DNA of 64,000 nt from Onthophagus taurus (Eukaryota; Arthropoda; Insecta; Coleoptera; Scarabaeidae): positions 29,241,501-29,305,500 of the forward strand of contig NC_091967.1 in the NCBI RefSeq assembly GCF_036711975.1, in the 5' to 3' direction. This document shows positions 1 to 64,000 of this stretch, piece by piece. The translations under genes were made by a program, and so were the position numbers. Position 1 is the stretch's first letter; each line of letters opens with the position of its first letter. The notes beneath the pieces were generated by a model that did no database searches, was not told the DNA's origin, and saw only the letters and a program-made list of their open reading frames with translations.

Positions 1-252
1 TGCCATCACACGTGCGTGACTAATCGACCGTTCCGTACAGTTTCTAAATAGAACGCCAGTGCGTCATCGCGCGTACAAAGAACTCGGCTTAAGGGCCGGG
101 CCCACCCGGGTCACGCAGGTCCCTGAGTACCCCTAAAAACGACCGAAACGATCTTAACAATTTAAAAAAAAACAAACTTTTAGTGCTTTAAAATAAAACA
201 TCGACAGATTAATAAAATAAGTGATCAAAACTCAAATAGAACGCGGCCCATA
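1..252 (+). other. Leader of the Jockey-like element
   Basis: Non-coding, with a GC-rich stretch near 90-120 and an A-rich stretch near 160-230, directly upstream of ORF1. It probably holds the element's internal promoter, but I see no clear motif that proves this. Confidence 0.4.
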
Positions 253-1642
253 ATGGGCAAACATAAATTAACAAAAACCTACGTAGAAAAATCCACCGAA
301 GCCGAAGAAGAGTCGGACTCTACAATTACCACAGACAATCCCAAGTCCACAGATCTTGATGAACAAATGGAAGATTTCGATGATGAACCCCCAACCCCCA
401 AAAAACCAAAAATTTCACCTAAAAATCCGCCCAAACCCACAAATCCCCCACAAACTCAATCTAACCCCATCAACATCAACCGTAAAATCCATTCCAACCA
501 TTCCCACTGCCAATAAATATTCATTATTACAAGAAGTAATCGAACCAAACACAAATAATACTTATCAAATCCCTAAAAAAACAACCCAACCTATCAAGAA
601 AACCTCTCCTCCGATATCCATGCATATAGACGGCTACTCCAACCACTCTAACATCACCGCCGATTTAAATAAATGGATCTGCAAAGAGGAGTACACGCTC
701 CGTTATACAAAAACCGGCTGTACCGTTTACACAAAAAATCCCGATAAACGCCGCGCTCTAATTAACAATCTAAAAACCCAAAAAACCGACTTCCACACCC
801 ACACGCCCAAAGAAGATCGGGAACGGGCATTTGTAATAGACCGTCTATTACAAATGCCCGTCCCACATCAAATGGAACCAGAAGAAGTCATAGAAGACCT
901 AAAAGACGAATACAACATTATTGCCACAAAATGCTTTAAAATGAGAGGTACCAAATATCCTAAATATATGGTCACCCTCCCGAACATAAAATCCCTCAAA
1001 CTACTCCAAGAAAGGGTTAGATATATTCTCCGAACCAGAATTTTCTGGGATAATGTCAAAAATAATAAAATCCTTATACAGTGTAAAAACTGTCAGCAAT
1101 GGGGGCACGCAACCACGAATTGTTATTCGCGACCGAAGTGTGTGAAATGTACCGGAGATCACGCAAGCTCCGCCTGCGAGATTAGCCGCGATAACGGGTT
1201 GCCGGTCTCGTGTACGAATTGCAAAGGCCCCCACACGGCCAATTCAACGGCGTGCCCTAAATATGGCGAAGCCCTAGTCCGGCGCAACATCCGGCTAGGA
1301 GAACAAAAACCAGAAGCGCCCCGAAGAATAATACCACCAGCACCAACAGCCATGACGACCCCGTGAAACGTCATGGCAGCCAGAAGAACAACAACGATCC
1401 AAGGACCAGCCGCCTCCACCGCCGCCGCCCCCACGCCCTCAGCGCTCCACACCGTGGGACAGGTGAGTCAATCTGACTTTTTTGAACTCGGCAACTTGAT
1501 GGCTGAAATAAACGGACTGATCAACATTTCCGCCTTAATTAACGCCCTAAAAACTTTTAAAAACCAAATTATAACCGACAAATCCCCTGGAAACCTCTTG
1601 CATGCAACTCAAACTCTTTACCAAAACCTTTCCAATGTATAA
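253..1642 (+). pseudogene. Jockey-like ORF1 (gag, nucleic-acid binding), broken
   Basis: ORF1 proteins of Jockey elements bind element RNA in the ribonucleoprotein. The frame opens at ATG 253 with an acidic, proline- and lysine-rich leader, shifts frame around 460-510, and continues to 1366. About 660-1050 matches the PRE_C2HC type of gag domain. Three cysteine knuckles follow at about 1078-1260 (first one CKNCQQWGHATTNC). A stop at 1364-1366 separates the last segment, 1373-1642, which carries the C-terminal leucine-rich part usual in Jockey ORF1. The stop TAA overlaps the ORF2 ATG (ATGTATAA at 1635-1642). At least two breaks make this a pseudogene. Confidence 0.75.
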
Positions 1643-3950
1643 CCTAACAATAGTTCATTTTAACATCAACAGCCTCATCCCCAAAATCCTCGAAATAACC
1701 AACTTCTTGTCCCGACTAGACGTAGATATACTTCTCCTTAACGAAACAAAACTCATTCCCTCCGATCAAATTAAATTCCCCGGTTACACCCTCTACAGAA
1801 AAGACCACACCCGACGCTCCAGAGGGGTAGCAATTGTCATCAAAAACTCAATTCCCCATATCAAAATACCACAACCCGATCTCAACCATCTCGACATCAT
1901 AACACTAAAACTCCAAAACAATTTACACATATCCACTCTCTGCAGTAGCCCCAATTCCCCCCTGACTGATCAAGACCTCCATAAGCTAATTACCCCCTAC
2001 AACAAACTTATCATGCTCGGTGGCCTCAACGCCCGCCACTACTCCTGGGGCTACCACATCTCCAACACAAAAGGCCACACCCTCTTCAATTTCACCCAAT
2101 CCAGAAATGCATTTGTCCTCGCTCCACTTAAACCGACCCATCACCCAGATAACGGATCAACCCCCACAACAATCGACATAGCAATAGCCAAAAATATCCC
2201 CGACCTACCCGAAGCTATCGTCCCCAACGACCTTTCCTCCGATCACTGTCCTATTTTCATCAAAATAGGAGAACATCTTACCCCTCCACAACAACCCATC
2301 AAAATCCTAAACTTCAGATCCGCAAACTGGCCCCTGTACAAAGAAATTATTAACCAATCCATCCAAACAACCCCCACGATAGATTCCATCCAACATCTCG
2401 AACACGAAATCGACATCCTAATCTCCGCAATCCAAACTGCCAAAAACGCCGCTATTCCCCTTATCACCAAAAGAAACCTACATCGTACACCAACCCCCCC
2501 ACACATCGCTACCCTAATCAAAAACCGTAACCGCCTCCGACGTCTCCACCAACGCACACACAATCCAGACACAATTCCATTCCCTCAATAAACAAATCCG
2601 CTCCGAACTAAAACTACACAGAAACAATACATGGTCCCGTAAACTGCAATCCCTTTCCCCCAACGATAATTCCATTTGGCAGGAAATCCGCAAACTAAAA
2701 GCTAAATTCAAACCCCTACCCGTTCTCTCTTCCCACAATTCCTATAAAATAACAGATCCTGCTAAAGCAAACCTCCTAGCCACACATTTCTGTAACATTC
2801 ACAAAGCAAAACCCAACACAACACCACAGCACCACGAAATTACACAACAAACACAACAATTCCTTCAATTATCCACCCCACCTCATCAAACTCATCCATA
2901 GCTACCTATCAAACCGAAAAATACAAGTCAAACTCAACAACACACTCTCCCGACCTAAAACCATCCATTCAGGCGTTCCCCAAGGCGCTGTTATTTCCCC
3001 ACACCTCTTTAACCTCTACACAGCAGACCTCCTCCAACTTCTTCAAACGAACCTAGCCACCTACGCCGACGACACGGCGATCTACGCCCACTCAAAAGAT
3101 CCCAAAATTGCAATCCTCTCACTACAAGCCCACCTGAGACTCCTTGAAAAATATTACAATCACTGGAAAATCACGGTTAACCCCAAAAATCCGAGTCAAT
3201 AATATTTACCAAAAACAATCACCCAACTAGAATCCCGCTTCCTCTCAAGATCTCCAACTCAAGCATTCCCCTAAAAACTGAAATAAAGCACCTAGGCGTC
3301 ACTCTCGACCAAAGACTCACATTCATACCATAAAAACAATCTATCCCCTCATCTCAAGAAGTAGCTCCCTAAATCTAAAGAACAAAACATTATACTCCAC
3401 CATCATCCGTCCCTCACTAACCTATGCCGCTCCTATCTGGTCAAATGCGGCCCAAAAAAACTGCAAACCTGCCAGAATAAAACCGTCCGAATTATCTCCA
3501 ACTCGAACCGCTACATTAATATCCAGCACCTCCACGAAATCACCAAAACAAAACCCATCAAACAAATCCTCACCCAACTCAATCAAAAATTTTACTCCAA
3601 ACATCACCCAAACACACTCATCAAACACATCACTAACCACCCCACACAAAATACCAAATAAAAATTCCCCCACGAAACAAACAACCTGAACCTTATGCCC
3701 GACATAATTAAAAGCTAACTCCATCAAATTTAATCCCACACCCTTCCCAACTGCCCCTTTTATCCTGATCCCCCAAAATTAAAACCAAAAACCACCCTAA
3801 CACTTTTACACACCAGGGTCACGTCCGTTTATGGCGTTCAGCAAGTTGCTGACCAAGAACTAGAAAGATTGACCACCCTCCAATCAAAAAACTTATTGTA
3901 CGCGGTTCTTTCTCTATAGTTACTATATATTTATGTACATTCATGTACAT
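1635..3950 (+). pseudogene. Jockey-like ORF2 (endonuclease-reverse transcriptase), deleted
   Basis: ORF2 would nick target DNA and prime reverse transcription. ATG 1635 opens an AP-type endonuclease domain: an N-terminal VHFNINSL strand, LLNETKL near 1735, and SSDHCPIF near 2240. The first frame ends at 2591. Around 2880 the sequence jumps into the RT palm: SGVPQGAVISP near 2970 and the catalytic TYADDTAIY near 3060, so the fingers are missing. Downstream of 3200 the C-terminal part is readable only in fragments with many stops. The deletion and stops rule out activity. Confidence 0.75.
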
Positions 3951-4168
3951 ATATTTAATTTCCCCCAACTACCCATTGTAAATATCCCCCCCTATAGAAA
4001 ACCCGTGAAATTAATAAATAAATGAACTTAAAAAGCCTACCTGCTCCCGAAAAGTTCTTGATACGTATTTTTATAAAATGAAATATTACCTAGTTTTAAG
4101 TAACTTTGGAAATATTTTTGTTAAATTGACTATAACTCATAAAATTTTATTTTGATTTTGATTTTTTG

Positions 4169-4256
4169 GTTCTCGTCCGATCACCGAAGTTAAGCAATAT
4201 CGGGCGCGGTTAGTACTTGGATGGGTGACCGCTTGGGAACACCGCGTGCCGTTGCC
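4169..4256 (+). rRNA. 5S rRNA, 5'-truncated copy
   Basis: The sequence matches the 3' two-thirds of insect 5S rRNA, from the segment before the A box to the end (GATGGGTGACCGC and GGGAACACCGCGTGCC are plain), and is followed by a T run at 4257-4262 suited to Pol III termination. The first ~30 nt of 5S are missing, so no normal 5S can be made. The internal control region (A box, intermediate element, C box) appears present. It could also be the head of a 5S-derived SINE, but no tRNA-like or LINE-tail body is evident. Confidence 0.85.
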
Positions 4257-5179
4257 TTTTTTTGTGTTATTACTATTATTTCTTTCGATAATTTATAACA
4301 TAAATATAATAGCAGTTTTTACCGTTTCAATCGTAAATTTAAGGATAACGTTACTTACTTAAACCGCTTCCGCTTATTACCTTTCGATTCGACACCTTTG
4401 TTGTAAATTCGTTTGTTTTCCGTACGATTGTTTATGTATTTTATTTTTTTATATTGTTAGTTTTAGGCTGTTATGGACGGAGAGGGCCAAATAAAATATG
4501 TAGGGGTAAAATATTATTTAACAATTGTTTTTGTTTTTTTTTTTTTGTAAATTTTATAACAAATCATTTGAAACAATTTTGCAATGCACACTACACACAC
4601 GTTCTGTTCGCAGTCCGTCGTATTTCAATAAATACATGTTGTTCCCAAAATCCCAAAATATCACCAACAGTAATAATAATAATAATTCACTTTATTTCGC
4701 AACAAAGATCAATTACAGAACAATATTACAAGAAAAAAGTAAATACATGCTATAAAACAAATATAATTCACATAAAAACTCCTACCGTATTATTGATTGT
4801 TAGTTAGTATAGCCAGTAACAAGAGAACAAAATGCTAAACGGAGTCGAGGCGAAATTCAGAAACTATCGTAAGGATACGAATACTAAAGGTACCAACCAT
4901 AAGCAGCGGAAAGGTCACGAAGGAACGGTTGACCCAGGTATCAAATGTGATACGAAATCAACCATCATCGTAGAAAAGAAAGAATGTAAACGACAAAAAA
5001 AAAAGGGAAAAAAAAATTTTTTTTCCAAGTTCCTACTATTCAGTGGGAATGTAAAATCGGTTATCGCCCGGCGTTAATGTCCGAGCAAGCGGTCTAACAC
5101 GCACAGGAAACAACGACACCGTTTTTTAAAGATCGTACTATTCAGTGGGAGATGGTTTTATACTAAGAAGGACACTATG
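4257..5179. other. No gene seen; AT-rich with a triplet tract
   Basis: An (ATA)n tract at about 4672-4685 followed by TTCACTTTATTTC looks like the tail of a minus-strand non-LTR element that is otherwise unreadable. Two copies of a TACTATTCAGTGGGA motif lie at about 5035 and 5135. The short ORF at 4832-5077 is lysine-rich and resembles nothing I know. Confidence 0.35.
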
Positions 5180-5654
5180 CGCGTCTCAAATTGGCCTTTC
5201 GCCTCGTTCTCGGGCGCAAGGCTTTCTCTGTCGACGTCGTCGTTTGGGACGGACGAACGAACGAACGAACGACCGTTCACACGAAACCCAACGACTCCTC
5301 TTCTACTTTCAATAGAAGTGGTCGTCTTAAGCGTGTTTCGTTGTTAGAACGCATCGATAGCAGTAGTACCTGGCTTTTAATATTTATTTATTTTCGACAA
5401 TAAACTTAATACATTATCTATACTTCGAATATTTTTATTGAAATATTTGAACGTATAATGGTACACATACAACGAGCTCTCTTCTCTCATACAAATTTTG
5501 TCGTTTATTATGTTTAATATTGGTCGGTCGGTCGCCCACTGTCCCTCTTGACGACGACGTTTCCTTGTATTATTTTTCATTAAAGAAAAATAAATAAATA
5601 TAAACGTACGAAAGAGAACTGGCCGCCGTCCGTACGCGACTGAGGACCTCGTGT
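5180..5654 (-). other. Probable rDNA downstream spacer
   Basis: This stretch lies directly after the 28S 3' end when read on the minus strand. It is not coding in a recognisable way and includes an (ACGA)n microsatellite at 5253-5272 and GGTCGGTCGGTCG near 5522. Spacer identity is inferred from position only. Confidence 0.35.
5253..5272. repeat. Tetranucleotide microsatellite (ACGA)5
   Basis: Five uninterrupted ACGA units are visible. Confidence 0.85.
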
Positions 5655-6002
5655 AACCGACACGACGAATCCCCAAGCAAAGGGCTGAGTTTCAACAGAT
5701 CGTAGCGTGGTAACTGCTCTACCGAGTACAACACTCCGCCTGGTACGTAAGTCGTCTACAAACAATTCCAAGTTCCGACATCGAACTGTAAGGTACCCAT
5801 GTTCGACCGTAATAATAAATGCTCAAATAGGGGCTCGTGCGACGACCGACGCGTACGTCGATCGCCTAATAGAGTAACATTTTATTGAGCCTTTCGACTC
5901 TCGAAACTCCTAAGGGTATCGTTGCCACCTTTGACTAGAAAGGATACGGCCTTAGAGGCGTTCAGGCATAATCCCACGGATGGTAGCTTTGCACCACCGC
6001 AC
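5655..6002 (-). rRNA. 28S rRNA 3' end, fragment
   Basis: Read on the minus strand this contains the highly conserved 28S block before the 3' end: the segment AGCTACCATCCGTGGGATTA, then GAACGCCTCTAAGG, then a divergent tail ending near GGGATTCGTCG. About 350 bases are present. The 28S match stops abruptly at about 6002, where unrelated AT-rich sequence begins, so this is a broken piece rather than a working rDNA unit. The exact mature 3' end is uncertain by tens of bases. Confidence 0.85.
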
Positions 6003-6867
6003 AGTGGTCTAAATTCGAAAAAACCCGAACAAAAATATTTTAACGCAGTTTGGGTTGAGATAATTTTTTGAAACTTGGTATGTGGCTATAGGACTATATG
6101 CTAAAGACTTTGTGAACTTTTGGATCAAATATGTCAACCGGAAGTACTAATTTACTTGAGGCCACATTCTATTTTTTTCATATAATTTAGGTCCTTAGAA
6201 TTGGATAAATACAAAATTTTATACAACGCTATTAAATCGTGAAGGATAGCTAAATACAAAATTGTTTAAACTAAATTGATTATATAGTTTACTTCGATGT
6301 AAGGTTTCTATAAATAAATCTTTAACTACAGAGTATCTCACGTAACTGATTCGTTAGAACTTTTTCAGGTTCCACTATTCGTACACTTTTGAAATTTCGG
6401 TAGCATGGGTTGTTCATGCGGAACTTTCAATCTAAAATATTTTTAAGATGGCTGCCACTTCCAGTCTACCGGAAGTAGACCATAATTTCGTTATTTTAAA
6501 TGGAATGCTATAGTTTTTATTACACCAGTTAATTGTACGTAAAAAAATAGGTTAACTTTGATAAAAGTTATTGGTTCCTAGCGTTATTTGTTTTCGAGTT
6601 ATTTTGGTTCTAACCTTTTTTTGGTAAATTTCACCATGCTCTTTAAAACCCCATATCTCAGCCAACGTTCATTCAAAAAAGGTCTAAATTGGTACGATTA
6701 TTCTTCAGATGCTGTCAAATAGTTTATCATTTGTTGTATCGGGGTATCTTATACAGGGTGGTCAAAAATTGAATTATTGTTTCTCCATTTTCAATGGCGA
6801 GAAAGTTTTAAATGGAATGCACCATGCTTTTTTAGCCTATCAGAAAGGGAATTTAATTCTCTATAAA
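6003..6867. other. No gene seen; non-coding mobile-element-like DNA
   Basis: AT-rich, with a TATACAGGGTGGTCAAAA motif near 6750 like the ends of many insect DNA transposons. It may be non-coding sequence of the element whose transposase remnant follows on the minus strand. No ORF here resembles a known protein. Confidence 0.3.
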
Positions 6868-8140
6868 TTATCTACGTTGTTTAACAATATGTGTTTCTTT
6901 TTGTTCTGTTTCAGACCATTCTTCGTCATCTTCATCTTCGTTGCATCCTGTCTCATATAGCTCTTGTTCTGATTCTTCTTCTTCGTCATATTCATCTTCT
7001 TCTTCGCGATCTTTTTCTTCTTCCTGGTCTTCTACATTGTCTATTATAATTAATCTTTTAGTCTCCATACTCATCTTTTTATGTTTTCTAGAAATGCGCT
7101 GTTGAAAATTACTTATAAATGGATGTGAGCTGAGCAGCAGTCTTTTAAATAGATCTTCATTCGTATCCAGTCGACTACATTTCCTTGTGTGGCTCTCTCT
7201 AAATTTTCGGATTTTTTTGTTATTAGCTTCTTGCGCTTCTTCCGACAACTCTCCAATAGGTAGTAGAGCTTGTTTAATGATTGCAGATCCATGTATCAAA
7301 ATTTTATGAACGCTGGTTGGCATATAGTACCAACTATAAAATGGACGTACTTTTCGGCAGTTTTGAAACAATATTTATCAAATTCATTGCTATTAATATT
7401 ATACCCACTGTTTATTGCAGCCAAAACAACGCCAAATCGCTGTATTAGTACCTCGTCAATTCCTTAATTGAAGTATAAAATGATTAGTACATGCGCGCTT
7501 ACTATAAAATTGTCATACCAGTAATCTCTGATGATAATTTAGTAAAAGTACGTATGAACCAGTCACCTTCCAAGTTCTAATTTCTAATCTGTATGAAATG
7601 TGAAGCAGACACACAAAAAACCGAATGTATGTATGGAGAACAGACAAACCAAACTTAAAACCTTCTAGCTCTACCGTTCATCTGTGAAATTTTTGCTCTG
7701 CATAAATAACATTCCATTCCAGATGATTCCTTCAAATTCCCATCAAAGAATTACAGACCTAAATGTATGAATAATTCAAATAAACTTTTAAGAAAACGAA
7801 GACTTTATACCTTGCCATCCACCATCGTGAAATAAAGAGAAAAGTTAACACTTACACATTTTGAGGTATATGGCTGAAGGGAGCTTATTTGGTTTGAAAT
7901 ATATATTTTTCTTCGGTTCTTATAAGAGCGGCATTTTCATGCACCCATTGTAATCTAATCGGTCTACAAAACCGTATAGATGATGGTGTGGGGTTCTTCC
8001 ACAATACAATATTATTATCATTGTCTTCCAATCGTAATGGGACTAGGAAGACACAAATAGGGAATCATCTTTTCCCTCTGCATTTGTGATAAACTTTTGT
8101 TTATAAGTCGAATGACATCCGCTACCATCAAACCCCCACT
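6868..8140 (-). pseudogene. DDE transposase remnant, RAG1/Transib- or CMC-like
   Basis: Three collinear minus-strand blocks read like one protein. The first, about 8140-7890, has KWGFDGSG followed by PSSIRFCRPIRLQ. The second, about 7470-7370, is continuous with the third, an open frame 7371-6868 with VHKILIHG, then GELSEEAQEANNK, then an acidic tail. The C-terminal block has the spacing of the last catalytic glutamate region of RAG1-type transposases, but the family is recalled by motif, not by search. A stop near 8045 and a gap near 7890-7500 show decay. The acidic tail (about 7050-6900) is low complexity. The remnant abuts the Helitron helicase piece at about 8140-8190. Confidence 0.4.
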
Positions 8141-8190
8141 TACAATGTAATATAGAATTTACATTTACATTTGGATAATTATCCAAACAT

Positions 8191-8673
8191 TTAAAATTCC
8201 ATTGCTGACACGGAATCTTCGTTTAATTGTAATGGTAACTTAAACGCTCTGTGCACGGTTTTTCCATTTTCTAACAGTACGGCCGCTATACCGGTCCACG
8301 CTACGACGATGACACTCTTTCTATATCGACGCAGCACGTACTTCAACAGAATATTATACAGGAACGTTTTTCCCGTGCCTCCAGGCCCGTCTACATAAAA
8401 TAAATTACGTCCAGTCCGTAATCCTAACATATTAAATTCGATTTCCTGCGTCACTTCGTCGAATACCCGCAATTGATCCCCGTTTAATGTCCTTTTGATA
8501 TCTTCTTGTTGTTCCTCTTCTCCTCCAACTCTTACGTCTTCATCCGCCGTTCTTCTCGCGTTTCGTAACGCTTCCTCGTCCACCGACGGGAATCCTATCA
8601 CCTGCAGCGTTTTCCCGTTTCGCAGTAGTTGCTCTTCGATTTCTCTCAACGCTTTATCTTCCGCAAAGCTTTC
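8191..8673 (-). pseudogene. Helitron helicase domain (PIF1-like), N-terminal part
   Basis: PIF1-type helicases in Helitron proteins unwind DNA during rolling-circle transposition. The fragment has the lead-in LNGDQLRVFDEV, then Walker A GPGGTGKT near 8390-8370, then the following strand with AWTGIAAVLL and GKTVHRAFKLP. It ends at 8191 after only the first helicase motifs, so motifs II to VI are missing. Its upstream neighbour in the ancestral protein is the segment ending at 15093; the insertion lies between them. The frame is open, so decay is by truncation. Confidence 0.85.
8665..8673. repeat. 9-bp target-site duplication, left copy
   Basis: AAAGCTTTC directly precedes the element and is repeated at 15093-15101 after it. 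Confidence 0.85.
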
Positions 8674-9050
8674 ACTGGTGTGAAGTTATCCATAAATCCC
8701 AGCAATAAACTTAAAACATTAATAATTCCGTAACCAATACGATTTGGGTAACCAAATTTCACACACAGGTCACTCTTACCCTCAAGAACAGCTAACCACC
8801 CCCATTTGGTAAAAAAAAAATTTTTCAACCCTCACCCCCGAAAAAGGGATGTTTTCGCCCTGATGGGCACCTTCGAATTAAACGAAATTCTACCACATAA
8901 TAGAACACACTTCTAAGTATTTTTATCAATTTTCAAAACACCGTAAGCCCTAACGGTTTTCGAGAAAAAAAATCATTCTTATAAACCGCGGATGGGACTT
9001 TAGGGGTGAATTTGACCCCGTTGGGCACCTCCAAAATTGACGAAATTTTA
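8674..9050 (+). repeat. Left terminal inverted repeat
   Basis: It matches the reverse complement of 14735-15092 with only scattered differences, including the poly(A)-like tract and the TAGAACACACTTCTAAG segment. Confidence 0.9.
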
Positions 9051-9811
9051 GGATGATTTAGAGGATGCCTTTAGCGATTGAAATCAACCATCCAAACACC
9101 GTAATGTATTACGGTTTCCGAGAAAAAAAATGTGTTATTAGACACTATAGGTATACAGCGCGGCGCGGACTTTGGGGGTGAATTTGACCCCGTTGGGCAC
9201 CTGCAAAATTGACGAAATTTTAGGATGATTTAGAGGATGCCTTTAGCGATTGAAATCAACCATCCAAACACCGTAATGTATTACGGTTTCCGAGAAAAAA
9301 AATCTGTTATTAGACACTATCGGTATACAGCGCGGCGCGGACTTTGGGGGTGAATTTGACCCCGTTCGGCACCTCCAAAATTGACGAAATTTTAGGATGA
9401 TTTAGAGGATGCCTTTAGCGATTGAAATCAACCATCCAAACACCGTAATGTATTACGGTTTCGGAGAAAAAAAATGTGTTATTAGACACTATAGGTATAC
9501 AGCGCGGCGCGGACTTTGGGGGTGAATTTGACCCCGTTGGGCACCTCCAAAATTGACGAAATTTTAGGATGATTTAGAGGATGCCTTTAGCGATTGAAAT
9601 CAACCATCCAAACACCGTAATGTATTACGGTTTCGGAGAAAAAAAATGTGTTATTAGACACTATAGGTATACAGCGCGGCGCGGACTTTGGGGGTGAATT
9701 TGACCCCGTTGGGCACCTCCAAAATTGACGAAATTTTAGGATGATTTAGAGGATGCCTTTAGCGATTGAAATCAACCATCCAAACACCGTAATGTATTAC
9801 GGTTTCCGAGA
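8935..9811 (-). repeat. 172-bp minisatellite, left array (about 5 units)
   Basis: Identical landmarks recur at 9061, 9233, 9405 and 9577, giving a period of exactly 172. Each full unit holds the 18-base palindrome ACCGTAATGTATTACGGT. The outermost unit is diverged and blends into the TIR. Confidence 0.95.
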
Positions 9812-9883
9812 TTGTCTGAAATTTTAGGATGATTTGGAGAGTGGATTTTTGATAGAAAAAAAAACTTTTGATAAAGAATGAAA

Positions 9884-9889
9884 TTTATT
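9884..9889 (-). terminator. Poly(A) signal of the SGNH gene
   Basis: AATAAA on the minus strand, starting 3 bases after the TAA stop at 9893-9895. Confidence 0.6.
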
Positions 9890-9892
9890 ATA

Positions 9893-10644
9893 TTAATGGT
9901 CTGTTTTACTTATAATTAAATTGTGTAATGGATTGAGAATATTATTATAATTAGTTGCTACCGCGTTCCAAACCGCTTCCAATCCTTGTTCATTTAAGTG
10001 AATGCCATCCCTGTGTAGAAATTTGTATTAAACACATAAGAAAAGAAAAATTTTCACGTTGTGTTACCCTTCCATCATGTTTCTGTTAACAATTGCTTCA
10101 ATGTCGGTACAATTGATTTGCTTTTCAGCACAAAACCGTCGAATGTAATGATTGATTTCCTATAAAGGCATAGAGAGTATTTATTTATAGCATGACATAG
10201 AAATTATAATATCTTACGTTCACAGACTCGAAGTTTTTGCAGGGAGGAATTGTGCAAATTTGTATTCCTTTAGGATTTAAGGAAAGAAGGAAGCGGAAGA
10301 GGTGAGAATATTGGGACTTTAGTTGGGATGGTGATGTTTTGTGGAGTATATCGTTAGTTCCTATCATTATAACGATATGTCGTTCAACAATATCTCCACA
10401 AAACCAAGGGGAACATGTTTTTGGAATACACTTTGCGCGCCGCAAAAGTTTTAGTATTGTTTGACCGCCTACTGCTAAGTCGAGGAAATATTTTCCGTTG
10501 CTTGTCCGTTTTGATTGTCGTCCTAAAAATATATACCATTAGTAGGAATTAACTTCATATCTGTTAAAACAAATACTTACTTTGTATAGTACGTAGCATT
10601 CGGCAAAAATTACTATCGCCCAAAAACAGTAATTTCGTCGGCAT
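9893..10644 (-). CDS. SGNH/GDSL-type hydrolase-like protein, four exons
   Basis: SGNH hydrolases are serine esterases or lipases acting on acyl or acetyl esters; the substrate here is unknown. I read join(10644-10581, 10522-10218, 10159-10068, 10010-9893) on the minus strand, 579 nt, 192 residues. All three introns are 57-58 nt with GT...AG ends, and the frame stays open across every joint. Block I is G9-D10-S11-N12, block II G40-G41, block III G76-T77-N78-D79, and block V D155-G-I-H158-L-N, so the serine, glycine, asparagine and Asp-His set are all present. Typical SGNH proteins are 180-250 residues, so this is full length. No signal peptide is seen. A TATA box and TCAGTT initiator lie upstream and an AATAAA follows the stop. 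It is the only gene in the satellite-bearing transposon. The exon model is inferred from sequence signals. Confidence 0.8.
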
Positions 10645-10683
10645 CTTCGCTGGTCACTGGTTTTAACAAGAGATAAGCAGAAC

Positions 10684-10719
10684 AACTGATCTCTGCAATA
10701 GCTGAGGAACCTTTATATA
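10684..10719 (-). promoter_or_regulatory. TATA + Inr core promoter of the SGNH gene
   Basis: On the minus strand TATATAAAG runs 10719-10711 and TCAGTT runs 10689-10684. The initiator A at 10687 lies 32 bases after the first T of the TATA box, the spacing usual in insects. The start codon follows 43 bases further on. Confidence 0.65.
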
Positions 10720-11559
10720 TTATTAAGTTCTTACCTGTGTTACAGTAATATCGATGGCTATGATTGGTCAAAGCCGGTGTAAGTGTACTTACAATGCACT
10801 AACTCGTAAGCCACGTACCTGCTTAAGTGACCTTTTTACTGAAAAGAAGTTAAAAAGGAATTCCCTGTACATTTATTAACATCAAAAATAAGTTTTTGAA
10901 TATCACTATTTCTTTATTAACTTCGCGCTTCTAAATGAAGACGTCGTTACCTCGCCAAATATTAATATATATATATTATATATTTAATTAAATATAACTA
11001 TATTTGTAATTTATAATTTATATTATATATAAATATAATAACTTATTTATACACAATATATTATATACACAAAAATATTAACGAAAATATCGAAGCAGAT
11101 TGATTCTAAAAAGAACCGATAAAATATCCATAAAGCGCGAACTACAGCAAAATATATCAACTAGTGATCTCCGTCCCCAATAGAATAGTTTAAGCACATT
11201 TATAAGTTTACTCCTCACCCTTCTGGCAAAATCTAAAAAAAAACAAAGGCGCTCTAAAACAACGCCGAATAAGTCGGCAACTATTTTCCCGGAATGCACT
11301 TATAATGCAAAAAATATGGACATATTTTTTCCTTAATACCTGCGCCTTTTGTAACTGCACGTGGCGGAGTTCTTACCCTTTGTCAGTAACGACTAAAAGC
11401 TCATAAAACTACAAAATGCCTTTCTTAACAAAATTTATTTTTTCCATGAAATATTAAGAGTTTCGCAGTTTTCATAATCTATTAAAATCGCTAAAGGCAC
11501 CTGCTATCTGGTCTACATACGTGTACAATTTAATAACAAATTTTTTTCTCTGAAGCCGT
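10720..11559. other. Transposon interior without recognisable gene
   Basis: AT-rich (especially 10960-11060). The minus ORF 11078-11299 has 73 codons and resembles nothing I know. No transposase motif is seen. Confidence 0.5.
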
Positions 11560-14500
11560 TAAGGGTTACGGTGTCTTGACGGTCGATTTAAATCGCTAAA
11601 GGCATCCTCTAAATCATCCTAAAATTTCATCAATTTTGGAGGTGCCCAACGGGGTCAAATTCACCCCCAAAGTCCGCGCCGCGCTGTATACCTATAGTGT
11701 CTAATAACAGATTTTTTTTCTCGGAAACCGTAATACATTACGGTGTTTGGATGGTTGATTTCAATCGCTAAAGGCATCCTCTAAATCATCCTAAAATTTC
11801 ATCAATTTTGGAGGTGCCCAACGGGGTCAAATTCACCCCCAAAGTCCGCGCCGCGCTGTATACCTATAGTGTCTAATAACAATTTTTTTTTCTCGGAAAC
11901 CGTTATACCTTACGGTGTTTGGATGGTCGATTTAAATCGCTAAAGGCATCCTCTAAATCATCCTAAAATTTCGTCAATTTTGGAGGTGCCCAACGGGGTC
12001 AAATTCACCCCCAAAGTCCGCGCCGCGCTGTATACCTATAGTGTCTAATAACAGATTTTTTTTCTCGGAAACCGTAATACATTACGGTGTTTGGATGGTT
12101 GATTTCAATCGCTAAAGGCATCCTCTAAATCATCCTAAAATTTCGTCAATTTTGGAGGTGCCCAACGGGGTCAAATTCACCCCCAAAGTCCGCGCCGCGC
12201 TGTATACCTATAGTGTCTAATAACAGATTTTTTTTCTCGGAAACCGTAATACATTACGGTGTTTGGATGGTTGATTTCAATCGCTAAAGGCATCCTCTAA
12301 ATCATCCTAAAATTTCGTCAATTTTGGAGGTGCCCAACGGGGTCAAATTCACCCCCAAAGTCCGCGCCGCGCTGTATACCTATAGTGTCTAATAACACAT
12401 TTTTTTTCTCGGAAACCGTAATACATTACGGTGTTTGGATGGTTGATTTCAATCGCTAAAGGCATCCTCTAAATCATCCTAAAATTTCGTCAATTTTGGA
12501 GGTGCCCAACGGGGTCAAATTCACCCCCAAAGTCCGCGCCGCGCTGTATACCTATAGTGTCTAATAACAGATTTTTTTTCTCGGAAACCGTAATACATTA
12601 CGGTGTTTGGATGGTTGATTTCAATCGCTAAAGGCATCCTCTAAATCATCCTAAAATTTCGTCAATTTTGGAGGTGCCCAACGGGGTCAAATTCACCCCC
12701 AAAGTCCGCGCCGCGCTGTATACCTATAGTGTCTAATAACAGATTTTTTTTCTCGGAAACCGTAATACATTACGGTGTTTGGATGGTTGATTTCAATCGC
12801 TAAAGGCATCCTCTAAATCATCCTAAAATTTCGTCAATTTTGGAGGTGCCCAACGGGGTCAAATTCACCCCCAAAGTCCGCGCCGCGCTGTATACCTATA
12901 GTGTCTAATAACAGATTTTTTTTCTCGGAAACCGTAATACATTACGGTGTTTGGATGGTTGATTTCAATCGCTAAAGGCATCCTCTAAATCATCCTAAAA
13001 TTTCGTCAATTTTGGAGGTGCCCAACGGGGTCAAATTCACCCCCAAAGTCCGCGCCGCGCTGTATACCTATAGTGTCTAATAACACATTTTTTTTCTCGG
13101 AAACCGTAATACATTACGGTGTTTGGATGGTTGATTTCAATCGCTAAAGGCATCCTCTAAATCATCCTAAAATTTCGTCAATTTTGGAGGTGCCCAACGG
13201 GGTCAAATTCACCCCCAAAGTCCGCGCCGCGCTGTATACCTATAGTGTCTAATAACAGATTTTTTTTCTCGGAAACCGTAATACATTACGGTGTTTGGAT
13301 GGTTGATTTCAATCGCTAAAGGCATCCTCTAAATCATCCTAAAATTTCATCAATTTTGGAGGTGCCCAACGGGGTCAAATTCACCCCCAAAGTCCGCGCC
13401 GCGCTGTATACCTATAGTGTCTAATAACAATTTTTTTTTCTCGGAAACCGTTATACCTTACGGTGTTTGGATGGTCGATTTAAATCGCTAAAGGCATCCT
13501 CTAAATCATCCTAAAATTTCGTCAATTTTGGAGGTGCCCAACGGGGTCAAATTCACCCCCAAAGTCCGCGCCGCGCTGTATACCTATAGTGTCTAATAAC
13601 AGATTTTTTTTCTCGGAAACCGTAATACATTACGGTGTTTGGATGGTTTATTTCAATCGCTAAAGGCATCCTCTAAATCATCCTAAAATTTCATCAATTT
13701 TGGAGGTGCCCAACGGGGTCAAATTCACCCCCAAAGTCCGCGCCGCGCTGTATACCTGTAGTGTCTAATAACAATTTTTTTTTCTCGGAAACCGTTATAC
13801 CTTACGGTGTTTGGATGGTCGATTTAAATCGCTAAAGGCATCCTCTAAATCATCCTAAAATTTCGTCAATTTTGGAGGTGCCCAACGGGGTCAAATTCAC
13901 CCCCAAAGTCCGCGCCGCGCTGTATACCTATAGTGTCTAATAACAATTTTTTTTTCTCGGAAACCGGTATACCTTACGGTGTTTGGATGGTCGATTTAAA
14001 TCGCTAAAGGCATCCTCTAAATCATCCTAAAATTTCGTCAATTTTGGAGGTGCCCAACGGGGTCAAATTCACCCCCAAAGTCCGCGCCGCGCTGTATACC
14101 TATAGTGTCTAATAACAGATTTTTTTTCTCGGAAACCGTAATACATTACGGTGTTTGGATGGTTGATTTCAATCGCTAAAGGCATCCTCTAAATCATCCT
14201 AAAATTTCGTCAATTTTGGAGGTGCCCAACGGGGTCAAATTCACCCCCAAAGTCCGCGCCGCGCTGTATACCTATAGTGTCTAATAACACATTTTTTTTC
14301 TCGGAAACCGTAATACATTACGGTGTTTGGATGGTTGATTTCAATCGCTAAAGGCATCCTCTAAATCATCCTAAAAGTTCGTCAATTTTGGAGGTGCCCA
14401 ACGGGGTCAAATTCACCCCCAAAGTCCGCGCCGCGCTGTATACCTATAGTGTCTAATAACAGATTTTTTTTCTCGGAAACCGTAATACATTACGGTGTTT

Positions 14501-14760
14501 GGATGGTTGATTTCAATCGCTAAAGGCATCCTCTAAATCATCCTAAAATTTCATCAATTTTGGAGGTGCCCAACGGGGTCAAATTCACCCCCAAAGTCCG
14601 CGCCGCGCTGTATACCTATAGTGTCTAATAACAATTTTTTTTTCTCGGAAACCGTTATACCTTACGGTGTTTGGATGGTCGATTTAAATCGCTAAAGGCA
14701 TCCTCTAAATCATCCTAAAATTTCATCAATTTTGGAGGTGCCCAACGGGGTCAAATTCAC
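11560..14760 (+). repeat. 172-bp minisatellite, right array (about 18 units)
   Basis: Same unit as the left array but in inverted orientation. Two subtypes alternate unevenly: one with CCGTAATACATTACGG and TTGATTTCAATCG, the other with CCGTTATACCTTACGG and TCGATTTAAATCG (units near 11898, 13446, 13790, 13962 and 14651). Units are otherwise almost identical. Both outer units are diverged. Confidence 0.95.
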
Positions 14761-15092
14761 CCCTAAAGTCCCATCCGCGGTTTATAAGAATGATTTTTTT
14801 TCTCGAAAACCGTTAGGGCTTACGGTGTTTTGAAAATTGATAAAAATACTTAGAAGTGTGTTCTATTATGTGGTAGAATTTGGTTTAATTCGAAGGTGCC
14901 CATCAGGGCGAAAACATCCCTTTTTCGGGGGTGGGGGTTGAAACAAATTTTTTTTACCAAATGGGGGTGGTAAGCTGTTCTTGAGGGTAAGAGTGACCTC
15001 TGTGTGAAATTTGGTTACCCAAATCGTATTAGTTACGGAATTATTAATGTTTTAAGTTTATTGCTGGGATTTATGGATAACTTCACACCAGT
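14735..15092 (-). repeat. Right terminal inverted repeat
   Basis: Reverse complement of 8674-9050, ending CTTCACACCAGT at 15092. Confidence 0.9.
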
Positions 15093-15101
15093 AAAGCTTT
15101 C
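15093..15101. repeat. 9-bp target-site duplication, right copy
   Basis: AAAGCTTTC, same as 8665-8673. Confidence 0.85.
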
Positions 15102-17156
15102 GTCGTTACCGGCGTAAAGGAAATCATCCATTAACGCGATTCGGTGATTCAGCCATAGTTGACTTAATTCTAACGCGGCATTATCTACAGCAACCAAACA
15201 AATAAGAGCAAATAGGCGCCTAAGACGTTTCGGAGGAGCGTTATTCGCCGGTTCGATCACGCAGCGATCGTATTCATCGACGCGTTCCAAAAGTCCCATT
15301 CTCCGGCAGGCTTCTTGAAATGTTTCGCATACCGTTTCGTTGACGGTTCTCAACGCTTCAAACGATGTGGAACCCGCTACGTGCGCCAATAGCATTCGAA
15401 GATAAATTTTTTCCATGTCCGTGGGACTCCAACTGCCGTCGCGATCCTCCCACACGTAGTGTTCGGGTATCTCCGGATATTTAAGGTCCCTCGCGTCCGG
15501 ATCGATCTGGTTCAAACGAAAATATGCCATTAACTTTGTGGGTTTTCTAAGGGCCGCTTCAGAATCGGCATTTTCAGCATCGTCGTCTACGATGAACGTT
15601 TGTTCGTTTGGCATGTGTACGGGCAAGTACAACGACGCTGTGGGATTTGTCATTTAATTTATACTCAAACTAACGCCAAACCGCTTCCATCGAACTAACA
15701 TAGCGACATTCTAAATATCGATCGATTTCATTCCATTCCAAGATGTTCCTTTCGTTGCGCGATTCTATTGTAATACAATCCGGTCCTTTATGCACGTACT
15801 TATGCAAATATTTTACAGAGGCCAACGATCCGCATATCTCGAAGTTTATGTGGCACTTATATTTCATCGCAGCGTACCTGCTGTAAGGAGCGACGCTTCT
15901 ATTATCGATTACCACATCTCCCATTTGGATCGATCGACCGTCGTACGGTCTCTTGTATTGCGGCTGTTCTATATGACCCACGTGCAATATCGTTTCTTCG
16001 CAAAAATCCTTCGGATATCTCTTCGTGTATATAACACTCGGCGACTATTCGATGTAATCCGGGCTCTTCCTTTTCGTACGGCAAACGGGAAGATATTAAT
16101 TTATCTATACTTTCGACATCTTCAAATTTATCTTCGAGCCTCATCGCAACTAAAATGTGGGCGTGCGGTAAACCACGTTTTTGAAATTCGATTGTGTACG
16201 ATGTAGTCGATGAATTCGTTTAATTTCGTTTTAAACACCCTCGCAACCAAGTCCGGGCGGTGCTCGTACTTTTGGGCGTATTCAAGATTGTTTTGAATTT
16301 CATCCCATTTCGGATTACACGTTATTGTAATAAAGAGATCGGGCTTCCCGTGTCTGGCTACCATAGCTAACGCTTCCAAGTATTTTCGATTCTTGTATCT
16401 TATAGATCCCGTATGCGATGTGGGTAACACCCATATTTTGCCAATTGTGGTATCTGTACCTCTAAATTGGTCTTCCAAACGTCGTCGAACTACATCGGCC
16501 GACAAGAGCCTAAATCTTTCTTGATTTTGCTTCAAATACCATAATTCGCTTGCTTCAGCTCTGACCCACGCGTCAACGATATATTGTTAATTGAAACAGT
16601 TTTCCCGAATTATGTAAAATTGAAAATTCTTCCCGACACAGCAATATATACTTGTCAAACTCCCTTATGGTAACGTTCTTCGCCGTATTCAGTTGATGCC
16701 GCAGCGTTACGTCGCAACCGTCCCGCTATGGCAAAATCTGCTTGCTCGCGGCTCCTCTGAGAGATCACACACGATACGTACGATCATCACGTACGGTCTC
16801 CGTGATTCCGCTTTTGTTTGCTGGCCCGGCTGAGAAATTTTGCATTCCTCTATCTCGCCCTCTCCTAAACGGGGTATTACCACGGCCGACGACGGTCCCG
16901 GCACAGGTTCCATCGTTGTTACAGTAGCTTCTTCCGCCCGTGCACGGCCCTCAGGATTTACCGGTACGTTCACCTGTAACCGCTCCAAAACGACAACGGG
17001 TCGCCGTAACGCCGTTTCGCTTTTTGGCGATAAAATTTCTCTATTCGCCGTATTAATATATCTCTGCGACCTCCTCGTCGCCTGCAAACTATATTTTCCA
17101 CTACTCGACAATTTAGCTTTCGACCGAACCATTTTATCATGATTTTTATTTACCAC
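15093..17156 (-). pseudogene. Helitron protein, N-terminal and Rep (HUH) part, frameshifted
   Basis: The Rep domain nicks and joins DNA in rolling-circle transposition. Minus-strand pieces run 17156-16707 (basic leader, not recognised), 16535-16128 (LEALAMVARHGKPDLFITIT, the Helitron_like_N region), 16144-15902, 15987-15670 (INFEICGSLASVKYLHKYVHKG) and 15653-15093 (region before the helicase). Near 16180-16150 the HUH motif GLPHAHILVAM is readable, but in a different frame from the sequence before it, so at least one frameshift sits next to the active site. Further frame changes occur near 15990 and 15660. Order and orientation fit the helicase piece at 8673-8191. Confidence 0.85.
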
Positions 17157-17530
17157 TATTTAATTTAATGTTTATTAATAATAAAAAAAATTACCTACAT
17201 TTAAATATAAAACTTATAAAAACCTAAAAACCGAGTTAAAATTGTAATACAAAATGAAATAAACGAATATTATTAAAAAAGATTAACAATTAATGTTTTT
17301 AGACTTAAACGAAAAAAAAATCGAAAGTTAAAATAAAACGCAAAAATTAATTAAATTATTAGAAATTAAATATAAGAAATCAAAAACTTATTCTTTACAA
17401 TAAGAAAGATAAAAAAATTAAATAAATTATTCCACTTACCCAATCAATAGAATAAACCTTTATGGAAAAGTTGATACCGCTACACCGCTAAAACACTTAA
17501 GAACTAAAAAAAAAACCATAAACATACAAA
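17157..17530. other. AT-rich, no gene seen
   Basis: Homopolymer-rich stretch upstream of the Helitron frame; possibly its 5' non-coding part, without a recognisable TC terminus. Confidence 0.5.
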
Positions 17531-18128
17531 TTAATTATAATAATAATAATAATAGGACTTTATTTCCCACAGGTACCACCCAGTTACAGAAAAAAAAAAT
17601 TATAACATCACAATATTTAAATTAACTAAATGAAAAAGATATAGCTATAAGCAAAAATACAAAGTAATATAACCTATTAAACTAATCGTAATCATAACTA
17701 CTGAAACAATCTACTGCATGCCGAAATGATCCAAAGTTACCGCAACCACCGTGTTCAAGGAATCAAAAAACATTAACGAGACAGGAGATTTTTGTAAAGT
17801 GTTACTATTATTACGGCAATTATAGAACGTGAGGGGACAGCGTGCGTTGAGACGCGGTACAAGAAAGGATAACCTTTCCAACAACCAGCCGCAATCAATA
17901 TCATAATGCAACAGTTTATGAATAAATTTAACTATGTAAACAACTCTGCGCTGTTGTAGTGAAAGAAAATCAAACCGCGAAAGGAGAAACGCGTAATCTG
18001 CACCCCTAGGCGGGTAAACACGATCCAGTCGAAAGCATAGGTACTTTAAAAATGTTTTTTGTATAGATTCAAGCGCATTCGCGTAAAACTGATAGAATGG
18101 ATACCAAACAATTACTGCATACTCTAAC
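17531..18128 (-). pseudogene. Non-LTR retrotransposon 3' end (RT C-terminal fragment)
   Basis: Read on the minus strand from 18128 the protein has LEYAVIVWYPFYQ, then LQQRRVVYIVKFIHKLLHY, then ERLSFLVPRLNARCPLTFY, the post-RT segment common in non-LTR elements, with a stop near 17711. It ends in an (ATT)n tail at 17538-17552. The element is severely 5'-truncated, and its truncated end abuts a 28S rRNA piece, so it may have landed in rDNA or have been joined to it by rearrangement. Confidence 0.7.
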
Positions 18129-18408
18129 CGCGCTTTCGCAGTCCCTATGCGTACTGAACATCGGGATCAGCTTTTGCCCTTTTGCTCTACCGAAAGCGGA
18201 CGACGCACGCGTTCCGCCTCACCGAGTAAGTAAAGAAACGATGAAAGTAGTGGTATTTCAACATCGACAAAGTCTCCCACTTATGCTACACCTCTCATAT
18301 CTCCTTACATTGCCAGACTAGAGTCAAGCACAACAGGGTCTTCTTTCCCCGCTAATTTTTCCAAGCCCGTTCCCTTGGCAGTGGTTTCGCTAGATAGTAG
18401 GTAGGGAC
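18129..18408 (-). rRNA. 28S rRNA fragment downstream of the R1 site
   Basis: Read on the minus strand it starts with the R1 target (TGTCCCTACCTACTATCTAG) and continues with AAGGGAACGGGCTTGG, GGGGAAAGAAGACCC, ACTCTAGTCTGGCA, the CGGTGAGGCGGAACGCGTGC block and GAGCAAAAGGGCAAAAGC. This is the well-conserved 28S region just 3' of R1 insertions. Small deletions and changes mark it as a non-functional copy. The R1-like element sits immediately 5' of it. Confidence 0.9.
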
Positions 18409-18420
18409 ACACACACACAC

Positions 18421-19190
18421 AACACAGACTCAACACAACATGCGGTACCAGGGCATAGCCCATAGCCGCTTCAATCTCTCCTCTCATATATACTCGCCCA
18501 CTTTGCCTTCTCCCCGAAGGGAGAAGTTACCATCCCTGCCACGTGGAGGCGGGGCCCCACGCACCAGGAAACCACTTCCGACTCACCTGAGCTACACTGA
18601 CTAAGACCAACGCAGGACAACATTTAATTCACACCTTCCCGCCACCCAGGACGACTCGCCACCGCACCGACGACCACCCCCGCGGCATCCAGTCCAGGCC
18701 ACGACCAAACCCCCGGCACGACCCCTCGAACCCTCCCCCGAGGGCACACACCTACCCTCCACGCAGCCGCGCGGTGCCCGAAGGCCCTCCCTCTGCCATC
18801 TCAGCCCCGCTCAGCGTTTATAGCTACCAGAAGCCTTGACGACAGTAGGGGCAGACTTACGCTTCTGTTCGGCAGTCCCTCAGGAGACGGACACAAGTAA
18901 CCGTTGCCAAGGCGGTACCGCACCCAGACCTTCCTCCGCGGTGACCAACCCCCGGCACACCAGGAGAGCCATCCTCCACATTCACACGCTCTCTCAACTC
19001 TCATCAACTCCACCCAACATAGAAAATTAAAACCAATACCTTGTGGTCATCAGAATTGTCTCGGAGCCGTCACATCATTAAGAAGAGAATTTGTCATTTC
19101 TAGTTGCAGAATCACAACTGGAACGACTCACCCGAAGGCGAGACATATGCAACCCACTCAACTAACTTTCTTTCTTTCTGTTTTAGGTCC
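18421..19190 (-). other. R1-like 3' region
   Basis: GC-rich (notably 18650-18800) and without a clear open frame, between the C-terminal coding part and the 28S junction. This length and composition are usual for R1 3' UTRs. Confidence 0.45.
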
Positions 19191-19367
19191 CATTTAGGGA
19201 CCATTCATTTAGGAACCAGCCCGCCATCATCTCGGAATCTCCCGAAGGGAACATTTCCAACGCACATCGGATAAACAAATAAGGTAAAATATCACAGATA
19301 ATTATCACTCCTATAATAATATAAATAATATATGTTTTGTCGTCATTACCTTTTTCAAACGTATTTC

Positions 19368-19815
19368 CTACCATATACGCAGACCTTGCGTTGCTAAATA
19401 TCGGGACCTTAGTTCTCCATACAAAGGACAGGCGCCCAGCATGTGCTCGACCGACTCCACCTCTCCACAGGAACACCGATCCGACTCCTCTAATCCCAGT
19501 CTGCGGAGGTTTTCTCTGATCGGACCGTGCCCAGTCAACGCGAAGCCGACGTGCAAACCAATCCGCATCCACGATGGCTACCTATCCTTAACCTTAGGAA
19601 CAAAACGGTAAGTGACTACCCCTTTCACTACTGTCCCATCTAATTTGCCATACGGCCATTACTTTACCTTTTATGTACCTTTTTATTTCAGATTTCTTAG
19701 ATCCCTCGGTATCACAACTTATATCTACTATTACCTTGTTAACGCCTTTCTTTTTCAGGAATCCAACATATCTTCCAGCAGCCACCAAATGCAACGGAGG
19801 ACAACCACCTAACAC
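19368..19815 (-). pseudogene. R1-like ORF2 C-terminal domain with zinc knuckle
   Basis: Frames 19815-19594 and 19568-19368 continue the RT protein. They carry PPLHLVAAGRY and then the knuckle CSCGEVESVEHMLGACPLY, a CCHC-type pattern found at the end of R1-clade ORF2. The two parts lie in different frames with stops between them, so the region is broken. Confidence 0.7.
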
Positions 19816-20610
19816 CTACAGCGACTCCGTAGAAGACGTCCTGCACACTGGCATCATCGCTACCAACATACTTCTCTGGATGGAGGCGAGTTTTCTCCGT
19901 AGGTGGGAGTTCTCCAACCTCTCACCCCACAGTTCCGCACCGTACAGTGCCACGCCCAGAAACAGCCCGGAGTAGATAGTTCGCAGTGACCTTCTTCCCA
20001 ATCCCCATTCCGCTCTCATGATGCCCTTCAATTTCGACACTATCATGACCACCTTCGCCTTGACCTCCACCAGATGCGGACCTCGAAAGTAATCGCGCAC
20101 TACCTCGTATACATTTCGCGAGACCCCGGCCAACCGCTGCCTGAGCAATACACTCGGCCACCATACCGTGTCGAAGGCCGCCGCTATGTCCACGAAGACA
20201 CCCAGGACGTATTTGCTGTCACTGGTCAGCACTACTTCCCGCACTTTGTACAAGGCATCCACGGTGCCTCTCCCCGCACGGAACCCGTATTGCTTCGAGT
20301 TGTGGCCTACATTTTCTCTATAACTCTCGTCAATCTTCATCCACAATAGCCGCTCGAATAGTTTGCCCAACACAGGCAGTAGGGAAATCAACCTGTAGGT
20401 CTTCACATTGTCCACCACCCCTTTTCTCTTTAATAACATAACCGCTTCCGCGGTTTTCCACAGACCAGGGAACTTTCTCTGTTCGAGACATAAGTTATAC
20501 AAGTCCTTAAGCACGCCTGGCCGCAGTTTCCACAAGTAGTATAATAATGAGAGTTCTGGAGCGGATGTTGCTCTCTGTGCATGCGCAGGAAGTGACGTCA
20601 CAGCGCGGGA
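19816..20610 (-). pseudogene. R1-like reverse transcriptase, internally deleted
   Basis: The frame carries PGVLKDLYNLCLEQRKFPGLW, then YRLISLLPVLGKLFERLL, QYGFRAGRGTVDALYKV and the first catalytic motif VFVDIAAAFDTVWW. It then jumps from a PHLVEVKAK segment to LKGIMRAEWGLGRRSLRTIY, so the YADD-containing palm core is missing although the frame stays open. N-terminal residues encoded above about 20560 come from flanking DNA. The lack of the catalytic aspartate pair means no RT activity. Confidence 0.8.
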
Positions 20611-20639
20611 AATTTGGTGGGAAATTTGAAATTCAAAAT

Positions 20640-20860
20640 TCATGTGGCGCCATCTGGTGGTGTGTAGTTAAACTTAAAAAGGGTTGGTTTACCTCATAGC
20701 AGATAGATGGCGCAGCTTAAAATTTACCTGATGAACGATAGATGGCGCTGTCATCTTTTTAAGTTGGGCCGGAAATTACTAACCATCGGGCTAGATAGAT
20801 GGCTCTGTTATATTTTTAAAATTTAAATTTACCTGATGGGAGGCATAGATGGCGTGCGAA
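20640..20860. repeat. Cluster of GATGGCGC-type motifs
   Basis: Five AGATGGC-like words occur in about 220 bases (one inverted near 20645, then near 20706, 20742, 20797 and 20847). The same word lies at the tips of the Polinton TIRs (about 28548 and 44210). Confidence 0.5.
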
Positions 20861-20914
20861 AATTTAAAATCATGGAAAAAAAATTTGGTTGGTAGAAAAA
20901 TATAAACAAAAATT

Positions 20915-21835
20915 ATATGTTAATACATTTATTATTTAATTTTTAAAACAAATTTTATGATACAATTATGGTTTATGAAATTTATATACATACAGATGAA
21001 CATCAGGGTCATCGGTAGGAAATTTGCGCAGGAACTTGGGAATATTCCGGAATATAATAATAACACAATTTAAGACAATTTAATTTTTCCCCCCAATCAA
21101 CCCAATAGAAGTATTAATAAATATTTTAATTACATAATAAATAGTAAAAAAATAATAAAAACCTTAATGTTATGGTGCTTTTTTTTACAAATTCAATTAT
21201 ATGAGCGGGCTTCGGTTTACCAACATCCTTGCGCGCGGTTTACGTTTGACGGATAAATCCAACTCAACTTCGAATAAATTTTTTCTTTCGTTTAAACTCA
21301 CAAAGACCGAAAAAAAGAAAAACACAGAGACGACTACGAGACATTGCCCGCGGTTTACGTTTGACACGTTCGGTTTCTAAAGTAAAACTGATTATGAGTT
21401 ACGCGATACAATGCTTTCCTCGCCGGGGCGGAAGTGTCAACTTACGACAATCGGCGCGGCGCATCACCAAGTAAAGTGCAATGCACCTCGCCGGCGGAAA
21501 TGTGAAGTTACAATCGGCGCGACGCGGCTGCAATAATGCTGAGCAATGGAATAATTGACCTAAATGAAATGCTATATATATATAATTAATATTAAGAAAG
21601 TAAAAAAATAATACAAATTATAAAATTATTTTAATGCATTTTCATTAACAAAAATTATGTACGTGAAAAAAAATACATTTAAATAAAAGAAGGAAAAGGT
21701 TTAAATAATACAATTTAATTTTCCCAATTAACCCAATTTAAATATATTGAAACATTTTAAAATAAAATCTTGAAAGTTAACACACAATTAAATATATACA
21801 AAATTTAACAATCGGTAACATTTAAGTTGTCTATA
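20915..21835. mobile_element. Relic Polinton: terminal-repeat and flanking non-coding part
   Basis: 21240-21815 matches the Polinton left repeat at 28730-29300 closely, and 21040-21215 matches the part of the right repeat at 43865-44130 in inverted orientation. 20915-21010 resembles the reverse complement of 43195-43290. This is a second, degraded Polinton of the same family with segments out of order. Confidence 0.75.
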
Positions 21836-22120
21836 ATGTAAATAATACAAATTAAAAATTAGATTCAATTTAAGCGGATTGATGAATTGAAGGTGAAATA
21901 CAAACAACAGAATGATGAACCTTCGAGCGGGCGCGCTGTGTATAAAATTTATAACATAGGTCCGTATCAATTTTCGAGCGAGCGCGCTCGATTTTATAAC
22001 ATATGCGCCCGCTTATGTTATAAAATCATACATTTTATGACAACGAGTTCGCATTAATAAGAATAAGTGTACTGAAAAACACACATTTTATTTGGTAAAA
22101 ATGCTGAAGGGATTTCTCGT

Positions 22121-23040
22121 TTATTCTTTTTTATTCAGTGTTAATTTCTTCTGTAGTAAATAATCTGCTAGAGCTACGCTGGTATAGTAGTTGACGGTAG
22201 TAATTTCATTTCTGTTTGAATTTTCTATTAGTTTTACTAATCGCTTTACAATATCCATCGGTTTGTTAGATACCATATACAAACCACCTCGTTGCTTGCC
22301 GCAATAAATTACTATGTTGTATGTATAAAAAGTTTTCGCGTAGCAAAGTGCATATATTTTTATCCCATATTTAGCGGGTTTGTTTGGCATATACTGTATT
22401 CATGCACATCTACCTCGGAAAGGATGCAACATTTCGCCTATTGTGACGAATTCACCTAACTTGAAACACGCTGTTTTCTAGAAATTTCTCGAAAAAACAC
22501 CGAATTGCTGCCAATTTGTCAGTTTTACGTCTATCCACTCTTGTGACTTTATCATCAAAGTGATCGAGTTAAAAACAAAAATCGTTTGTAGTTCATCACT
22601 GCTCTAACAATTTGAATGCCTGTTCCATCACTGCTCCAAATTTCTTTTACATTCGCAAAACGTGACTTTTTAATACCTATTAAGAAAAGTATTCCCAAAT
22701 AAGCCAATAATTCGTTTATGTTAGTATCTTTGATATCTCTGCTTCGTGTGTAATCACGATTTGATCTCAGAGATTCTATATAAGTATTTGTATGTGCCAC
22801 AATATTTTCAAGCATTATACTATCGATAATTTTTTGAAATAGTTCTAATTCACTAAGATTGTTTACACCACAAGTAGGACCTGAAACATCTTTTATTATG
22901 TTAATATTTTTTTTGACATTGTCTTTTCCAACATAAAAATCTTCTATACATGTCTCAATACTGTCTTCATACTCTTCAGAAGAATTATCCACTTCAGATG
23001 CGCTGTCAAAATTATTTACTTCAATTTCTTCATCACTCAT
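22121..23040 (-). pseudogene. piggyBac-type transposase, N-terminal to mid part
   Basis: From ATG 23040 (MSDEEIEVNN) an acidic N-terminal region is followed by ELELFQKIIDS, then the INELLAYLGILFLIGIKKSR block. Frame changes occur at about 22560-22400, where LAAIRCFFEKFLEN and further pieces lie in shifted frames. The frame 22390-22121 has MPNKPAKYGIKIYAL, CGKQ, SNKPMDIVKRLV and NYYTSVALADYLL, the DDE_Tnp_1_7 core including the second catalytic aspartate region, though NYYTS lacks the usual preceding D. The C-terminal cysteine-rich end is missing. Confidence 0.85.
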
Positions 23041-23100
23041 TTTTTTCTTCTTCTTTTTTCGGTTTATCAAATAGTTCTTAAATGTTGTTTTCAATGTCAC

Positions 23101-24257
23101 TTTTAGATAATATTTCTTGTGCTGCCATCATTTATATAATAGATTAAATTTTAACACTTGTTATATTTTAACACTGTTAATAATTATACCAATTGCCGGG
23201 TATAAGAAAATTTCTGAATTATATAAAGAAAAGAATGTTTTGAAAAAAAGTACTTACACGCACACAAGTAAGATTTCGAAAGAAAAACACCCCGTGTATC
23301 ACTTAAATTAGTTTATTTAACTGTTTAATACATGAACTTTAACTGAACTAACAATTTGATAAGAATCAATTAACACCTTCATGAATTGTTGAATAAACAC
23401 TCTGTCTGAATTATGTAAAGAACTGAATTGAATTGGAATAAAACGAGGAACGTGACTTTTAAAACCAGTTTCTTTTTTACAAATGAAAAATAAAATAGCA
23501 TTTAAATTTAAAATATGAAAATTGAATTAAAAACATTATATTCTATAAAACAATGAGATAAACAGAATTAATATTTCTATTTAATTAAACAAACACATTC
23601 AATATTTTTTTCAACACAGAAACTTTTGCATAAAAAGACTTCTTTTCGCTCTAACGACACTTTACACAATGACTATAACGTGGATCTCTAAACTTATATA
23701 TTGACAACCGTATTCTAAATATACCCCGAAATCTTCCGAGGATTACCTACTCATAAAAACTAATCGTAAATAACTCCTAAAAAATAAATACGGCCTGTGC
23801 AAACAAACCCTCATGGCGTTTTAAAATTTAGTTTCCGATCCCAACAGACCTCTTATTTACACGCAAAAAACCTTTGAATATATTGAATATTTATACAAAC
23901 TAGCGAAAAAATTGAAAAGATTGAAATATTGAAAAGATGAAGAAAAAAATTTCGATTCCGAGAAAACTTTCATTACGGACCTGTATTTTTTTAAAGTCAG
24001 AAAACAACCCGAAAACCTTCACATATGACTCGAAACGTGTTTATAATACATTTACACCATAAATTCATCCCATAATATCAATACGGCCTTATCAATCAGC
24101 AATTAATGTGTAAATTTTTTATCTTTCACACCTTTTTTTGCCATAAAAACGACGCCAATAGTTTTTTTTTTTAATTTTCTCATCGTAATGTTCAAAATAT
24201 ATGGTTACACGAATACATTAGCGTTAAATCGTTCCAAATGCATTATATAAGGAAATA
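23101..24257. other. No gene seen
   Basis: AT-rich sequence between the piggyBac-like start codon and the Tc1-like element. I find no recognisable protein, RNA or repeat, apart from poly(T/A) runs. Confidence 0.5.
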
Positions 24258-25680
24258 CACTGTTGGAAATAATTCACGAGCACACCCTGTATAATCTGAA
24301 CGCGTGTGTCTAGCGCAATAAAATTTGGTATGGAAGTAGTACTAAAGTAGTGTAACTTACTCTCACATGGAGAACGGCACAACTCTGCTGGGAGGAGAAA
24401 CATCAATAGATATCCCCGTGAGCTTCGCGTACCATCTCTACACGACGTGGCATGGAGTCTATAAGGCGCTATATTGTAGCGAGAGGGATGGCCAACCATA
24501 CCACCTCAACTCGCCTCCATAGCTCCTCAACGTTAGCCGAGGAAGCCGGATAACGTAGAAGTCTCCGACCAGTCATGTCCCAAACATGTTCAATCGGATT
24601 CAGATGCGGAAACCGAGCTAGCCATGGAAGCATTCGTATACGGTGCTCTTCCACAAAGGTCTATACAATACGCCCGATGTGCTGTCGTACGTTGTCGTGC
24701 ATGTATAGCAGGCCTAGGAGCCGCCGAACGTAGGGAAGCACAACGGACCGTAGCACCTCATCGACGTATCGTTGACCCGTCATGGTCTGCTATACACGCA
24801 GCAGACGTGTACGTCCACCATATGTAGTCGCACCCGATACCATAATGCTCGGTTGTCGGTGGATAGGGCGTTCTTGCACACACTGCTCGAGTAGACGATC
24901 ATCACGGCTCCGACGAACTAAAATTCGCGCATCACCGGTGCTCAATTCGAATCTTGATTCGTCGGAAAACAAAATGTCCCTCTACTCGGCAACCTACTAA
25001 TGCCTAGCGTCGACCCACTCGTGACGTATGCTGCGGTGCTTGGGTGTTACTGCAATCCCCTGTATCGCACAACGCGCGCGCCAGTCCACTATCTACCAAA
25101 CGCCGCCGTACTGTTCGCGTAGTGAGTGCGCCTTCCCCTGCCAGTGGCCAAACAGCTCCAAGTTGCCTTGAGGAGGACACATACCACGCTAAAGCACTGA
25201 GCACAAGAGCGCGATCCTCGTGTGATGCGGACGCGCAGGGCCGTCCCGGTTGCCGCTGAAGGTACTTATGTCCTACCTCAGACCATTCTCGCCATGGCCG
25301 TTGCACTGTCGATAACGACCGCTCGAGACGACGCGCAATTTCACAGAACGATACACCCTCAATGTGCATACCCACAAACATTCCTCGCCCAAACTCGCTT
25401 AAGTAACGCGATCGCCCATCCATTGTGCACAGAGTAAGATAACAATGTGGTCCTTCACACCACACTAAAAACGACCGGTATTTACCATCCACTTCTGTCT
25501 TCATAGCGACGGAATGTTCCACTTGGAAGGGCGGCTCAGTCAACAATGCCGCGACGGAACAACTCGAAACTCCCTGAATAAACTCGTCTACAGTAAACCT
25601 TTGTGCTCCGCAAATATTATGGATATATCTTCACCCGTTCAGATTATATAGGGTGTGCTCGTGAATTATTTCCAACAATG
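24258..25680 (-). mobile_element. Tc1/mariner-like element with TA duplication
   Basis: Inverted ends CACTGTTGGAAATAATTCAC (24258 onward) and its reverse complement ending at 25680 enclose 1423 bases and are flanked by TA on both sides (24256-24257, 25681-25682). A minus-strand transposase remnant fills the interior. A left-end fragment of the same family occurs at 27879-28058. Confidence 0.85.
24430..25600 (-). pseudogene. Tc1-like DDE transposase, broken
   Basis: Minus-strand pieces in order: 25546-25004 with a helix-turn-helix region (ISFCEIARRLERSLSTVQR in near form, GVSFCEIARRLERS) and TTRTVRRRLVDSGL; 24972-24790 opening MFSDESRFELSTGDAR, which holds the second catalytic Asp; and 24654-24469 with LPWLARFPHLNPIEHVWD, holding the last acidic position (usually SPDLNPIE; here the D is H). 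Three frames and the changed residue mark it as inactive. Length and layout fit the ~340-residue Tc1 family. Confidence 0.85.
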
Positions 25681-25738
25681 TATATTAAAAAAACGAAGAT
25701 TGTGATAAATTTTATAACAGCGCGCCCGCTCGAAGGTT

Positions 25739-26105
25739 ACGAAATACATTTATTATTATTATTTAATTTTTAAGTATACATAACTTTTATTATACAATTA
25801 CATTTAAAAAAATATATATCCATACAGATGAACATCACGGTCATCGGTCGGAAATTTTTTACGTTTAATAAGTTAAACATAAATTTTATAAAACAATTAA
25901 TATAGGTACATAAGTATGAACAATAGGGTATCAGATTATATATCAGATTTCTTCTGATCACATATCAGATTGCTCTCAGGTGTTATTGCTACATAAAATG
26001 CGAATTAAACAGTTTTTATTATTAAATCACCGAGATTAAGTAAAGTTCATTGCACCTCATCAACACTTGTTTCAACTTGTTTAAACTTGTTTAAATCATT
26101 AATAA
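25739..26105 (-). mobile_element. Relic Polinton: second piece
   Basis: 25745-25860 matches the reverse complement of 43165-43285, and 25975-26095 matches the reverse complement of 42480-42620 (GTTATTGTTATC-type run, CACCGAGATTAAGTAAAG). It continues the relic interrupted by the piggyBac-like element. Confidence 0.7.
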
Positions 26106-26199
26106 AAACAAAAAGTTGCATCCGGGAGGCGTCGTTTGAAGGAAAAAGAGTGATCGACTAGACCAACAGCAGCCAACCGGATGATAAGAGTGTAAACAA

Positions 26200-27660
26200 G
26201 AATTGACACGTTTTAACTGGCATAAATATGAAATGACTTTTAAAACCTTTGCCGGAATGCGAAAACATATGTGGAGAGCGCACACTGAGTTTTATTATGG
26301 CCAGTTAGAGGAGGAGGCTAGCGGAGGAAGAGAGAGATGGTCAGACCTAGAACTTGACCGGATGGCGCTGTTGGAGGCGAACATGCCTTCGGGCTTGTTC
26401 CCGAATCAGTACATTTCGGAGACCCCAGGAAGGACGGTGGACGCTGTCAAGGGACAGCGGCGGAAGCCAACCTATAAGGCCCGGGTGGAAAGATATCGTT
26501 TAGATATCATGGAAGCCCAGGAAGCCGATGACCATCGCATGACCCCGGATGCCTGTGCAATCCCTGAAGCCCCAAACGATCCGGTTCTGGCGTTCCTGCG
26601 TGAACACTTTGCGGAGAACATATCCGAGCGAGTCGGTGACGAAGGTATCTCCCTATTGAACTGCCTGCACAGTGGAGCGGAGGCGAAGCACTGCAGTGTT
26701 ACACCACTGCCCTCATTAAGGGGATGTCGCGTAAAGGCTCTAGGGCCGTTAACAGAGGGGTTCCCAAAACAACTACGTCCAGGCCGGGCCCGAAAAAGGA
26801 TAACCGGCCAACCAAGGCGAAGGTCAAGCGGGCGGCTGAGTATCGAGCCGCCCAAAATCTCTTTAAAAGAGATCGTAAGCTAATGGCCGGTTTGATCCTC
26901 TCCGGGAAACCCCTCATCAACGAGCAAAAGCGACACCCTGACGTGGGCAGAGTGCAAAGGGCCTATGGCAGTCTTTGGGAGTCCGAGTTGCCGGCGGACG
27001 TGGAGAAGTTCGAAGCGAAGGTCATGCGGGGCTCAGACGCCATATACGCTCCCATCACGGTGGGGGACGTTGCAGCTGCCATTCGACAAGGCAAATCGGA
27101 GAGTGCGGGGCCAGACGGGGTGCGCATGGCGGACGTTAGGGTCGTTCACCAAGATAAGCTGATCCTGCTGTTCAATGCATTGCTCTACTGCGGTTGACTA
27201 CCGCAAGAGCTTACACAAAGCAGAACGGTGCTGTTACCAAAGTCCGAAGACCCGGACTCCGTGGACGACTGGCGGCCGATCACCATCGCCAGTATATTAC
27301 TCAGGCTGTGCAACAAAATCTTTGGAAGGCGCCTAGGAGAAATAGAGATTAACCCCAACCAGAGAGGGTTTCAACCAAACGAGCGTGGTCCGAGCGCTTC
27401 GGCGCTTTGGAATCGATCCGCGATCGTACGCTATGTCCAGGGAAATTTTAAAGCCGCTAGCACGGTGATTGACGTAGGGAAGGACAAGACGGACAGCATT
27501 TCTATCAAGAGGGGAGTAAAGCAGGGCGACCCGCTTTCCCCTCTTTTGTTTAACTTCGTTTTGGATGAATTAATGGACCAATTGTCGGCGGACGCGAAGT
27601 TGAGTATCGGCGATCGGAAGGTATGCTGTATGGCATACGCTGAATATCTCGTTCTCCAAA
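26200..27660 (+). pseudogene. R2-clade retrotransposon ORF, truncated
   Basis: The N-terminal frame (26203-26883) has a C2H2-like finger whose cysteines are lost (FKTFAGMRKHMWRAH), then RTVDAVKGQRRKPTYKARVE, typical of R2-clade proteins. The protein continues in the frame 26724-27197 with RVQRAYGSLWESELP and SAGPDGVRMADV, stops at 27195, and goes on at 27228 with LLPKSEDP, DWRPITIASILLR, GVKQGDPLSPLLFNFVLDEL and a degenerate active site MAYAEYLVL. Both catalytic aspartates are replaced, a segment between FQPNERG and ASTVIDV is missing, and the end joins BEL/Pao gag at about 27660. Not in a 28S site here. Confidence 0.75.
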
Positions 27661-28165
27661 TTATGAAACGTGCAAAAATTCATATACTTAACACCATCTT
27701 TAAAAGATATCGCAGCCGAAGTTATTCAATCTTTGGAAGTTGCAAGTGAAAATTATACAGTTGCCATATAATTATTAAATGAACGCTTTGAAAACAAAAA
27801 GATCATTATGAATAGCCATATTCGCAGAATTTACGAATTGGAAAATGTTGCAAAGGTTTCACTAACGTCATTAAGATACACTGTTGGAAATAATCCACGA
27901 ACACACCCTGTATAACCTGAACGCGTGTGTCTAGCGCAATAAAATTTGGTATGGAAGTAGTACTAAAGTAGTGTAACTTACTCTCACATGGAGAGCGGCA
28001 CAACTCTGCTGGGAAGAGCAACATCAATAGCGAGAGTATCCCCCGTGAGCTTCGCGTGAAGAATTTCTAAAAAAGAATATTATTGATAGAATACGATTAA
28101 CAAAGGAGTTAAAACTTTGTACAAACTGTTTGAATTGAAATCATTCCGTTCAACGACATCAGTAG
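27661..28165 (+). pseudogene. BEL/Pao gag fragments
   Basis: 27661-27878 reads SLKDIAAEVIQSLEVASENY, then LLNERFENKKIIMNSHIRR, a DUF1759-type gag segment with a stop after NYTVAI. After the Tc1-like fragment, 28059-28165 reads EEFLKKNIIDRIRLTKELK and CTNCLN, the start of the cysteine region, before it is cut by the palindrome at the Polinton's left end. Confidence 0.75.
27879..28058 (-). mobile_element. Tc1-like element, end fragment
   Basis: Nearly identical to 24258-24440, including the CACTGTTGGAAATAAT end and the GTGTGTCTAGCGCAATAAAA segment. Only one end is present, inside BEL gag. Confidence 0.9.
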
Positions 28166-28171
28166 TATAGA

Positions 28172-28540
28172 AACGCCGATTCTAGACCGGAAATTGCTCC
28201 TCCGCTCCTCCGTGACGTCATCAGCCCAATGTAAAAGGATAGGGAAGGGTACCAACCTAAGGCGGAGGAGAAAAAAAAATAGGTTGGTATTGGAAAAGTA
28301 ACAAGATCTGGTGACTTTAAAAAAAAAAGTAACGCGCCACCTAGTGGTTGGTAGTGGAACTAAACCATTACCGATAAGGTAGACTGCTACTTTTTTTTAA
28401 AAAGTCACCATATCTAGCTACCAACCTAGTTTTTCCCCCAAGCCTTTGGTTGACACTCCTCCCCCCTATCTTTTTACATCGGGCGGATGACGTCACGGAG
28501 GAGCGGAGGAGCAACAACTTCCTGTCTAGAACCGGCGTTT
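28172..28540. repeat. Imperfect palindrome at the Polinton left end
   Basis: Arms of about 70 bases (28172-28243 and 28470-28540) are inverted copies: AAACGCCG, TCTAGAC, GCTCCTCCGCTCCTCCGTGA and ATGTAAAA..GATAGGG. A second inner pair lies around 28275-28440. The outer 11 bases of the right arm are also the tip of the Polinton TIR. Confidence 0.8.
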
Positions 28541-29235
28541 CTGAAAGATGGCGCGTTGAACGCATAAAGGCGCGCCTCACAACTCTTGAATGCGCGTGCG
28601 CAGGAATTTAGGAATATTCCGGAAAATAATAATAAAAAACGTTGAGAAGCAAGCCCGCTTCTAACTCCACCACAACGGAAGGCCATGCGCAGCTCGTAAG
28701 ACGTTTTCCATGAACAATAAATAGGGTAAATCCAACTCAACTTCGAATAAATTTTTTCTTTGGTTTAAACTCACAGAGACCGAAAAAAAAAAGACAGAGA
28801 CATTGCGCGCGGTTTACGTCTGACACGTTCGGTTTCTAAAGTAAAACTGATTATGAGTTACGCGATACAATGCTTTTCTCGCCGGGAGGAAGTGTCAACT
28901 TACACGATCGACGCGGCGCATCGTCAAAGTGAAGTGCAATGCACCTCGCCGGCGGAAGTGTCAAGTTACAAACGGCGTGGCGCGGCTGCAATAATGCTGA
29001 GCAATGGAATAATTGACCTAAATGAAATGTTATATATAATTAATATTAAGGAAGTAAAAAAATAATACAAATTATAAAATTGTTTTAATGCATTTTCATT
29101 AACAAAAATTATGTACGTGAAAAAAAATACATTTAAATAAAAGAAGGAAAAGGTTTAAATAATACAATTTAATTTTCCCAATTAACCCAATTTAAATATA
29201 TTGAAACATTTTAAAATAAAAATTACAAATACATA
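28530..29235 (+). repeat. Polinton left terminal inverted repeat
   Basis: Tip AACCGGCGTTTCTGAAAGATG; inner part TGCAATAATGCTGAGCAATG and a TTTAAATAATACAATTTAAT stretch. It lacks about 250 bases present in the right copy (near 43862-44115). Confidence 0.9.
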
Positions 29236-29692
29236 TGCATCTTGAAAGTTTATACACGATTAAATATATATACAAAATTTTACAATCGGTAAAATTAACA
29301 AATATAGTATTTGCATTACGATACACATGCCAATAGTTATAATTGTAATAACAATCGTTAATATATTCAAAATCATTAACATTAATATGGTCGTCAATAA
29401 CTAATTTAGCTGATTCATTATCAGGAAAGTATCCATTAACTTTTAGGAAATCTTTAAATTTTCGATGATCTTCAAAGTCTTCATCACTACCAACATACAG
29501 AATATAACCCTTGCGATAAACCCTCCATATATTATTTTCAAATTCACAAAACTGAACAAATTGTGAATCATTTATTTTATCACCATCGTTGTCTCGTATA
29601 TCTACAAGTACCAAATCGAGCTGAGTAATTTCTTCTGGAAAATCGGTATTTAAACACTGCTTCAGTTTAAGCCGAAAGTCAGTCCAAGACAT
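29192..29692 (-). CDS. Polinton accessory protein, unknown
   Basis: From ATG 29692 (MSWTDFRLKLKQ) there are 166 residues; the open frame extends further upstream, but this is the first plausible Met after an unlikely leader. It is rich in D, N, F and Y, with IYRKGYILYVGSDEDFEDH-like sequence in the middle (here WRVYRKGYILYVGSDEDF) and two similar halves around WRVYRKG and WHVYRNA. The last ~15 residues are encoded inside the terminal repeat. No domain is recognised. It is the outermost leftward gene. Confidence 0.55.
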   Translation of the reverse strand: MSWTDFRLKLKQCLNTDFPEEITQLDLVLVDIRDNDGDKINDSQFVQFCEFENNIWRVYRKGYILYVGSDEDFEDHRKFKDFLKVNGYFPDNESAKLVIDDHINVNDFEYINDCYYNYNYWHVYRNANTIFVNFTDCKILYIYLIVYKLSRCICICNFYFKMFQYI

Positions 29693-29845
29693 TATGACGA
29701 CGATGTGAACACTTCGATTTTTAAAAGGTAACTGAGACACATATGATTTAAATTTACAATTAAACATAATTTTTTAAAAGTCAACTAAATAACAGCAGAA
29801 TTTAACTTACAACTAAAATGGATTTACATCAAAAATTTAAATAAT

Positions 29846-29968
29846 AAAAAGGATTTCGATGGAGTAACGTTAACAAATACCTTAGTGGCCGAATTGAACT
29901 TACAACATAAAGGGAATAGAAAATTACATTTACACGCGATTCGCAATTAAACCATCGAAATCCTTTTT
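29846..29968. repeat. Inverted repeat, 17-base arms
   Basis: AAAAAGGATTTCGATGG at 29846-29862 and its complement at 29952-29968, between the accessory gene and PolB. The loop of about 89 bases has an open plus-strand frame but no recognisable protein. Confidence 0.7.
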
Positions 29969-30000
29969 TTACAATTATATAATCAAAAAATATAAACTAT

Positions 30001-33000
30001 TTATGATAATGGAGTGTTGATACGATAGTGACCCCACGCTAATGTACTCACCCCATCATCATTAATATAACGTTTCGAATCACGTGATGAAAGAGCCAAT
30101 TTATTTTGTAGCATGGTATATATGCTATGCTTTTGACTTCTCAACAAGTATTGTTTCATGTAAATATCTCTTTTTGACGTTATACATTCCAAATAATGTT
30201 CAAAGGTAATTTTGCGTTTAACCACAGCCTTCTTTACACCTTTAGCCTTTTTAGTGATACGGCCGGAACAGACCCTATTAGCGTACAATTTAGAACGTAA
30301 ACCAATAAATTCTGACATGATTCTACCGGAATTTTCATCTTTCATCAACCCCAATACCGCTTTATTTTGTATTGGGATGCTAAACTCATTATCTGGAAGA
30401 TAATTTGACGTATCGAAGCGTTCTAAATTATCTTTAACGAATGCATACACATCATCTGTGGTTGAATTGAATTTCAACAATTGAATTTCAGAGCCAAATT
30501 TAGGTTTCAAATAATCATAATAAAATTGGTACATGAGTAATTTAGAAATTTCCAAAACTGCAAACCCTACATATAAGGGTTTATCGTAAACCACATGCAG
30601 ATGTTCCATTTGAATAGCCGAAAATGTTTCCGTAAAAATTTTTATATTCTTAAAATTTAATTTAGCAATTAGACTACGTGCCCCTAATTTTGGTCTACCC
30701 GTTCTCTTACATATATCTTCCCAACTTGTCACTAACCTCACATCGACCCTTTTATCTACATTTTCCATAGTTTTACCGAAAACCGCATTGTTCATTAATT
30801 TAAAAAAATCCTTTTCAAAACTATTTTTGGCAGTTTGACGTAAATGTGTGTTAACGTCGATGTAAGGTTTAAGCCAAGCTGATTGTTTAAAAGATAAAAT
30901 ACGATTAATTTTTCTAACTATAAGACCGTGAGCGACGGCATGCTTTAAATTTCTATAATGAATTACATAATTTTTCTTATTAAATAAATTTGGAATAAGT
31001 CTTTTATCGCTCACGCTTTTAGAGTTTGGCGGGCATATTTTCGGCTAGAAGTGGTAGGTCGTTATGCAAATCGTGCAATTCGCGCGGATATTCAATATCA
31101 ACGTCCAATATATACCCGTAATCTGAGGTATCGGATACGTTTCTAAATTCAAAACTTCCAATTTGGGCCGCATCTAACCAAACAAACTCATTAACGGGCA
31201 TATATTGAGACATTGCCCATTCATAGAGGTTATTTGCATCCCAATACATTAAATAATTTGAAGGTAAATCGGTGTTGAAAGTAGCATCGGTCATATATTT
31301 ATTATTTCCCTTAGCGTGACGATGACTGCAAAACGAGATGCCCCCGCGAATTCCCTTTTTAATGAAATGTACCTGATCTATATCTGTTAAAAGTTCGAGT
31401 TTGATCTGCGTGAACTTAAGCATAGCATCCCAAGATAAACCTGGCGCTGTATAATAATGGGCAGGGTCTAACCCATAAGTACTAAAACAAACCTCTCGAA
31501 ACTTTTCAAAGAGGTCTGCAAGTAAAAGTACATCGGTCTTTAGATATAGATCAGAATACTCACGTAAATTTTGACACCCGAATGTACGCCAAACGGTTTG
31601 CGCTTGATTGTATTCATCTTCACTTATACCATCGAAGCTCAGCTTATTCATAAAAGCATCTTTAGAGGGTAATGATGTTTCACCCAATCTATCAATAGAA
31701 TCAATATACTGGAAAAATACCCTTTCGTGTTAACAATTTAAACTGTTCGTGACGTACGAAAAATTTTTTAACGTGGATAAAGTCATCCTCCACAAGATTG
31801 CTGGCGAGCGAATCGAGAGAGGATGCCATGAACCTAAATGAATCTACAAAGCGCATTTTCATGTAGACGTTTTCAAAATCATCTTTGTGCTGTTTTTTAA
31901 CGCGATCAACTAAAACGTTTTTACTAAAGCTAATGTATTTTTCCTTATTGTTGGGTAAAACATCGATACCACCCTCCGAATCGATATCAGCTAATTCCTT
32001 TACGAATAAGTGTGAATCATACCCGCTAAAATTATGAAGAAATATCGGAATGAAATTAGGGAGTTTGAAATTAAGGTTACACGTTGAATGTGCGGCACCT
32101 CTAAATCTGCCGGTAATATGACAATGGTCGTGAACCTTATTCTGATTAAAACCATCAAACGGTGACTTACAAATATGGCATAACGAAGCTGAATTAAATT
32201 TCAATTCCTCTTCAGCGGTTAGAGGTAGCATTGGTTTAATACATTTTAAATATTCGTTGTAAATAGATTTAACGTCCTCGATTAATTTTGAAACAAAAAC
32301 TTTACCACAATCGAGGCCCGTATACGTTTCGAATTTATAATATTTAACATCGGATGTTGAAACGATATAATAAGCGAAGCTATACGGCACGTGTATATCT
32401 ACCGCTTCGTTGAAAGATGTTGAAGTAGTAGGTTCGCAAAACTCTACCGGCTTTAAAATCGATTCAAAATCCGCATATATAACAAAGGGAACGTTTTGAG
32501 TATTTTTATAATTATTAAATTGTAAAATATTTTCAGGTGTATACGAACCTAGAAAGTTTGGCTTTGAGCGCACATTTTTCGATGGTAAAATGGTTTTAAT
32601 ATGATTACAATCATGCAGTTGATGATCGTTTAACAACTTTTGTGTGGAAAAGCGTGTTAAACAACCATCGCAAAGGTGTACAGAATGACCGTGGTTGTAT
32701 ACTTGTTTCGAAATCAAACATGATAGATTTACAATTAAAACGTAATGTCCGTGTCCATTTTCATATAAATAAAGTAAATTTATATGGGTATCTCGTCGAT
32801 TTTTGGTAAAATAAATTGGTCCTTCCACCACATATTCTTTGGATGATTTAACTAGTTCATAAATATTTACACTTAAATTATTTAATTGTTCAATTTTAGG
32901 GATATCTTTTAAATGAACGGGAAAGTTTATATCCTTTAAATTTAATATTGTTGAAAAGTGTGGGTACGATGATGTTAAATTTCGACGACGTTCAGCCGGC

Positions 33001-34115
33001 CGCAGATAAGATACCAGACACCAAGCTAAGCAAGCGTTGTTATCGTAGTTTTTGATGTTAATGCACGCTTTCTTAGTAGCGATTGATTCTGGAAGCGGGA
33101 TGTACGACGAGCCGGGTATTGGTTGGAATTTGTTTATGTTTAGAAGAAGGTATGAAATAGAAAAGAAGGCCCAACCGGATCCCCTCTCCTTAAACTCTTC
33201 AGCTTGATGGTTAATACTTGCCACCATCTCATCATAAGTTTCATTAAAATCGGCGAATTGTGTAATTACTTCGAATTTGGTATTAAAATTCTTTTCGGAC
33301 GCGGTAACGGTCTCATCTCCATTTTCATTAATTGTTGTTTTAATAAAAATGGATAAAAGCTCGAGTTGCACCTTCACCGAGCCGTTCAGGGCCATGTAAG
33401 GTGCGATAATATTTCCGACGGTATTTCGGGTACGCGCTAGATATGTGGAGATATCATCATCATCATCACGATCTCCAGATATTTTATAACACGCAACTCG
33501 ATCTTTGTAACAAGTTGCAGTCTTCTCAACACCTTTCTCAACCTCTATCGTATGATTCATCCTGAGATGTGACTCTAAAGCCATATGATTCATGAAAGAA
33601 ATTCCGCACAAATCGCATACCTTTGATCTATTATCATCCGATAGCGGTTGAGGAAGATGTTTAGAAGGTTGCAAAATTGACCTTACCGCCGGCGCCGATG
33701 ATGTAGATGGTGGTACATCGATGGTGGATTTCGCTTTCGAACAATTTGCCATTGCTGGAGGTGGCGCTTGACGCTGAGGACCAACTTCTAAACCATTATC
33801 ACCCAACAGCGGTTGAGGAAGACGTTTAGAAGGTTGCAAAATTGACCTTACCGCCGATGATGTAGATGGTGGTACATCGATGGTGGGTTTCACTTTCGAA
33901 TAATTTGCCATTGCTGGAGGTGGCATTTGACGCTGAGGACCAACTTCTAAACCATGCACTAATCTTTTATGTCTTTGAAAATTGTCGAATCTCCAAAAAG
34001 ATTTATCGCATAAAGAACACTCGTTCTTAACGTTATTAGTATGCGAAAGTCGCGTGTGCCGATCGAGGTTCCTTTTGGCAGTGAACGACTTTTGACACTT
34101 ATCGCACGCGAACAT
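30001..34115 (-). pseudogene. polB: Polinton protein-primed DNA polymerase B with N-terminal zinc fingers, two frameshifts
   Basis: PolB replicates the element. The first frame (34115-31701, 804 residues) begins with two C2H2 fingers (residues ~4-55), a tandem pair of ~52-residue proline-rich repeats, a third finger (CDLCGISF...H), another cysteine/histidine segment, and then the exonuclease region with VIYADFESILKPVE and NFSGYDSHLFVKEL plus the HDHCHITGRFRGAAH element. A frameshift at about 31700 leads to 31687-31019 with YLKTDVLLLADLFEKFREV and motif A (YLMYWDANNLYEW). A second near 31025 leads to 31014-30001 with motif B (FKLMNNAVFGKTMENVDKR). Motif C is aberrant: the usual DTD appears as NSTTDD. 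The frameshifts are single-base changes, so decay is recent or they are sequence errors. Confidence 0.9.
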
Positions 34116-34624
34116 CTTTAAAGAGATTTGAAATTGAGAGTGTCAAATATAAACAAGAGCAACCGCTTATTAAAACTGCTGATGTTGCGAGTACCACAGA
34201 TGACTGTGAAGTAAAAAGTTTCTAGAAATAATAGGTATTTATATTACATAAAAATGCAAACTAAGCAGTTTTTATTAAATCACCGAGGTTCAGTAAAGTT
34301 CAATGCACCACGTCAGTGGAAGTGTTAAATTACATTGTGGTTACAATAATGCTGAGCAATAGAATTATTTGTGTAAATGAAATACGGATAAATAGAAATT
34401 TAAAACGCTAATTAATTATAAAGATGTAATAAATTAAAAGTTTTAAATAAATAATAGGATTTATTAATATTTAAGTTGACAATAATGCAAAGTAAATATA
34501 CGTTTTACTTAGAAAAAAACATTTAAACCTAAACGATATTGTCTTTCGGTATCCAACTGTTATAGGATGAATCGAATCCTAACCACTTAACGAACACTTG
34601 ATTTTTTCTTCTCTTTAACACTTT
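34116..34624. other. Polinton intergenic region with repeated cassette
   Basis: No gene. 34250-34390 repeats sequence found in the terminal repeats (ACAATAATGCTGAGCAAT, GTGAAATG-type end) and near 42540-42590 inverted (AAATCACCGAGGTTCAGTAAA). A shared promoter-like element is possible. Confidence 0.5.
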
Positions 34625-35160
34625 TTAAACAAGATACACATCAGGTTGTTTGGATCTTTGAAGTTCGAATTCATAAAAAGCTCCTTTAATAGGTTGTCCA
34701 TTCATATCTTCTAATAAATAAGAAATTGGATTCGTAATTTGTGTTTTAATTATTTTAAATAACTCAGTGGTCCAGTTGGGTAAATATCCTTTATCGAAGA
34801 CATGCTTATGCTTGGTAATGCGAACTACATCTCCAACATTAAAGTTTCCCTTACCGGCAATTTTAATATGATTGTACACCGTATTGAGAAGTTTATTTTC
34901 TACAGATTTCGAATTTATTTGAGATGGTTTCATTTTCGTGGTTGAATGCTTTGAATTGTTATATTGAGTTGTAATAGCATCCAATAAGTGTAACCATTTA
35001 TGATTTCCGTAAAGACTAAACATTTTATACAACTTTTGTTTTATGGTTCTAATTACGCGTTCAGCTATTGCAGCCTTCATTACGCTATATGTTGAATAAT
35101 GATTAATTTTAAATTCCATCATCAACTTTTTTTTCAAAGTGTGTATTGTAAAATTCCTTT
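34625..35160 (-). pseudogene. Polinton integrase, C-terminal half only
   Basis: The retroviral-type integrase of Polintons inserts the linear DNA. Only the second half is left: TDQGKEFYNTHFE near 35155-35115 (second catalytic Asp), a frameshift in an eight-A run near 35125, then AAIAERVIRTIKQKLYKMF with the catalytic Glu, a helical WLHLLDAITTQYNNSKH segment, and a C-terminal chromo/SH3-like part (GDVVRITKHKHVF). The zinc-binding and first-Asp parts are missing, and the next upstream gene ends within bases of the break, so a deletion fused the two regions. Confidence 0.85.
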
Positions 35161-35171
35161 CCCTGATCTGT

Positions 35172-35750
35172 TTATCGGTCTATCTTTTTTTTCTCCAATA
35201 TATCTAGTCGTGAATTTATAGTGCTTTCCATATCAAGTAGACGATCTGCAACACCCTGTATCCCATTTCGAAGATTTGTTGTGAGTATATCAAATGCATT
35301 TAAATTAGTGTTGAATGATTTTGTTAGAGTTGTAATTTGCTGACCATTTAATAGGATTTCCGCGTTAATTTTTTTAATGTCGCGTAAGAGTGTAGAGTTT
35401 TTAATATCAATTTTTGTTGACACCTGATGTATACGTTTACTATGATCTCCAATAATTCTTTGAACGTCCGCTATTATGACCTTAATTTCGTTTAAGATTG
35501 TAGCTTTCAATGTTTCACATATTTCGTCTACATAAATTTTTATCGCACAATCATTTTCATCCGTCGGTTGTTGAACGTTAGATAGTTTACGCCCCTGGAT
35601 ATCATAATCTCCATCTACGGTTAAAGGGAATCCAATATGGCGTTGAGATGTAGTTAAATTCTCATCATTCAATACTTTATTCCGCGCAGAACGTAATGTA
35701 CGACCAAACTTATCAATGCTCACGCCACTCACGCTTGATCCGCCGTTCAT
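35172..35750 (-). CDS. Putative Polinton fibre/attachment-like protein
   Basis: 192 residues from ATG 35750. A short N-terminal region precedes the motif GFPLTVDGDYDIQGRKLSNV followed by QPTDENDCAIKIYVD, a pattern (L-x-N-V-x-x-P...A-x-K-x-Y-V-D) common at the base of trimeric viral and phage fibres. The rest is heptad-like helix (residues ~75-190: I/L/V spacing, ILEKKKIDR end), suggesting a trimeric coiled coil. It is intact and lies between the integrase remnant and a structural ORF. The role in attachment is inferred from the motif and helix alone. The C-terminus may have been cut short by the deletion that removed the integrase N-terminal half. Confidence 0.55.
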   Translation of the reverse strand: MNGGSSVSGVSIDKFGRTLRSARNKVLNDENLTTSQRHIGFPLTVDGDYDIQGRKLSNVQQPTDENDCAIKIYVDEICETLKATILNEIKVIIADVQRIIGDHSKRIHQVSTKIDIKNSTLLRDIKKINAEILLNGQQITTLTKSFNTNLNAFDILTTNLRNGIQGVADRLLDMESTINSRLDILEKKKIDR

Positions 35751-35778
35751 TGGTACGCATAAATTATTATTATTATTA

Positions 35779-37013
35779 TTATGATATAACGCCGCTCTCC
35801 TTCAGTTCTTTTATAATGGATGTGATTTCATTGATGTGGGAATTGTTTCCTGCCGCATGTGAAGAGTACAACAATTTCAATCGATCTACCAATTCGTTAA
35901 CATCATCCCAATATTTATACTCAACGATTTTCGAGTTCACTTCAAGATGTCGTTCGGGTATTAATCCACCCCCCGACTTATTAAATGTAAATAAAGGTTT
36001 AATAATTTTAGTATACTTGTACGATTTATTTCCAAGTATAGGACCCGTAAAATTTCGCTTATGAGCACCCGTATACGTTAGAACAGATTTGTAACGTTGT
36101 AGATCCTCTTCGGTATAGTTCGTAGGTCGTTTTAACTGTATAAGTTCATATAACCCCGTAGAGGCTTGTATGCGTGTTTCGCCTCCGAGAACAATATGAG
36201 AAGGTTTAAACTGGACAGTCTTCGATCCAATCATCCAATCGTTTTCATCAGGATCATAACGTATACCCATTCTCTCATCAATTTCTCCTCTTTTACCAAA
36301 CGTATAATATAAATCACGAATTTGATTCGGTAGATTTTCTATAGGTAAATCCTCCGCCTTCAATTTTTGTTTTGCATCCGGCGGCGTTTTAAATTCATCA
36401 TCACTTTCAGGAAAACTTAATTTTTTCCTGAATGCCGGAGTTTTAAAATCGGTTTCATCAACTTTCGTTTTAACGTCAACACCGACATCATCAGTAGGTG
36501 GATAGTGGTGATGGTAATGTACAGAAGAAGAAGAAGGTTTCAATTAAACTAAGATTAGAACTAAAACTAGAACTAACACTAGAAACTTTCGGGTTTTGCC
36601 GTGCGTCTTTTAATAAAAGGTTTGACGTTTGAAAAAGTTTGAAGTTCACTTCGAACCAGTTTCTGAAGAAGGTTGCAACATGGCACCCGAAACGTCAAAC
36701 CTTTTATTAAAAGACGCACGGCAAAACCCGAAAGTTTCTAGTGTTAGTTCTAGTTTTAGTTCTAATCTTAGTTTAATTCACACCGGCCGTGAAAGCCTTC
36801 GTACTTATAAGAAGGTTTCACTTCACTTAATTTATTAGTTATATCTTTTAATGAATCGCTTAAAGGCTGATGTAGTTTAGCGATAAGACGGTCATCGTTT
36901 TCTCGACCGAGTTTAAGCGCTAAATATTTTTTCTTAATAGTATTTGTTATGTTAATTATAGCTTTATCTCTCTCACGTATGGAACGCTTAGACATTTCAT
37001 CGTTATGTGACAT
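35779..37013 (-). pseudogene. Polinton conserved structural ORF (DUF8207-like), split by a hairpin insertion
   Basis: The N-terminal part starts at ATG 37013 (MSHNDEMSKRS) and has the helical RDKAIINITNTIKKKYLALK segment. The C-terminal part (to 35779) has DERMGIRYDPDENDWMIG, then GLYELIQLKRPTNYTEEDLQ, then TGAHKRNF and KYTKIIKPLF, a pattern I associate with a family common in arthropod Polintons (function unknown, proposed virion-related). A 267-base insertion at 36542-36808 with an 11-base duplication separates them. The distance between duplicated copies (278) keeps the two parts in register, so the gene was intact before the insertion. Confidence 0.75.
36542..36808 (+). mobile_element. 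Hairpin insertion with hammerhead-like loop (Penelope-like end?)
   Basis: Two perfect 89-base inverted arms (36542-36630 and 36690-36778) enclose a 59-base loop. The loop and arm edge contain CTGAAGA...CCGAAACGTC (about 36663-36696), the layout of a hammerhead ribozyme core. A 30-base tail with CCGGCCGTGAAAGCCTTCG follows the right arm. The direct repeat AAGAAGGTTTC flanks the unit (36531-36541, 36809-36819). Hammerhead motifs of this type are known in Penelope-like elements; assignment is by resemblance. Confidence 0.6.
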
Positions 37014-37050
37014 GCTTACTCTCACAAATACGAGATAACAATGCAATAAT

Positions 37051-37673
37051 TTAGTCCGGGTAAATAAATTTATGCATTCCTATACGATACCTTCCATCCT
37101 TTACTTCAAAATCTTTCATAATAATCATAGGGTTATATTTATCATCGTTCCAACACCGTTTACAAGCGTCCTTGAAAACATCAAACTTCATGTCGGCGTT
37201 AACGTGTTCATCATACACATGTTTTAAATTAACCTCATCTTGTTTGAATAGAATTAAGACGTTTGCATTGTCTCGTATTAGGTGTTTAGGAATCCGCGTA
37301 TAGGTTTGCGTAAGGTAGAACGAATCAATATTATTATGTCGTCCCATACAGAAAAATGATCGAATCTTATCCTGTTTATCGCATGCTACATCGTCAAATA
37401 TGAAAATTGAGTTTTGTTTAGCTTCAGACGGATCTATAACGGCATCATTATCCATGAATCTATAAAGTCCTATTTCGGATAACTGTTTCATAATCATTTC
37501 TAAAAATTCATATTTCGGTTGATGTAAAGATTTTGAGTATATATAAATATTTTCAAAATTTAAACCATTTTTATCGAAAATCAGATTTAACATCAAATTG
37601 GTTTTCCCACATCCGCTCGGACCGCAGTTATCGGTCTCATTATTATTAAACGATCGAGATCGGTTAATGACAT
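37051..37673 (-). pseudogene. Polinton packaging ATPase (FtsK/HerA type), one frameshift
   Basis: This ATPase would pump DNA into the capsid. The start is ATG 37673 (MSLTDLDRL), with a frameshift in an AAT repeat near 37650-37640. Walker A GPSGCGKTN lies near 37620-37595, Walker B SIFIFDDVAC near 37415-37390, and the motif YLTQTYTRIPKHLIRDNANV follows, as in this family. Length (~205 residues) fits Polinton ATPases. The single-base change just after the start codon is the only defect seen. It is the first gene of the leftward block, divergent from the capsid block. Confidence 0.85.
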
Positions 37674-37740
37674 TGTGAGAGATGGGTGTTGCACTACACG
37701 CATTATGAAACTAAAATGAGTTTTAATCTTCATGTGCGGG

Positions 37741-37776
37741 TATATAAGGGATGTGAAAACGTAAACCGCATCAGTT
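37741..37776 (+). promoter_or_regulatory. TATA + Inr promoter of the Polinton capsid block
   Basis: TATATAAG at 37741-37748 and ATCAGTTG with initiator TCAGTT at 37771-37776; the A at 37773 lies 32 bases after the first T. TATATA is a palindrome, so it could also serve the leftward ATPase gene. Confidence 0.6.
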
Positions 37777-38191
37777 GAGTACGCTGTTTACTCAAGATAG
37801 TACGTCTGCGACGGCGGGAGGAAGCGGAATACTTAATACACTTATCAATAAACTACCCGTTGAGTTACACGTTCCAGGCTATCAATTTTGTGGACCAGGA
37901 ACAAAATTGAAGAAACGTTTGGCGAGAGGTGATAAAGAAATAAATCCATTAGATCGGGCTTGTAGAGAACACGATATAGCGTACTCGGAAAATAATTCTT
38001 TAGAACAACGTCACATGGCCGATAGACGTTTGGAGGAAAACGCTTGGGAGAGAGTGAAAGCGAAAGATTCGACATTGGGGGAAAAAGCATCAGCATGGTT
38101 AGTTACAAATGCTATGAAAGTTAAACGAAAATTGGGGATGGGTCATAAGGGTCAAAAAATAATTAAAAGATTAAAAGATAAAAAAAAATAA
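37775..38191 (+). CDS. Polinton PLA2-domain virion protein
   Basis: The frame has a Gly/Ser linker, then a phospholipase A2 domain of the parvovirus VP1-unique type: the calcium loop GYQFCGPGTKL and the catalytic helix DRACREHDIAYS with the His-Asp pair. The C-terminal part is basic (KIIKRLKDKKK). Such a domain could open endosomal membranes during entry; that role is known for parvoviruses and only inferred here. No ATG is available: the frame is bounded by TGA at 37754 and the first codons are TTG AGT ACG CTG, so either the start codon is lost, a non-AUG start is used or the 5' end is spliced. About 139 residues. Confidence 0.7.
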   Translation: MSTLFTQDSTSATAGGSGILNTLINKLPVELHVPGYQFCGPGTKLKKRLARGDKEINPLDRACREHDIAYSENNSLEQRHMADRRLEENAWERVKAKDSTLGEKASAWLVTNAMKVKRKLGMGHKGQKIIKRLKDKKK

Positions 38192-38192
38192 A

Positions 38193-38561
38193 CCGATAGC
38201 ATTTAAAAGCGTGTTGGTAAAGCAAATCGCTAAAGATTTACCCAAAACAACAGATAATTTAGTTAAAGTTAAAATTCCGCGTACAATCCCGTTACCTATT
38301 ACAAGTGGTGGTATACTACCGATATTACCAGCCATATTTGCCGGACTATGAGCTCTCGGAGCGTTATCAGGCAGCGCGGCTGGTGTGTATCGTGCGGTGA
38401 AGAGTGGTCAAGAGGCTAACGAGAAGTTGAAAGAAGCTGAACGACACAATAAGGCGATGGAAGCTATCGCGATTGGCGAAACCGGAAGTGGGCTTTATAT
38501 TATAAAGTCTAAAAAAGAATTGGGTTTATATTTAAGTAAAAAGCAACAAAAAAACTTTTAA
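38193..38561 (+). pseudogene. Polinton pVI-like minor virion protein, one stop
   Basis: The frame after the PLA2 stop carries TIPLPITSGGILPILPAIFAG, a hydrophobic glycine-rich segment, and an alanine-rich helix with RAVKSGQEANEKLKEAERHN, followed by GSGLYI. In Polintons a similar hydrophobic small protein precedes the protease and is compared with adenovirus pVI. TGA at 38349 interrupts the hydrophobic segment; otherwise the frame is open, with no clear ATG. Confidence 0.5.
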
Positions 38562-38920
38562 CTAGGCTACCTAATAGACCTCTAACAAATCTCGATATAA
38601 TAAAATACGCTAAAACACTCAAAATTCCAAATTTTCGCGGAGTGTATATGCGAAATGGATTGCCTAAAGAAGGTCCTAAATATTATGAGTCAGCTGTTGT
38701 AAATTTAGATGATCACCGAGGTAGCGGAACTCATTGGGTAGCCTATAAAAAATTTGGCAATAGAGTTATATTTCGACAGTTATGGAGATCTAAAACCACC
38801 TAAATAACTTTTAAAATACTTAAAAAAATGTTTAATTGAGTATAACCACGATAATTTTCAAAAGGATAACCCGTATAACTGCGGTCAATTATGTATAAAT
38901 TTCCTACTTAACATAAGAAA
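38562..38920 (+). pseudogene. Polinton adenovirus-type cysteine protease, frameshifted
   Basis: This maturation protease would cleave capsid precursors. The motifs are LTNLDIIKYAKTLKIPNFRG, then GTHWVAYKK with the catalytic His, then (in a shifted frame from about 38775) FDSYGDLKPP and NPYNCGQLCINFLL with the catalytic Cys. A one-base frameshift near 38775 and a stop near 38803 (CCTAAATAA) break it. Position just before the minor capsid gene is usual. The frame begins without a clear ATG. Confidence 0.75.
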
Positions 38921-38938
38921 TAACTCATTTGAGTGAAA

Positions 38939-39712
38939 ATGTCACAGACGTTCACACTGGTCAGTACAAAAAGCGAAATCTCCGAAGACTATTATCCACC
39001 TATAGAATTAGACCCTAACTCAAGTTACTCGCTGGGTCTTATTGGATTCTATACTACTAACAGTATACCAAACATTGAACAAGGAGTAAACGATAAATTT
39101 TACTTTACCGAAAAATTCCCCATTAATAAAAACCGACAATCGATTGTAGCGGCGGAGCCATTACCACAGGAAATCAAAATTCCTGCTGGTGCATATGAAA
39201 TAACGGACATAGAGAAATTTTTACAAAAAGAGATTTTACGTCGTATCGGATTGAATACGGTTGATGATCCTGAAAATTTTTTTTCACTCAAGGCTAACAA
39301 TAACACCTTGCAGTGTGAAATAAAAAGCGATTATTTTGAGATAGATTTCTCTCAACCAAATACGATAGCTTCTATATTGGGGTTTTCCAATCGTAAACTA
39401 GATGTATCGATAAAGCATAAATCAGATCTTCCGGTAAATATAATACGTGTGACATCCGTTCGAGTGGAATGTAATATAATTTCCGGCTCGTATTACAATA
39501 ACAGATTATCTCACACGCTATATGAATTCGCTCAAACTGTGGATCCTGGTTTCAGTATAAATATAGAGCCAAGGAACCATATTTACTTATCAGTGGACAC
39601 CGATCGTCCGATATCGAACATTACACTAAGATTACTCGATCAGCGTGGTAAATTGGTAAACTTTCGTGGCGAAAACATTGTTATTAGATTGGAATTAAAA
39701 CGAACTTCATAA
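38939..39712 (+). CDS. Polinton minor capsid protein (penton, jelly-roll)
   Basis: 257 residues from ATG 38939, intact. It has the conserved Polinton minor capsid pattern SSYSLGLIGFYTTNSIPNIE near residue 30, a middle region rich in beta-prone segments, and SDLPVNIIRVTSVRVECNII in the C-terminal half. The family forms the pentameric capsid vertices with a single jelly-roll fold. Its stop codon overlaps the start of the next small gene by one base (TAATG at 39710-39714), which suggests coupled expression. Confidence 0.9.
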   Translation: MSQTFTLVSTKSEISEDYYPPIELDPNSSYSLGLIGFYTTNSIPNIEQGVNDKFYFTEKFPINKNRQSIVAAEPLPQEIKIPAGAYEITDIEKFLQKEILRRIGLNTVDDPENFFSLKANNNTLQCEIKSDYFEIDFSQPNTIASILGFSNRKLDVSIKHKSDLPVNIIRVTSVRVECNIISGSYYNNRLSHTLYEFAQTVDPGFSINIEPRNHIYLSVDTDRPISNITLRLLDQRGKLVNFRGENIVIRLELKRTS

Positions 39713-39918
39713 TGGGGCTGTTGTTCCAATTAAAAGCCGCCGATCCTCAACAGCTATCATCTACCAAAAGAAAACATTATAACTCAGGTGGAAAGAGGAC
39801 ATCTAGATCAGTTAAAAGAAAGACTTCATTGCGAGCGGACAACAGACGTTTTCTCGAGCAGTTGGGTTATCATGTCCACACAAAAGTTAAATCTATACCG
39901 CGAACCCATCGTGGATAA
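39712..39918 (+). CDS. Small basic Polinton protein between capsid genes
   Basis: 68 residues from ATG 39712, intact. It is strongly basic in the middle (KRKHYNSGGKRTSRSVKRK) with a short conserved-looking end LRADNRRFLEQLGYHV. It overlaps the minor capsid stop by one base and the major capsid start (39872) by 47 bases. Small basic ORFs occur at this place in other Polintons; a DNA-binding or scaffold role is only a guess. Confidence 0.6.
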   Translation: MGLLFQLKAADPQQLSSTKRKHYNSGGKRTSRSVKRKTSLRADNRRFLEQLGYHVHTKVKSIPRTHRG

Positions 39919-41101
39919 TTCGATCGCTAGAGAAGAGGTGCATAGTTATCATCCCTCCACAAATTCTTTTCAAAATAACGATATATTCACCATTGAACTG
40001 AACCAACAAGATGTTTTATTTTCGTTCTTCGAAAGTTATATACGTATTGAGGGAGATTACAAAGAAAAATTAAACGATCCAACTGACACTATCCAGCTAA
40101 CGCACAACTTACCAACATATCTATTTGAGTATATCGCATTTGAGCATAACGGTACTGAAATCGAACGGGTACGTGAACCCGGTTTAACATTATTGATTCG
40201 AACCCTAATCTTTAGAAATTTAGAAAGAAGCTATTTAGAAATAGCTGGTTTAAAATGGCCACCCGAAGGAAATTTGCCTACAGTTTGTGCGAACAAGGAT
40301 TTCACGTTTCAAATCCCATTAAGTCATATTTTCGGATTATTTAGAGACTATAATCACGTTATGAGAGGTTGTTTCAAATTTAGATTTGTTAGAAGTCGTA
40401 CTGACTCCAATTGTTATAAATCTACATCAAAAGTCGATTCTAGCACCGCAGAGTTTACTGTAAAAACGGTTACATTGTTGGCGAAACATGTGTACCCAAG
40501 CCCATCTATAAAGATGAAGCTGTTAGATGGCTTAAATAAAAACGCAAACATACCCGTACCGTTTCGGAAGTGGTCTTTTTATGAGCTACCTTCAATGAGA
40601 AAGGGAAATAAAGAGATTTGGTCGGTCACGTCAACAACTAACAGAGGTAGACCTCAATACGTTATAGTTGCATTCCAAACCAATCGAAAGGATCAGCCGA
40701 ATTCAGATTTTACACTTTTCGATCACTTGAACATTATAGATCTTAAAGTATATCTAAACTCATACTGCTATCCATTCGAGTCGATGAATTTGGAGTTTGC
40801 GAAAGAAAATTATGTTGAACTCTATAAAATGTATACCGAATTTCAACCGTATATTTGGGAAACATCTCGAAAACAACCGATTATGGATTTCGCAAGCTTT
40901 AAAAAGAGACCTTTATTCGTGGTGGATACCACAAAGAATAACGATGAAGAAGCCGCTCCATCCGCATCATGTGAGGTGCGTATCGAAATTCAAAGTGGTA
41001 AAGATTTTCCGCCTGATACAAAAGCATACTGTATACTACTTCAAGAATCCATGTATACGTACAAACCTTTGAGTGGGGAGGTATTTGTAATTATAAATTA
41101 A
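39872..41101 (+). CDS. Polinton major capsid protein (double jelly-roll)
   Basis: 409 residues from ATG 39872 (MSTQKLNLYREP); the longer frame from 39788 overlaps the small gene and is unlikely to be used. The start MSTQKLNLYREPIVDNSIAR, the strand LTHNLPTYLFEYIAFEHNGT, and the region GLFRDYNHVMRGCFKFRFVR are typical of this family, which builds hexagonal capsomers with a double jelly-roll fold like adenovirus hexon. No break is seen. The last quarter includes YPFESMNLEF and ends in an acidic-hydrophobic tail. Confidence 0.92.
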   Translation: MSTQKLNLYREPIVDNSIAREEVHSYHPSTNSFQNNDIFTIELNQQDVLFSFFESYIRIEGDYKEKLNDPTDTIQLTHNLPTYLFEYIAFEHNGTEIERVREPGLTLLIRTLIFRNLERSYLEIAGLKWPPEGNLPTVCANKDFTFQIPLSHIFGLFRDYNHVMRGCFKFRFVRSRTDSNCYKSTSKVDSSTAEFTVKTVTLLAKHVYPSPSIKMKLLDGLNKNANIPVPFRKWSFYELPSMRKGNKEIWSVTSTTNRGRPQYVIVAFQTNRKDQPNSDFTLFDHLNIIDLKVYLNSYCYPFESMNLEFAKENYVELYKMYTEFQPYIWETSRKQPIMDFASFKKRPLFVVDTTKNNDEEAAPSASCEVRIEIQSGKDFPPDTKAYCILLQESMYTYKPLSGEVFVIIN

Positions 41102-41118
41102 ATTACACATGAAGTCAT

Positions 41119-41631
41119 ATGTTAGTTTACAATATGAAGTTCAAAATCGCGGTTGTAGGCGTTCAGGGGTTTTACTTCAATTCTAAATTCGAAGTTAAAG
41201 AATTTACTCTTCTGGATATCACCACCGACTACATAATACATTTACACTTAAAAGCTAGTATACCATTCCAACAATTAAACGTTCGAGATCAAAGATCAGT
41301 GAGATATTTGGAACGCAACCATCACAGGTTGTTATATAGCGATGGGTGGATAAATCAATCAGAAGGTCTAAATGTAATTGATACCTTAATTTCCTCCTAC
41401 GATCAAATATTTGTTAAGGGAAATCAAAAGAAGCAGTTTTTGGAAGCACGTAAGAGCAGTTCAATACTAACGGATATTGCGTTAGAATTTGCGGAAGAGG
41501 ATGAGACTAAATTAAATTCAACCACCAATCAATGTTGGTTCCACACCGGCTCTCCAGCAATATGTTCACAAAACAATGTATTAATTTTACAAAAATTTTT
41601 ATATAATCACAATAATGTTACTTGTATTTAA
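41119..41631 (+). CDS. Polinton-associated conserved protein, unknown
   Basis: 170 residues from ATG 41119, intact. Starts with a beta-like FKIAVVGVQGFYFNSKFEVK segment, then EFTLLD, then SVRYLERNHHRLLYSDGW and DQIFVKGNQKKQFLE. I recognise this pattern from many animal transposon-linked ORFs, but no activity is established to my knowledge. The VxGVQGF start and VKG...K near residue 115 suggest an alpha/beta nuclease-like fold, not proven. Confidence 0.6.
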   Translation: MLVYNMKFKIAVVGVQGFYFNSKFEVKEFTLLDITTDYIIHLHLKASIPFQQLNVRDQRSVRYLERNHHRLLYSDGWINQSEGLNVIDTLISSYDQIFVKGNQKKQFLEARKSSSILTDIALEFAEEDETKLNSTTNQCWFHTGSPAICSQNNVLILQKFLYNHNNVTCI

Positions 41632-41782
41632 GTTGTAAATATAATAATTTTTAAATAAAAAATTGATTGTAGTTTTATTATTATAATAGTTGTAAAATTT
41701 ATTGGGAGAGGGTGGGGGGTGTGAGATATATCATATAATTAAAAAATAAATCTATTCAGTGTACAACTGAATTTGATGAAAT

Positions 41783-42421
41783 ATGGATGTTAACACTGGG
41801 TGTGAAATTTCTGAAAGCCCTTACTGGGTATCAATTAATAAACAATGGAAGAAGTTTCGTGATGATATAGAGAAAGAAAATAAATTTATTGGTGAAACCT
41901 TATATTCCATCGATAGATTTAACATAAAAGTTGGTATTAGTGTGGCGGGAGGTTTTATAACATGTGTGAAATTGATTTTTAAATCTTGGAATGATGTAGA
42001 ATCGAAATCACATATACTCTCTTTTCTACGTGAAGATTGGGAACAATTGATTAATGTATTTAAAATCATTCGTTTTAAAATGAACTTTTCTGACCAAATT
42101 ATACCGTTAGCGGATGGAATTCTTAGAGTTACTGCAGACGTTGAGAATTGTGTGTGCATCACATATGAAGATATGGAGCCTGAAAATAATTTTTTTATTC
42201 CGATTATATTGACCTTGATGGAAGTTCAAGATATTTTATCTAAGGAATTTTTAATTTCATACAAATTAAAAGTATTAGACAATTTGCGTTTTAATGATTA
42301 CATTGATTTTATTATGAACACTAAATTTTCGAAGAATAAGTTAAAATTAATTCGATTTTGCTTGCAAAATTTATCTGAAATAAATTATTACTTAATGGAA
42401 TATATTGATATGATTTCATGA
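41783..42421 (+). CDS. Unknown Polinton accessory protein
   Basis: 212 residues from ATG 41783, intact, no recognised motif. It is rich in I, F, K and N with several amphipathic stretches, and a glycine-containing VGISVAGGFITCVKLIF segment near residues 50-66 that may be a buried strand or weak membrane segment. It follows the capsid block after a 150-base gap with AATAAA signals near 41656, so it may be a separate transcript. Confidence 0.55.
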   Translation: MDVNTGCEISESPYWVSINKQWKKFRDDIEKENKFIGETLYSIDRFNIKVGISVAGGFITCVKLIFKSWNDVESKSHILSFLREDWEQLINVFKIIRFKMNFSDQIIPLADGILRVTADVENCVCITYEDMEPENNFFIPIILTLMEVQDILSKEFLISYKLKVLDNLRFNDYIDFIMNTKFSKNKLKLIRFCLQNLSEINYYLMEYIDMIS

Positions 42422-42565
42422 GTTGAAACGTACTACTATTAAGACTGTTGACGAATACTTGCGTTAAAAAATTATATTTATTTTAATTTAAACAAGTTTA
42501 TACAAGTTGAAACAAGTGTTGGTGAGGTTCAATGAACTTTACTTAACTTCGGTGATTTAATAATA

Positions 42566-42727
42566 AAAACCGCTTAATTTGCATTTTAGATAACAATAAC
42601 ACCTGACGTGCGAATTGCATCATCCTTCCAGAAACTTCTATTACGCAAAAACTGCTTAATTTGCATTTTAGGTAACAATAACACCTGTCGTGCGAATTGC
42701 ATCATCCTTCTAGAAACTTCTATTACA
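42566..42727 (+). repeat. Tandem duplication, 82-bp unit
   Basis: Two nearly identical units (GCTTAATTTGCATTTTAG...AGAAACTTCTATTAC) follow each other with period 82. The first part is shared with relic and intergenic cassettes elsewhere. Confidence 0.85.
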
Positions 42728-42845
42728 CATTTCCCCACCCCCATTATTTTCATACATATAATTACATGTTCTAAATAATTTATTTAGTTTGACAGCTATT
42801 TCCAAGCTAACAGGTTACGTTTTATTATTATTAATCTACGAAACC

Positions 42846-43151
42846 ATGTCTCGTCTAAGTCAATTGGGTCAGTGTAATTTCCCACCGAAAAAATCAATTT
42901 CTGAGCTTCAACCAGACACTCCATACCCAATTAAGTGCGCGAAACGGCTTAAAACGTGTTCTTGGCCGTCCGTGTTACTTGAACTGGAGGCTGGATTCGT
43001 AATTTATTTACCAAGACGCATCGCTGAAGATATTACCGACGAAGAAATTATCGAACTTAGCAAAATGTCTATAATTTATAAGGGTGCAAAAGACATTGGT
43101 AAAACACACCCTGTATATTTACTGGATTTCGTCAAGAAGCCTGAAACGTAA
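42846..43151 (+). CDS. Small Polinton-linked protein (possible OB fold)
   Basis: 101 residues from ATG 42846 (MSRLSQLGQ). The pattern TPYPIKCAKRLKTCSWPSVL, then FVIYLPRRIAEDITDEEI, then SIIYKGAKD and a YLLDF end matches a family of small ORFs I recall from insect genomes near such elements; strand spacing suggests a beta-barrel nucleic-acid-binding fold, which is inference. A degraded copy of its C-terminal part lies in the right terminal repeat (43862-44000). A 21-base-pair hairpin follows the stop at once. Confidence 0.6.
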   Translation: MSRLSQLGQCNFPPKKSISELQPDTPYPIKCAKRLKTCSWPSVLLELEAGFVIYLPRRIAEDITDEEIIELSKMSIIYKGAKDIGKTHPVYLLDFVKKPET

Positions 43152-43194
43152 AAACTTTCCGACCGATGATCCAGATCATCGATCGGAAAGTTTT
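43151..43194 (+). terminator. Hairpin after the last rightward Polinton gene
   Basis: Arms 43151-43171 and 43174-43194 pair with one mismatch and a 2-base loop (AAAACTTTCCGACCGATGATC). It begins at the last base of the stop codon. It could end or process the transcript; function is inferred. Confidence 0.55.
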
Positions 43195-43299
43195 TAAAGT
43201 TAGTTCATCTGCATGAATATAAATATAATTGTATTATAAAAGTTATGTATACTTAAAAATTAAATAATAATAAATGTATTTCTTAAACACATCATTTTG

Positions 43300-44227
43300 T
43301 TATGTATTTGTAATTTTTATTTTAAAATGTTTCAATATATTTAAATTGGGTTAATTGGGAAAATTAAATTGTATTATTTAAACCTTTTCTTTCTTTTATT
43401 TAAATGTATTTTTTTTCACGTACATAATTTTTGTTAATGAAAATGCATTAAAACAATTTTATAATTTGTATTATTTTTTTACTTCCTTAATATTAATTAT
43501 ATATAACATTTCATTTAGGTCAATTATTCCATTGCTCAGCATTATTGCAGCCGCGCCACGCCGTTTGTAACTTGACACTTCCGCCGGCGAGGTGCATTGC
43601 ACTTCACCTTGACGATGCGCCGCGTCGATCGTGTAAGTTGACACTTCCTTCCGGCGAGAAAAACATTGTATCGCGTAACTCATAATCATAATATGAATAA
43701 CTCATAATTTTTTCGGTCTCTGTGAGTTTAAACCAAAGAAAAAATTTATTCGAAGTTGAGTTGGATTTACCCTATTTATTGTTCATGGAAAACGTCTCAC
43801 GAGCTGCGCATGGCCTTCCGTTGTGGTGGAGTTAGAAGCGGGCTTGCTTCTCAACGTTTTTTTTTACCTACCCGGCTCGCTAAGGGTATTACCGATCAAG
43901 AAGGTTACGAGATCAATGCATAATAATAATAATAATAATAAAGGATATTGGTAAACCGAAGAACGCTCAAGTAATTGAATTTGTAAAAAAAGTACCATAA
44001 TGTTAAGGTTTTTATTATTTTTTTTTACTATTTATTATGTAATGTTTATTATTATTATAAAAATGTTTATTAACACTATTATTGGGTTGATTGGGGGGAA
44101 ATTAAATTGTGTTAAATTGTGTTATTATTATTTTCCGGAATATTCCTAAATTCCTGCGCACGCGCATTCAAGAATTGTGAGGCGCGCCTTTATGCGTTCA
44201 ACGCGCCATCTTTCAGAAACGCCGGTT
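43300..44227 (-). repeat. Polinton right terminal inverted repeat
   Basis: Inverted match to 28530-29235, with an extra block at about 43862-44115. Tip ends ...GAAACGCCGGTT at 44227. Confidence 0.9.
43862..44000 (+). pseudogene. C-terminal copy of the small Polinton protein, in the TIR
   Basis: Reads YLPARLAKGITDQE-like residues with stops and an (ATA)n tract, then KDIGKPKNAQVIEFVKKVP, parallel to IYLPRRIAEDITDEE and KDIGKTHPVYLLDFVKK of the gene at 42846-43151. A shorter echo is at 21183-21215 on the minus strand. Confidence 0.65.
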
Positions 44228-47200
44228 AATAACTGGACGCTTAGACCAAGACAGGATAAAAAGCATTTGCAATTTAACTCTGAGCAACACTGTGGATTTA
44301 CACAGTGAACTACAACGATTTTGGACGTTAGACGAATGCCCTTCTGAACGATTACTTTCTTCAGAAGAGAATAAGTGTGAAAAAAACTTCATCAAGTATA
44401 CAACCAGAGATGAACATGGCCATTATACGGTAGCGTTACCCTTCAATGAGAAGAAGGAGCTGTTGGAAAATAATTTACCAGAAACCCTGAATCGGTTTCA
44501 AAGCTTGGAGAGAAGATTAAGTCGAGATAGTGTTTTGAAGGAAGAATATAAACGGTTTATGGTGGAATATGAAAAATTAGGGCATATGAAAAGAGTTGCT
44601 AATTTAAACAATGAAAACCTAAAGAAACTTGAATATGAACATTACATTCCTCATCACCCAGTATTCAAAGCTTCTAGCTCAACAACCAAAGTCAGAGTAG
44701 TATTCAACGCTTCTTCAAAGGCTAATGGTAAATTTTCATTAAACGATACGTTATTGGTTGGACCAGTAATACAAAACGAACTGTTTTCGATTATATTAAG
44801 ATTTAGAAAACACAATATAGCATTGGTTGCTGATATCGAAAAAATGTTTCGACAAGTAAACGTTCGTGAAGAACATACCAATTTTCAAAGTATTCCTTGG
44901 AGGAATGAACCTATCGAGAAGATTGGTGTATACAATTTATGTACTGTTACGTATGGTACTGCCTCTGCAACATTTTTAACCACACGATGTTTGGCCGACG
45001 TTGCTATTTTAAATGTGAAGGATTACTCTATCGCATCAAAGGCAATAATCTATGATATGTACGTGGATGACCTCATTACAGGATGCCATAGTGTAGAAGA
45101 TGGCTTGAAATTGAGAGAAAACATCTACAAAATCCTAAGAAGTGGAGATTTTTATTTAAGAAAATGGGGGAGTAGCTCCGTAGAAATTTTAGAAAAATGT
45201 GCAGGTTTAAATCCTAACGATAAATCTTTAGTTAAAGACGAAATAGACAATGGAATATTATGTGTTATTTGGTATTCGTCATATGATACTAAACGATTCG
45301 TTATCAATACAGATATCAAACCGAGCAAACAATTAACAAAGAGATCTATCCTGTCAAGCGTTTCCAGAATTTTCGATCCCTTAGGTCTGATCGCACCAAT
45401 CACAATTCAATCAAAAATATTCATCCAACAATTATGGACAATGAAATTGGATTGGGACGACGACTTACCAGAATTTGTCATAGAATCCTGGAACCGCTTT
45501 GAAGCACAATTACTTTCTATCACAGAGATACGTAGTCCTAGACGTGTATTTACAAACAAAATCAGTAAATGTTCAACTTTGCGCATTTTGCGATAGCAGT
45601 GAAAAGGCATATGCAGCCGTCGTTTATGTTCGATGTATTGACGACAATGGCGATATAAGAGTTTCTTTACTTTGTTCCAAGACCCGAGTAGCGCCATTGA
45701 AAAGAATTTCATTGCCACGCTTGGAATTGCGTGGAGCATTGTTATTGGTTAAATTAGTTCATCGGGTAAAAAATGATCTCGACTACAATATTTCTAAAGT
45801 ATTTTATTTTACTGAGTCAACAATTGTATTGAACTGGCTCAACAGCAGCCCAACAAGATGGAAGATATTTGTTGCGAACAGAGTGGCGAAAATACAAGCT
45901 CTCAGCATAATCGATGATTGGTATCATGTTACAGGAAAGGAAAATCCAGCCGATATTCCAACACATGAGCTTAGAGTACTTGGACCTTTAACTACCGATG
46001 AAATAAATAATTCATTCATAAGAATAGTAATATTAACGCAGCGCGAATTCACCTCTGATATAGATCACCTGAAAGCTAAAGGTGATTTAGCTACAACGAG
46101 TAAATTAAAGTCTTTATCACCTTTTATTGATTCTAATAACATATTACGCGTTGGTGGAAGACTAAAGAATGCGAATATATCATATAATTTTAAACATCCA
46201 ATACTTTTACCTAAAAATTGTGCATTGACGAAATTAATTGTCTGGCATGAGCACAATAGGCATTTTCATGCAGGAACTTCAGCTACTTTAGCTGCAATTT
46301 GACAATCCTTTTGGCCAATATCTGGAAGAAATACGGTTAAAAGTTTATTAAAAAACTGCATTGTATACTATAAATATTCACCTAAACATGTTCAAGTAAA
46401 GATGGGAGATTTACCTGAACCCAGAACAGCAATAACATTACCCTTTCAATTCACTTCCCTAGATTTTGCTGGACCTTTTGAGATTAAAGAAACAAAATAC
46501 CGGGGCAGGCGCATACTAAAAATGTATGTTTGTGTCTTCGTTTGTTTCTCAACCAAAGCTGTTCATTTAGATCTCCTTTCTGATTTAACATGCAAGACTT
46601 TTTTAAATTGTTTGAAACGATTTGTCTCCAGACGTGGTCTGCCGCAACAACTTTACTCAGATAATGCTAAAACGTTTGTCTCTAAAACTCTTACAACGTT
46701 TTTCAATGATGGCCTAATAAATGGATTCTTAACGATGAATTCAATAACTTGGAAGTTCATGCCTCCTCGGGCTCCACATTTTGGAGGCCTACATGAAGCA
46801 GCAATAAAATCATTTAAACGACATCTTACAAAAATTACATCCGGCATTAGGTTAACAATTGAAGAATTTTCAACTTTATTGCGTCAAATAGAAGGGATCC
46901 TAAATTCTAGACCTTTATATCCCCTTTCAACCGATCCGAATGATATTCAACCCTTAACTCCTAGTTACTTTTTGATTAGTCGTCCAATGAGTGCTATTCC
47001 TGGGCCAGATACATCACATGATATAATAATAATAAATGACTTTATTGGCTCCATTACAAAGAAGAAACTACAATACAAATATATACATAATATATGGAGA
47101 TCAAACGGCGGGATCCAGAATAGTCTGTTCTATCCAACCGTAAAATAAAAAAAAAAATTCTATGAATTATAACAAATAAAAAGAAAAAAAAACAAAGGCA

Positions 47201-47554
47201 AAATCTTGAAATCATTAATACAGTATCACCCGCATCATATCAAATCTAAATTTAAACATAATTAAATTAAATGAAAGGGCCCAAAAGACCCAAACGTAAA
47301 TTAAATGAAAGAGAAAAAAAAAACAAAGAAGAGGAGAAAAAAAAACAATAATAATGAAAATTAAAAAAGGACTCAGTGTAATAACTGATGGCCAAACTGA
47401 TATACCAAACCAACTTCGAAATTACGAAAAATTGAAACGACTTCCACAACAATTTTGGAAACAATTTTATAAAGATTACCTCACCACTCTTCAACAAAGA
47501 GGCAAATGGCATAGAGACACCGCGGATCCAGAAGTTGATGATATTGTTATTTAA
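44228..47554 (+). pseudogene. BEL/Pao pol (RT, RNase H, integrase), broken
   Basis: From 44292 the frame has LHSELQRFWTLDECPSERL, VRVVFNASSKANGKFSLND, then LVADIEKMFRQVNVREEH and the catalytic MYVDDLITGC. A stop near 45594 and a frame change lead to RNase H with [15 protein letters not shown] and [17 protein letters not shown], a BEL hallmark. The integrase zinc region ([17 protein letters not shown]) is cut by TGA at 46300. The core has LDFAGPFEI, LYSDNAKTFV and HFGGLHEAAIKSFKRH (D, D, E). The end is broken: 47148 stops, and 47354-47554 carries the DUF5641-like QFWKQFYKDYLTTLQQRGKW. N-terminal protease is not seen. Confidence 0.88.
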
Positions 47555-47668
47555 TTTTAAAACTTTTACACTTATTTATTATTTTATTAATTTTAGACTT
47601 TGTGTTTAGTATTTTAGTGATAGACTTAGTTGTGGACGTAATAATTTTAATTTTACAATTTTATATAT
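47555..47668. other. Short AT-rich spacer
   Basis: Between BEL pol and the long-TIR element; possibly a BEL LTR remnant, but not recognisable. Confidence 0.3.
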
Positions 47669-48399
47669 ACAGGGTGTTTCGGTGACTCGGGGAACAAACT
47701 TAACCACATATACTAGAGTGAAAATGATGACGATTCATGTAAAAAAAATTAGTAAAAGTCTTAAAATTTCAAAGATACAGGCCATCAAAGTTAAGAAATT
47801 TTAACACATATTTCCAAATATCTTAAACACTATTTACAGTAAAGCGCTGAAATTTGGTACAGTATAAATCAATGTGATGTAAAATCGTTAGGCGATTTAT
47901 GAGTTGGATCGGTCCGCGGGAACAATACTATACAGGCTGTTTGCTCAGAACTTTTTTATTTCATCATAACCCTACATTCATTTTTACAGTTTCTAATAGT
48001 AAATTTAGTTTAGAAACTTTTATTACTCTAAGATAATATTGATAAAAATCACCAGTTTTGTGTTAAATGCAAAAATGTTGGGTTCCGATTTCAATAATAG
48101 CACTAAAAAAAAATAAATCTAAGTTTTTGAACATTTTCTTTAGTATTTTTTATTACTTGTCTTGTAATTTTATGTACCTTTTTTATTATTCCTGTTAGTG
48201 TTGTCGTTTTTTTTTTGTTTATTTTTTGTTGATTTTTAATTTATTGTTTTTGCATTCTTTTATTAAACCAACTAAAACAAATTAAAAATGTGATTTAGCT
48301 AAATCTACACTTGGACATATTGCATACATATTAGTTATGACAGCTCAGTTCGATTTTCACTTGTCATTGCCAATTCAGATTATTTATTAGGAAAATAGG

Positions 48400-50486
48400 A
48401 ATTAGGAAAAAGTAGGAAAATAAATCCTAGAAACATTGAAATATTCAAAACTTTATTAAAAAACGTAAACTGGGCCCCTATGTATTTAAAAACAAATGAC
48501 GCCCAAACCTGTTTTACAATATTCCACTCAGCCATAATGAAAAGCTTTCAGAGTGCTTTCCCTGAAGTGAAAGCTAAAAAAACAACTGGGGGTAAAAATC
48601 TGAAATGGCCAACACTGAGTGTAGAACTATTAAAGAATAAATTAGACGCCTTGTACACAGTAATTAGAGTAACAAAGAAGAGCCACTTGCAGGAAATATA
48701 CAAGACATTAAAAGCAGAATACGCAAAGAAATTAAATCAAGCGAAGATTGAAGCTTATGGAAAGTATATAAGTCGATCCGATAATAAAATTTCAACGGCT
48801 TGGAAATTAGTCAAACAAGAAACGGGAAAGTCTAGAAAAACACCAGTAGAGTACCCAGAGCTGAATGTTGAAGATTTAAACCTTTTCTTCTCACAGGTTG
48901 AGACTACACCAGGACGCTCTACAGTCAACTGCATAGATCCTATCAGCTTGATAGATTCGCCAACTTCAAGTATGGTATCCCTGGGTGAAGTGGACGAACA
49001 GCAGATTGGGAATATAATACAAGGCCTAAAGGCAAAAAATACCAAGGACATATATGAACTGTCATCAGCACTAATAAAACAATTAGAACAAATTATAAGC
49101 AAACACCTATGTTTTGTTATAAACAAATGTCTACTAGAAGGAGTTTTTCCAAAGGAGCTAAAGTCGGCAAAGATAACACCAGTACATAAGAAGGGAGATA
49201 AAAGTGTATGTAGTAATTACAGACCAATATCTATATTGCCTACCTTATCAAAAATATTCGAAATAGTGGTTAACGAAAAATTGGTAGACTATTTCAACAA
49301 TAACAAATTATTTACCAATTGTCAACATGGTTACCAAAAACAAAAATCTGCTATAACTGCTCTATTAAGTGTATTGGGAGCGGTAATCCATGGTTTCAAT
49401 CAAGAACAGTTCACCCAAATCGCCTTTTGTGACTTAAGTAAAGCCTTCGATTCAGTGGACCATTCGATACTGACAGCCAAATTAGAAAAATATGGAATAA
49501 AGAACACTGCACTGGGGTTTTTGGTATCATATCTGAAGACTAGAAAACAATCGGTCTTTTGGAGGGGCAAACAATCCACCTGGAGAGAAGTGAGAAGTGG
49601 AGTGCCTCAGGGTTCGATCTTAGGTCCATTACTTTTCCTTATATACATCAATGACTTACCAGGTAGTGTTCCAGCAGAACGAATTTGTCTTTATGCAGAT
49701 GACACATCTTTTATTACGAGAAGTGGCGACATCAAGGAGCTGGAAGAAAAAACAAAACAAAATATAGAAAAAGCTGAACATTGGTTCTACATAAATAAGT
49801 TAAAGATGAATAAAGAAAAAACAAACATACTTACCTTTCACACAAGACGATGCGATGGAGTGATAGATAAATCCATAAAGTTCCTTGGAGTTACTATTTC
49901 AGAAACTCTTAAATGGTCTAAACACATATCAAACCTGAAAGGGCGACTGTCTAGTGCTCTGTATTGCCTTAAAACAATACGTTCAAACCTTCCACCCGAG
50001 ACATTCCGAAGCGTTTACTTCGCATATTTCCATGCTATCGCGACGTATGGGATCATTACGTGGGGTGCATCTAGAGAGATGGAAGCCATTTTCGTTATGC
50101 AAAAGAAGGCAGTTCGGATACTGGCTGGACTAAAAAATCAAGAGAGTTGTAGAAGCCAATTTAAAAAATTAAAAATACTTACCTTGCCGTGCTGTTTTAT
50201 ACGCTCCTGTCTAGAGTATACTCATAATAATAAAGATTTGATGCTGAAACACGTAGACAATCGCGAACACAACACCCGATACAAAGAAAATATTGTGACT
50301 CCATATCACCGAGTGGTCAAATCACAAAACACATACGATTATATAGCCGTCAAATTATATAACGCACTACCATTGGAAACAAGAAGCATGGAAGTAAAAC
50401 AGTTTCGAATCACTGTCAAGAATATTCTCTTGGAAAATGAATACTATACTGTGCAAGAATACTTTGAATGGATGACCGAGAAATGA
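48400..50486 (+). CDS. CR1/L2-like reverse transcriptase ORF, 5'-truncated
   Basis: An unbroken frame reading in from about 48400; the Met at 48480 is internal (668 residues from there). Before RT: KSRKTPVEYPELNVEDLN-type linker. RT motifs: NYRPISILPTLSKIFEIVV, HGYQKQKSAITALL, FCDLSKAFDSVDHSIL, GVPQGSILGPLLFLIYIND, and the catalytic LYADDTSFI. The thumb and C-terminal part follow, with YNALPLETRSMEVKQF. The endonuclease is missing, so the copy is 5'-truncated, yet the rest has no stop, which makes it one of the youngest insertions in the window. It ends in AATAAA and a (TTA)n tail. Confidence 0.85.
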
Positions 50487-50600
50487 ATCATCGGAAATTG
50501 TTATATTTTATTATTTGTAGTTGGCATTTCCTTTATGTCAACACTATTAATTGTTTTCTTTTCTTTTGACGTCAATACTGTACCATGCTGTACTTTGTTT

Positions 50601-50645
50601 AAATAAAGTTATTATTATTATTATTATTACTATTATTATTATTAT
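50601..50645 (+). repeat. (TTA)n tail of the CR1/L2-like element
   Basis: AATAAAG followed by about 13 TTA/CTA units, typical of non-LTR elements that end in short tandem repeats. Confidence 0.8.
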
Positions 50646-51366
50646 ATTTATTTTTTTTTAGTGTTATTGAATTCGGAACCTAACATTTTTGCATTTAATA
50701 CGAAAACGGTGGTTTTTATCAATGTTCTCTAAGAGTGATAAAAGTTTTTGAACTAAATTTACTATTAGAAACTGCAACAATAAATGTAGGGTTTTGATAG
50801 AATAAAAAGGTTCTGATCAAACAAACTTTAGGAACAGCCTGTATAGCATTGTTCCCGCGTACCGATCCAACTCAAAAATTGCCTAGTGATTTTACGTGAT
50901 ATTAGTTTACACTATACCAAATTTCAACGCTTTACCATAAATAGTGTTTAAGATATTTAGTATCTTTACAATTTGAGGACTTTTACTAATTTTTTTTACA
51001 TGAAGCGTCATCATTTTCACTCTAGTCTATGTGGTTACATTTGTTCCCCGAGTCACCGAAACACCTTTATATGCTTGTTTGTTTTACTTGTGTGTTTATT
51101 TCACTTCAATTTTCATTTTATTAAATTTAACATTATTTATTACATGGCGATCCTGCCTCTTAAGAATCTTTGGATGACGTTTACCAGTGAAAGTTAAAAA
51201 AAAATAAAATAAAAGAAAAAGTGTAATCAACAATTGTTACCATCATGGCTATATTGGGATTAATATCATTACACCCATAATGATTCGAGGAGGTGCTCCT
51301 GACTGGTTTATACCAACAAAACTTATTGACATCAATCAAGGGTAATCAACAGTCAAAAGAGAAAAA

Positions 51367-51612
51367 ATGGGTTCAACAAACACCAAGGAGGAAGTAATTA
51401 TCGCTCAAGCTGGCAACAGTGGAGGTGTATCGTCAAATTTGGAAGGAAAATACAACCTGTTGGAAGTTGCAGCCGTCGTCGTCGGGATCTTTATATTCAC
51501 AATTCTGGTAAGATGTATCTATCTACGAGGTAAAAAATGCCTGATTTGTACTGTCAGACGTGAAATTATCCAAAGCCGCGATGGATTAGATCGTGTAGAA
51601 TCCAACGTTTGA
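51367..51612 (+). CDS. Small membrane-segment ORF of the Gypsy element
   Basis: 81 residues from ATG 51367, intact. MGSTNTKEEVIIAQAGNSGG is a start I associate with the leading small ORF of mdg1/412-type elements. Residues ~32-50 (LEVAAVVVGIFIFTILVRC) form a good transmembrane helix followed by basic residues. The second residue glycine could be myristoylated. Function unknown; not gag proper. Confidence 0.6.
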   Translation: MGSTNTKEEVIIAQAGNSGGVSSNLEGKYNLLEVAAVVVGIFIFTILVRCIYLRGKKCLICTVRREIIQSRDGLDRVESNV

Positions 51613-51632
51613 TAATATGTTAATATAATTTA

Positions 51633-52840
51633 ATGTCGAAAAGTAATTATTTTATAGAACTATTACAAGAAGTAGGTAATTTTAAGGATAACATAGTAAA
51701 AGATAATAGTAGTAGGCGTGCCAATTACGATTTGGTGCTTAAAAAACTTAGAAAATTAGACGAATTTGAGGAATTTTTAAAGAAATTAGAAACAGAATAT
51801 TCTCTTAATCTTAATTTAGATATAAAAACTTGTATTAACGAAATTAATGTCATTATTAGCGAAAGTAGGGTTTTATTATTAGAGAGAAAAAATAATTTAG
51901 AGAGAGATAAAAATCAAATAAGTAAACCAAATCAAGTAGATAATCAAATAGAAAACAAAATGACGGAAAATTTTGATTTAAAAGTTGCATCATCTCTACT
52001 TCTGATTATGGACAGTAGTGAGGATACGACTAAACAGCTGATTGACGCTATTGAATTTTACGCCGACACTCTAAATGATGCAAGTAAACAAAACCTTATA
52101 AAATAGGTATTAACAACTCGCCTCTCCCAAAACGCTAAAGTAAGGCTAAATGATTCACACAATTCAGTTAACGATATGTTAACGGACATTCGACATAATC
52201 TTTTAACTAAACAATCTGAAGCAGTATTATCTGTCAAATTACATCAAATTAAGCAAGATATGAAATCTTTAGATGAATATGGTACAGAAATTGAAAATCT
52301 AATGAATAACACAAGCAAACAGTGACAGAAATGCCATAAATATTTTAAAACCAATAAACGAAAAGATAGCTATAAATACCTTTTGCAATGGTCTCAGAAG
52401 CCATGATTTGAGAATTATTGTTAAGTCCCGCAATTGTCTTAGTCTTAAGCAGGCTATTAGCGCAGCAAAAGATGAAGACAAAAATTTCAAATCCAATAAT
52501 GGAATTTTTCATTATAATTTTAATAATATTCGAAGAAACTTTAGGGGTCAACGTAATCACCGCGGATCCAGATTTTATACAAACAACAGGCAGAATACTT
52601 AGTCAACAACCTTCTTATAATTCATTTCGAGGTCGTAACAATACTCGCGGAAATTCATTCGACACCTATCGCAATGACCGCAACACGTTTCGGGAAAATT
52701 CTCGTGGTAATTCACGCGGTAGTTTTTTACGCGGACGATCTAGTGGAAGAGGTACAAATTCAATGTATTGCGTAAATCAACAACCCGTAGACGAATTTTT
52801 TCGTGACCAACAATCCCCAACCTCAAGTACTTCACACTAA
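51633..52840 (+). pseudogene. Gypsy gag, broken
   Basis: The frame 51633-52106 is a charged, helical capsid-like region (LKKLRKLDEFEEFLKKLETE). After a stop it continues as RLSQNAKVRLNDSHNSVNDM and LLTKQSEAVLSVKLHQIKQD up to 52325. The C-terminal part is spread over shifted frames and is arginine/glycine/asparagine-rich (FRGRNNTRGNSF near 52630; RGNSRGSFLRGRSSGRG near 52700), a nucleocapsid-like tail without CCHC knuckles, as in several mdg1-type gags. Confidence 0.65.
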
Positions 52841-54880
52841 TGGAATCAATTTTATTGAAGCAAAATATGGGAACCGTAAAATAAAACTCGTGATTGATTC
52901 AGGTGCAACTATCAGCGCAATATTTTCGGAATTTGTTTCAAATGGAATTATTGATAAATCTAAAAAATTAAAAATAAATGGCATTGCAGGTATGATATAT
53001 TCTAGAGGTTCCACAACAATTTCTCTAAATTTTAATGATGTTAATATTTCCCATTCCTTTCAAGTTATTAAGAGTGTTCATAATGAGATACATGGTACTT
53101 AGGTTCCGATTTTTCTTGAAGTATTCGGCAGTAATAAATTATGAATTTTCCATTCCTTTGCAATCAAATTATTCCGATTATACATCTATCCCACCAAGAT
53201 GCGAAATTATTAAATATTTTGACGTAGATTTTTATAATGATTGCGTTATTCTTCCAAGTGAAGTATGTGAAGGTCTTTATGTGGCAGGAATTATTGTAAG
53301 ACCACAACAAAATAAAATCCCAATTAGATTTTTAAATACATTGGAAAAAGAAATCAAAATTAAAAATTTTAAACCTGTTATAGAAAATTTATATAATTTT
53401 GAATCTTATAGTTTTAATCAACCAGATGTTTCTGTTGACCGTGTAGATCGACTTTTCAAATTAATTGATACTGCAGATTTAAATAAAGAGGAAAAAGTTG
53501 CAATACAAAAAATATGTGCGAAATTTGTAGATGTGTTTCATCTAGAAGGAGATACTCTGACCGTAACTAATATTTCAAAACAAAAAATCTATTTATAAAA
53601 GGATGCAAAGCCATCATATGTTAAACCTTATCGCCTACCACATGTACAAAAAAGGGAAATTAGTAATCAAATCGATAAAATGTTAAAAGATGGAATAATA
53701 GAAGAAGCTAAATCCGAATGGTCATCACCACTGTTAATTGTACCAAAAAAATCTGGGAATAATGGTGAAAAGAAATGGAGAATCGTTATCGATTATCGGT
53801 TATTAAACAAACGTATACAGGATGATAAGTTCCCTCTACCTAATATACACGAAGTTTTAGATTCATTATCCGGCTCAATATATTTTACACATTTAGATCT
53901 CACACAGGGATATTATCAACTTGAATTAGAACCTAATAGTCGACCTTGCACTGCTTTTGTGACCGATAAAGGTCATTACCAAATGACAAGATTACCAATG
54001 GGATTAAAAATTAGACCTAGTTCTTTCTCTAGAATTATTACATTAGCTTTGTCAGGACTTAATTATGAGTCATGTTTCGTTTATTTGGACGACTTGATTA
54101 TTTTTGGAGATAATTTAGAAAATCACAATCAAAATTTAGTTAAAGTACTGCAAAGATTACGAGAGGTAAATTTAAAATTGAATCCAGCTAAGTGCGGTTT
54201 CCTACGAAAAGAGTTATTATACCTAGGACACGTTATCTCTGCAGACGGAATTTCACCAAATCCAGAAAAAATCAAGGCTATCCAGAATTATCCTGTTCCA
54301 AAACACTCGGATGAAATCAAGCGATTCATTGCACTTGCTAATTATTATAGGAGGTTTATCCCTAATTTTGCAGATATCGCTTCACCTTTGAACAATTTAA
54401 CAAGAAAGTCTTCTCTATTTCAATGGAATAACGATTGCAATACCGCCTTTAATACATTAAAACAAATGTTGAGTAACCCACCCGTGCTAGCATATCAAAA
54501 TTTTTCAGAAAATGAACGGTTTAGCATAAAAACAGATGCATCTGGCTGAGATAAACCTGTCGCATTTGCGAGCAGAGCTCTGAATAATGCTGAAAAAAAT
54601 TACTGTACCATAGAGATGGAACTATTGGCAATTGTGTGGGCAGTAAAACATTTTAGGCCCTATTTATAGGGAAAAAAGTTTGATATCTACACTGATCACA
54701 GGCCATTGGTATACTTGTTTGGTATGAACAATCCATCGAGTAGACTGATCAAATTTAGATTAGCTCTTGAGGAGTTTGATTTCACAATACATTATATTAA
54801 AGGTTCAGAAAACGTTGTTGCAGATGCTCTCTCTAGAATAAACATAGAGTCCGAAGATCTAAGAGAAATGAGTAAAGATC
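52803..54880 (+). pseudogene. Gypsy protease, reverse transcriptase and RNase H, broken
   Basis: Protease: KLVIDSGATISAIF near 52890 with the catalytic DSG. A stop near 53101 and frame changes follow. RT: KMLKDGIIEEAKSEWSSPLL from 53680, RIVIDYRLLNK, HLDLTQGYYQLEL, and the active site VYLDDLIIF near 54090. RNase H region: LYLGHVISADGISPNPEKI, then a stop at 54547 (SG-stop-D), [16 protein letters not shown], another stop at 54667, then DIYTDHRPLVYLF and the end GSENVVADALSRIN. At least three stops within conserved blocks show decay. Confidence 0.88.
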
Positions 54881-56337
54881 TCTTCGTACTCACACGAGCC
54901 CAAGTTAAACAAAAACATTCAAATACGAATCTGCCGAGCGACGTAAATGATTCGGCTAATGAATGGACTGATCACCCAGGACTTGTTGAGCTTTTGCGGC
55001 GCCCAAAAGATTCCATAGAAATAAAAATACGAAAAAAGAAAAGTAACGAATCGGAAAATATATATTATGATAAAAGTTCGCGAACTATTTATATAAGCCA
55101 AATTCCTCGATCAACGACGGATTTACATACGTCGTTGAGAGACCTGTCTCGAATATGTAGTAAAAATAAAATTGCGCAATTATGTATTTTTAAAAATATT
55201 ACAAATAATAATGAGCTCATAAACCGATTCGCAAAGTTCACAAACGAAATTAGAGATAAAGGTTTAAAAATATGTGTTATTTCAAATTGTGAACATATAG
55301 AGAGTATGGAACAATAACAATTAATCATAAATGACTTCCACACTTTACCAACTGGCGGGCATGCAGGTATAAACCGTACTTATAATAATATAAAAAGATA
55401 TTATTTTTGGCCAAAACTGTTCAGTGATACAAAATCGTTTATAAAACGTTGCAATGAATGTCAAAAATATAAGTATTCTCTACCCAACAAAGAACCGATT
55501 ACAATTACCACCACAGCTTCATCAGCTTTTCAAAAAGTACACCTCGATCTGGTAGGGCCCCTAGACCAAGATGTGCTTAATAATAAATACATTTTAACGC
55601 TACAATGTGATCTGACAAAATTTGTAGAAGCGTACCCCATAGAAAATAAAGAAACCGTAACCGTTGCAAAAGCATTTGTGGAAAATTTTGTCTTAAGGTA
55701 TGGTATTCCTGAAACTGTGCTTACCGACCAGGGAACCGAATTTCTATCGTCAATTTTTAAAGAGACATGTAAACATTTAAAAATGAAAAAGCTTCAGTCT
55801 ACAGCGTACCATCACCAAACATTAGGTGCCTTGGAAAACTCCCACAAAAATTTAAGTGCATATTTAAGAACATATTGTGCAAAGTATTCAAATTCATGGA
55901 GTCCATGGGTAGCCTATTGGTGTTTCGCGTACAACAATACAATACACACTGAAACCAAATTTTCTCCCTATGAACTAGTTTTCGGAAAAACTTCTAGATT
56001 ACCATCAAATATTATAAAAAACATATAACCACTTTACAATTTCGATCAATATCCCCTTGAATTAAAGTTTAGACTACAAACAGCGTGTCAAACTGCACGA
56101 CAAAATTTAATAGCGTCAAAACATCATCGTCAGCAAATGTTAAACGTTAAACGGCGTACTGTTACATATAAAATAGGAGATAAAGTACTTTTAAGAAGTG
56201 AATGCGGAAATAAACTTGAACTGCTTTATACTGGACCATATCAGGTTATTGAAGAAAAATCACCGAATGTGCTAGTGAAAATAAAAAACAAAGAAGTTTT
56301 AGTGCATAAAGACCGTGTTAAAATGTTTTTCGAATAA
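54881..56337 (+). pseudogene. Gypsy integrase, broken
   Basis: Zinc-binding part in 55325-55470: GGHAGINRTYNNIKRYYFW and RCNECQKYK. Core: HLDLVGPL near 55545 (first D), VLTDQGTEFLSS near 55720 (second D), and LGALENSHKNLSAYL near 55830 (E). The frame of the linker (to 55317) ends in TAA before the zinc region. 56028 stops, and the frame 56137-56337 carries a C-terminal GDKVLLRSECGNKLELLYTG segment ending in KDRVKMFFE. Two stops and the linker make it non-functional. Confidence 0.85.
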
Positions 56338-56458
56338 AAATAGTGAATAGTGTTAAATATAAGATAGAAAATTAGAATTAGACTATAATGGGGAAATTTA
56401 GAAGTAAAAGAAAAAAAAAATTGTTCATTCTTTTTTTTTCTTTATTCCGCAGGGAAGA

Positions 56459-56759
56459 TGTAATGGGGAAATTAAGAATTAATAAAACTATAAAATAAAT
56501 AGAATTAAATATATGTATAACAAGAAATACAAGTAAGTTGAACGGATATGCATCAGCATATTGTAACAATTAGATACTTGTCGACGATGTATATCCGTTA
56601 TGAAATGAACTGAATGTATAACTTTGGATACATTGAATTGAGCAGTCTATCACAACATATCAAAGAATAAACAGTTTTTTAAAAAAATGTTATTAGTTTT
56701 ATTATAACGAACACTTAAACTTGTAACAACCAAAAAATATAAAAGAACCATTTATTACA
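56459..56759 (+). repeat. Right LTR of the mdg1-like Gypsy element
   Basis: 301 bases bounded by TGTAAT and ATTACA after the purine tract AGGGAAGA (56451-56458). Contains AATAAA near 56667. Its first 14 bases echo a copy at 56385-56398. Confidence 0.65.
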
Positions 56760-56796
56760 GAGGCAAATTTGAGCGTTAGCCATCGTCCGACTAAAT

Positions 56797-58804
56797 ATAC
56801 AGGATGTCCCGTTAAGCGTACGGAGCGGCTGTATCTCAACAACGGTAAGGCCTAGAGGTTTGGGAACAAAATCCTTATAAGCAAAGTGGGCAAGAGAAGT
56901 ACCTGGAAATTATTTTGAAGTTCGTAATTCGACCGCTAGGGGGCGTAACTGCCATAGAGAAACATAAAATTCACGCTATCTCAGAAAGTTATACGATGAG
57001 CTATAACTTTGACAACATCATTTAGTAGCTTGCATAATACTGCATCGCTTTTGTTTTGCGATATTTCTCATATCTGTCATAATAAGGGAGGGGGAGGCCA
57101 ATGCGTTTTCAAATGTTTACATTTTAATATCTCCTGGACCATTCAACCGATTTGAATATTTTTGGTCTTATTTGAAAGAGAATTTCATGCTCTTTTAAAA
57201 GATACTTTCAGTAAGACCGCTTGGTTTAAAACAAAGAAGCTAGAGGGCGTTATCTGCAGCGGTTACATACTTTTGTGGTTTTTGAAAAAAAGTTAAATGG
57301 AACGGTACTATTTACTTCACAGACCATTAATCACCATAAAATTTGCTAAATATTAGTGAAAACCGCATCTCGATATCTCCATCCATTCTCGAATTATAAA
57401 AGAAAATGTTAAAAATTCGTATATCTTAATCGGATCAAGTTACCTTAGGAAACAAATAAGAGAGAACAAAACTTTTATTATCTAGAACCTTCCTTCACAC
57501 TTTATCCAAGCTTAGAACTGCTTCAAAACTACTTTTGAGGCGTGGTGTAAAGCCAACGGATCAATGAAACATCAGCAATGATAATAAAACAAAATAAACC
57601 AAAACACTTAGAATAACTTACATTTTTGGCAAAAATAACTCACTAATGTGCGAAATGCCTTCCATAAACGTCGATGCATTTATTTAATCTAGTTTCGACC
57701 AAAAAAAAGCGCTGCTTAAGTCTCGGCCCTAGACACGTTTCTACTGGTATTTAGTGTTTTGTCATATTTTAACTGGTTATTGGTTTTTCTTGAAGTCAGG
57801 TCGTTTAGTCTACCCAATAGATAAAAGGGTGAAAGCAATGTGGGTTTTGCTCGAACCAAGAATGCATATTATGCAAGTTTACATCAGCTTGTGGGCAGAT
57901 GCTTCATGCATCCATAGCATTTGTGATAAAAGGTTTGGATTTGCCCAAATCAAATTTAAAAGTCAATGGTAATAGTTCAATAGTTCTCTTGAGAAATCTT
58001 GTGGACAATTGTTTTCGGAGTTCCCAGATTATGTGTGAACTCCATGCATTGCGCACCAATGTGATTTGCGAATTCATAGAGATGTCTGAATGGGCTACAC
58101 GTTGCCAGTTTTCCGTAATCGCTAAGTCAATCTTAAAAACACTTCTAGAGAAAAATGTCTTTCTTTGTCGTAATTGCATTGCACATTTTTGCCATGCAGT
58201 AGCGTCGTATTCAAAACATTGAAAATAAATCATCATACGCTCTATCATACGCTTCTGCGTTAGTAAATGACATGTTTACAGTTACCATGGTTATGTGATT
58301 TATTTTTGTCGATGAGGTAACTGGATCCGATTGATGGCACTCGAGTTTTTAACATTTTCTTAAAATTTTAAGGTGACTAAGAATCTGTGAAGTAAATAGT
58401 ATCGTTCCGTTTAACTTTTCTTCAAAAATCACAAAAATATGTAATCGCTGCAGATAACGCCCTCTAGCTTATTTGTTTTAAAGCAAACGGTCTTACTGAA
58501 AATATTTTTAAAAAGAGCAGAAAATGCTCTTTCAAACAACACCAAAAATATTTAAATCGGTTGAATGCAAGCTATTAAATGATGTTGTCAAAGTTATAGC
58601 TCATCGTCTAAGTTTCTGAGATAGCGGGAACTTTATGTTTCTCAATGGTAGTTACGCCCCCTAGCGGTCGAATTACGAACTTCAAAATAATTTCCAGATA
58701 TTTCTCTTGGTCACTTTGCTTATAAGGACTTTTTTCCCAAAGCTCTAGGCCTTAACGTTCTAGAGATACAGCCGGTCCGTACGCTTAACGGGACAGCCTG
58801 TATA
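56797..58804. mobile_element. Long-TIR DNA element, 2.0 kb
   Basis: Ends ATACAGGATGTCCCGTTAAG and the near-complement CTTAACGGGACAGCCTGTAT, with inverted similarity for several hundred bases (for example CCGCTAGGGGGCGTAACTGC against its complement near 58650). The interior holds a transposase-like remnant. Confidence 0.8.
57760..58248 (-). pseudogene. Possible IS630/Tc1-type (DUF4817) transposase remnant
   Basis: The minus frame (58248-57904 and beyond to about 57760) includes QITLVRNAWSSHIIWELRKQ and, further on, VNLHNMHSWFEQNPHC, which resembles the VNRHNMHYWSEENPHW-type line of a large insect transposase family. Stops separate the pieces. The match is short, so the call is tentative. Confidence 0.35.
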
Positions 58805-59079
58805 TAAGTTATGTGCCAGCACATATGAGATAAACGAAGAACAATAGGAGTATTCCATCAAAACCGCTTACGAACCATAATTGATAAAGAAAATAGTATA
58901 AAAGGGCATAGATTTATTAAGAAATAAATTCATTCAGCTGTAAAACGTTATACTGTCGGTTTTAACTCTGTAACATTTTCTAAAACAATAAATAACTTAA
59001 TTTTCGATTTAAAGTAGTTTTTAAAAATAAAAACCTTAAAGGCGAAAACAAAAGTTATATATTTTTGTTTTAGAATCCT
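58805..59079. other. LTR-like non-coding stretch
   Basis: Contains a palindrome TATGTGCCAGCACATA (58808-58823), a TATA box and initiator, and AATAAA near 58987. It looks like part of a solo LTR, but boundaries are not seen. Confidence 0.35.
58897..58935 (+). promoter_or_regulatory. TATA + Inr pair
   Basis: TATAAAAG at 58897-58904 and TCATTC at 58930-58935; the A lies 35 bases after the TATA start. Confidence 0.4.
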
Positions 59080-59263
59080 CAAGCGTCAAACACGATCGCA
59101 GCAGCCCACTCACAGCGACCGGAACTGGCCCGGCGATCTTGTTCTTCCCTTTTGGGAAGTAACATAGACCGACCGTGGCGGAATGGCGCCTTCCCGACTT
59201 AACCGCGCAAACTGTTCTGGTCCCTATGGCTTCGGCCAAAATGTCCTTTCGGACCTGTTAACA
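59080..59263 (+). other. Possible R2 3' UTR end
   Basis: GC-richer stretch ending directly at TAGCCAAATGCC, the base where R2 3' ends join 28S. It has small stem-forming words (CTTCCCTTTTGGGAAG near 59147). The identity rests on position only; no R2 coding sequence is adjacent. Confidence 0.4.
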
Positions 59264-59278
59264 TAGCCAAATGCCTCA

Positions 59279-59321
<43 letters not shown>

Positions 59322-59336
59322 GCTGTCCCTACCTAC
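59264..59336 (+). rRNA. 28S rRNA fragment between the R2 and R1 sites
   Basis: 73 bases reading TAGCCAAATGCCTCATCATC, then AATTAGTGACGCGCATGAAT, GGATTAACGAGATTCCCGCT and GTCCCTACCTAC. This is the 28S segment that lies between the R2 and R1 insertion points, with a few substitutions. It stops at the R1 site, where the R1-like element begins. Confidence 0.92.
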
Positions 59337-59872
59337 ACTCGCGTTCCGTTCTTCTTACGAGAAACACGTGTTTTCGTGCGCTCTCGTGCAGAAGTGATTT
59401 TGCGGTGCAAATTGCTTGTCGGTTTTCTTTGAGATCGACGTGTACAAATAGTTTAGTTTTGGTTTAGTAAATTTTAGTTAAGTTTTAGCGTAGTTATTAA
59501 CAAATTTAGTGTAAGTTCTTTGTGCGTGGTGTACGTAGGGATGAGAGTCGCTCGCTGACTTCGAGTCAGTGTGCGACGAAAAAGGTTGGTGTGAGCGATC
59601 GAAAACTAACATACCGGGTGGCGCGCGAACAATAGGCCGTAACTCCTAAACGGAAGCTCCTAGAGCATTTTTGACGGTTTTCCGACCCCCCTTAAACCGC
59701 CTCGGGATAAGGGAGGTGAACATTTTTGGGTGGGTGCACATTTTGGAAATTATCAATTGAACGGAGTGTCCGATTGGAACGGGGTAAAGAGCATTGTGTT
59801 AAGGGAGTTGTCGGGAGGCCCCGTGGCGTGGAGTGTATTCGCGCAGTCCTGAAAAGGGCCGGTGTCGCGGCC

Positions 59873-61516
59873 ATGAGCGGGCACAGCAGTAGACGGGAAG
59901 CAGGTGATCGGGCCTTCAAGCCATCTACGGTGCTGTCTAGGTCCCCTCCGGGAACTAGGGGTGCTGATGGTAGAAGAAAGGAAGAAGATGAGGGGTCTAA
60001 ATCGTCGGAACAGGAGAGAAGTATTGTGGTGGAGAAAGTAAAAGAACTGGAGAGGTCGGAAGCTAAAAGAAGAAAGGAGGGAGCAAGAAGGAAGGAAATT
60101 GAAGTCAAGAAGAAGAAGAAGGGACGGAGAAGAAGTTGGAGGCGGAGAAGAAAGAAGAAAGGAAGAAAGAAGATGAAGAGAGAAAAGAAGTGGAGGCCAG
60201 AAGAAGAAAAGTTGAAGAGGCGAAGATGGAAGCGGCGACAGCGTTAAGGGAAAAGGAGCTAGAGAGGGGAGAGGTGACGATGGAGGCGTACGAGGAGGCG
60301 ACGAGAGATTGGGAGGTTGAAACCGCTTCGATGGTCGGCTCGACGACTTATTCTGAAGCGGGTGAGACGACTGGGGATGAGGAGTATGGAAAGAGATTGA
60401 GGGACTCCGACGGTGGGGGGGATAGGGAGTCGGTAAAGAAAGGTAAAAGTGCGGCTCCGTCACGTGCCAGTGTCGGTCGTACGAGGGTGGTGCCATCGAA
60501 AGTCGACCTAGAACAGGGAAAGGTGGAAGTAATAAAAAGAGAAAGATCCGCGTTACAAGAATACCTCCTGTTACCGGGGTCGAAGGTTAATAAGGACGCA
60601 TCCGCAGTTATTCTGAGAAGTTGGAATATTTTGGAGGATATGATAAGGGAGGCTCTAGTCGACATCGTAAAGCTGAAGGAAGAAAATAAGTGGGTGTTTC
60701 TTCGGTTAAGCCAGGTGTTGTGCCTGTGTCTTCGGTTCGTGTTCCGGTTCGGGCGACGCAGCCGTCTAACGTAGTGATTGTGCGGGGGGGTCCGGAAAGT
60801 GGTGTGGTAACGAGAGAGGGCATCAGTGATAAGGTCTCCTAGCTCCTTAAAACGGAACGGTAGTCGGTGAAGGTGAAAGGGGTGAAGAAGATCAGGAATT
60901 CGGGAGTGCTACTCGAGGTGGCTGGCGACAGAGATGCGAAGGAAGTGCTAGCTGAGCTGAAGAAGTTGAAGCTGCGTGCGGAGGTGCCGGCCAAGCTGCG
61001 ACCTACGGTTTAGCTGTTCGATGTGCCCTTCGCGTGTGGCGATGATGAGCTGTTGGATAATGTGTTCTGTCGAAACGTGGCCGACGTGGGGTTGGAGAGG
61101 GGTGAGTATAATAGACAGATAAAAATTGTAACGAGAATAGGGAAAAAAGAGAGTGAAAGGGGTGTTGTCATAGTTGAATTGAGTGCAGGGTTGCGGAAGC
61201 ATTTATTGGCTGAAGGTAGGGTTTATATTGGAGCAACATCCTGTAGGGTTGCAGACCACGTTTTAATGACTCGTTGTTTTAAATGCCTTGGCTACGGTCA
61301 TTTGGCTAAAGAATATACGGGCAAAGCAACATGCCGTTTTTGTTCGGGGGAATGTCATACAAGGAAAACTGCGATAAAAAGAAAGATGGTCCTTGTTGCA
61401 AGTTTTGCAGAAATAAAAACAAGAAAGCCGACCATTCGCCGATGGACCGTTCCTGCGAGGAGTATAGGAGGATGGCAGAGTTGCGGAGAATGAAAACGGA
61501 TTACGATGGCCAATAA
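59873..61516 (+). pseudogene. R1-like ORF1 (gag), frameshifted
   Basis: From ATG 59873 (MSGHSSRRE) the protein has a long lysine/glutamate/arginine-rich region (60000-60250), a frame change near 60150, then ALREKELERGEVTMEAYEEA, SKVNKDASAVILRSWNILED and a break near 60720-61020 with stops. The frame from 61023 has RQIKIVTRIGKKESERGVVI and the knuckle region RCFKCLGYGHLAKEYTGK (the third Cys is Y), CRFCSG..., and, in a shifted frame, KDGPCCKFCRNKNKKADHSP. Length and order fit R1 ORF1. Several frameshifts and an altered knuckle residue indicate decay. Confidence 0.75.
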
Positions 61517-61518
61517 GT

Positions 61519-61630
61519 TAAGATTATTCAGTTGAACTGTCAGCGTGCGTGGATGGTAATGAGTGAGGTTTTAAAGGTGGCGTGTGATAAGGGTGTGGAT
61601 GTGCTGTTACTGCAGGAGCCTTATATCAGG
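61519..61630 (+). pseudogene. R1-like ORF2 endonuclease start, truncated
   Basis: Reads KIIQLNCQRAWMVMSEVLKV then GVDVLLLQEPYIR, the first strand and QEP motif of the R1-type AP endonuclease. The ATG at 61506 overlaps the ORF1 stop but is one base out of frame. The frame is cut by the LTR at 61631. Confidence 0.8.
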
Positions 61631-61896
61631 TATAGCTTGTTTTAATAGAATGATTATATTCAAATAGCCACTTGCTATATTTTTAAATATTTAAAAAAAA
61701 TATTCTTTTTAGAAGTCAATTTTAATATACGTCTTACACTTAGTTACAATCAGACAAGACTGGTTGAAAAACTAAAAATAACAACATTCATTTTTTTAAT
61801 AAAATTTCCCACGGAAACAAAGAAAATGAAAACATGGCTACTAAAAATTTTGTAATTTTTGGAAGGTGAATTGTGAATGTTTGTAGCGACGCTACA
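61631..61896 (-). repeat. 3' LTR of the minus-strand Gypsy element
   Basis: Begins on the minus strand at TGTAGCGTCGCTACA (itself a 15-base palindrome) at 61896 and ends GCTATA at 61631, near-inverted tips. The inner boundary is set by the purine tract. Confidence 0.6.
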
Positions 61897-61976
61897 AATA
61901 CTCCCCTCTCCAAAAGATACAAAGACCACTCAAAATTAGTAGCAACAAGGATATGAATATAAATGTAATTTTTAAT

Positions 61977-64000
61977 TTAAATACAGTAACGAACTCGCAA
62001 ATGTTTTTTGTAAGTGCTAATAATTTGCGATGAATTATTGATATTGAAAGAAGAATTATTAATCGTTGATAAAGAATTATTAAAAATTGACGAAGAATTG
62101 TTAATTGCAGAGTAAGAATTGTTAGTCAAAAATGCCGGTATAAGGCGGTCTATATTGACTATCAATTCTTTGTTATTTTTATTAGACATAATTTTTCTTA
62201 AAACGTTTTAATACTCTGTAAGGTGATCCTTCAACTCTGGGAAATAAAGATTTGAAGTTTTGTAATTTTAAAAAAACAAATTCAGATGTCGGCAAATCTT
62301 TGTGAATGAAAGACTTCGACACTGCATGAAATTTTGTTTGAACAGGTTTAAGCTTAAAAAAAGTTTCTCTCAAACTTGTTAGCAAGGGTGTTGTCCCTAT
62401 GTTATGTTGAGAGGTTATGAAGAATTCCCCTAGTAGGCGTAATGGCTGCCCATAGACTAGTTCAGCGGGGCAACAACCGAGATCTTCCTTTAAACAGGAT
62501 CTTAAACCCAGTAAAATTACAGGAAGATTGTTGTTCAACCTATAGCTGCATCTGGAACCTTTCCAAAATGCCGTTGCTCTGGGGATGATAAGAAGAGGTC
62601 TGGATCTGTTGAGATCCCAACAACTTATTGAATTGTCGAAAGAGATGGGATTCGAATTGTTGACTTCTATCATGTGAGATGGTATGAGGCACACCCAATC
62701 TCGAAAAATATTGATTAAATAGGGTTGAAGCTATGGTTTCAGATGTTGTATCTGGAATCGGATAGGCTTCTGGCCATCTAGTAAATCTGTCTATTACTGT
62801 AAGGATGTAGGAACAACCCATTGAAGTAGGTGAAGGACCTACTAGATCAATGTGAATGTGTTCGAAGCGTCCTTTTGGTATGGGTATATGATCTGTTGGT
62901 GATTTTGTATAACGATGCACCTTGTCCTTTTGGCATTGTATGCATGTCCTACACCAATGTTTAATGTCTTTGGTTAAATGTGGCCAAAAAAAATCTTTGC
63001 TTAATTAAATTTAAAGTAGCTTTAAAACCGGAATGTGAAAGAAAATGAAATTTATTGAAAATATTTCGCCTGAAACAAGTTGGAATGTATAATTTAAGTG
63101 AAGAAGAATCTTCACACTAAAGATCTGAATTAGAATTTGTCATTCTACTTTTAGCAAGATGGTACGTTTGTTCTGGCTTAAAAATTGTTTATCAATAAGA
63201 TGTTTCAACTCTACATCTGAATCTTGAGCCTCTTTCATTGCTGATTCTGAAGAATATTCAGAATTCAAACAAGTTATATTGATTCTAGAAAGAGCGTCCG
63301 AAACAACGTTATGCTTTCCTTTCACATAATTAATTTGAGAAGTAAACTCTACAATGTAGTTAATATATCTTGTCTGTCTAGGCGTTTTTTCTGATTTTGA
63401 AAAGAATGCTGTTACTAGCGGCTTATGGTCAGTGAATACAGTAAATTGATTTCCATGTTAGAAATGCTTGAAATGTTTTATAGCTGAATATATTGCCAAT
63501 AATTCCCTATCAAAAGTGGAATATTTTACCTGGCCAGAACTTAATTTCTTTGAAAAAAATGCTATAGGTGAAGTAACTTCATCAATTGTTTGAGAAAGAA
63601 CTGCTCCCATAGCATAATCCGAGCAATCGGTGGTTAAAGAATAGATACCTGTAGGGGAAGGATGAGCAAGAAGGACAGAATTGATTAGGGCTTTTTTTGT
63701 AGCTTCAAATGCCTTTTTATCTTCTATTGTCCATGAAGATATTGTTTTTAATTTCTTTGAATTATAAGAAGTAACCAAAGAATGTAATGGCGATAAAATT
63801 CTAGAAATGTTAGGAAGGAAACGGTGGTAAAAATTAACCATTCCTAAAAATCTCTGTAATTCTTTAACCGTGTTCGGAAGAGGAAATTTTGAAATAACTT
63901 CAATTCTGGATTTTGAGGGTTTAATACCCGCCTGAGAAACATGATGGCTTAGAAAATTTAATGATGAAACACCGAAGATACATTTTGTAGGTTGGATATT
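61977..64000 (-). pseudogene. Gypsy pol (RT end, RNase H, integrase), broken and partial
   Basis: From the window edge: RT end and RNase H with MVNFYHRFLPNISRILSPLH and LTTDCSDYAMGAVLSQ, then FSKKLSSGQVKYSTFDRELL. A stop near 63457 and a frame change lead to the connection ending KGKHNVVSDALSRIN (63325 on). The integrase zinc part near 62990-62900 is interrupted. The core has IHIDLVGPSPTSMGCSYILT, RFTRWPEA, then SHDRSQQFESHLF (second D kept, usual G lost) and SYHPQSNGILERFQ with the catalytic Glu. The C-terminal domain (62570-61977) lies in two frames and ends in an Asn/Ser-rich repeat tail. Multiple frameshifts. Confidence 0.85.

Follow-up and report, generated by a model that had tools for sequence, protein, structure and literature searches.

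A gene with the blocks of an SGNH hydrolase and three short introns lies in the stretch of Onthophagus taurus DNA analysed here (64,000 nucleotides, hereafter the window), among terminal repeats and satellite-like arrays. Does it belong to the beetle or to a transposon, and does selection maintain it? The first-pass annotation, made from the sequence alone, had read it as a complete gene carried by a satellite-bearing transposon and kept there by selection. The gene occupies positions 9893–10644 of the minus strand, inside a transposon spanning 8674–15092, and is composed of four exons and three GT-AG introns. Its joined exons (64, 305, 92 and 118 nt) give 579 nt, which encode 192 aa followed by TAA. 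The features of the gene, all on the minus strand, are listed below in the direction of reading.

10712..10717, minus strand: TATAAA, its first T 30 bases 5′ of the A in the TCAGTT initiator; kept in 21 of the 21 copies compared
10684..10689, minus strand: TCAGTT, initiator-like site; TCGGTT in one of 21 copies (L027)
10581..10644, minus strand: exon 1 (block I, GDS); splice reconstruction
10523..10580, minus strand: intron 1, 58 nt, GT-AG; splice reconstruction and copy comparison
10218..10522, minus strand: exon 2 (block II GG, block III GTND); splice reconstruction
10160..10217, minus strand: intron 2, 58 nt, GT-AG; joint matches LOC111429034
10068..10159, minus strand: exon 3, 92 nt; missing wherever old C copies cover the site (see below)
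10011..10067, minus strand: intron 3, 57 nt, GT-AG; joint matches LOC111429034
9893..10010, minus strand: exon 4 (block V, DGIH) and stop codon TAA; splice reconstruction
9884..9889, minus strand: AATAAA 3′ of the stop codon; sequence inspection

The proposed structure (four exons, three GT-AG introns of 57–58 nt, a frame of 192 residues) was upheld by splicing in silico and by the comparison of 20 further copies (L009–L028; 98–100% DNA identity over the gene). In every one of these 20 the GT-AG intron ends are identical, and the structure is therefore not a product of chance. The promoter motifs with their spacing and the AATAAA after the stop codon also proved to be present as described. LOC111429034 (P0001), a protein annotated in O. 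taurus, has joints 2 and 3 in common with the window gene; its model begins within intron 1 and therefore lacks block I, and the joint between exons 1 and 2 is predicted from the window sequence and its copies.

Pfam analysis of the 192-aa product revealed matches to Lipase_GDSL_2 (PF13472; E 2.9e-12, 47.9 bits, cut-off 32.9) and Lipase_GDSL (PF00657; E 1.6e-8), together with a match to OSK slightly below threshold (25.2 bits, cut-off 27). When 12 proteins were aligned, GDS, the Gly of block II, the Asn of block III and D-x-x-H all fell in invariant columns, in agreement with the SGNH blocks recognized initially. Judged by profile and catalytic residues, the protein of lineage A (defined below) is a member of the SGNH (GDSL) hydrolase superfamily, for which esterase activity is predicted.

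The DNA surrounding the gene has the following features.

8194..8685, minus strand: flank, PIF1-like helicase part of the recipient Helitron (Pfam PF05970, E 1.3e-19)
8665..8673, plus strand: left target site duplication, AAAGCTTTC; direct repeat
8674..15092, no strand: whole foldback-type transposon, 6419 bp; recognized by its terminal inverted repeat (TIR) ends, the direct target duplication and seven uninterrupted targets elsewhere
8674..8994, plus strand: left TIR, begins ACTGGTGTGAAGTTATCC; repeat comparison
8995..9811, plus strand: 172-bp tandem array, 4.8 units; Tandem Repeats Finder
10718..11530, no strand: upstream section of the core, partly AT-rich, in which no coding content was recognized without a dedicated ORF or family search
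11531..14771, minus strand: inverted 172-bp tandem array, 18.8 units; Tandem Repeats Finder
14771..15092, minus strand: right TIR; repeat comparison
15093..15101, plus strand: right target site duplication, AAAGCTTTC; direct repeat
16131..16586, minus strand: flank, ORF with the Helitron N-terminal (replication) domain (Pfam PF14214 Helitron_like_N, E 7.3e-39)

The TIRs and both 172-bp arrays (8995–9811 and 11531–14771) noted in the first reading are real. At each end of the element stands a TIR of about 321 bp; next, toward the center, come 172-bp units, oppositely oriented on the two sides, and these enclose a core of 1.73 kb. In the window it interrupts a Helitron (PF14214 and PF05970), and the open frame of the PIF1-like helicase extends 12 bases into the element. 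When the two flanks were joined, they matched seven uninterrupted sites in the genome, five at 95–96% and two at 85–86%.

Twenty-one copies of the element were read (that of the window and L009–L028), and both ends were seen in 16 of them. Among the five one-ended copies, three have their second end past the fetched stretch (in the TIR listing), and two (L010 and L017) are without one side. The target duplications of the 16 two-ended copies are exactly 9 bp long in 13 cases, 8 bp in two and 11 bp in one, the last falling in a TA run. The anatomy is that of a foldback element: the long inverted repeats consist largely of tandem repeats (inverted 172-bp arrays lying inward of the TIRs), and the duplications of 15 of the 16 copies (8 or 9 bp) lie in the range of 8–10 bp. 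The cores of 18 young lineage A copies differ by only 0.28% on average. Element length ranges from 2756 to 11751 bp (41 pairs); the variation resides in the length of the arrays in the copies that were read, the two longest not having been read whole.

These observations bear directly on the idea that the copies belong to a multigene family of the host, simply situated close to satellite arrays, and are not transposon cargo. One copy is indeed annotated as an ordinary gene (LOC111429034), but the copies share TIRs, are bordered by short direct duplications that differ from site to site, and the window insertion has empty counterparts in the genome; a host family is contradicted by these features and is extremely improbable.

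The distribution of the element and of the gene was examined throughout the genome. A search allowing up to three mismatches detected 232 TIR ends, compared with none for a reversed control pattern. Among the matches listed (TIR pair counts cover 100 of the 232 ends, all exact; counts of SGNH places rest on 150 of 224 rows), an SGNH match is enclosed in 40 of 41 TIR pairs. A relaxed TIR pattern, used to look for a sister family, returned the same family, a few lone ends and one extra pair without a listed SGNH match (100 of 183 places listed), which brings the proportion to 40 of 42 among the matches listed. The two SGNH-less pairs among those listed are (i) L069 (3148 bp), a palindrome consisting of TIRs and arrays alone (96.7% over 3158 columns), which has no core, and (ii) C6:1792081–1795584, with no listed SGNH match. 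As defined for Pack-TIR or Pack-MULE elements, a non-transposon gene is thus situated between the TIRs.

Three old, diverged copies of the gene (L073, L074 and L075) have no exact TIR listed nearby, or lie outside the listing. All three adjoin diverged TIRs and 172-bp-like units, both ends being found in L074 and one end in each of L073 and L075. Since 40 of 42 listed pairs enclose the gene and the diverged copies also lie beside TIRs, the association of gene and element is integral and old; the SGNH gene has been carried by the element since an older burst. The description of the gene as transposon cargo was therefore borne out. We regard the family as roughly a hundred mostly young palindromic elements in O. 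taurus.

Four SGNH copies (L030, L034, L066 and the one at C7:30835056) are spaced regularly, at intervals of about 12–13 kb, within C7:30.797–30.835 Mb, as if an element-bearing segment had been duplicated in tandem; the three that were read are of the C type.

No transposase was found in the 16 complete copies, in which all sequence was assigned to TIR, array or core (at 60-bp resolution) except for an 817-bp stretch of one complete copy (L018:5793–6609) for which no counterpart exists in the window element. The genome contains 16 MULE-domain matches. For ten of these, the listing of exact TIR ends covers the surrounding stretch, and as judged by eye none lies within 15 kb of a listed end. 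Two MULE loci, at C6:28.827 Mb (L070) and C5:9.391 Mb (L071), were considered as the autonomous partner and rejected, as neither has a match to the TIRs of the element. The element is taken as non-autonomous because no transposase was detected in the 16 complete copies and neither of the two inspected MULE loci carries its ends; a partner with diverged ends may exist. It shares the Rehavkus-type features of a 9-bp duplication, a long TIR and a minisatellite adjoining the TIR; judging from this anatomy, it is probably Mutator/Rehavkus-like.

The inspected loci have some content of their own. The first (L070; C6:28823500–28830500) contains a 464-aa MULE transposase frame near another frame, which we take to resemble pogo/Tigger. 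In the second (L071; C5:9388500–9394500) there is a 660-aa open frame with a MULE-type domain match, perhaps a domesticated transposase.

The gene was aligned in 61 copies (window and L009–L068), which revealed three lineages. Lineage A keeps the full active-site set and has an intact frame in 16 of the 18 copies read, which are very young, and in two of five older ones. In lineage B, RTK replaces GTN and Tyr replaces the catalytic His in all 19 copies sampled. An 8-nt insertion and a 4-nt deletion flank the end of exon 1, and no in-frame joint between exons 1 and 2 was found with the homologous acceptor, block I being lost in frame. The B protein P0001 scores 22.3 bits with PF13472, below the cut-off; LOC111429034 therefore looks like a copy from this catalytically dead lineage. 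Among the matches listed, B accounts for 42 of 89 places and outnumbers A there (counted by eye from the read-through profile: 79–81% identity, match from residue 2–3 to residue 124–128). Lineage C (seven partial copies) has exon 3 deleted, from intron 2 into intron 3, wherever the site is spanned.

Selection was measured with Nei-Gojobori counts in seven groups comprising 58 copies (L031, L036 and L042 were excluded). Between A and C, 15 synonymous and 22 nonsynonymous changes were counted (dN/dS 0.376, binomial p 0.0075), i.e. fewer amino acid changes than expected under neutrality, in a test that comprises 37 changes, a simple site count and a C consensus of seven partial copies without exons 1 and 3. 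The ratio is also low for old A versus C (0.331, p 0.0026) and for B versus C (0.473, p 0.028), and because of the latter the constraint may sit partly on the shared or the C side. The A versus B comparison is indistinguishable from neutral (0.644, p 0.29), and old A versus B gives about 0.9–1.0 (0.99 by the Nei-Gojobori count). Private mutations number 11 nonsynonymous and one synonymous in A, and 27 and three in B. This total of 38:4 differs from the 22:15 of the A–C path (Fisher p 0.0016), but the private mutations, used here as a control, themselves lean to nonsynonymous changes (p 0.061); their ratio does not differ significantly from that of old A–B (p 0.35). Fixed differences between young and old A copies amount to three in 576 exon positions versus 18 in 1148 elsewhere (p 0.065); as percentages, exons have 0.5%, introns 1.7% and the remaining core DNA 1.5%, and eight of 15 non-coding differences fall in one cluster.

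The simplest reading of these small numbers is that a source lineage was constrained, that landed copies decay neutrally and that function was lost in B. The release of constraint in B rests more on the lost residues than on the mutation counts. Since B, without its catalytic residues, still multiplied, the enzyme is not needed in cis. The cargo looks selected in one element lineage and dead in another that is equally spread, so that the initial proposal of a gene kept by selection is supported for the A–C path and fails for the family as a whole. The defence or host-interaction role suggested in the same annotation is neither favored nor disfavored by these data.

Could the gene be a pure passenger, caught once by a foldback (as in Pack-TIR elements) and hitch-hiking ever since, the constraint on the A–C path being due to chance or counting bias? 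The multiplication of B with a dead enzyme, the neutral appearance of the private mutations and the existence of L069, with TIRs and arrays only, would all be expected of such a passenger, and the nonsynonymous to synonymous ratios of A–B and A–C do not differ significantly (Fisher p 0.55). On the other hand, the old C copies read with their flanks also sit in the element (3/3), so the constrained path from C to young A falls within the history of the element, and the frame remains intact in most A copies, young as they are. We consider a pure passenger a serious possibility, albeit an unlikely one.

The reading that we favor, with some reserve, is that of a non-autonomous foldback-type DNA transposon, mobilized in trans, whose sole recognized gene, a spliced SGNH esterase, is an intermittently selected accessory. 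A transposase made elsewhere would bind the TIRs and move the element in trans, and the repeated 172-bp units may serve as additional binding sites for it. The SGNH gene would be transcribed from its own TATA/initiator promoter. Its product would be an accessory that works in trans or just intermittently, e.g. on membranes or lipids in germ cells, and may slightly favor the persistence of the element or its carrier; the gene would decay in any lineage able to do without the enzyme.

A stronger version of this intermittent-accessory reading, in which the enzyme is a working accessory of the foldback, selected in trans between at least two bursts, with lineage B as a cheater relying on A, is rather doubtful. 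We know of no earlier working SGNH accessory protein of a TIR element. If the stronger version were true, several unrelated kinds of mobile element would each have acquired such an esterase, which would point to a common requirement, involving lipids or membranes, for spreading through the germ line.

Several known systems resemble the O. taurus element in part. Ssk-FB4 of Drosophila melanogaster is a Pack-TIR foldback with long TIRs, 9–10-bp duplications and a spliced gene, described without a transposase of its own; its cargo was captured recently from a known host gene, and it has reached four copies by transposition through an unknown transposase (PMC8277862). Likewise, the O. taurus foldback has long TIRs and a spliced gene, with no transposase recognized. 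Unlike Ssk-FB4 as described there, (i) it carries a gene for which no host parent was found (in a weak search), (ii) 40 of the 42 TIR pairs listed contain the gene, which has 89 listed places, and (iii) the gene encodes an SGNH enzyme and has come through two bursts, one old and one young.

Tetris of Drosophila virilis is a non-autonomous foldback with tandem repeats of about 220 bp in its TIRs and duplications of 8–10 bp, reported to have an unknown autonomous partner and no conserved ORF (PMC4079207). It is similar in anatomy to the O. taurus foldback, and, on that description, only the latter has a gene cargo. The Mutator-like Rehavkus elements of arthropods have a 9-bp duplication, TIRs of 26–400 bp and a minisatellite adjoining the TIR (PMC6446971). 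They share the duplication, the TIR size and the TIR-side minisatellite with the O. taurus element, but are described with a PHD-finger transposase (PMC6446971), and none was recognized in the latter.

With regard to the cargo, the multi-intron SGNH genes named texim are associated with, and probably mobilized by, fish Helitrons, and texim-like genes occur also without Helitrons in other deuterostomes (PMC4021074). As with texim, a multi-intron SGNH hydrolase gene accompanies a DNA transposon in O. taurus; the carrier of texim, a Helitron, is a rolling-circle element, unlike the TIR element studied here. The SGNH esterases of ORF1 in CR1/L2/RTEX LINEs have measured hydrolytic activity and bind phospholipids (PMC3905857), and SGNH esterases are also carried by bdelloid Vesta/Athena and LTR elements (PMC5408684). 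A lipid or membrane role has been proposed for the enzymes of both LINEs and bdelloid elements (PMC3905857, PMC5408684). Their carriers are retroelements, unlike the O. taurus DNA element, and protein and PDB sequence searches revealed no close relation of the O. taurus gene to these esterases.

The first-pass annotation knew of no transposon of this kind described with a gene like this one. Indeed, no foldback or TIR element with an SGNH gene was found among the literature matches listed, Repbase and most subscription journals lying outside the search; the claim of novelty is narrowed by the SGNH cargo of Helitrons, LINEs and bdelloid elements and by the foldback precedent of Ssk-FB4. The O. 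taurus family is a recently mobile gene-carrying foldback whose cargo is unusual, not unprecedented. SGNH esterases have turned up repeatedly in mobile elements that are unrelated to one another, namely LINEs, bdelloid retroelements and fish Helitrons, where their role is unproven. In O. taurus the carrier is a TIR element, recently active and in high copy number, and one insect genome contains an intact as well as a catalytically dead lineage; because the two occur side by side, a benefit of the enzyme to element or host becomes directly testable.

The origin of the gene was traced by database and profile searches. With a method that needs shared 5-residue words, LOC111429034 of O. taurus was the only relative up to E 10 among 5.8 billion proteins. 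A viral carrier was considered and rejected, there being no relative in viral_contigs. When the PF13472 profile was run over the genome, all 21 places detected (21/21) were family copies. Absent from these places is the host oskar-like gene, although PF13472 is among its domains; the scan is therefore weak for a host parent or for intron-split genes. A joint profile also reached insect oskars and standalone OSK-like proteins from metagenomes.

Capture of the host's oskar (OSK) gene by the transposon would account for the 25.2-bit OSK match of its protein, for the similarity to the host oskar-like gene at C11:1.400 Mb (29% identity, E 1e-11 in a single comparison) and for a phase-1 intron that both genes have between blocks I and II, eight alignment columns apart as judged by eye. 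Their remaining introns do not coincide, however, and PF13472 scores far above OSK on the transposon protein (47.9 bits). In the tree, this protein sits on a long branch and groups with general SGNH proteins rather than with the oskars (96/88). The AU test rejected neither a joint clade with beetle oskar (p 0.096) nor one with all ten oskar rows (p 0.20). Sequence comparison thus appears to disfavor an oskar origin, which we consider very unlikely, with the AU test not rejecting it.

The host oskar-like gene itself (L072, C11:1398800–1401400; P0002, 311 aa) has OSK and Lipase_GDSL_2 as its listed Pfam domains and no LOTUS; its assembled part scores 74 bits with OSK. The standalone OSK-type SGNH proteins of about 180 aa (P0012, P0014–P0021, P0023 and P0026), encoded on metagenome contigs, form a group with support of 100/100 and are joined to the insect oskars (91/83). 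They have no relative in viral_contigs, their GDS, GTND and D-x-x-H are mostly intact, and they could bear on the origin of the OSK domain of oskar.
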